DNA of 36,379 nucleotides from assembly GCF_029478095.1 (NCBI RefSeq), contig NZ_JAKOAV010000036.1, positions 1 through 36,379 on the forward strand, read 5' to 3'. Of this stretch, positions 1-36,379 are shown one piece after another (position 1 is the stretch's first letter; each line of letters begins with the position of its first letter). Source of the stretch: Pelotomaculum isophthalicicum JI. Lineage in GTDB: Bacteria; Bacillota; Desulfotomaculia; Desulfotomaculales; Pelotomaculaceae. A model generated the notes under the pieces. It did no database searches. It saw only the letters and a program-made list of their open reading frames with translations, and was not told the origin of the DNA. Position numbers and translations under genes: made by a program.

Positions 1-123
1 TTGCCTTGTTATTATGAATGATAACGACCGAGGTTTGTCAGGAGCCGTATACGAGGCCCGTACGTACGGTTCTGTGAGAGCCAAAAAGTCGGGATTAATT
101 TTCCCGACTTTTAGCTACTCGAT
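1..123 (+). mobile_element. 3' end of a group II intron (domains V and VI)
   Basis: Positions 42-72 fold as a domain V hairpin: GAGCCGTA (42-49) pairs with TACGGTTC (65-72), the hallmark lower stem of bacterial group II introns. Positions 84-94 pair with 101-111 as a domain VI-like stem. The stretch ends in CTACTCGAT (115-123), which fits the usual branch-point A (117) and the terminal A-pyrimidine of such introns. The 5' part and any reverse transcriptase lie outside the window. The reading frame after 123 is open and encodes the end of a permease, so the intron sits inside that gene. The exact 3' junction is inferred from the consensus. Confidence 0.85.
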
Positions 124-320
124 TATTTGGCGGCATAATGCATAAAATTGCGCTGATAACACCGTTTTACTGGCTGACGCAGCTTATATACGGTATCTAT
201 AACGGCGCTTTTTCACAGCAATACTTTATTGCACTGGTGGCGGCAAATATCATCGGTTTCATGATCATAATATTCACATGGCATAAATCGCCTTATGGCA
301 GAAAAAGGAGCAGTGCGTAA
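124..320 (+). pseudogene. C-terminal exon of an ABC-2 type transporter permease, interrupted by the group II intron
   Basis: The frame is open from the intron end; an internal ATG at 138 would give 60 residues. The protein reads FGGIMHKIALITPFYWL and then has a second hydrophobic segment ending near HKSPYGRKRSSA. The order short Gly-Gly turn, amphipathic helix, TPxYW and final membrane helix is characteristic of the C-terminus of ABC-2 (drug/lipid export) permeases. I base the call on this motif alone. The stop codon overlaps the ATG of the next gene (TAATG at 318-322), so permease and TetR regulator are probably translationally coupled, as in many exporter operons. Whether the gene is functional depends on intron splicing. 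Confidence 0.6.
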
Positions 321-991
321 TGTATAACAGTTTCAAAAAGCTACATGCTGAAAAGCGCGACTTGATTTTGCAGATAAGCATGGAAGAGTTTGCAGAAAAA
401 GGGTATCATAAAGCTTCTACAGATACCATAACCCAAAGAGCAGGAATATCCAAAGGTATACTCTTTCACTATTTTAAAAGTAAAAAAGGGCTGTTTTTGT
501 ATTTGGTTGAGCACACCAGAGATCTGCTGGAGAAAAAGGTGATGTCTGAGATAGAAATATTGGAAGAAGGTGATTATTTTGAACGTATTAAAAAAATGAT
601 GATAATAAAATATAAGGTTGCGTTGAATTATCCGACCGAAACGGAGTTTGCCGCCAGGGCTTTGCTAACTCCTCCGGCAGAAGCAGCAGATGAGATTGCA
701 GCTCTTAATGCAAAATATATGGAAAAGTATAAAGAAAAATTAATGCAGGATTTCTTATACGATAAAAAGCTGCTTGAAAAACTCCCTCTGCGTGTAGACC
801 CCGAAAAGGTTATAAAAGCAAGCGCTTTTATATTAGAGCAGGTAGGCGCGAAATATATAGAAAAATATAAATCGCAGGGCATGTATGGGAACTTTGATGA
901 ATTTCTTGAGGAGCTTGAATTTTTCAATGACATCATTAAATATGGTGTTATTAAAAAAAATAAGGGATGCCATATCATGGACAAATACTAA
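320..991 (+). CDS. TetR/AcrR family transcriptional regulator
   Basis: This 223-residue protein has an N-terminal TetR helix-turn-helix at about residues 13-60; GISKGILFHYFKSKKGLF is the recognition helix region. The C-terminal ligand-binding half is all-helical and divergent, so the ligand cannot be named. The start ATG overlaps the stop of the preceding permease fragment, and a GGAG sits at about 307-310. It probably represses the exporter operon upstream. It resembles the TetR at 1789-2400 in size and in the KSKK(G/E)L region, so the two may be paralogs. Confidence 0.92.
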   Translation: MYNSFKKLHAEKRDLILQISMEEFAEKGYHKASTDTITQRAGISKGILFHYFKSKKGLFLYLVEHTRDLLEKKVMSEIEILEEGDYFERIKKMMIIKYKVALNYPTETEFAARALLTPPAEAADEIAALNAKYMEKYKEKLMQDFLYDKKLLEKLPLRVDPEKVIKASAFILEQVGAKYIEKYKSQGMYGNFDEFLEELEFFNDIIKYGVIKKNKGCHIMDKY

Positions 992-1036
992 ATAAGAACC
1001 ATATAATTAAACAGTGAAATGGAAATAGGTCGGTAA

Positions 1037-1684
1037 TTGATGACGTTGACGGTATTTAAGAAGTATAACAAAATTACCCCTTATCAAAGAAAAAAACTGT
1101 ACATGTATATATGGACAGCTGGCTGGTTAATTGCTCTAATTGGTTTCACACCTCTTTTAATCGTGTTGTTAAACGGTTTTCATATATCGCTTATTCGTAT
1201 ACACCTGATTTTAATTTATTATGCCACTCTAATATTCCTGCTTTGGGGCAATTACGGTTTTCACGATCGCCGGATGCCGCGCTTCTGGGTCTATGCCGCC
1301 TTAATAACGGGACTCTGGGACGTATCGGGGACTTTACTGCAATTTCCTTTCCTATTAACCTCAATTCCTTCAGTTTCTTTTCAGACAGCCATGATTGTTC
1401 AATGCGGCCTGTTATTCTTAAGCAATAAGGAGACGGGTGGCACTGCGAAGTATATAACGGGGTGGTCTTTCATTTTATGGGGATTTCACAGGTTCGACTA
1501 TTTATTCCTGCACTCAAATACTTCGTTTCTTCCATGGGGCTATCTTATCGGTACTATCAAAGCAAGTGAAACCTGCCTTCTGGTTACCCTTCACTCCATC
1601 CGCCATACCTGTGCGGAAGAGGAAAATGAAAGAAAATGCCGGTCAATGGAGAATTGCTTCACGACCGGTACTTTTATTGCATAA
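1037..1684 (+). pseudogene. Membrane sensor domain lacking an output domain (probable truncated sensor protein)
   Basis: This 215-residue hydrophobic protein has about six to seven predicted membrane segments between residues 25 and 190. The stretch TGWSFILWGFHRFDYLFL followed by PWGYLIGT resembles the multi-helix sensor domain that in related Firmicutes precedes PAS, GGDEF or histidine kinase domains. Here it ends in a short polar tail with no signalling module after about residue 190, so I read it as a broken sensor. ATG at 1040 is the likely start (TTG at 1037 is also possible), with only a weak ribosome binding site. It could instead be a stand-alone membrane protein. Confidence 0.5.
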
Positions 1685-1713
1685 ATTGAGCCGCGTAGAA
1701 ACAGTATAAAATA

Positions 1714-1766
1714 TATTGACCAATTGGTCAGTAAGTGCTATGTTTATACTGACCATGCGGTTAGTA
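1714..1766. promoter_or_regulatory. Two palindromic operators for the downstream TetR protein
   Basis: TGACCAATTGGTCA (1717-1730) is a perfect 14-bp palindrome. A second site at 1747-1766 shows the same layout, TAyTGACC-4-GGTyAGTA, and the first site extended to 1714-1733 matches it. The centres are 33 bp apart, about three helical turns, so two dimers would bind on one face. The position just upstream of the TetR gene suggests autoregulation. This is read from the sequence; binding is inferred. Confidence 0.7.
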
Positions 1767-1788
1767 AGCCTGGGAGGTGGAATGGCCC

Positions 1789-2400
1789 TTGCCTTTACAA
1801 GTTTACGATAAAGAAAAAATTCTGGACGCCTGTCTGGCTGTGTTTGCCCGCCACGGGTATAAAAACGCTTCGGCCGTGATGCTGGCGGAGGCGGCCGGCG
1901 TATCCAAGGCCCTCATTTTCCATCATTTTAAGAGCAAGAAAGAGCTATATCTCTGTGTTCTGGATCGGTGCATCGAAAAAGCGAGGGTGAAATTGGGCAT
2001 TGACGTCCTGTCGGAATACCGGGACTTTTTTGAAGCAATAGATAAATACAGCCCCATCAAACTGGACTATCTTAAAAAGAATCCGGACGTTTACAAGGTG
2101 GCGAGGGAAGCCTTTTATGCGACGCCGGATGAACTGAAGGCGGCTATTGAAGAAAAGTACGGCGAGTTGATTGCCGGCAAGAACGTGGTGTGGGAGCGGT
2201 TGTTTAAAAAAGTCCCGCTCAAAGAAGGTGTGGACCGTTGGCAGGCGTTTGAGCTGATTATGATCATACTGGATCATTTCGAAAACATTTTTTTATCGGA
2301 AGTGAAGGACGAAAAAGATGTGGATGAAACATATTCCCAACACTTTCTCGACAAGATGAACAATTTTCTAAACATGATCCGTTATGGAATAGAACGGTAA
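1789..2400 (+). CDS. TetR/AcrR family transcriptional regulator
   Basis: The N-terminal helix-turn-helix contains GVSKALIFHHFKSKKELY, a clear TetR recognition helix. The remaining 150 residues are helical with no recognised ligand motif. The frame is open from GTG at 1777, but that codon overlaps the ribosome binding site TGGGAGGTGG (1771-1780). TTG at 1789 has ideal spacing and starts the protein MPLQVYDKEK, so I prefer it. ATG at 1782 is out of frame and soon stops. Two strong palindromes lie directly upstream. The gene precedes a broken rifampin-phosphotransferase-like gene, which may once have been its target. Confidence 0.9.
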   Translation: MPLQVYDKEKILDACLAVFARHGYKNASAVMLAEAAGVSKALIFHHFKSKKELYLCVLDRCIEKARVKLGIDVLSEYRDFFEAIDKYSPIKLDYLKKNPDVYKVAREAFYATPDELKAAIEEKYGELIAGKNVVWERLFKKVPLKEGVDRWQAFELIMIILDHFENIFLSEVKDEKDVDETYSQHFLDKMNNFLNMIRYGIER

Positions 2401-2431
2401 CCTGCAGCCTCATTCAAGAACTCAGCCGTAA

Positions 2432-4647
<2,216 letters not shown>

Positions 4648-4679
4648 TGCCCTTTATAGATGTATCAACTTGATCTACT

Positions 4680-5783
4680 TTAATTATCGCCGGATGTGTC
4701 CTGCTGTTTGTTCGCTTCATCAGCGAAAATCCAGGCAAAAGCTTTTGCTTTTAGCAGAGCGTTATAGGTGATTAAAACAAATGGTCCCAAAATGAAGCCG
4801 TATACCCCTAGAAGCTCATATCCCACGTAGAGGGCCATCAATACGCTTAAAGGATCGATCCCGATATTCTCTCCCAGGACCTTGGGCTCAAGGGAGTGCT
4901 TGACTATAACAACCACAGCGAAAAGAATCACCAGGCCTAGCGCCAGGTAATTATTTCCACCGAGGAGGCTGAAAATAATCCAGGGAACGAATAGAGCTCC
5001 TACACCCAGCACCGGGATTGGGCTGACCAGACCGCCTAGGAGGGCGACGGTAACTACATATTCGGAGTGCAGAAAAACCAACCCTACCAAGATTACCATG
5101 CCGGTAATGGCCGAAAGAATCATTTGGGCTCTGATAAAGCCGATTGTGGCACGGTATAGGTCGTCAGTCATTATTTTTAGTTTGCTGTGATATTCCAGTG
5201 GTATAGAGGATACCACTCTGCTTTTTAACTTCAGGAGGTCTTTGCTGATAAAAAAGGTTGCTATCAGGATTATTATCACTATAAGTAACTGGTTTGGCAG
5301 GGTAGTAATCATTCTAAGTATTTCCCTGGCCAGCATTGAAAGCCGGTCGGAGAATATTTCCGTGAGCTTCTCGGTATTTTTGTTCAGATGGCTGACAAAT
5401 TCGGGCGGCAGGTCTTGTGTGAGGGACTGGATCCATTGGATTAGTACAAAAGTCAGGCTTTTTAACATTTTTGTATAAGATGGAGCGTTAGCGATAAATT
5501 TTGCCAGTTCCACAATTATCTTTGATACAGCGAACCAGGTTATCGCCGTTAAAGATCCCATAGCGACCAGTAGAGCCATGCCTGTAGCTGCCGGCCGAGG
5601 CATTTTCAGCCTAAGAAAGAGGTTTACCAACGGTTCTATAACCACAGCGAGAATCAAACCTAGGAGGAAAGGAAGGAAATAAGGTATAATCAGCTTGAAG
5701 GCAACGGTAGCTATGATCAGGGTGGCCAATAGCAAAGCTATGTTAGTAATAGCGTTCCAGTGCTTTTTGTAGAATTCTCTCAT
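4680..5783 (-). CDS. ytvI: AI-2E family / sporulation integral membrane protein YtvI-like
   Basis: This 367-residue polytopic membrane protein has about seven to eight hydrophobic helices. It shows the AI-2E transporter fold signature: the N-terminal helix pair IIPYFLPFLLGLILAVVIEP, a central soluble segment rich in Leu and Ser, and the C-terminal block PIPVLGVGALFVPW followed by GENIGIDPLSVLMALYVG. The length and the EPLVNLF and GIDPL motifs match the YtvI group seen in endospore formers, but the exact substrate and role are unknown for the family. GAGGTGTTATT precedes the ATG on the minus strand. It stands alone, between a pseudogene and a divergent Phd-Uma2 gene. Confidence 0.85.
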   Translation of the reverse strand: MREFYKKHWNAITNIALLLATLIIATVAFKLIIPYFLPFLLGLILAVVIEPLVNLFLRLKMPRPAATGMALLVAMGSLTAITWFAVSKIIVELAKFIANAPSYTKMLKSLTFVLIQWIQSLTQDLPPEFVSHLNKNTEKLTEIFSDRLSMLAREILRMITTLPNQLLIVIIILIATFFISKDLLKLKSRVVSSIPLEYHSKLKIMTDDLYRATIGFIRAQMILSAITGMVILVGLVFLHSEYVVTVALLGGLVSPIPVLGVGALFVPWIIFSLLGGNNYLALGLVILFAVVVIVKHSLEPKVLGENIGIDPLSVLMALYVGYELLGVYGFILGPFVLITYNALLKAKAFAWIFADEANKQQDTSGDN

Positions 5784-5819
5784 AATAACACCTCAATTTA
5801 ATTATACATTGAAAAGCAG

Positions 5820-5853
5820 AAAAAAGGCTGTATGATATTTAACAGCCTTTTTT
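5820..5853. terminator. Hairpin with A and T tracts (bidirectional terminator shape)
   Basis: AAAAAGGCTGT (5821-5831) pairs with ACAGCCTTTTTT (5842-5853) around a 10-nt loop. The T run on the plus strand and the A run before the stem make it a rho-independent terminator shape on both strands. It lies in the divergent spacer between ytvI and the Phd-Uma2 gene, where no transcript obviously ends. It may cut read-through or attenuate a ytvI leader. Confidence 0.65.
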
Positions 5854-5896
5854 ATAATTACCGGTCCTCTTCTTCTGGAAGATTCACTGTTTTTCC

Positions 5897-5925
5897 TTGA
5901 CACTGCTTTCTTAATGGCACATAAT
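5897..5925 (+). promoter_or_regulatory. Sigma-A type promoter for the Phd-Uma2 gene
   Basis: TTGACA (5897-5902) and CATAAT (5920-5925) are separated by 17 bp, ending 46 bp upstream of the ATG at 5972. A TATAAT overlaps at 5926-5931 but at 23-bp spacing. GGAGGTG (5961-5967) is the ribosome binding site. Confidence 0.6.
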
Positions 5926-5971
5926 TATAATAGATAAATTAGCTATTATAGCTATTTCTGGAGGTGTTCCC

Positions 5972-6718
5972 ATGAAAGTCAACTCGACGGAACTGCAGAA
6001 CAACTTCGGGAAATACCTGATGCTTGCGATGCAGGAGGACATCATAATTACAAGAAATGGTATGGAAATAGCAAAACTGTCAGCTATCAGAGATGTGGTT
6101 TCGGACTGCGGTACAATGCCCAGTATGGTAATGGAGGTAATGGAAAAGGCCGAAGTATACGGTTACGGCGGCAGGAAGGCATCCTATGAGGAATTTCTGG
6201 AGCTGACCAAAGATACCGAGGATAGATATGAATACATAGATGGTGAAATATACCTGCTGGCCTCGCCTAAAACCGTGCACCAGATAGTTTTGACCGAACT
6301 GTTTGTGATTTTTTACAACTGGTTTCAGGGTAAAGAATGCATCCCCCTGGTTGCCCCTTATGATATTACACTCAAGAGAAACCCGGAGAATATTAATGTT
6401 GTCCAGCCTGACATCATGGTCATCTGCGACCTTGAGGAAAAGCTGGATGAAAGTGACTTTTACAAGGGTGTCCCGGCACTTGTGGTGGAGATTTTATCAG
6501 AGGGTACGCGGAGCAAGGATTTGATCAAAAAGCTTGACCTTTACATGTCATGCGGCGTCAGGGAATACTGGATTGTAAACCCGATAAACAGGGAAGTGAC
6601 TGTTTATCATTTTGAAGACAATAACATCAGCGGCAATACCACTTACAAAAAACCAGAAATCGCGCAATCCTACATTTTTGAAGGACTGTCCGTGGAGCTT
6701 GGCAGAATCTTTAAGTGA
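5972..6718 (+). CDS. Phd/YefM antitoxin-like domain fused to Uma2 family endonuclease-like domain
   Basis: This 248-residue protein has two domains. Residues 1-40 (MKVNSTELQNNFGKYLMLA, IIITRNGMEIAKL) match the DNA-binding N-terminal fold of Phd/YefM antitoxins. Residues 70-245 match the Uma2 (DUF820) family of PD-(D/E)XK-like nucleases: RYEYIDGEIY, QPDIMVI with Asp147, VVEILSEGTRSKDLIKK with Glu173 and Lys186/187, and GVREYWIVNP. All expected catalytic positions are present. Uma2 genes are common in cyanobacteria and some Firmicutes, but their biological role is not settled. No toxin gene follows; the next gene is convergent. The antitoxin-like domain could autoregulate the gene or tether the nuclease fold to DNA. 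Confidence 0.85.
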   Translation: MKVNSTELQNNFGKYLMLAMQEDIIITRNGMEIAKLSAIRDVVSDCGTMPSMVMEVMEKAEVYGYGGRKASYEEFLELTKDTEDRYEYIDGEIYLLASPKTVHQIVLTELFVIFYNWFQGKECIPLVAPYDITLKRNPENINVVQPDIMVICDLEEKLDESDFYKGVPALVVEILSEGTRSKDLIKKLDLYMSCGVREYWIVNPINREVTVYHFEDNNISGNTTYKKPEIAQSYIFEGLSVELGRIFK

Positions 6719-6767
6719 GCGTTCTATGAGAACGATGGACACTAGCATTCATACCTCATCAGCAACT

Positions 6768-6806
6768 GAAAAATAAGGCCTCCGGGTTTCCTTGGACCTA
6801 GAGGCC
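6768..6806 (-). terminator. Probable terminator of the flavodoxin gene
   Basis: GGCCTC (6777-6782) pairs with GAGGCC (6801-6806). Read on the minus strand the stem is followed by TTATTTTT, as expected downstream of the minus-strand reductase gene that ends at 6902. The loop is long with only partial inner pairing, so confidence is moderate. Confidence 0.5.
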
Positions 6807-6819
6807 AATATTTCTAAAA

Positions 6820-6870
6820 GGATATAGAGCACTGTATTGGGACAAGGTGCCTGTCCCCTCAACTATATCC
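6820..6870. repeat. Nested palindromic element
   Basis: The outer arms GGATATAG (6820-6827) and CTATATCC (6863-6870) flank an inner palindrome GGGACAAGGTGCCTGTCCC (6839-6857). The element is intergenic between convergent genes. The GGGACA/TGTCCC ends recall the block inserted at 2808-2920. It is likely a non-autonomous dispersed repeat. Confidence 0.6.
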
Positions 6871-6901
6871 GTTTTGGCAGCGAGATATTCCGTACTGATT
6901 A

Positions 6902-7552
6902 TTATTTTGCATTTCTAACAAATCTAGCCCCCATTTCAAAGGCTTTTTCGCAATCATTTGGAAATACGTCCTTTCGCTGTTTTGCCTTCTTCTCAGGGTT
7001 AAAACGGTCTGCAACCACTTTTAAATAATCCTCAAACTGATAAGTATCAAAGCTATATATTGTCTCTGAATCCCCGAATATCATCTGCAATACCATTTCA
7101 TTAACACCGAGGTGTTGATCCAAGCCATATTCTTCTATCTGCTCCTGTGTATAATTCATCGTATAAATGAACCCTGTATTGATCCTTTTGGGGAAAAGCG
7201 AATGTGGAGGATCGGTATAGGTTATATACGGAAACATCAAACGCTCTAAAAATGCTTTCATTTCTCCAGAAACGGTTCTAAAATATATGGGAGAGCCTAG
7301 TATGATGGCATCGGCTTCCTCAACCTTTTTAAGAATTGGTGACAGATCATCATTTGCTGCACACTTGCCATAACTTTTACTACCTTTTATCTTACAGGCA
7401 AAACAACTCAAACATCCTTTAAAGTTGAGATCATAAAGATGAATTAGTTCTGTCTCTGCTCCTTGTGAAGCGGCACCTTCAAGCGCTTTATTCAACAGTG
7501 TTGCTGTATTCCATGTTTTCCTTGGGCTTCCATTGATGGCTAAAACCTTCAT
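6902..7552 (-). CDS. Flavodoxin family protein / NADPH-dependent FMN reductase
   Basis: This 216-residue protein begins MKVLAINGSPRKTWNTATLL, the phosphate-binding loop of the flavodoxin-like FMN reductase superfamily. ADAIILGSPIYFRTVSGEMK is the second flavin contact region. Cys47, Cys50, Cys53 and Cys64 (CLSCFACK, then YGKC) form the compact cluster seen in iron-sulfur flavoproteins, so an Fe-S centre is possible. GAGGAGG precedes the ATG on the minus strand. The gene is divergent from an HxlR regulator across a 120-bp spacer, a usual layout for quinone- or electrophile-responsive reductases. The substrate is unknown. Confidence 0.88.
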   Translation of the reverse strand: MKVLAINGSPRKTWNTATLLNKALEGAASQGAETELIHLYDLNFKGCLSCFACKIKGSKSYGKCAANDDLSPILKKVEEADAIILGSPIYFRTVSGEMKAFLERLMFPYITYTDPPHSLFPKRINTGFIYTMNYTQEQIEEYGLDQHLGVNEMVLQMIFGDSETIYSFDTYQFEDYLKVVADRFNPEKKAKQRKDVFPNDCEKAFEMGARFVRNAK

Positions 7553-7578
7553 AAGTTATTCCTCCTCAAGTTTGAGAT

Positions 7579-7653
7579 TTGTTAAACGCATGTTAAAATT
7601 AAGTATAATGACAATTCTACAAAAAGAGAAGTAGTTACATATATTGTAATTAC
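7579..7653 (+). promoter_or_regulatory. Promoter and HxlR-type operator
   Basis: TTGTTA (7579-7584) and TATAAT (7604-7609) are separated by 19 bp. A 23-bp imperfect palindrome at 7631-7653, GTAGTTAC to GTAATTAC around an AT core, lies where a bound repressor would block early transcription of the HxlR gene. The palindrome is visible in the sequence; its use as the HxlR site is inferred. Confidence 0.5.
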
Positions 7654-7672
7654 TATAGAGGAGGGAAGTAAC

Positions 7673-8014
7673 GTGATTAAATCATGTGAACCAAATAATG
7701 AAAATTATTCTTGCCCAATAGAAAAAACACTCTCTATTATTGGTAGTAAATGGACTCTGTTAATTTTGCGGGATCTTTCTAACGGGACCAAAAGATTTGG
7801 TCAATTGCAGAAATCATTGAAAGGAATTAGTCCCAAAACTCTTTCATCACGGTTGCAGGAGCTTGAGAAGGAAGGAATAATTATCAAGAAGGTATACCCG
7901 GAGGTTCCCCCGCGGGTTGAATATACTTTTACACCTAAGGGTGAAAGGTTAAGGAAGATTGTTCTTGCCTTAGCTGATTGGGGAAGTGAGGATCATACAG
8001 CGTTAGGAGTTTAA
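7673..8014 (+). CDS. HxlR family winged-helix regulator
   Basis: This 113-residue protein has the HxlR layout: SCPIEKTLSIIGSKWTLLIL at residues 13-32, then LQKSLKGISPKTLSSRLQELEKEGII as the recognition region, and VEYTFTPKGE as the wing. Cys14 is the conserved N-terminal Cys that senses quinones and thiol stress in YodB-type members; Cys5 is additional. The GTG start at 7673 follows GAGGAGGGAA. It probably controls the divergent flavin reductase. Confidence 0.9.
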   Translation: MIKSCEPNNENYSCPIEKTLSIIGSKWTLLILRDLSNGTKRFGQLQKSLKGISPKTLSSRLQELEKEGIIIKKVYPEVPPRVEYTFTPKGERLRKIVLALADWGSEDHTALGV

Positions 8015-8035
8015 TGAACTAAGCCCAAAGAATTT

Positions 8036-8299
8036 ATGGGGGAGGTTTCGTTCCTATATAAATATAAGCAGCAAACCTTTGTTGTAGAAGGAGATAAATA
8101 TAAAAAGCCTTTAGGTAATATTGAATCTGAAGAATTGCTTGAATGGTATCAAAGAAAGAATCTTTATTTGGTCTGTAATAAGATGATTGATGAAAATTTC
8201 TTAAAAAGTAATTTATTAGACGAATTAATTAGCGGTTACAGCCTTATAACTTCTTTTTACCATTACTTATGGAAGATTAAAAATATGCAACAAATATAG
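8036..8299 (+). CDS. Hypothetical protein, AT-rich
   Basis: An 87-residue reading frame opens 21 bp after the HxlR gene. I do not recognise any domain. The C-terminal half is hydrophobic (SGYSLITSFYHYLW). It is markedly AT-rich compared with its neighbours and overlaps the start of a GNAT remnant in another frame, so it may be a chance frame in a degraded segment. Confidence 0.3.
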   Translation: MGEVSFLYKYKQQTFVVEGDKYKKPLGNIESEELLEWYQRKNLYLVCNKMIDENFLKSNLLDELISGYSLITSFYHYLWKIKNMQQI

Positions 8300-8379
8300 A
8301 CGATTCAACAGACAATATACAAGCTCAGAGATTTTATGAAAAGAACGGATTTTCAATAAGCTGGGATTTGCACTTCTAG
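8281..8379 (+). pseudogene. C-terminal remnant of a GNAT acetyltransferase
   Basis: The frame ending with TAG at 8377-8379 reads DDSTDNIQAQRFYEKNGF, the motif B region (AQxFYEKxGF) of GNAT acetyltransferases. A stop at 8278-8280 closes the frame upstream and no acetyl-CoA motif is found, so only the tail survives. Confidence 0.6.
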
Positions 8380-8465
8380 ATACTCATTAAGTGAAAAAGG
8401 CGGTATACAATGTTAGTGACGATGGAACGACAGATATTTAAATCGTTCGATCATGTTGCGCTTGG

Positions 8466-8924
8466 ATGGGCGTGTATCGAGCCGACGATCCAACAAATCC
8501 GGGGAAAGATTTTACTGTAAAGTCCAAGGTCTATGAACAGCTGACCTTAGGACAACGTGCGTTACTAATGTTCTGGGTGCTATATGGACACGCACACTCG
8601 ACGGCTGAATTTTATTGGTTTGTCTCTTATTATATCTCAGAATTGAAAGTCTGGCCGGAAATCAAGAGCGGGATACAATATTTCGGGGATGACGCCATGT
8701 ATCGGATATATAAGGAAATCGAAGGAGTTGTTAAAGCAAGAAATCAAGAAATAAGGGGAAAAAGGCGCAAAGATACTGTGATAGACCTTGACGATAATTC
8801 TGAGCTTTTCGCAACAGTAGATAGACTCTACAAACTGTACCCAAAAATTGCTCCGGAAACAATTAAGCGAATTAGTACGTATATCCGAAACAATCCAGAC
8901 GAATTCGTATTGCTGGAGGACTAA
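8466..8924 (+). CDS. Uncharacterised protein, 5' end probably frameshifted
   Basis: A 152-residue soluble protein with no domain I can name; it is rich in aromatic residues (LMFWVLYGHAH, EFYWFVSYYISELK). A frame from ATG 8410 (or 8422) gives MERQIFKSFDHVALGW and then stops early. Adding one G to the GGG at 8468-8470 joins it to VYRADDPTNPGKDF, so the true start is likely 8410 or 8422 and one G is missing. This may be a real mutation or a homopolymer sequencing error. No partner gene is evident. Confidence 0.6.
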   Translation: MGVYRADDPTNPGKDFTVKSKVYEQLTLGQRALLMFWVLYGHAHSTAEFYWFVSYYISELKVWPEIKSGIQYFGDDAMYRIYKEIEGVVKARNQEIRGKRRKDTVIDLDDNSELFATVDRLYKLYPKIAPETIKRISTYIRNNPDEFVLLED

Positions 8925-9045
8925 ATTAAAAGATTTATCACCGGAGCAGCGGTGTGCGCGATTGGTAATATTTTTTAGATATGAAGGATAAGCGGCATTG
9001 TAAGCGAATTGAGTCCGGGTGTGATCAGAGGAGAGGAGCTGGAAA

Positions 9046-9375
9046 ATGAACAAAGAAGAGCTAGTGGCTTTACTGGATAGTATCGTCGAACCTATCGTCT
9101 TTGTAGATACTCGGCATATAATCCGATATGTCAACAAGTCTGCTAAAGATAAGCACGCCAAAAAGGGCTACATGAACCTCGTTGGCAGCTCAATTTTTCA
9201 ATGCCATAATGAAAGATCTAATGAGATAATATTAGACACATTTAAAATGTTGCAAAAAGGAGAAGACGAAAAAGTCATTTACATGAATAGCGCTAAACAA
9301 AGGGTCTTTATGCGCGCTGTCCGCGACAGCGACGGAAAACTCATCGGATACTATGAACGTGTAGAAAAAGACTAA
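9046..9375 (+). CDS. Stand-alone PAS domain protein
   Basis: This 109-residue protein consists almost entirely of one PAS fold: IVEPIVFVDTRHIIRYVNKSA (first strands), VGSSIFQCHN (helical connector) and QRVFMRAVRDSDGKLIGYYE (final strands). There is no kinase, cyclase or HTH domain, so it could act as a small sensor that binds a partner or a cofactor. GGAGAGGAGCTGG precedes the ATG. The genes next to it (unknown protein, HAD phosphatase) give no clue to its pathway. Confidence 0.8.
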   Translation: MNKEELVALLDSIVEPIVFVDTRHIIRYVNKSAKDKHAKKGYMNLVGSSIFQCHNERSNEIILDTFKMLQKGEDEKVIYMNSAKQRVFMRAVRDSDGKLIGYYERVEKD

Positions 9376-9446
9376 CTGGGATTTTGGGAATTAAGCGAGT
9401 ATTAGTGTCTGAGTTAATTAGATTATATTGTGAAAGGAAGTCTTTG

Positions 9447-10097
9447 ATGAAGTTCGAAGGAGTTATTTTTGATTTGGATGGAACACTCGTTGATTCACTT
9501 GAAGATATCGCGGATTCAATGAATAGTGTTCTCCAGGGATGCGGTTTTCCATCTCATGATCTTCGGAGTTATAAGCGATTTATCGGTAACGGGATAAAAA
9601 ACCTCGTGAGTGAAGCACTACCTGAAACTTTTAGAACGGAAGAATTGATTGATAAGTGTTACAATTTTATGGTGGAAAAATATCGTTATAATTTCGTTAA
9701 CAAGACACGGCCTTATGACGGGATTGCCGAAATGCTCACTGAACTGACCGCGCGCAAGATAATATTAACGGTATTTTCCAATAAGGCTGATGAATTAACT
9801 AAGAAAGTTGTAAAAGCTCTATTGCCAAGTTGGAAATTTGAAGCGATAATTGGCTCAAGTAATGATATTCCCAGAAAACCAAATCCCTTCGGTGCCTTGT
9901 TAATAAGCCGGCAATTAAGTATTGCCCCGGAGAACCTAATTTATGTGGGTGATTCAGATCTCGATATGCAGACTGCCAATAGCGCCGGAATGTATGCGGT
10001 TGGGGCTTTATGGGGTTACCGGACAAAGGAAGAATTGGTTTCAAACGGCGCACAGTATTTGTTGTACCGTCCATTGGACTTAATTAAATTATTATAA
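9447..10097 (+). CDS. HAD family hydrolase, phosphoglycolate phosphatase-like
   Basis: The 217-residue protein starts MKFEGVIFDLDGTLVDS, carrying the HAD nucleophile motif DxDGT. Further motifs are VFSNK (motif II Ser), KPNPFG (motif III Lys) and YVGDSDLDMQTANSAG (motif IV acidic pair). An alpha-helical cap lies between motifs I and II, as in Gph/PpaX phosphatases. The frame is open from 9384, but ATG at 9447 has GAAAGGAAG upstream and begins directly at the domain, so I chose it. The exact substrate cannot be told from sequence. Confidence 0.88.
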   Translation: MKFEGVIFDLDGTLVDSLEDIADSMNSVLQGCGFPSHDLRSYKRFIGNGIKNLVSEALPETFRTEELIDKCYNFMVEKYRYNFVNKTRPYDGIAEMLTELTARKIILTVFSNKADELTKKVVKALLPSWKFEAIIGSSNDIPRKPNPFGALLISRQLSIAPENLIYVGDSDLDMQTANSAGMYAVGALWGYRTKEELVSNGAQYLLYRPLDLIKLL

Positions 10098-10193
10098 GCT
10101 AACGCCATAATTAACGTTTCCGACTTATGCATAAATCCGCGGATTATGTTACGGTACGCTACAATTATGCCTTAATGCTGGAGGAGGATAAGA

Positions 10194-10688
10194 ATGATCC
10201 GCCCATGCCATGACAAGGATTTCCAGACGGTATATTCCATCATTAATGATGCCGCACAGGCATATAAAGGGGTCATCCCTGCGGACCGTTGGAAAGAACC
10301 TTATATGTCAAAAAATGAACTTATGCGTGAAATGGATAAGGGCGTTGTTTTCTGGGGGTATGAAGCGGATATCGGATTAGTCGGTGTAATGGGTATCCAA
10401 CATATACAAGATGTGACCCTCATCAGGCATGCTTATGTGCGCACCGACAGTCGCAATCAGGGTATCGGGGGGGAATTGTTGTCTTTTCTCCGCAAGCAAA
10501 CCAATCGCCCAATCCTAATCGGCACCTGGTCTGATGCCGTTTGGGCAATCCGTTTCTACGAGAAACATGGTTTCCGGTTGGTTACTCCGGATGAAAAGGA
10601 ACGGTTGCTAAAGAAATACTGGTCAATCCCTGAGCGTCAAATCGAAACCTCCGTGGTTCTAGCGGAGGAAGAAAGTCAATTTCAATAA
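10194..10688 (+). CDS. GNAT family N-acetyltransferase
   Basis: This 164-residue protein has GNAT core motifs: HAYVRTDSRNQGIGGELLSFL (acetyl-CoA loop QxxGxG, residues 80-100) and AIRFYEKHGFRLV (motif B). A strong GGAGGAGG lies upstream of the ATG. The acceptor substrate is not predictable. It is followed 25 bp later by a second, truncated GNAT frame. Confidence 0.9.
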   Translation: MIRPCHDKDFQTVYSIINDAAQAYKGVIPADRWKEPYMSKNELMREMDKGVVFWGYEADIGLVGVMGIQHIQDVTLIRHAYVRTDSRNQGIGGELLSFLRKQTNRPILIGTWSDAVWAIRFYEKHGFRLVTPDEKERLLKKYWSIPERQIETSVVLAEEESQFQ

Positions 10689-10712
10689 TTTCAAAAGACG
10701 GGACGTCTTAAT

Positions 10713-10952
10713 ATGATTATCGAAAAAGCAATGGCTACAGATGTGGAAGAGATTCTTGCATTACAAAAATTAGCTTATGTTAGTGAAGCGGAAATTTATG
10801 ATGATTTCAGTATCCCGCCACTGGTTCAAACTTTGAAAGAAATAAAAGATGAGTTTAGGAACCAAGTCTTTCTTAAAGCCGTAATAAATGGAACGATAGT
10901 AGGTTCAGTTAGAGCTTATCAGAAAGAAGAAACTTGTTACATAGGGGTATAA
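10713..10952 (+). pseudogene. Truncated GNAT acetyltransferase
   Basis: A 79-residue frame covers the first half of a GNAT domain (MIIEKAMATDVEEILALQKL, VGSVRAYQKEETCYIG). It stops exactly where the acetyl-CoA binding segment should follow. Nothing downstream restores that segment in any frame before the AraC gene, so the rest is deleted. Unlikely to be active. Confidence 0.7.
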
Positions 10953-10985
10953 ATAAATCTTCTTAATTCTAAAGTGGTGGAAGAA

Positions 10986-11882
10986 ATGAATCCTTATGCC
11001 AAACTAATTTAAGAAACAATTGATTATATCGAGGATAATATATCCGGGCAGATGACACTTGCCAGTATATCCGAACGGTTTTGTCTGTCGGGGTATCGCT
11101 TTAACAGATTATTCAGGGTAGTTGTGGGAAAAAGCTTGAAGCAGTATATTCTTGGCCGAAAGCTGACACGGGCGCTGGATAGATTGACCATGACCGGTGA
11201 TTCCATAATTGATATTGCTTATGATTTCGGTTTTAAGTACCCGGAGGTCTTTAGCCGGGCGTTTAAAAAGCAGTTTGGAGTATCTCCGGCCACCTACCGG
11301 GTCGAAAAAAACAAGGTGGACGTTGTTGAGAAGGCTGTAATAATAGATCGTAATATCGCTAATTATCAGGGTATACTGGCGCTCAAAGGAACCAGTGTTT
11401 ATATTGAAGAGCTTTATTTAGAAGGACTATATGTTGATGTTGATATAAACGCCGAAGATTTCGAAATGTTAATGAAATCCACTGGCGAAAGTTTTCTCTC
11501 TAAATCTCAAAACATAGAACACCTGGGACACGATAAGCTTTACAGCGTTGTGAATTGCCACGGGGATGACAGCGGCATATACACTGTATTTTTTGGTAAA
11601 AAGGCCATTAGAGATACCGGTAAGAATAGGTTTGATGTGCGCCGTGTTCCGGGGGGCTGGTATGCGTATTTTGTATATCACGGAGATATGTTTGATATTC
11701 GTTCCATTTTCGTTGATGACCTTTTTCGCTGGCTCAAGGTAAGGGAAATGGAACTCTGTTCAAATGGGGTTGGCATGCTCAGTATTTACGGTAAAGATTA
11801 TCTTCAAAGCCAGGATGTCCGGATTCTTGTCCCCATAAATCGCCCGAATGACAGCAATAAATGTCATGAAGCACGGAGATGA
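10986..11882 (+). pseudogene. AraC family regulator with GyrI-like domain, early in-frame stop
   Basis: From ATG 10986 the frame reads MNPYAKLI, a TAA at 11010-11012, then ETIDYIEDNISGQMTLASISERFCLS, the normal N-terminus of an AraC-type DNA-binding domain. CAA (Gln) to TAA is the simplest change. The frame is then open to 11882, with a possible restart at ATG 11052. The AraC double HTH ends with FGVSPATYR. Residues after about 105 match a GyrI-like small-molecule binding domain (GGWYAYFVYHGD, DLFRWL). Restart at 11052 would remove part of the first helix. It lies 53 bp upstream of the SDR gene, which it may have regulated. Confidence 0.8.
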
Positions 11883-11934
11883 AAAAGCTATAATATATTT
11901 GGCTTTTTTATTTCTCTGAAGGGGGAAGAACGAG

Positions 11935-12784
11935 ATGAAAAGTCTGAAAGGCAAGGTTGCTGTTGTAACGGGCGCAAGTAGAGGTGTGGGAAAAGGAATT
12001 GCTTTAGGATTGGCGGAGTATGGTGCGACGATTTATGTCACAGGCCGTACTGAAAAAGACGACATGTTGCTTGACTTTCTTAAAGGAACAACAATTTATC
12101 AAACTGCTGATGATGTTAATCAAATGGGCGGTGTGGGTATAGCCCATAAATGCGATCATAGTAAAGATGAAGATGTGGAGAGACTTTTTGAAAGGGTGAT
12201 GAATGAGCAAGGCAAGCTGGACATTCTCGTTAACAGTGCTTGGGCTGGAGGGAGTAAGCACGTTCTGGGGGGGTATTTCTTTAATACGCCTTTTTGGAAA
12301 CAGCCGGTCTCTTTATGGGATGACAATTTCAATGTTGGAGTAAGGTCTAATTATATCGCTATCAGATTTGCGGCGGAGATTATGACAAAACAAAAAAGCG
12401 GCTTGATCGTAAATATATCGTTTTATGGTGGAAGGCGTTATTTTAATAACGTATCGTATGGAGTGAGCAAAGCCGCAGTTGATAAATTATCGGCTGACAC
12501 TGCGTACGAATTAAAAGAGTACGGCGTCGCAGTGTTCTCATTATATCCGGGTTCGGTTAGGACAGAAGGTATGGCCGAAGTGGCAAAGTATGATCATTCG
12601 CTTAATATAAATGATATGGAATCTCCGCAGTTTGTCGGCAGATGTGTTGCTGCATTGGGCAAATGATGAAAATGCGATTAAGGAGACTGGAAAAATCCTT
12701 ATTACGGCTGAAGTTGCCCAACGTTACGGGTTCACAGACATAGATGGGAGACAGCCAAGGTCTCAAAGAGAAGAATTATGGTAA
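11935..12784 (+). pseudogene. SDR family oxidoreductase with a C-terminal frameshift
   Basis: Residues 1-243 form a short-chain dehydrogenase: VAVVTGASRGVGKGIA (Rossmann TGxxxGxG), DILVNSAWAGG (NAG-like motif), and YGVSKAAVDKLSAD with the catalytic YxxxK. The frame stops at 12666, but another frame continues NDENAIKETGKILITAEVA to GRQPRSQREELW and ends at 12784. The tail resembles DHRS1-type SDRs. Removing one G from the GGG at about 12658-12660 restores the full protein. GAAGGGGGAAGAACG lies before the ATG. If the shift is real the protein loses its last 40 residues. Confidence 0.8.
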
Positions 12785-12801
12785 AGCTTGAGCAAATAAA
12801 G

Positions 12802-12834
12802 GGGTGAGTCAAAAGACATTTCTTTGACTCACCC
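12802..12834. terminator. Strong hairpin between convergent SDR and lysA genes
   Basis: GGGTGAGTCAAA (12802-12813) pairs perfectly with TTTGACTCACCC (12823-12834), with a 9-nt loop. On the minus strand it is followed by CTTTATTT, which suits termination of lysA. The plus strand lacks a T tract. Confidence 0.65.
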
Positions 12835-12900
12835 TAAAAAGTATAGAATAAGGAAGATTATTAAATTGATTAAAATAACATCGTTTGTATATATTTACAA

Positions 12901-14154
12901 TTATAGCCCGGAAAAATCAAGGGTGGCGAAGTAATCCTCGACCGTTTCGGCCCGCCGGATCATTTTCACGCTTCCGTCGGTTCGCAGTAATAGCTCAGCC
13001 GGCCGCAGCTTGCCGTTGTAGTTGAATCCCATAGCGTGCCCGTGGGCGCCGGTGTCGTGAATGATCAGGATATCACCGATCTCAATCGCCGGCAACTCGC
13101 GGTCAATAGCAAATTTATCGTTATTTTCACATAATGAGCCGGTAACGTCATAAATATGGTCATGCGGCAGGTCCTCTTTGCCGGCTACCGTGATGTGGTG
13201 ATACGCGCCGTACATGCCGGGTCGCATGAGGTCGGCCATGCTGGCGTCCAGCCCGACGTAATTTTTATAAATCTCCTTTTTGTGCAATACTGTAGAAACC
13301 AGGTACCCGTAAGGCCCGGTAATCATCCGGCCGCTTTCCATGGTTAGCTTCAAAGGATGCAGGCCGTTGGAAACGATCTTTTCCTCGTAAACCTGTCTTA
13401 TGCCGTTGCTTAAATAGGACAAGTCAACTGCCTTTTCCCCCGGACGGTACGGTATGCCGATGCCACCGCCGAAGTTCACCATTTCCATGCGAATGCCTAG
13501 TGAACGATATATTTCCACGACCAGATCAAACATCATGCTGGCAGTTTCAATAAAAAAGTTGGGATCTAATTCATTCGAAATAATCATGGTGTGCAGCCCG
13601 CAACGCTTGACTCCTTTGGCCTCAACGATCCTGTAAGCATCCATAAGCTGCCGCCGGGTGAGGCCGTATTTAGATTCCTCGGGATTGCCGATGATGGAGT
13701 TGCCGCCGGACCGGAGGGGCCCGGGATTATAACGGAAGGATATTAGTTCCGGCAAGCCAGCATGCTCCTCCAGGTATTCAATGTGTGTGATATCGTCAAG
13801 GTTAATTACCGCGCCGAGTTTCCTGGCCAAACGGTATTCTTGAGCCGGTGTATTGTTTGAGGAAAACATGATTTCCTCGCCAAGAATGCCGGATTTTTCT
13901 GCCAGGATCAACTCTGCCAGGGAACTGCAATCGGCGCCAAGGCCTTCCTCGTATAAGATCTTTAAGATATACGGGTTGGGTGTGGCTTTTACGGCGAAAT
14001 ACTCCTTAAAACCCGGGGCCCAGTCGAATTCCGTCAGCAATTTACGTGCATTGGCCCGGATAGCCGCTTCATCGTATATGTGAAAAGGGGTTGGATATCG
14101 TGTAATAATCTGGCTTAGCTGTTCCTTGGAAAGGGGTACATTTTTTACTGGCAT
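12901..14154 (-). CDS. lysA: Diaminopimelate decarboxylase
   Basis: This 417-residue PLP enzyme of the alanine-racemase-fold decarboxylase group converts meso-diaminopimelate to lysine. Lys56 in EYFAVKATPNP is the PLP lysine. NFGGGIGIPY is the phosphate-binding glycine loop, ESGRMITGPYGYL lies in the barrel C-terminal part, and TGSLCENNDKF carries the active-site Cys contributed across the dimer. The motif reads CENND rather than the commoner CESxD, so a related amino-acid decarboxylase is possible. GGAGG sits 7 bp before the ATG on the minus strand. It is monocistronic. Confidence 0.85.
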   Translation of the reverse strand: MPVKNVPLSKEQLSQIITRYPTPFHIYDEAAIRANARKLLTEFDWAPGFKEYFAVKATPNPYILKILYEEGLGADCSSLAELILAEKSGILGEEIMFSSNNTPAQEYRLARKLGAVINLDDITHIEYLEEHAGLPELISFRYNPGPLRSGGNSIIGNPEESKYGLTRRQLMDAYRIVEAKGVKRCGLHTMIISNELDPNFFIETASMMFDLVVEIYRSLGIRMEMVNFGGGIGIPYRPGEKAVDLSYLSNGIRQVYEEKIVSNGLHPLKLTMESGRMITGPYGYLVSTVLHKKEIYKNYVGLDASMADLMRPGMYGAYHHITVAGKEDLPHDHIYDVTGSLCENNDKFAIDRELPAIEIGDILIIHDTGAHGHAMGFNYNGKLRPAELLLRTDGSVKMIRRAETVEDYFATLDFSGL

Positions 14155-14269
14155 TTGAATTCCTCCAAATTTCGACTTACTGGTAGATTATAAAATTGAT
14201 AAGCCCATTCGTGCAATACTACTAAGGGGATTTATTTTAGAAAAGATTTTTTGAAACGTGGTGATTTAG

Positions 14270-15334
14270 GTGTATAAAAGCATTGGTAAAATTTCAAAAA
14301 AAGCAGGTCTTAGTCCAGGTTCTCTAATCTATATCGGGGAGGAAAGAAATGAAAAAACAAAGATAACGTTGTTTAATTATGATGAGCAGAGTTTTCAGGA
14401 GAAACAGATTGAGACAGTTGACGAGTGTCTTTCATTCAAAGATAGTCCGGCTGTGACGTGGATCAATATCGACGGTTTACATCAGGTTGAGATTGTAGAA
14501 AATATAGGTCAATGTTTTGGACTTCACCCGCTGCTTTTGGAGGATATTTTAGATACCGGTCACCGTCCAAAGATGGAGGACTATGGCGAATATGTCCATG
14601 TTATTCTGAAGATGTTGTTTTTTGATGAAAACAGTAATAACGTGGTTACAGAACAGATAAGTATAATACTTGGTTCACATTATGTCCTTTCTTTCCAGGA
14701 AAGAGAAGGAGAAATTTTTAATCAGCTCAAGGAACGTATCAGGAGCGGATTAGGCCGCGTAAGAAAAATGGGGGCTGATTATCTTTTTTATGCCTTGATA
14801 GACTCAATTGTCGACAGCTATTTTGTGGTCTTGGAAAAACTGGGGGAAAAAATTGAGTTGCTGGAAGAAAGGCTGGTGACGAATCCGTCACCTGTAACTT
14901 TAAAAGCAATCCATAAATTAAAAACCGGCATGATATTTCTCAGCAAGTCGGTCTGGCCTTTGAGAGAGGTCATCAGCGGGCTGGAAAGGGGCGAAACACC
15001 GCTGATTAAGGAACCCACCGGAATTTATCTCAGGGATGTTTACGATCATACGATTCAGGTGATCGACACTTTAGAAACATACCGGGACATGATTACCGGG
15101 ATGTTGGACATCTATCTTACGAGCATCAATAATAAAATCAGCGAGATAATGAAAGTCTTAACGGTTATTACTACAATATTTATTCCCCTCACTTTCATAG
15201 CGGGTGTGTATGGAATGAATTTCGAATACATGCCTGAGTTACAGTGGCGTTGGGGCTATCCCGCGGTTTTGTCGGTCATGATTATTATTGGAGTATTGAT
15301 GGGGTTTTATTTTAAGAGAAGAAAATGGCTGTAA
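14270..15334 (+). CDS. corA: CorA family magnesium/cobalt transporter
   Basis: This 354-residue protein has the large cytoplasmic N-terminal domain typical of CorA, a long helix region (residues 180-300), and two C-terminal membrane segments. The signature GMN is at residues 315-317 (FIAGVYGMNFEYMPEL), in the pore loop between the helices. The lysine/arginine-rich tail KRRKWL is usual. The GTG start matches the family N-terminus (KISKKAGLSPGSL). The ribosome binding site is weak. Confidence 0.92.
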   Translation: MYKSIGKISKKAGLSPGSLIYIGEERNEKTKITLFNYDEQSFQEKQIETVDECLSFKDSPAVTWINIDGLHQVEIVENIGQCFGLHPLLLEDILDTGHRPKMEDYGEYVHVILKMLFFDENSNNVVTEQISIILGSHYVLSFQEREGEIFNQLKERIRSGLGRVRKMGADYLFYALIDSIVDSYFVVLEKLGEKIELLEERLVTNPSPVTLKAIHKLKTGMIFLSKSVWPLREVISGLERGETPLIKEPTGIYLRDVYDHTIQVIDTLETYRDMITGMLDIYLTSINNKISEIMKVLTVITTIFIPLTFIAGVYGMNFEYMPELQWRWGYPAVLSVMIIIGVLMGFYFKRRKWL

Positions 15335-15351
15335 GATTGGATGGTGTAATT

Positions 15352-15370
15352 AACAGGCCAATTGGCTGTT
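15352..15370. promoter_or_regulatory. Near-perfect 19-bp palindrome
   Basis: AACAGgCCAATTGGcTGTT, with one mismatched pair, lies just after corA. It has no T tract, so an operator for a dimeric regulator is more likely than a terminator. The protein that would bind it is not known. Confidence 0.35.
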
Positions 15371-15431
15371 GTCTGCCTCGCAAAAGGGAATATACTTATC
15401 TTTAAGTATTCCAATTTAAGGGGAGATAAGT

Positions 15432-16031
15432 ATGAATTATACTTTTGCCGAGCGGGTCAGCCAGATGAAAAGTTCGGTCATTCGTGAGATATTGAAAGTT
15501 ACCGAATTAATAACTCTGCCAAAAGAAGGGGGTGGCATTATGGTTTTACATTATGAGCCGATGACTGAAAAACATGGCAAGGAAATAATTGATATCTTTA
15601 ATTATTATGTGGAAAACAGTTATGCAGCCTACCCGGAGCAAAAGCTTCTATACGATTTTTTCAACAAGTTCCTGGAGATGACCAGGGGATATCCGGCCTT
15701 TATAATTAAAAATATTACTGGGAAGATTGTGGGATTTTGTTTCCTGAGAGCACATAATCCCTTGCCGGTGTTCAGAGAAACAGCAGAAATCAGTTATTTT
15801 TTAAAAGAGGATGAGGTGGGAAAAGGAATAGGGAAGTATGCTTTAGGGCTACTTGAGAAAGAAGGCAAAGCAATGGGAATAAAGTACATTTTGGCAAGCA
15901 TATCATCGTATAATGAGCAAAGTTTGTGCTTTCATAAAAAAAACGGGTTTATTGAATGCGGCAGGTTTCGTAATATTGGTAAGAAGAAAGGAAAAAACTT
16001 TGATGTGGTTTGGATGGAGAAAGAAATTTAA
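15432..16031 (+). CDS. GNAT acetyltransferase preceded in frame by an aminotransferase N-terminal fragment
   Basis: The frame from ATG 15432 gives 199 residues. Residues 1-30 (FAERVSQMKSSVIREILKVTE) look like the start of a LysN/2-aminoadipate-type PLP aminotransferase, not a GNAT. At ATG 15540, behind AAGAAGGGGGTGG, a complete GNAT of the phosphinothricin acetyltransferase type begins (VLHYEPMTEKHGKEIIDIFN). It has acetyl-CoA motif DEVGKGIGKYAL and motif B SLCFHKKNGF. Both starts have good ribosome binding sites (GGGGAGA at 15420-15426 for the first). I take 15540 as the native GNAT start and the upstream codons as a fused remnant. Confidence 0.85.
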   Translation: MNYTFAERVSQMKSSVIREILKVTELITLPKEGGGIMVLHYEPMTEKHGKEIIDIFNYYVENSYAAYPEQKLLYDFFNKFLEMTRGYPAFIIKNITGKIVGFCFLRAHNPLPVFRETAEISYFLKEDEVGKGIGKYALGLLEKEGKAMGIKYILASISSYNEQSLCFHKKNGFIECGRFRNIGKKKGKNFDVVWMEKEI

Positions 16032-16058
16032 TAGCTAGGAACTTTAGTTAGAATCCTC

Positions 16059-16108
16059 TGTAAACATGAGGGGGAAGAGTTTTTAACAACGGTGCCGGTT
16101 TAGTATTA
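16059..16108 (+). repeat. Dispersed 50-nt direct repeat, copy 1
   Basis: This stretch aligns without gaps to 18291-18340, with 41 of 50 positions identical by eye. The shared core is GTTTTTAACAA followed by GTGCCGGTTTAG. It lies just downstream of the GNAT gene and, with copy 2, brackets the sigma/anti-sigma cluster. Confidence 0.65.
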
Positions 16109-16145
16109 CATGACAACTTTTCGGTTGTTCTGAAAAATCTAAACT

Positions 16146-16177
16146 AAAATAGGATGAGGCCCGCCTCATCCTATTTT
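16146..16177. terminator. Bidirectional terminator between convergent genes
   Basis: A 15-bp perfect stem, AAAATAGGATGAGGC (16146-16160) with its complement at 16163-16177, has a 2-nt loop. The A and T ends give a U tract on both strands. It serves the GNAT gene (+) and the polymer-forming protein gene (-). Confidence 0.85.
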
Positions 16178-16215
16178 AATAGATGCCATTATACTTACAG
16201 AACCATTTAATGTGA

Positions 16216-17370
16216 CTAATGCTCGAGCTGCGTACCGCCTTGCCGCCAGTGATAAATAGCCAGAAAAGCTGCTCCCATGGCCAGGCAGACCGTGGCAATG
16301 CTCATGAGCAGGCCTACTATCGGGATGCTGGTTAACAACAGTAGCAGCGCAAACCCGAGCAAGAATGGCAGGATGGAATTAACCCGTCCGGCCCAGCCGA
16401 AGCGAGCGGCCAGCAGCCGGCCAATAAAGTCCCCAACAATAATTTTGGCGGCGTAAAGGAGTATCAAATAAGCTGCCATCAGGATTAAGGAAAGTGGGAT
16501 GGCGATAACCGTAATTAACAGCAACAAGATCACTAACGGGGTTATCAGCAGCAGCAACAGGCCCCAACCGAACGAATGGCCGGGTGACTGCCGCATGTTT
16601 TGGCTGAGAAGGTTCCATATTCCTGGGGAAATCAGGGTCAGGACACCCCAGAACAAAACGCCCGCGGCAAACCAGGCCAGCGCTCCCAGCCAGTTAAAGC
16701 CTCTATGCTGGCGTTGTGTTGGCGTCTTAGGTTCAAGATACTCCCACTTGGTTGTTCCCGCAATTTGAGCACCGGAAGCGACAGTGGCCTCGTGCGGTGC
16801 GCCGTAATAAAGATTGCCACCGACGACGGCAGCGGGACCAAGTCTCAGGTCCTCAACTCTCCATAAATTAACGTCGTTCCCTATCGCGCCGTTTAGCCGC
16901 ACTGTCCCGCCTGCTCCCAGGTACTGGCGGCCGACTGTGCCTGAAACGGTGATCTGGTTGGCAAAAATCAGCGCGTCGCGGTTCACCCTGGAGCCATCCA
17001 ACTGCCTCACCTCACTGGCTGCGGCAGTCAAGCTTTGTCCCAGTTCGCCTTTAAGATCTATATCCTGAGCCGCACATCGCGCGTCCCCGCCAACTTCGCC
17101 GTTGATCCGGATGGTGCGTGCCGCAGCCAGGAGGTCCCCGTTGACATTACCATTAATAATGACGGTCTGTCCGGCGGCAAAGACATCTCCATCCACGTCC
17201 GCGTCAATCACAATTTCGTTACCGGCCACGAATAGCGGCCCCTTGAGAGCACCTGCCGGGATCGTGACATTGTCTCCATTTCTTATCTCCACTGCTAGCG
17301 CTGGGGCTGTTAAAGACAGCAACACCAGTAAAACGAGAGCCGGAACCAGCCATTTTTTTCTTTTAAACAT
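16216..17370 (-). CDS. Exported polymer-forming (bactofilin-like) protein with C-terminal membrane domain
   Basis: The 384-residue protein has an N-terminal signal segment (residues 6-27, ending PALA). A right-handed beta-helix follows (about 30-200), made of short repeats such as GNEIVIDADVDGDVFAAGQTVIINGNVNGDL, typical of polymer-forming cytoskeletal (bactofilin) repeats. Residues 225-380 carry four to five hydrophobic helices. The fold faces outward if the signal is cleaved or anchored, unlike cytoplasmic bactofilins. It overlaps the anti-sigma gene by 8 bp, so the two are translationally coupled and likely form one regulon. Confidence 0.8.
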   Translation of the reverse strand: MFKRKKWLVPALVLLVLLSLTAPALAVEIRNGDNVTIPAGALKGPLFVAGNEIVIDADVDGDVFAAGQTVIINGNVNGDLLAAARTIRINGEVGGDARCAAQDIDLKGELGQSLTAAASEVRQLDGSRVNRDALIFANQITVSGTVGRQYLGAGGTVRLNGAIGNDVNLWRVEDLRLGPAAVVGGNLYYGAPHEATVASGAQIAGTTKWEYLEPKTPTQRQHRGFNWLGALAWFAAGVLFWGVLTLISPGIWNLLSQNMRQSPGHSFGWGLLLLLITPLVILLLLITVIAIPLSLILMAAYLILLYAAKIIVGDFIGRLLAARFGWAGRVNSILPFLLGFALLLLLTSIPIVGLLMSIATVCLAMGAAFLAIYHWRQGGTQLEH

Positions 17371-17875
17371 TTGCTCGTCCTCCTGTAAGTAATTTTAATT
17401 TCATCAATAGCAGTGGGACAGTGAACAGGGTCAGGACCGGTAATACCGGACTCCCCCGCAGGGCGTTCCCGGCGAGGATCAATGTCATTCTTGCTGTTTC
17501 AAGGCAAGCTCGCAACAGCAAATCCCCACCCACCAGCAGGAGCAGGATATCCCGCAACTGAGCGAGCAGCGGCAGCCACGCCATCCTTAGCGCCACCAAG
17601 GCTGAAGTTAGCCCCAGTAGCGGCAAGAAGAACCACAACCAGTAGATGCCCATCTCAGAGTAACTGGCAAGCCGGCGTTCAATATGGACCGCTAGATCGG
17701 GGGGAACCGGTATTGCCAGTGCCGCCGCGATCATTTCGTTTTCCTCCCGGATTACGGCGACTCTGGTGGAACAAGTCAGGCATTGTGCCAGGTGGCGCTC
17801 TACTTCGGAGTGTTGGTCCGGAGGTAGTTCTCCATCAAGATAGCATTCCCAGATCATATCGCTGGGGCATGGCAT
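17363..17875 (-). CDS. Anti-sigma factor with zinc-finger (zf-HC2) domain
   Basis: The 170-residue protein starts with a zf-HC2 anti-sigma domain: CYLDGELPPDQHSEVERHLAQC and LTC, giving the His-x3-Cys-x2-Cys zinc site at about residues 27-35. Two or three membrane helices follow (residues 77-165), so it would hold an ECF sigma factor at the membrane. TAGGAGG-like sequence lies 5' of the ATG. The cognate sigma gene directly upstream is truncated, so this anti-sigma factor appears orphaned. Confidence 0.85.
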   Translation of the reverse strand: MPCPSDMIWECYLDGELPPDQHSEVERHLAQCLTCSTRVAVIREENEMIAAALAIPVPPDLAVHIERRLASYSEMGIYWLWFFLPLLGLTSALVALRMAWLPLLAQLRDILLLLVGGDLLLRACLETARMTLILAGNALRGSPVLPVLTLFTVPLLLMKLKLLTGGRANV

Positions 17876-17889
17876 TCCACATACACCTC

Positions 17890-18133
17890 CTAAAACTGGT
17901 CCAATTTTTTTCTTAGTTTCTCCCGTGCCCGGTGCAGCCGGGTACCTACAGTTGGCTCAGGAATTCCCAGGACAGCTGCGATTTCCGCATAGCTTAACCC
18001 CTGGTAGTAACGCAGAAACACGATTGCACGTTCCCGCTCCGGCAGTCCGGCCACAGCCCGCCGTACTGAAACCTGTTCAGCAGAGTCTAGCATTGTCTGT
18101 TCCGGTCCGGGGGGCGGTGTCCTTTCATATATT
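17890..18133 (-). pseudogene. ECF sigma factor, only region 4 remains
   Basis: From ATG at 18093 the frame gives 67 residues covering sigma region 4: LPERERAIVFLRYYQGLSYAEIAAVLGIPEPTV and the HTH recognition helix GTRLHRAREKLRKKL. The frame continues upstream as a Pro-rich linker (TPPPGPEQTML) and then becomes AT-rich with a stop. Region 2, which binds core polymerase and the -10 element, is missing. ECF factors are usually 160-200 residues. The protein could not act as a sigma factor. It sits 15 bp upstream of the anti-sigma gene. Confidence 0.85.
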
Positions 18134-18390
18134 TTAGGGTTTTCAATAATATAACGGATAACTCAGTTTCTTTATTCCCGAATGTCCAAAAAAAATTACT
18201 ATAAAAACAATTCGTTGCTTTTACATATCTTAATCATCGCAGTATGATATTAATGAGTCAAAACAAATAGCGGTTTTATCCCCCCTTATATGTAAACGGG
18301 AGGGGAGACAGTTTTTAACAATAGTGCCGGTTTAGAATAAAAATGGATAAACAGCAAATTCTTAAAGGTTGGGACCACAACCACCGGGTA
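18134..18390. other. AT-rich scar between two 5'-truncated genes
   Basis: About 250 bp with no gene separates the sigma fragment (-) from the Tex fragment (+). Base composition drops sharply at about 18130 and rises again near 18380. It contains copy 2 of the 50-nt repeat. No IS ends or target-site duplication are visible. Confidence 0.6.
18291..18340 (+). repeat. Dispersed 50-nt direct repeat, copy 2
   Basis: Ungapped match to 16059-16108 in the same orientation (41 of 50 identical by eye). It lies about 50 bp before the surviving part of tex. The best-kept block, GTTTTTAACAA through GTGCCGGTTTAG, has no recognised function. Confidence 0.65.
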
Positions 18391-18391
18391 T

Positions 18392-19759
18392 GTGGAAAAG
18401 GCAATCAAAGACGCGTATAAAAGACTAATATCCCCCGCCGTGGCGCGGGATATCCGGAACGAACTGACTGAGAAAGCGGAAGTACAGGCGATCAAGATCT
18501 TCTCTAAAAACTTGCGCAGTTTGTTGCTCCAACCGCCGGTGCGAGGCAAGGTGGTCTTGGGTATTGACCCGGCCTACCGCACAGGCTGCAAATGGTCGGT
18601 CATCGACATCACCGGAAAATTCCTGGAAGCCGGTGTTATTTACCCTACGCCTCCTCTGAAAAAAATAAAGGAATCCGAGGAAGTCTTGCTGGGCTTGGTG
18701 GAAAAGTACGGGGTTAACGCCATTGTTATCGGCAATGGCACCGCCTCCAGGGAAACGGAAGTGTTTGTCGCGAATTTTATTAAATCTTATAAGAAGCCCG
18801 GCCTGTCTTATACAATTGTCAGCGAGGCCGGCGCAAGCGTATATTCGGCCTCCAGACTGGCCAAGAAAGAATTCCCCGGCCTGGATGTGTCGGAACGTGG
18901 CGCGGTATCCATCGCCCGCCGCATCCAGGACCCCTTGTCCGAGCTGGTAAAGATAGAACCCCGGGCGGTAGGCGTGGGGCAGTACCAGCATGACCTTTCC
19001 CCCAAACATCTTGATGAAAAGCTGTCGGAGGTGGTCGAGTCAGCCGTCAACTATGTGGGTGTTGACCTCAACACGGCTTCCGCGCAGCTTTTGAGTTATG
19101 TCGCCGGGTTAAAATCAACCGTTGCCGAAAATATTGTGCGTTACCGTGACGAGAACGGCGGCTTCAAACGCCGCGAGGAGTTGTCAAAAGTGCCCAGGCT
19201 GGGGCCTAAGACACTCGAACAGTGCGTGGGGTTCTTGCGCATCAACAATGGGGAGGACCCGCTGGACGCGACGGCAATACACCCGGAGTCATACGGCCTG
19301 GCCTACCGCTTCCTTGACCTGATCGGTTCCGGGATCAATGAAATAGGCCGCCCCGATACCAGAAGAAAAATTGCCAGGGTCGATGTTGAGGAAATCGCGG
19401 CGCGGCTTGACGCCGGTGTGCCGACTCTGAGAGATATCGTGGACTGCCTGGTCCGCCCCGGCCGGGATCCCAGGGAGGACCTGCCGGCGCCGGTATTCCG
19501 CACGGATGTCTTAAGCATCGAAGACTTGAAGCCGGGCATGGAACTAACCGGCACCGTCCGGAATGTGGTGGATTTTGGAGCTTTCGTGGATATAGGGATT
19601 AAGAATGACGGGTTGGTTCACGTCTCGGAAATATCTGATACCCGTGTTCAACATCCCATGGACGTGGTTTCAGTAGGAGACGTGGTTAAGGTGCGTGTAA
19701 TATCGGTGGATTTGGAGAGGGGCAGGGTTTCTCTTTCCATGAAAAATGCGGTGTTTTAA
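18392..19759 (+). pseudogene. tex: Tex-like RNA-binding protein, N-terminally truncated
   Basis: The 455-residue frame starts at EKAIKDAYKRLISPAVARDIRNE, which is well inside the Tex family (about 720 residues). About the first 270 residues, including the N-terminal helical domain, are gone. Remaining domains are the YqgF/RNase H-like domain (VVLGIDPAYRTGCKWSVID, residues 50-190), helix-hairpin-helix motifs (NTASAQLLSYVAGLKSTVA to LGPKTLEQCVGFLRI, about 220-290), and a C-terminal S1 domain (GTVRNVVDFGAFVDIGIKN to RGRVSLSMKN). ATG at 18392 has no strong ribosome binding site. Codons upstream of 18380 do not match Tex. A shortened product is possible but probably not fully functional. Confidence 0.88.
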
Positions 19760-19796
19760 GTATATATAATGCGCGAACTGAAAGTGGGAATTATGG

Positions 19797-21926
19797 ATGA
19801 TGCAAAAGGCCCGGGTGATTTTAAAAGAACATTTCGGTTACTCCTCCTTTAAAAAAGGGCAGGAGCCAATTATTGAAAGCATTCTGCAAGGCAGGGACAC
19901 CCTGGGGATAATGCCCACGGGCGGCGGTAAGTCCGCCTGTTACCAGATCCCGGCTTTGCTGTTTCCCGGGCTGACCCTGGTTTTCTCTCCCCTGATTTCC
20001 TTGATGAAGGATCAGGTGGACTCCCTCGACGGTTTGGGCATTCCGGGAACCTTTATCAACAGCAGCTTGAGCTATGATGAGGTGGAGGAGAGGATTAGCC
20101 AGGCAAAACGTGGAAAATTTAAACTGCTCTACGTGGCGCCCGAAAGGTTGGAATCAACCCGGTTTATTGCAAACATCAAATCACTGCCGGTTTCTTTGCT
20201 GGCTGTGGACGAAGCTCATTGTATATCCCAGTGGGGCCACGACTTCCGGCCCAGTTATCTGGCGATTGGTCAATTTATTCAAGAACTGCCCCACCGGCCG
20301 CCTGTGGCGGCCTTTACCGCGACCGCCACAGCCGAGGTGCGCCAGGATATCGTCAAGATGCTCGGTTTAAAGAATCCGAAGCTTGTTGTGACGGGGTTCA
20401 ACCGGGAGAACCTGTTTTTTTCCGTAATCCGGGGCGAAAACAAAAGGGACTTTTTATTGGAATACTTGGCCGGCCGGAAAGAGGAGGCCGGAATCATTTA
20501 CGCGGCGACCCGGAAAGAAGTGGACAACCTCTATGAGTTCCTCTGTAAGAAAGGATACTCCGCGGGGAAATACCACGCCGGATTAAGTGATGAAGAGAGG
20601 ACCGGCAGCCAGGACAAGTTCCTTTACGATGACATCCGGATTATGGTTGCCACGAACGCCTTCGGCATGGGCATCGACAAATCCAACGTCCGCTATGTGA
20701 TCCACTACAACCTCCCCAAAAACATGGAGGCTTACTACCAGGAAGCCGGCCGTGCCGGAAGGGACGATGGGCCGGGGGAATGCGTTTTGCTGTTTGGTCC
20801 CCAGGACATCCAGATCCAAAAATTCCTTATTGAGCAGACACAATATTCACCGGAAAGAAAGTTAAATGAGTACCGGAAATTACAAACCATGGTGGATTAT
20901 TGCCACACCCCGCATTGCCTGAGAAAATTTATTTTACGGTATTTCGGAGAAGAAAGCATAGCGGAGGAATGCGGGAACTGCGGCACCTGTAGCGAAAAAA
21001 ACGAACTGGTTGATAAAACGGTTGACGCCCAGATGATCTTTTCCTGCATACTGCGCATGCGGGAACAGTTCGGGATCTCCCTGGTGGCGGAGGTTTTAAA
21101 GGGTTCCTTGAACAAAAAAGCGCTGCGCTACGGGTTTAGCGACCTGTCCACCTACGGCCTGATGAAAGACCGGACCCTGAAGCAAATCAGCGATTTCGCC
21201 AATGTGCTGATCGCCGAAGGATACATTCAGCTGACGGAAGGCCAGTACCCCGTGGCCAGATTGACTCCCCGGGCCTTTCCCGTCCTGAAAGGATTGGAGA
21301 AAGTAATACTCAAGGTGCGGAAAAAAGAAGCGGCCGCCGCTGCGGACGACTCCCTTTTTGAACGGCTGCGCGGACTGCGCAAGGAGATTGCGCAAAGGGA
21401 AGGAGTACCTCCTTATATTGTTTTCGCGGACAGCACCCTGCGGGAAATGTCTATCCTCCTTCCGGCGGATCAACACGCCATGCTGTCCATCAAAGGAGTG
21501 GGGCAAAGGAGATTTGAAAGCTACGGCCGGCAGTTCTTGGAGTTGATTCGGAAATACGCGGCCGAAAAGGGAATCTCCCTCCGGCATGGGAAGCCTGCCG
21601 GAAAAAAGGCGCGGGACAATGAAACGCCGAGTCACCTGATTACTCTGAACCTGTACCGGGAAGGCGGCACAATTCAGGAAATCGCCAGGCGGAGGGGCTT
21701 GAGCGTGGTGACTGTTCAGGACCACCTCGTCCGGTGCGGTCTGGAAGGTCACCAAATCGATTGGGATCCCTTTATCCCGCAAGAGTATGAAGCCTTGATC
21801 TTGCGGAAGATTGAAGAAGTCGGCGCTCAGAGATTAAGGCCCATCAAGGAAGAATTGCCGGCCGAGGTGGATTACTTTGCCATTAAAGCCGTGTTATGCA
21901 AATACAGGCTGATGACAAATAAATAG
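19797..21926 (+). CDS. recQ: ATP-dependent DNA helicase RecQ
   Basis: The 709-residue protein has all RecQ parts in order. The helicase core carries Walker A TGGGKS (residues 41-46), DEAH near residue 138, the aromatic-rich loop SQWGHDFRPSY, TATATAEVRQD, and motif VI QEAGRAGRDD. The RQC zinc site is formed by CHTPHC and ECGNCGTC (about 365-395). The HRDC domain follows (DSLFERLRGLRKEIAQREGVPPYIVF, 515-585), and a helix-turn-helix_40 tail ends the protein. It unwinds DNA 3'-5' in recombination and fork repair. It starts 37 bp after the tex fragment and may share its transcript. GTGGGA is the nearest ribosome binding site. Confidence 0.95.
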   Translation: MMQKARVILKEHFGYSSFKKGQEPIIESILQGRDTLGIMPTGGGKSACYQIPALLFPGLTLVFSPLISLMKDQVDSLDGLGIPGTFINSSLSYDEVEERISQAKRGKFKLLYVAPERLESTRFIANIKSLPVSLLAVDEAHCISQWGHDFRPSYLAIGQFIQELPHRPPVAAFTATATAEVRQDIVKMLGLKNPKLVVTGFNRENLFFSVIRGENKRDFLLEYLAGRKEEAGIIYAATRKEVDNLYEFLCKKGYSAGKYHAGLSDEERTGSQDKFLYDDIRIMVATNAFGMGIDKSNVRYVIHYNLPKNMEAYYQEAGRAGRDDGPGECVLLFGPQDIQIQKFLIEQTQYSPERKLNEYRKLQTMVDYCHTPHCLRKFILRYFGEESIAEECGNCGTCSEKNELVDKTVDAQMIFSCILRMREQFGISLVAEVLKGSLNKKALRYGFSDLSTYGLMKDRTLKQISDFANVLIAEGYIQLTEGQYPVARLTPRAFPVLKGLEKVILKVRKKEAAAAADDSLFERLRGLRKEIAQREGVPPYIVFADSTLREMSILLPADQHAMLSIKGVGQRRFESYGRQFLELIRKYAAEKGISLRHGKPAGKKARDNETPSHLITLNLYREGGTIQEIARRRGLSVVTVQDHLVRCGLEGHQIDWDPFIPQEYEALILRKIEEVGAQRLRPIKEELPAEVDYFAIKAVLCKYRLMTNK

Positions 21927-22159
21927 ATAATTTTCAACAATCCTCAAGGCGCTCTGCAAGCATTAACATATCCTGCCTCAATATCCCGCTTTATAATAAT
22001 CCCAAATTCAGACTTTAATCGTACATGGTGTCTTTGGTAGAACACTAATAGCGTGATTATAATATGCTTCGACAAATATACAAAATTTTTTAAAAATAGA
22101 TATTTAAAAGAAGGAATTTTTTGCACATTTATTTAATTGTTTATTATTCTTAATAGGAG

Positions 22160-25100
22160 GTGGTAATTAATAACATTCAGGGACTCTACAATATTTTAGG
22201 GAGGTGTGAGAAAACGTATATTCAATCAACAAACAGGTTCAGGATGGCCCTGTTGTTCTGCCTTTGCCTGGCAATGTTCCTGAGTTGCGCCCTACCGGCG
22301 CTGGCCGCGACAGACCCGGCTGCCGCCGGTTCGTCCGCGTCAGACGCGGTGTTACCAACAGGCAGTCCCGCTTTTACCGATCTGTCTGTGAGCGATCCCT
22401 TGTATCCGGATGTCCGTTATCTGGCCGGGAAGAACATCATTTCGGGTTTTCCTGACGGCTCCTTCCGTCCCGCGGATTCCATCACCCGCGCCGAGGCTGC
22501 CAAAATGATGGCGCTGGCCAAAGGGCTGACGCCGGCAAGTGGAGGAGCGCAGACCTTCAGCGACGTGCCTGGCGGACACTGGGCCTACGGTGTGATCGAG
22601 GCCGCCGCTCAAAACGGCCTGTTCAAAGGTTACCCGGACGGAACGTTTAATCCCGATGGCAGCATCACCAGGGCTGAAGCCATAGCACTACTAATGAGGT
22701 TGTCCGGCGGCGCCCTTACTGACAAAACCGTGGAAATCGCCGACGTGCCAGCCGGGCACTGGGCCTACCAGCAGGTGGCGACAGCGGTGCAGGCCGGGCT
22801 GGTGGAACTGTCCGCCGACAAGTCGTTCAAACCGGATGTTATTTTTCAGCGGGGCGAAATGGCTAAAAGCCTCTCTGCTTTATTTACCTTAAGCCCGGTT
22901 TTACGGCCAAACGACCTGACTGGTAAACTAACGGTCAAGAGCGGTACAGTAAAAGTAAACGGTACGAAGGTTGAAAACAGTGTGAAGGTGGGCGCGGGAG
23001 ATGTAATTGCCACCAGCGCCAACAGCAAGGCTGAGATTGCTTTTGACGACGGCAGCGGCTTTTTGATCATGCCCGACACCGAATTCACCATTACGACGGC
23101 GAAAGGCTTCAACTACATGAAGAAAGACGGCGCCGCCGGCGTGGCTGTGGACAAGCTCACGGTCAGCCTGAAAAAAGGCAATATCTTCGGCGCGTTAGCC
23201 AGCCGTTATGATAATAATAAAACTGCTTCCCTTAACGGGGATAACGCCGTGCTTCTCGCCTCGCTCGATTTACCGCCCGGCATCTTGCTGGCCGAGGGAG
23301 AGAGTGCCGAAAGCGAGGCGGCCTGGTGGAACGAGCCTTATACGCAGAGGACGAGAGTGGAAGTCGACATGCCCTGGGGTGTGGCGGCAATCCGGGGAAC
23401 CTTCTGGCACAACGGGGTTATCCCCAACGGTCTGAACAGCACAGCCTTAATTATCGGTAATGCTATATTTACCGCAGGCGGCCGGAGTGTATCAATCACC
23501 GGCGGCCAATCCAGTACCATCACCTCGTCCAGCGGAACACCCACTGCACCGGTAGCTTTGAGCCAGGCTGAAAGGCAGGCTTTTGCCGATGTGAAGGACT
23601 GGGTGACCCAACGTGCCCAGGAAATCCAGAACAATTTGCCACCTGCGCCGACCCCCGCGGTACAGGGAGCACAGGAATCGTCTAACGTTGTTAGTAATGT
23701 TACCGGGGCGTTGAACCAGGCTACGAGCGGTGTGACATCTTCCGATCAAACAAATAATAGTGGAAATGGGAGTTCAAGCAACAGCAGTAGTAGCAACAGT
23801 AGCGAAAGTGGTGGTAGCAGCGATAGTAGCAGCGGTAGCAACATGGTAACGGCTACTTATAATGATCCGTTTACTGTAAAGGCGAAACTGCTTGACGAAA
23901 ACGCTCAACCTCTCTCCGGGAAGACAATAAACTTTGGTATTCAAGAGGGCGATTCTTATGTTCCGGATACTTCTGGTATCCCGAGCATTGCTGATGTCGT
24001 CTACGGTACCGCGGTGACCGACAGCACCGGTTGTGCCGTTTGGACCGTTTCAAACTATGGCAATAAGATTAATGCTTATAGTTATACTATCGGAGCTGAG
24101 TTCACCGGTGACGGGACAAACCAGTACAATATGAACACCGCGTCTCTTTATATAACAGACATGCCGATGTCACAATACTCCTTTGATATAGGAATGCAGC
24201 TTTCAACAAATATGGCGGTATATGGAGTAGATACTGTATCCGTTACGGTAAACTGTACAAATTATGGGACCACTACACCTGCGGCAAATGCAATGGTTTA
24301 TGTGGGTATTTATAATTATTACTCCAGTTACGGCCCTCCATTGGCTTCGTTCGTACTGACTACCGACAGTACCGGTCGCGCCACCGGGGTACTTCCTGCG
24401 CTGCCTAAGGGTAAGTATAATGTGACGGTTAGCACATACAATAATTCCTATTATAGTGACTGGATGACACATGCGGAACTCCAGGTAACCGGCAATACAC
24501 GACTGCGTTTCAATGAGCCGTCAGCATTGTACGCCAGCGTGGGGACGGATAGCCAGGGACACGGCGACGAAGTCAGCGCCGACGCGATTCTGGAATTCTA
24601 TAGCAACGGTGCCTGGCAGCCTCTGACCGGGGGGACTGTATCAATGGAAGTCTTCTATAATATATCCTACGATACTTCCAATAATATTTGCGGTTCCAGT
24701 TCACAAACTACGCCTATCACATCTGTTTCAAGCTCGGGACAGGTGAGCTACAATCTTGATGTAGGTCAAATCGCTAATAAAAATCCCCACCTGTATCGCG
24801 TGTTTTATAGTTATGACGGAAAAGTGGGTGGAAGTCAGATCTATGATCAGGCTCTATCCATACGGGATCTCTACCTCGGCTACACATATGTGGAGCAAAC
24901 GGACACGGTGCCGGTGTTTTCCTCAAGCGCGAACCAGTCCGGGGGAGCGTTGAATTTTGTCTGGAAGGCTATGACGGCAGCCGGTTCCGAGCCGGTAGCG
25001 GGTGAAGGAATTAGTTATGTAATCAGTAATAGCGGTAGTTACGAATACAATAGCGCTCCTGTCAGTTCAGGTGTCGTTACTTCCGGCGCTGACGGGAAAT

Positions 25101-25675
25101 TTATAGTACCCCTGCCAATTGAACCAGCAAAATACCATGTCAGACTATCAGCGGCAGGATCAGTAGCAGGCTGCATGTCTCCTGAATTTAAAAGTAATAA
25201 CTTAAACAGTACTGGCCATGGTTACTACGATGTCATTTGGGGCGGGACAAGCCTTTACCTGTATAATGAGGACAATCTGGTTCCCGACAATACGCTGAAG
25301 GCTAGATTAGCTTATTACACAAGTTTTTCAATAAATTCGTCAGGAGGCTATTATGCATCTACAAGGTCAGGCGGTCTTGCCGGCGCAACAGTGAGTTATT
25401 ACGTTTACGCCAGTGACGGAAACACGTTCCTGGGGAACCTTGGATCAGCTGTCACAGACGCGAATGGCTACGCTGTGATGAAAGTGACGTCAGATTTAAT
25501 GACACAGTTAGGTCTGGATACCAGCCTAAAAACAGCTTACAAGGTGAAAGCTGTATACACTGGAAACACAAGTTACGCGGCTACCTCAAATTATGACTTT
25601 GATTACAAACAACGTCGCTTTAGCAACACTATCTTAAAGGTCTACAAGGTAAACTTAGTAAAAGGCGGCAGTTAA
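22160..25675 (+). CDS. Exported S-layer-anchored protein: three SLH domains, FecR domain, Ig-like repeats
   Basis: The 1171-residue frame carries a signal segment (RFRMALLFCLCLAMFLSCAL, residues 26-45, ending PALA). Three SLH repeats follow (FTDLSVSDPLYPDVRYLAG, FSDVPGGHWAYGVIEAA, IADVPAGHWAYQQVATA; residues 70-245) that bind pyruvylated wall polymer. A FecR-like domain (KLTVKSGTVKVNG, 255-320) and a Ser/Asn/Gly linker (about 513-565) come next. About 600 residues of Ig-like/carboxypeptidase-regulatory-like beta domains (VTDSTGCAVWTV, TTDSTGRATGVLP, VTDANGYAVMKVT) complete it. GTG at 22160 overlaps AGGAGG (22155-22160) and follows a stop; ATG 22244 is the alternative. It is probably a structural surface or adhesion protein. 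Confidence 0.85.
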   Translation: MVINNIQGLYNILGRCEKTYIQSTNRFRMALLFCLCLAMFLSCALPALAATDPAAAGSSASDAVLPTGSPAFTDLSVSDPLYPDVRYLAGKNIISGFPDGSFRPADSITRAEAAKMMALAKGLTPASGGAQTFSDVPGGHWAYGVIEAAAQNGLFKGYPDGTFNPDGSITRAEAIALLMRLSGGALTDKTVEIADVPAGHWAYQQVATAVQAGLVELSADKSFKPDVIFQRGEMAKSLSALFTLSPVLRPNDLTGKLTVKSGTVKVNGTKVENSVKVGAGDVIATSANSKAEIAFDDGSGFLIMPDTEFTITTAKGFNYMKKDGAAGVAVDKLTVSLKKGNIFGALASRYDNNKTASLNGDNAVLLASLDLPPGILLAEGESAESEAAWWNEPYTQRTRVEVDMPWGVAAIRGTFWHNGVIPNGLNSTALIIGNAIFTAGGRSVSITGGQSSTITSSSGTPTAPVALSQAERQAFADVKDWVTQRAQEIQNNLPPAPTPAVQGAQESSNVVSNVTGALNQATSGVTSSDQTNNSGNGSSSNSSSSNSSESGGSSDSSSGSNMVTATYNDPFTVKAKLLDENAQPLSGKTINFGIQEGDSYVPDTSGIPSIADVVYGTAVTDSTGCAVWTVSNYGNKINAYSYTIGAEFTGDGTNQYNMNTASLYITDMPMSQYSFDIGMQLSTNMAVYGVDTVSVTVNCTNYGTTTPAANAMVYVGIYNYYSSYGPPLASFVLTTDSTGRATGVLPALPKGKYNVTVSTYNNSYYSDWMTHAELQVTGNTRLRFNEPSALYASVGTDSQGHGDEVSADAILEFYSNGAWQPLTGGTVSMEVFYNISYDTSNNICGSSSQTTPITSVSSSGQVSYNLDVGQIANKNPHLYRVFYSYDGKVGGSQIYDQALSIRDLYLGYTYVEQTDTVPVFSSSANQSGGALNFVWKAMTAAGSEPVAGEGISYVISNSGSYEYNSAPVSSGVVTSGADGKFIVPLPIEPAKYHVRLSAAGSVAGCMSPEFKSNNLNSTGHGYYDVIWGGTSLYLYNEDNLVPDNTLKARLAYYTSFSINSSGGYYASTRSGGLAGATVSYYVYASDGNTFLGNLGSAVTDANGYAVMKVTSDLMTQLGLDTSLKTAYKVKAVYTGNTSYAATSNYDFDYKQRRFSNTILKVYKVNLVKGGS

Positions 25676-25691
25676 CCGCGTTTCTTTCAGA

Positions 25692-25797
25692 AAGGTTCAG
25701 TTACTGCCTTTTTCCCTGAACTCTGAACCTTCGCGCAAGATCCCCTCGAAGTCACGACATTTTGTCCTCATCGGGGGGATTTTTTTATAGCATGGTA
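25692..25797 (+). terminator. Tandem hairpins and T tract after the SLH protein
   Basis: AAGGTTCAG (25692-25700) pairs with CTGAACCTT (25723-25731). Downstream, GATCCCCTCGA (25739-25749) pairs with TCGGGGGGATT followed by a T7 run at about 25790. The second is a standard rho-independent terminator. From 25798 to 26013 I see no gene, only AT-rich sequence. Confidence 0.75.
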
Positions 25798-26013
25798 GAG
25801 CAACGACTAACGACATATTATGACAAAAAAGTCTCTTGAATATTATTTATTTATTGTTATTGTTAAAGGATAACTACAGGAATGGGAATTTATACGGTAT
25901 TGGAAAATTATTCATAAGAAATATGTACTCTAATTTGAATTTGAGGTAAAATCTGAAAATGGATAAGGAAGTAAAAAACAATAGAAATCCCTAAAAAAAG
26001 GCGCACTTAAACA

Positions 26014-26030
26014 GACCTGTAAGTCAGGTC
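26014..26030 (-). promoter_or_regulatory. Hairpin at the right end of the IS110 element
   Basis: GACCTG (26014-26019) pairs with CAGGTC (26025-26030) around a 5-nt loop, about 30 bp past the transposase stop. It may be a terminator or part of the element's right end. The element boundary itself cannot be placed. Confidence 0.4.
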
Positions 26031-26059
26031 AAAATAAAAGAATTAATAAGAATTAGAGT

Positions 26060-27313
26060 CTAAGCAGACTCAGCAATTTTGACAACCGAATAACCTAAAC
26101 GCTGTAATAATTTAACTGCATGTTGTTCTGACGAAGCTACAAAGCCGGGTTTGCACTGTGCCTTCTCGTAGAGTGCCGGATTGAACAGTTCACCATTTGA
26201 AAGCATGTGGTAAATTGCTGTCAACATTATGCGAGCAATGGCAATAATAGCCCTCTTGTGGCCGCGACGGTGCTTAATTGCTTCATAGCGGATGCGGTAG
26301 TGAGGGAAGTCTTTATCCTTAATAGCTGCATTTGCGCACTGAACGAGTAAGGGCTTGATGTAAACGCCAGCCCGACTGATGCGAACCGATTTCTTCTTAC
26401 CGGCACTCTGATCGTTGGAGGGGGCAAGTCCAGCCCAGGAACAAAGATGTTTAGCTGAGTAAAAAGCGGACATATCGGCGCCAATTTCAGATAAAATGGC
26501 AAGTGCTGAAAACAGGCTAATACCAGGAACGGATTGGATAATCTTTATAGCGCTGGAGTAAGAGGCAGTCAAGCGGATGGTAGTTGCTTCTATCTGAGCG
26601 ATATAGCTTTTAATAACATCCATATGGCTCAAGCACATGGAGATTTTACCAGCCTGAACTTCGCTAATGGTGCCGTCAACGGCTAAGGCAATATCGTCTT
26701 GCTTCTTAAGCATTGAGCCGTGTAAAAGCGGCCGAAAATCAAAGTCCTGATCATCAGGATGTTTCAACAAATGCGAAAGAATAGCCGAAGCACTTTTGCC
26801 AAAGGTGTCGGACACCACATTGGAAAGCATGATATTGGAAACCGTCAGGGAGTTTTGCACCCGGTTCTTTTCACTGGACGCAAAGGAAACCAGTTTGGAA
26901 CGATAGCGCAGCAAATCGCGAATTTCACGAATATCAGCTGGGGGAATGAAACTACCTGGAACCAGTCCATGTTTGTGGAGGTCTGCGATCCAAACGGAAT
27001 CCTTTTTGTCAGTCTTCTTGCCACGGATCGCCTTGACATACTTCGGATGTGCCAGGGTGATCCGGCAGGAAGGTTCCAGGATGTTGTAGACAGGAATCCA
27101 GTACTTGCCAGTGGACTCCATGCAGACATGCACACACTCATTGTTCGAGAGCCACAGCGCTAAAGCTCTCAAATCCTTGGTAAAGGTGGAAAAGCGTTTC
27201 GTTTGGTAGGTTGTGATGTTTTCACGATTAGTGGTCGCGATGGTAGCAACGACGAAGGTCTTGTGAACGTCGATGCCGCAACAGATGGGGTAGACAATTT
27301 TAAGCATAAACAC
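26060..27313 (-). CDS. IS110 family transposase (DEDD recombinase)
   Basis: The 417-residue protein has the N-terminal RuvC-like DEDD domain: Asp15 in GIDVHKTF, Glu66 in CMESTGKYW, and Asp102/Asp105 in KKTDKKDS. The C-terminal Tnp_20 domain has SVPGISLFSALAILSEIG, CSWAGLAPSNDQSAGK with the conserved Ser, and ISRAGVYIKPLL. IS110 enzymes recombine a circular intermediate without terminal inverted repeats, guided by a structured RNA encoded at the element end. The frame is complete, so the element may be active. The start ATG at 27313 follows GAGAGGGAG on the minus strand. Confidence 0.93.
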   Translation of the reverse strand: MFMLKIVYPICCGIDVHKTFVVATIATTNRENITTYQTKRFSTFTKDLRALALWLSNNECVHVCMESTGKYWIPVYNILEPSCRITLAHPKYVKAIRGKKTDKKDSVWIADLHKHGLVPGSFIPPADIREIRDLLRYRSKLVSFASSEKNRVQNSLTVSNIMLSNVVSDTFGKSASAILSHLLKHPDDQDFDFRPLLHGSMLKKQDDIALAVDGTISEVQAGKISMCLSHMDVIKSYIAQIEATTIRLTASYSSAIKIIQSVPGISLFSALAILSEIGADMSAFYSAKHLCSWAGLAPSNDQSAGKKKSVRISRAGVYIKPLLVQCANAAIKDKDFPHYRIRYEAIKHRRGHKRAIIAIARIMLTAIYHMLSNGELFNPALYEKAQCKPGFVASSEQHAVKLLQRLGYSVVKIAESA

Positions 27314-27319
27314 TCCCTC

Positions 27320-27540
27320 TCTTCAGTAGTATAGTGGTCACACAAGCATTGACTGCTCGCCCTCTACAAACAAAGGAGTTGTTTATACAAAGATAAATCT
27401 ACGTGGTCTATGACACACTTATTTGTGCTTGACCGGGCAGAGCGGCACATATAAATATGCGGTCTCCCCTAAAGAAGACTAGGGTGACGCACTCACCTCC
27501 GCGTGCTCTGTAGTGTACTTGTACGACCAATTAAAGAATA
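27320..27540 (-). ncRNA. Candidate bridge RNA region of the IS110 element
   Basis: About 220 bp of non-coding DNA lies upstream of the transposase start, where IS110-group elements encode their bridge RNA. On the minus strand it shows GGTGA/TCACC (plus 27484-27498), a GCATAT/ATATGTGC hairpin (plus about 27444-27460) and further pairings. No open frame runs through it. The RNA and its loops are inferred from family knowledge and position; ends are approximate. Confidence 0.45.
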
Positions 27541-27604
27541 ACGCACAGGCAACCATTTTCATAGCGTTTTGTGCCTGAGCGCAGCGAAAGGAATGGTTAT
27601 AAAT

Positions 27605-27877
27605 ATGTCAACTTCAGCTAAACAAACAGTACTGAGGCAACTCCGCATGATTCCAGGTGTCGGCAAGACTGTCGCCCAGAATTTATATGATTTGGGATTC
27701 CATTCAATAGAAGATTTAAAAGATCGCGATCCGGATGAATTGTATCTGCAGCACTGCGTTCAAAAGGGTATGAAAGTTGACCGGTGCATGCTTTATGTGT
27801 TCCGCTGTGCCGTTTATTACGCGTCCAATGAAAGACACAATCCTGAGTTATTAAAATGGTGGAACTGGAAGGATTAA
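27605..27877 (+). CDS. Helix-hairpin-helix protein, Cdd1 / pathogenicity-locus family
   Basis: A 90-residue protein contains LRMIPGVGKTVAQNLYDLGFHSIEDLKDRDPDELY, a helix-hairpin-helix DNA-binding motif (residues 10-45). The tail VDRCMLYVFRCAVYYA, then LLKWWNWKD, is typical of the small Cdd1-like family. The frame is open from 27569; ATG 27605 is preceded by GAAAGGAATGG and gives the family length. The function of this family is unknown beyond likely DNA binding. It is a single gene next to the IS110 element. Confidence 0.8.
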   Translation: MSTSAKQTVLRQLRMIPGVGKTVAQNLYDLGFHSIEDLKDRDPDELYLQHCVQKGMKVDRCMLYVFRCAVYYASNERHNPELLKWWNWKD

Positions 27878-27923
27878 TTTTTCATGTCTAAAGAGTCTCA
27901 ACCTAAATATAAGATATTAGGAC

Positions 27924-27948
27924 TATAATGTTAGGGTAACCGCCTAAC
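27924..27948 (+). promoter_or_regulatory. -10 element and leader hairpin before the DUF3160 gene
   Basis: TATAAT (27924-27929) is followed at once by GTTAGG (27930-27935) and CCTAAC (27943-27948), a 6-bp inverted repeat at the expected transcription start. No good -35 is seen. The repeat may be an operator. Confidence 0.35.
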
Positions 27949-27968
27949 GAAAACGAGGAGATGAAACC

Positions 27969-30143
27969 GTGAAAAGAGGAAACCGCCTGGGATATTGCCG
28001 AGTCATGGGCTATGGTAAATCGGGGAGAGAGTATTTGATCGGGTTTATCCTTGTGCTTTTGCTGATTGTCGCGACAAGCAGCGGCTGCTCCGGCACTAAA
28101 AGCCTGGAGGCGGCAAGTATAGACACAACCTTTAACCGTTATGAAGAGTACCCTGTTCAGATAAAACCCGCCGTCGAATCATATTCCGTGGAACCCGATC
28201 TGGGCAATATCACGAACAAGGACATGTTTAAACTATCCCCGGCGGCAAAAAACCTTTTAATTGAAAATGGCTTCGTGGTGGTACCCAATAAATATGAAAA
28301 AGAATTTTTTTCACTATACGAAAAGAATCGCTATAAACCGGTTCCGTTGTTTGTAACCACCGACTCCGTGCTGCACAACTACCATTTGTTTTTTGACCAC
28401 CTGTTGCGGGTTGTGGAAACGGAGAAACTTGCCATGGAGTTGAAGGAATTAAATAAGGCAATGTTATACCAGGCTCAAAAGCAGTATAAAGATCTCCAGG
28501 GCACAGTATGGGAGAACGCCGCCAGGCGGAATATCGGCTTTTTCGCCGTGGCCTGCAAGCTTATGGACCCTGACGCGTCCACCCCGCCTATGGTGAAAAA
28601 TGAAGTGGAAAAAGAGTTGACTTTAATTCAAAACCACCAGGGTATAGTTGTTTCGCCGCTGATGAACATGGGTGGAAACGATGATCCTGCCGGCGCCTTC
28701 CAGGAGGATTACTCGCAATACGTGCCAAGGGGTCATTATGACAAGACGGATTTGCTCAAAGCGTATTTTAAATCCATGATGTGGTGCGGCAGGTTGAACT
28801 TTCGCTTAAAGAACGAAGATGAAACCAAGTCCGCCTTATTGATCACGCTGGCTCTGGACAAAGGGGATAACAGGCGGATGTGGGACAACATATATGCGAC
28901 AACCAACTTTTTCGTTGGTAAAAGCGACGACATCTCCTATTCCCAGTTTAGGGAAACAATCGATAAAACCTACGGGATAAACGCCGACCTGCAAACAGTG
29001 GTTACCAGTCCGGACAAGTGGAACGCGTTCCTGGAAGCCGCCGGGAAGCTGGAGCCGCCGTCAATAAACTCCATACCGGTTAACGCGGGAACCTCCCAGG
29101 ATGAACGGGAAAAAGAAATAAAGGGTTTCCGGTTCATGGGGCAGCGGTTTACCATTGACGCTTCTGTTTTCCAGCGGCTGGTTTACCGGGAAGTCGGGGA
29201 AAACAGCCGGGGTGATAAGAGAATGCTGCCTAGGGGAATGGACATTCCCGCCGCCATGGGTTCAGCGGAAGCCTATGCCATTTTGCAATCCATGGGGGAG
29301 ACGGATTACCGGAACTACCCGGAAAACATGGATAAAATGAAAACGTATATCAACGGTGTAAGCGAAAAGACCTGGACCCAGAACCTCTACTGGAACTGGC
29401 TTTACGCTCTAATGCCTTTAATTCAGGAAAAACCGGAAGGGTACCCCTCGTTTATGCGCAATTCAGCCTGGGCCAGAAAGGAGCTTAATACCTACCTGGG
29501 CAGTTGGACGGAATTAAAACATGACACCATTCTATACGCCAAGCAGGTTTACGCTGAGTGCGGGGACGGCGGGGAACAGGTCGACGACCGCGGATATGTC
29601 GAGCCCAACCCCGATGTGTATGCCCGCCTGGCCTCGCTGGTGAAAATGACCAGGGACGGCCTGCAGGCGCGCGAGCTCTTGAACGAGCGGGATAAGGAAA
29701 GCCTGGAACGGATGGAGGTACTGATTTTATCTTTAAAAACTATTGCTGAGAAAGAATTGTCCAATACCCCTCTGACCGATGAGGAATATGAATTAATCCG
29801 CTCTTACGGAGGCCAACTGGAGCATTTCTGGATAGACGCCCTGCGGGACGAGGGGGTCGGACACCGTTCCGCCGCCAGTGACCGGCCCGCCGCCCTGGTG
29901 GGGGACGTGGCCACCAGCCCCAACGGCCAGGTGCTGGAAGAAGCGACAGGCCGCGTATTCGACATCTACGCTGTTGTCCCCGTGGACGGTAAACTAAGGA
30001 TTGCCGTGGGCGGCGTGTATTCCTATTACGAGTTCCCCTGGCCGCTAAACGACCGGCTGACCGACACCAGGTGGCATAAAATGCTGGAAAGCGGTCAAGC
30101 TCCCCTTTTGCCGGAATGGACCAGAACCTTCATCGCCGAATGA
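27969..30143 (+). CDS. DUF3160 family lipoprotein
   Basis: The 724-residue protein has an N-terminal hydrophobic segment ending SSGCSG (lipobox-like, Cys about residue 40), so it is probably a membrane-anchored lipoprotein. The rest matches the DUF3160 family: FVTTDSVLHNYHLFFDHLLR near residues 130-150, MPRGMDIPAAMGS-like PRGMDIPAAMGSAEAY in the middle, and VGDVATSPNGQVLEEATG with the C-terminal beta segment. The biochemical role of DUF3160 is unknown. GTG at 27969 lies 8 bp after GAGGAG; the nearby ATG 27961 is out of frame. It overlaps the CapA-like gene by ATGA, so both are made together. Confidence 0.88.
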   Translation: MKRGNRLGYCRVMGYGKSGREYLIGFILVLLLIVATSSGCSGTKSLEAASIDTTFNRYEEYPVQIKPAVESYSVEPDLGNITNKDMFKLSPAAKNLLIENGFVVVPNKYEKEFFSLYEKNRYKPVPLFVTTDSVLHNYHLFFDHLLRVVETEKLAMELKELNKAMLYQAQKQYKDLQGTVWENAARRNIGFFAVACKLMDPDASTPPMVKNEVEKELTLIQNHQGIVVSPLMNMGGNDDPAGAFQEDYSQYVPRGHYDKTDLLKAYFKSMMWCGRLNFRLKNEDETKSALLITLALDKGDNRRMWDNIYATTNFFVGKSDDISYSQFRETIDKTYGINADLQTVVTSPDKWNAFLEAAGKLEPPSINSIPVNAGTSQDEREKEIKGFRFMGQRFTIDASVFQRLVYREVGENSRGDKRMLPRGMDIPAAMGSAEAYAILQSMGETDYRNYPENMDKMKTYINGVSEKTWTQNLYWNWLYALMPLIQEKPEGYPSFMRNSAWARKELNTYLGSWTELKHDTILYAKQVYAECGDGGEQVDDRGYVEPNPDVYARLASLVKMTRDGLQARELLNERDKESLERMEVLILSLKTIAEKELSNTPLTDEEYELIRSYGGQLEHFWIDALRDEGVGHRSAASDRPAALVGDVATSPNGQVLEEATGRVFDIYAVVPVDGKLRIAVGGVYSYYEFPWPLNDRLTDTRWHKMLESGQAPLLPEWTRTFIAE

Positions 30144-31795
30144 AGACGCGAAAATTATTGATATTTACCCTGTTTGCAGCGATTGGCTGCCTATGGTTTA
30201 TTTTTTTAGTTGGAGATTTATGGCCGGGTACTTTGGGGAGTTGTTCACCGGAAGCAGGTTTCATAGTTTTTAAAGAGAAAAAGCTGAAGCTTCCTGCCAA
30301 GCAAGACCCTGTTTGCCTGATCGCCGCCGGGGATATTATGCTTTCCCGGGGCGTGGCCAGGGAAAGCGGGCGGCATGGGGATCTCCGGCATCCTTTTTTA
30401 AAGATTGAAAAATATTTAAAGAACTGCGATATTGTTTTCGGCAACCTGGAAAACCCAATTACGCCGGGTAGGGAAATCGCTGCGCCGGAGATGATTTTGC
30501 GCGCCGATCCCGGTGTGGAAGTTGCTTTGAAAGACGCCGGTTTCTCCATCCTATCCCTGGCCAACAACCACTTGCCGGATTTTGGGACTCAGGGTTTGCA
30601 GGATACTCTGCAGTGCCTGGATCGCGCAGGCGTCGGTCATACCGGGGCCGGAAAAACGGAAAACGAGGCGTATGCCGCGCAGTTTATTGAAGTGAAGGGG
30701 ATGAAACTGGCTTTTCTTGCTTTTACCGATCCCGGACTGGTACCTGAGTCTTACCTGGCGGGAGTTGAGCATCCCGGTGTCGCCTTTCTTGACCGGGAAA
30801 AGGTTAGGGCAGCCTTGCAAGACGCCAGGGAGAAAGCGGATTTTGTGGTGGCGTCCATCCATGCCGGGACGGAATATGAGCCTGAACCGGACCAGACTCA
30901 AATTCAATATGCGCATCTGGCAATAGACGCCGGAGCGGATCTTGTATTGGGTCATCACCCCCACGTGGTCCAGAAGGTGGAAAAATACAAAGGGAAATAT
31001 ATCTTTTACAGCCTGGGTAATTTCATCTTTGATCAAAAGTGGTCCCCGGCTACACGCGAGGGCTTGCTGGCCAAAATGTACATCACCAGCAAAGGCGTGG
31101 AGAAATTTGAATTTATACCGGTTTTCATCAATGATCAATACCAGCCGCAGGTGTTGGACGGTGATGAGGCCAAACTTGTGCTGGATACCCTGAAATTAAA
31201 GTTGGAGAAAACAGCCGTCCCCGTCTGGGATCAGGAAAACCGTGTTTTCAGGGAAGGCATAAGATATGTTTTTTATCCCCAAGGACCAATACCGGATTCC
31301 AGGTTGGTAAAAAAGCAATCTTTTGATTTGAATCAAGACGGTATAAATGAAGATTATTATTTACAGGACGGCGAATTGAAGGTCATAAGCGATTCGTTAA
31401 CAATCTGGCAATCGCCTGATAACTGGTGGGTCGATGACTTCTTCTTAGGCGATTCCAATAATGACGGTATTTCCGAGTTAAACCTGCTGGTCTGGAAGTC
31501 GGGAAGTTTTGGCGCGCACAAGCCTTTTTGGATTTCCCAAAATGACAATAGTGTGAAAAATCATCTTTTTATCTTTAAGCTGGCCGGCAGTTCCTTTAAG
31601 CCCGTATGGCAATCGTCCAATTTGGATCGTCCGAATTATGAAACGATCCTGGAAGATTTAGACGGCGACGGAGATAATGAGCTGATTGTCACGGAAGGCA
31701 ATTATACCAACCCCGGGGAAAGAGAAGTAAGTATTTGGAGATGGAACGGTTGGGGGGTCAGTAGGATCTCTTACGGGGAACCCCAAGATTCGTGA
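30140..31795 (+). CDS. CapA-like (poly-gamma-glutamate capsule type) metallophosphatase with FG-GAP/EF-hand-like tail
   Basis: The start ATG overlaps the DUF3160 stop (ATGA at 30140-30143); the 8 extra codons upstream are not needed. An N-terminal membrane helix (residues 5-25) precedes a CapA domain (about 55-320): CLIAAGDIMLSRGVA, VFGNLENPIT, LANNHLPDFG, ASIHAGTEYE, VLGHHPHVVQ, and YFYSLGNFIFDQKW-like residues, with the Asp/Asn/His metal ligands of this fold. The last 150 residues hold Asp-rich loops (DLNQDGINEDYY, DSNNDGISELNLL, DLDGDGDNELIV) like FG-GAP/calcium-binding repeats. No capB/capC genes are present, so a capsule role is unproven. Confidence 0.85.
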   Translation: MKTRKLLIFTLFAAIGCLWFIFLVGDLWPGTLGSCSPEAGFIVFKEKKLKLPAKQDPVCLIAAGDIMLSRGVARESGRHGDLRHPFLKIEKYLKNCDIVFGNLENPITPGREIAAPEMILRADPGVEVALKDAGFSILSLANNHLPDFGTQGLQDTLQCLDRAGVGHTGAGKTENEAYAAQFIEVKGMKLAFLAFTDPGLVPESYLAGVEHPGVAFLDREKVRAALQDAREKADFVVASIHAGTEYEPEPDQTQIQYAHLAIDAGADLVLGHHPHVVQKVEKYKGKYIFYSLGNFIFDQKWSPATREGLLAKMYITSKGVEKFEFIPVFINDQYQPQVLDGDEAKLVLDTLKLKLEKTAVPVWDQENRVFREGIRYVFYPQGPIPDSRLVKKQSFDLNQDGINEDYYLQDGELKVISDSLTIWQSPDNWWVDDFFLGDSNNDGISELNLLVWKSGSFGAHKPFWISQNDNSVKNHLFIFKLAGSSFKPVWQSSNLDRPNYETILEDLDGDGDNELIVTEGNYTNPGEREVSIWRWNGWGVSRISYGEPQDS

Positions 31796-31911
31796 TAAAT
31801 AAAGTAAATATCACCTTCAGGGCTATTCTTTTTTACAAATCCGCCGAATATATCATAAAAGGGTTTTATTCACTCCCAGGGAAGAAAATTGTGCAGGAGG
31901 GATAGGTTGGG

Positions 31912-32238
31912 TTGAAAAATAAAAAGTTACAATGGATAATTTCTTTTTGTTTGCTGGTGCTGCTGCCAACCATAGCTATTGTCTGTGGCTGTGGACAAGC
32001 CGCCAGGCAAGAGGGAAAAGATGTGGATACAACTGAGCGGCAATTGGCTATTGCGGATGAAAAGACAGCGAAATATGGTGAGTTTCCGGTTAACGTCAAG
32101 CCTGAAGCGGAATCTGTATCGCTTGTACCAGATCTTGGTGAGATCATTAGCAAAGATTTTATTCAGCTATCCAAAACTGAGAAGGAATTCCTTGTAAAAA
32201 ATGGATTCGTCGTGCTCCCCGAGAGCTCCAAGATGTAA
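31912..32238 (+). pseudogene. N-terminal fragment of a second DUF3160 lipoprotein
   Basis: The 108-residue frame has a lipoprotein-like N-terminus (LPTIAIVCGCGQ). It then aligns to the DUF3160 gene upstream: YGEFPVNVKPEAESVSLVPDLGEI against YEEYPVQIKPAVESYSVEPDLGNI, and FLVKNGFVVLPE against LIENGFVVVPN. It stops where the family continues for another 600 residues. TTG start with GGAGGG (31895-31900) upstream. A decayed duplicate. Confidence 0.8.
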
Positions 32239-32277
32239 GCTTTTTAAAAAACTCCATAAAAAGAGGTCGGTTATATT

Positions 32278-32469
32278 ATGGAATTGGAACCTAACGCTAC
32301 TCTTGTCGCTCAAATTATTGACATGATTATATTGATTTTGATTATTATTGGTATTCCAGTATTAATATTTAAAGCCTGGTCTTTAAAAAAGAGTACTATT
32401 AATAAAATTAATAAGATGGAAAGAGAATTAAAAGAAATAAGAAAAATAATCGAAGACAAAATGAGCTAG
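32278..32469 (+). CDS. Small membrane protein with coiled-coil tail
   Basis: 63 residues: one membrane helix (IDMIILILIIIGIPVLIFKA, residues 14-33) and a charged helix (INKMERELKEIRKIIED) likely to form a coiled coil. AAGAGGTCGG lies upstream of the ATG. The layout recalls small Firmicute membrane proteins whose function is unknown. It has no counterpart in known operons that I can name. Confidence 0.6.
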   Translation: MELEPNATLVAQIIDMIILILIIIGIPVLIFKAWSLKKSTINKINKMERELKEIRKIIEDKMS

Positions 32470-32535
32470 GGTTTTCCATGAAAAGAACTACTAATGATTA
32501 ATACGTGATTTATTAAAGGAGATAAAAAATTTTTA

Positions 32536-32557
32536 AAATCCCTAATCGGGATTTTTT
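32536..32557 (+). terminator. Rho-independent terminator
   Basis: AAATCCC (32536-32542), a short loop, GGGAT and a T7 run ending near 32557. It follows the small membrane protein gene. Confidence 0.75.
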
Positions 32558-32737
32558 TCGGCTATCGGTGAGGTAAATCTGAAGTTACCGCTGTAACATT
32601 ATCAGAGGTTTGAACCTGTGGCACACTTGTTTCGTCTAATTAAGTAGTTGAAAAACCAACCATATTATAAGCAACATAATTAACTTGGCGCGTCATTTCT
32701 GTGGAGCGATTTGATGCGAGCAAAGGGAGGGAAAAAT

Positions 32738-34711
32738 ATGAACTTGCGGAACTGGTCGGCCTGTATTGTTATAGCAGGTTTTGTCCTTGGCAGCTTCTTT
32801 TTATATCAGGGGGTGGCCGGGGCTGAGGTTGAAAAAAATAGTGCCGCGAGTAATCAAGAATCTGCGGGAGGCGGGGGGCAGTATGCAATAAGCCTGGAGC
32901 AAGCCATCCAAATAGCCAGGGAGGCGTTTGAGGTTCCTGGGGAACTGGACCAGTTCTCAAGCGGTTTCAGCCAGTCGGATCAGAATTCTTTTTGGGAGCT
33001 GCGATGGTACCGGATTAGCGCGCAAGGCGGCGAGATGAACGTAAGAGTCAACGCCGGCACGGGGGAAATCTGGAGTATGAATAAATGGCTGCCGCAGGCG
33101 CCCGGAGCGGGGTACCGGGGACTGCCCGGGTATACCAGGGAACAGGCGGAAGCCGTAGCCGCCGCCTCTGCCCGAAAATTGCAGCCTGAGCGTTTTGGGG
33201 AAACCAGCCTGCAGCCGGGCCATGACTATGTCCCGCTGTTGTCCGTTAAAGAGCGCGGGCAAATGGAATACAATTTTTACTATGCCAGGTATGTTGATGG
33301 TGTAATCTATCCTGATAACGGTATTAGTGTGGCGGTAAACGGGGATACCGGCGAAGTAATCCGGTTTGATTTGAACTGGGGAGACACGCGTGATTTTCCG
33401 CCGGCGGCCGGCAGGATCACCCGGGAGCAGGCTGAACAAATATTCCGCTCTGAATCAGCTCCTGAATTGTATTACTTTCGCCCTAGCATGCCATACGGCG
33501 TGGAAGTCCCCGTAAGACTGGTCTACAAACTGCCGGAATCCCAACGGCAGGTTATTATTGACGCTTTAACCGGCAAACTCATGAGTAACGAAACAAACTA
33601 TTATAATTACGACAAGCTATATAGCATTCCTGCTGGCGGTAAAGATAAGGTTAACAACTCTGTGCAACGGCAAGAGATTAAGCTGAACCCGGCTGAGGAA
33701 AACCAGGTTGATAAGCTGAAAAACCTGATTTCGAAGGATGAAGCCCTGAAGATAGCGAAATCCGCCGTGACAATTCCCATGAAATATGTTTTAACCAACA
33801 GCAGGCTGGAACAGGACTACCAGTTTAAGGAAAACAAGACCTGGAATTTTAGTTGGCAGGCCGGGGATAGTTCAGATAATGGCAGCATAGAAGTCTCCAT
33901 CAACGCCGTCAACGGAGACCTGGTGGCATTTAGTCACTATTATAGCAGTTATGAGGATTCTAAATCGCCGGTGGTAAAGTTAAGTGAGGAAGAAGCCCGC
34001 CGCGTAGCGGAAGATTATATCAAGAAAAAACAGCCGGGCAAGTGGGCGCAAGTGGTATTTAGTTCATTACAGCCCATATCGGGGCCGGTGATTAACCCGC
34101 TGGAGGAGCCACAGCCACGCGCATATGTTATTAACTATACACGGGTAACCAATGGAGTGAAGTTTCCGCAAAACGGGTTCTACCTGGAGGTGAACAGCGC
34201 TACGGGCGAAATAAATTCGTACCGGATGACCTGGTGGGACGTGGAATTTCCCGCTCCCGCGGGTGTCATCAGCTGTGAAGCGGCAGCGGACAAATACCTT
34301 CGGGAAGCCCCGCTGACGTTGGGCTATCTGCGGCTGTGGGCGCCAGAAAAGGTCTGGAAGCCGCGCCAGGCGAGCACAGTGCATCTGGTTTATTACCAGC
34401 CAAACCTCAACTTTGCCATGCTGGATGCTTTCACCGGCCGGAATCTTGATGAAGAGGGAAAGATAGTTGCTTCATCCGGGGAAAAAGAAAGCTTCAGCGA
34501 CCTAGAGGGCCATCCGGCCCGTGAGGCGGTGGAACTGCTGGCCGGCGCCGGCATAGTCGCGGGGGGTGACGGCAGGTTCCGGCCTGACGACCCTGTGACC
34601 CAGGCTGAATTAATCGCCATGCTGGTGAAAAGCTCCGGCCAGTCACCCGCGGCAGCTGTCGACGGCCGGGAACCGTGGTACCAGGGTTATTATGACATGA
34701 TGCGCCCATAA
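32738..34711 (+). pseudogene. Exported YcdB/PepSY-like protein with C-terminal SLH domain, interrupted by a group II intron
   Basis: ATG 32738 after AAAGGGAGGG gives MNLRNWSACIVIAGFVLGSF, a signal peptide (cleavage near VAGA). Two YcdB/PepSY-like units follow: ISLEQAIQIAREAFEVP with VRVNAGTGEIWSMNKW, and ISKDEALKIAKSAVTIP with VSINAVNGDLVAFSHY. More PepSY-like blocks then lead to an SLH repeat (FSDLEGHPAREAVELLAGAGIVAG, FRPDDPVTQAELIAML) and the start of a second. Native codons end at GAC ATG (34694-34699). The last residues to 34711 are intron-encoded. Without splicing the protein loses its remaining SLH repeats and would not attach to the wall properly. Confidence 0.85.
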
Positions 34712-35303
34712 GGCACTGTAACAGTGCCGCGGGCCATTAGGAAATCCGCCTTAAGCAAGCGGTAGGTTAAGGTATCAACGCAGGAAAATCCTGCAACCTA
34801 TCATCTGCCAACTTATCCTGAAGGGAAACCGGACGGGGAGTGTAGCATGTTGGTAAAGGCATAAGTCAGCGTAGCTCCAACGCTGCGACTTAGTAATGCC
34901 GAGATGAAACATTGTGTATGAGGATAAAAGCTGGATTGCTTAAATGATAGTCAGAGGTTGGATATATTGTAGTCCCCGGCGAAACGGAGTTGCAACGCCG
35001 GCATCATGGCAGCGGTACAGCCATGTCGTACCGCAGTGCTTGATACTCATGATGAACCAGCCGTAAGAGAACGGAAAATGACGAAAGTCTTATCCGACAA
35101 CACAATATGCTTTGTTCTAATGGTCTAAATGGGGACTAACCTAAACCGGAACGCCACAAAGATTGTGGCTATGGGTGATAGACCCTGAATATCCGGCAAG
35201 GAAGCAGAGCCCTCATAGTAGTCTGAGGACGGGAGAGCCGTCTACATGGCGAAGGGGGGCAGTTTACCTTTAATACTTTATAAGGAAAGGTGCGTGAGGC
35301 ACT

Positions 35304-36284
35304 ATGAGAAACCCGGTAAATGTATTAAAAAGCCTGACAGAAAAATCTCACGACCCGGAGTACAGATTCGAGCGATTGTATCGAAACCTGTACAATCCGG
35401 AATTTTACCTGACCGCCTACAAAAACATTGCACAATCGCAAGGAAGCATGACACCGGGCGTAGACGGTAAGACACTGGACAACATGAGCATGGGCAGGAT
35501 TGACAGAATAATCGCTGCAATCAAAAGCCATGAGTACCAGCCCAACCCTGCACGCAGAGAATACATCGAAAAGAAAAACAGTACCAAGAAGCGTCCGCTC
35601 GGGATACCCTCAACGGACGATAAGCTCGTGCAGGAAATCGTACGTATGATATTTGAAAGCATCTATGAACCCACATTTTCCAAGCAGTCCCATGGATTCA
35701 GACCCAACCGCAGCTGCCACACGGCATTAGCGCATTTGCAGAACACGTTCACCGCAACGAACTGGTTTGTTGAAGGCGACATCAAATCCTGTTTTGACAG
35801 CTTCGACCATCACGTACTCATAAACATACTCCGCCGCCGTATCAAGGACGAATACTTCATTGCTCTCATGTGGAAGTTTCTTAAAGCTGGGTACATGGAG
35901 CAATGGGAGTACAAAACGACCTACAGCGGAACACCTCAGGGCTCGGGTATCAGTCCGATTTTGGCAAATATATACCTCAATGAGCTTGACAAATATATGG
36001 AGGAGTACAAATCTGAGTTTGATGTCAGCGAAGGTCGGCGCAGGACAACGCCTGAATACCACAGTGCAGTGAACGCCGTATACCTTGCAAAACGCAAGTA
36101 TGCCAAAAAATGGAGTGCTATGGACAGGAAAGAACGTGAGTCGGCTGCCCGGCACATCAAGGAACTCCGAAAGAAAACACTTAAATTGAAGCCATTTCCT
36201 GTCTTTGACAAATCATTTCAGAAACTGCAGTATATCCGTTACGCCGATGATTGTGCGCCACGAAGGCGCATTTATGCAGCCTGA
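35304..36284 (+). pseudogene. Group II intron reverse transcriptase/maturase, interrupted after YADD
   Basis: The frame holds RT motifs 1-5: YNPEFYLTAYKNI, KKRPLGIPSTDDKLVQE, SHGFRPNRSCHTAL, VEGDIKSCFDSFDHH, TPQGSGISPILANIYL, and YIRYADD (residues 310-316; catalytic Asp pair). After YADD the expected Phe codon is cut after its first base at 36252, and the codons to the stop at 36284 belong to another intron. Normal members are about 600 residues with maturase (X) and often HNH domains, which would lie beyond the nested intron. The palm is long between motifs 4 and 5, as in clostridial members. It needs splicing of the inner intron to be made. Confidence 0.92.
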
Positions 36285-36379
36285 GTGGCTGCAAAGATGC
36301 AGCTATGCTGCACAGAAGATGAGGGTAGGCCCCTCGGAATCGCTATGCAGGTAGAGAGTCCAAGCCACCTTAAGCTGCC
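36253..36379 (+). mobile_element. Second group II intron nested in the reverse transcriptase gene (5' end)
   Basis: At 36253 the sequence switches from RT codons to GTGCGCCACGAAGGCGCAT, which begins with the GTGCG consensus of bacterial group II introns and has an immediate hairpin (GTGCGCC/GGCGCAT). The following bases, to the window end, show repeated short stems (GCAGCC/GGCTGC, GCAGC/GCTGC) of domain I. The rest of the intron lies outside the window. Confidence 0.82.

Follow-up and report, generated by a model that had tools for sequence, protein, structure and literature searches.

Group II introns nested inside other group II introns (twintrons) have been described in Thermosynechococcus, Trichodesmium, Porphyridium and Methanosarcina, as far as the portions of the papers available to us extend (PMC2882425, PMC4649490, PMC4476101, PMC4424553). 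Work from 2003 on Methanosarcina acetivorans, as recounted in the available sections of two of these papers, found introns that had repeatedly inserted into other group II introns (PMC4424553, PMC2882425). In Thermosynechococcus elongatus, TeI3 lies within TeI4 at a site between the first two ATG codons of the ORF, which leaves an alternative start (available part of PMC2882425). In the Trichodesmium twintron, according to the available text of PMC4649490, both introns splice in vivo, most probably the inner one first. The open-licence papers that were searched describe no intron targeting the YADD codons of reverse transcriptases (RTs), and the sections available of PMC3552965, PMC8919778 and PMC12350094 make no mention of such a target.

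The nested intron at the end of the window

The window, by which we mean the whole 36,379-nt stretch of Pelotomaculum isophthalicicum JI DNA analysed here, is an entire contig (C36), one of the 93 that make up a draft genome, and the features described for this region lie on the forward strand. Close to its end, the 5' exon of a host gene (32711–34703, within an ORF at 32711–34711) is followed by the 5' part of an outer group II intron (34704–36252), the boundary between the two being approximate. The host gene, which has an intact homologue in L176, reads by eye as encoding a YcdB/SLH-domain-like protein. The outer intron segment consists of the 5' part of the ribozyme, for which Rfam gave no D1 match in this segment, and the N-terminal half of an RT. 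This half (316 residues, 35304–36251) matches TIGR04416 (226.5 bits), RVT_1 (93.5 bits) and the RT of L139; the TIGR04416 score is below the whole-protein cut-off of 300, as expected because only half of the RT is present. Its frame reads through YIRYADD to 36251, with a single additional T at 36252.

The last outer RT codons (CGT TAC GCC GAT GAT T) end at 36252 and GTGCGCCACGAAGGC starts at 36253, the letters from that position reading GTGCGCCACGAAGG. The 127 nt that remain before the contig ends (36253–36379) are the first part of an inner, class D-like group II intron, with a start similar to those of its relatives and a match to RF01999 (group-II-D1D4-2) at 36321–36379 (45.7 bits) that is broken off by the contig end. 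The YADD active-site codons occupy 36240–36251. IBS2 (T-TAC-GC, 36239–36244) and IBS1 (GAT-GAT-T, 36246–36252) are the predicted partners of EBS2 GCGUAG and EBS1 AGUCGUU, respectively, a pairing that was read in relatives. The initial annotation described an RT frame intact through YIRYADD and then a group II intron start one base into the next codon, with which the sequence agrees. It also held that the insertion splits the catalytic motif; on the contrary, the four YADD codons are whole and the cut falls one base into the codon that follows. The reading of the window's end as a nested intron is supported.

Continuation of the twintron on a second contig

Contig C13 of the same draft carries, in order, the last 26 codons of an IEP, an inner domain V/VI, an RT frame, an outer domain V (C13:1049–1147, by Rfam) and the rest of the host gene. 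The IEP remnant is 68% identical to a relative's IEP over 25 residues, and the C-terminal half of the RT comprises 288 residues. The RT frame reopens as TT ATC ATC GGC..., the T at 36252 and this leading TT together forming a Phe codon (T-TT). An inner domain V/VI and a return of the RT frame with the two remaining Phe bases had been anticipated beyond the window, and both are present; the contrary outcomes, no domain V or no return of the RT frame, were sought on C13 and neither occurred.

Two uninterrupted homologues span the join. The host-gene homologue in L176, from the same genus, gives an 80% match to the C36 side and an 85% match to the C13 side, with both matches in one frame and separated by 18 nt, and a single RT in L139 matches the C36 half at 62.5% (residues 1–319) and the C13 half at 53% (residues 321–570), back to back. 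C36 and C13 are therefore two sides of one twintron, whose ends display a nested intron and the reappearance of the outer sequence, with the interior (the EBS elements and most of the IEP of this copy) absent from the assembly. An ORF-less inner copy was considered, given that no contig covers the interior and that the last ones of the draft measure ~1.05 kb; the last 26 IEP codons with which C13 opens establish neither an ORF-less nor an intact copy.

Other copies in the genome and the integrity of the junction

The same first 126–127 nt of the inner intron stand at three contig ends (C36, C46 and C42). Four matching 3' ends, each with a domain V of 58.2 bits followed by ...CTACTCACC, are found on C13, C52, C31 and C63, and the RT frame reopens after the intron on C13, C52 and C31. 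On C46 the interruption falls exactly after Y-A-D-D plus T in another RT, with 32% identity over the match; C46 and C52, which both have L145 as best match, probably belong together as the halves of a second twintron. On C42 the inner intron is antisense, after GCCGACGACA, in a gene that appears, by eye, to encode an acyl-CoA synthetase, and C42 and C63, also by eye, are probably the two sides of this copy. The site of the antisense copy, GCCGACGACA, at the start of C42 and the end of C63, is an off-target look-alike of the ADD codons. C49 was tried as the partner of C31 and rejected: its RT match (query 33–259, with one stop) continues past the YADD region, which the match of an RT half cut there would not do. 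The outer intron's 3' end occurs once more at positions 1–125 of C70, where other sequence comes after it, judged by eye to be a gene for a secretion-type ATPase.

Near its start (40–123) the window holds a domain V belonging to another group II intron. Matches of this kind (43.0–45.6 bits) occur on ten other contigs, several at contig ends, so that many contig breaks seem to be intron repeats. An assembly chimera joined at repeat ends would fit a window that stops inside a repeat and an inner intron whose interior is missing; moreover, the last contigs, C93 and C92, are 1,053 and 1,054 bp long, and shorter pieces were thus probably discarded. We nevertheless consider this explanation next to negligible, as both RT junctions recur with 100% identity in a second genome from this species. 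The contigs of that genome end elsewhere in the intron (at 74–75 nt), so the junction is not the chimera of a single assembly. The same architecture is also found in complete records, namely a plasmid of Alkalihalophilus pseudofirmus OF4, Pelosinus fermentans JBW45, Blautia parvula and Singulisphaera acidiphila.

Recurrence of the insertion site

Relatives found by DNA similarity likewise have the intron start directly after Y/F-A-D-D codons, and the annotation of the complete A. pseudofirmus OF4 plasmid shows the element as three pieces: an RT half, ltrA and another RT half. The DNA query held 13 exon bases, so the loci that it found lean towards the site, and they were kept out of the count of 55 flanks given next. 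That count came from a site-blind sample, selected by IEP similarity alone as the best 80 of at least 553 relatives among the stretches scanned; one viral contig was added and L108 was dropped as a duplicate of L043, leaving 80 loci. An HMM of the intron 5' end (from GTGYG) matched 78 of these, with no match in L097 and L157. The junction was resolved in 60 of the 78 loci, corresponding to 55 distinct flanks, and GCN-G[AG]Y-GAY-N stands at the site end in 50 of the 55, a proportion that overstates the share in this sample since, among the 18 loci without a resolved 5' end, L158 included, EBS1 identifies ten as YADD-type (nine by script, and L146 added by eye) and eight as other. By site or EBS1, 65 of the 78 loci drawn from the best 80 are YADD-type. 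The exact string GCNGAYGAYN ends 48 of the 55 distinct sites in the same sample, compared with 10 occurrences in 138,804 positions of these loci's upstream flanks, a background of 7e-5 per position. L158 was left out of the site counts because its start was miscalled.

When all searches were pooled, the window's genome included, 66 distinct sites (distinct 40-nt flanks) were obtained, 60 of them ADD-type and six unrelated to ADD. ADD-type sites with RT homology on a flank make up 49 of the 66. In L113, which is also ADD-type, the frame after the intron looks RT-like and the 5' flank has five residues. Ten ADD-type sites of the 66 carry no RT evidence on their flanks, some with little flank (L096 and L053 offer little to judge by); the remainder, C42 included, look like other genes that happen to spell the motif. 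Given these ten, what is targeted is a string of nucleotides and not the RT gene in itself. As the sequences are related, the counts do not represent independent events.

Splicing most often completes a Phe codon (25 of 51 distinct ADD-type loci with both sides), and excision restores the frame in the RT cases that are resolved on both sides. Within the order, the junction pattern is present in 9 of 113 genomes, those of the window and its conspecific included. Seven more distant class D-like plasmid introns (IEP 53–61%) were also inspected: four, that of S. meliloti GR4 among them, are at other sites, which their EBS1 fits by eye, one is ambiguous and two have no resolved start. A Sulfobacillus plasmid intron (71.7%) sits in RYADD with one EBS1 mismatch by eye. 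On this comparative evidence, the window's twintron is one case of a general pattern across many bacteria. The nested intron reported in the initial annotation is real, and it is no one-off: the site is the usual target of an intron lineage.

Predicted guide pairing

In the relatives, EBS1 AGUCGUU pairs with GAY-GAY-T and EBS2 GCGUAG with N-UAY-GC. EBS1 lies in the loop of a domain I hairpin about 254 nt into the intron; of 70 sequences, 68 to 70 preserve any given one of its five stem pairs, and compensatory changes are seen. Of the 60 [YF]-A-[DG]-D loci, which have 54 distinct 60-nt flanks, 53 carry AGTCGTT as EBS1 and 52 carry GCGTAG as EBS2; L096 is a non-YADD row in this pairing table and counts as ADD-type among the distinct sites. 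EBS1–IBS1 pairing extends over 7/7 positions in 45 of the 60 loci and over 6/7 in the other 15, so the pairing characteristic of group II introns is found, at six or seven positions, in 60/60. Position −1 is unpaired in 13/60. The EBS2 pairing is imperfect, with −14 unpaired in 29/60 and −12 mismatched at the Phe sites (10/60).

The third positions of the Tyr and both Asp codons vary in the target and face a nearly constant G in the guide: position −2 is T in 32 loci and C in 28 (guide G in 58/60), position −5 is T in 36 and C in 24 (59/60), and position −11 is T in 38 and C in 22 (55/60). A guide G opposite these positions allows either synonym to pair. The fourfold-degenerate third base of the Ala codon (−8: C in 21, G in 16, A in 13, T in 10) sits in the gap between IBS1 and IBS2. 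Apparently, the relatives share the site through a guide that matches the RT active-site codons in either synonymous spelling.

Members at other sites were compared with their own EBS1, allowing a free shift. L120, L148, L152 and L156 reach 7/7 and L135 and L052 reach 6/7, and the YADD-type introns reach at most 6, 4, 5, 6, 6 and 6 on L120, L148, L152, L156, L135 and L052, respectively. The predicted EBS1 covaries clearly with the site in L120, L148, L152 and L156; on L135 and L052 the YADD-type introns also reach 6, and the comparison is thus not discriminating there.

The lineage's own RT as a potential target

The RTs of the family itself mostly have RYADD followed by Ala, Gly or Val, and 55 of 56 own IEP genes carry G at −1. 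Position −1 pairs with the first base of EBS1 in 3/56 own IEP genes versus 47/60 actual targets; the sequences are related, so the p value of a Fisher test on this contrast does not describe independent events. A G at the start of the next codon, which mispairs with the first A of EBS1, may spare the lineage's own RT in part. The difference is suggestive of self-avoidance by −1 mispairing, with shared descent of the Ala, Gly or Val residue as an alternative source of it.

A single ORF-less copy was seen, on the reverse complement of L047 (689–1345, 657 nt), with EBS1 CGTCGTT and thus a C at the first base. It is preceded by an RT N-terminal half (41% to the family) and followed by an own-family IEP C-terminal half (90%), and was perhaps produced by deletion through recombination between nested copies, or by an assembly effect.

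Intron class, outer introns and distribution

Group II features of the inner intron include the GUGYG start, the RF01999 match in the window and RF00029 domain V matches on C13, C31, C52 and C63. In relatives the intron is about 1.86 kb long and encodes an RT/maturase of 414–415 residues. RVT_1 and GIIM were found in the two relatives' IEPs that were scanned, and no endonuclease domain was scored in these two. The relatives' IEPs are 56.7–56.8% identical to IEPs in Sinorhizobium meliloti GR4/2011. Thus the relatives combine RT and X domains, no scored endonuclease and apparently closest similarity to class D IEPs, 26 IEP codons being visible for the window's copy, and the inner intron is classed as class D-like, probably a sub-lineage related to RmInt1. 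The usual 3' end of a group II intron is AY. With the start fixed at GTGYG and the frame restored, 3' ends in this lineage read ...CACC, TGCT or CGAC, for example in L079, L141 and L127, and many members end in CC or CT.

The outer introns were compared at 17 chosen loci with RT flanks, using Rfam (two of the first 19 were omitted for size). The inner D1–D4 region matches RF01999 in 17/17. Where scored, the main model for the outer D1–D4 region is RF02001, RF02003, RF02004 or RF02005, with RF01998 beside RF02001 in four loci. The full order of outer D1, inner D1, inner domain V and outer domain V is seen in 10 of the 17 (L082, L086, L087, L091, L105, L109, L121, L138, L139 and L147); the other seven are without one or both outer matches, in some because the stretch ends.

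These data bear on the possibility of an accidental twintron, in which an intron landed once in an RT ORF, the composite then spread jointly and the YADD position has no meaning. Twintrons are known in bacteria and archaea, by the available parts of PMC4424553 and PMC2882425, and some genomes contain several copies with the same flank (L127–L130, L109/L110, L141/L144). A single landing is nevertheless very improbable in our view: the 66 distinct 40-nt flanks remain after removal of duplicates, the outer introns match four main Rfam D1–D4 models at an identical position of insertion, the genome studied here has two divergent outer RTs as well as an antisense site in another gene, and the guide sequences are complementary to the site.

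A tree of 66 IEPs was built by a quick method, with L047 and the duplicate L083 omitted and L158 and L146 outside the label count. Its records are labelled Bacillota, Acidobacteriota, Planctomycetota, Pseudomonadota, Actinomycetota and Methanosarcinaceae, among others, although many are MAGs whose small contigs may be misassigned, so that the phylum labels may be wrong for some; named isolates among the carriers include members of the Bacillota and the planctomycete Singulisphaera. On the tree, the six members at other sites require 5 label changes, close to the number obtained with shuffled labels (mean 5.7), and retargeting therefore looks scattered.

A proposed homing mechanism and its implications

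From the site, the pairing in relatives, the frame and the recurrence, all read from sequence, we infer that the inner intron splices, moves and reverse-splices, that the two splicing steps follow an order, and that the outer intron depends on inner splicing. With high confidence, we propose a mobile class D-like intron that is guided by EBS1 and EBS2 and homes into the R-[YF]-A-D-D codons of RTs, above all those of other group II introns. The excised inner RNA would recognize its site by placing EBS2 on N-UAY-GC and EBS1 on GAY-GAY-T, and would reverse-splice into the RT gene one base after the second Asp codon, the process being completed by its own or a relative's IEP. With G facing the Tyr and Asp third positions and the Ala third position left in an unpaired gap, one guide could read the synonymous spellings of a motif that presumably cannot change in an RT without loss of activity. 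In class D introns, retrohoming proceeds without an endonuclease, probably with priming at replication forks.

Until the inner intron is removed, the outer RT gene would be closed and translation past YADD barred; inner splicing would restore the outer RT frame, so that the outer element stays viable. Since the RT ORF of group II introns lies in domain IV, according to the available part of PMC3552965, the core of the outer ribozyme need not be broken.

The inner intron might instead be a selected regulator, whose conditional splicing switches the outer RT to the benefit of the host or the outer element. Its position makes RT production conditional on splicing, and wherever an RT case is resolved on both sides, excision returns the frame. 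We judge this role unlikely, because look-alike sites without RT evidence (10 of 66, one of them antisense) and near-identical copies within one genome have the appearance of proliferation. The proposal of an intron that homes into RT genes can be extended to a widespread lineage parasitic on group II introns, with a guide tuned to the genetic code, its own RT partly spared and splicing that gates the host's RT and mobility; for this broader picture we put the chances at about even. If it is true, targets could not escape by synonymous mutation at the Tyr, both Asp and Ala third positions. An RNA-guided mobile element could thus make an invariant catalytic motif its home, with G-U pairs absorbing the synonymous spellings, and every relative of the element would be a potential host. 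The lineage offers a clean system for studying degeneracy-tolerant guide pairing, self-avoidance and parasitism of one element on another, accounts for group II RT genes annotated as broken at YADD (OF4 and Sulfobacillus plasmids), and may represent a type of element that influences intron proliferation in genomes.

Comparison with known systems

Like RmInt1 and other class D introns, the lineage has an IEP that combines an RT with a maturase domain and in which no endonuclease domain scored. The target of RmInt1 is an IS element, whereas the lineage described here targets RT genes. A copy in S. meliloti GR4 (L192) apparently follows CATCCATA, with EBS1 matching by eye; we take the S. meliloti copies, L192 included, to be class D RmInt1.

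As in T. elongatus, to judge from the available part of its description, an intron of one family occupies a conserved site in the ORF of another family. Unlike in T. elongatus, the site here comes after the catalytic codons, and a protein with the whole RT domain thus needs splicing. The Trichodesmium inner intron, by the available text of PMC4649490, lies in domain I of its host intron, whereas the inner intron here lies in the RT ORF.

Two MAG contigs labelled Methanosarcina or Methanosarcinaceae (L092 and L094) carry the present lineage after RYADD or RFADD. In L094, from a MAG labelled Methanosarcina, domain V matches surround the RFADD insertion at 55–132, 2076–2151, 2984–3060 and 3202–3278, an array that recalls the nested arrays described for M. 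acetivorans. The targets in the 2003 study of Dai and Zimmerly, going by its title, were reportedly related intron ORFs. The Methanosarcina work comes closest as a precedent and possibly concerns the same lineage: as in the available accounts of the nested introns of M. acetivorans, the lineage here appears to home repeatedly into other group II introns. A lineage combining an active-site target, degeneracy-tolerant guides and apparent self-avoidance was not found in the open-licence literature. Twintrons as such are known, and what appears to be new, relative to the literature searched, is a lineage aimed at active-site codons. In contrast to the account for M. acetivorans, it is represented here by many bacterial records and several types of outer intron, with guides that pair to the active-site codons themselves.
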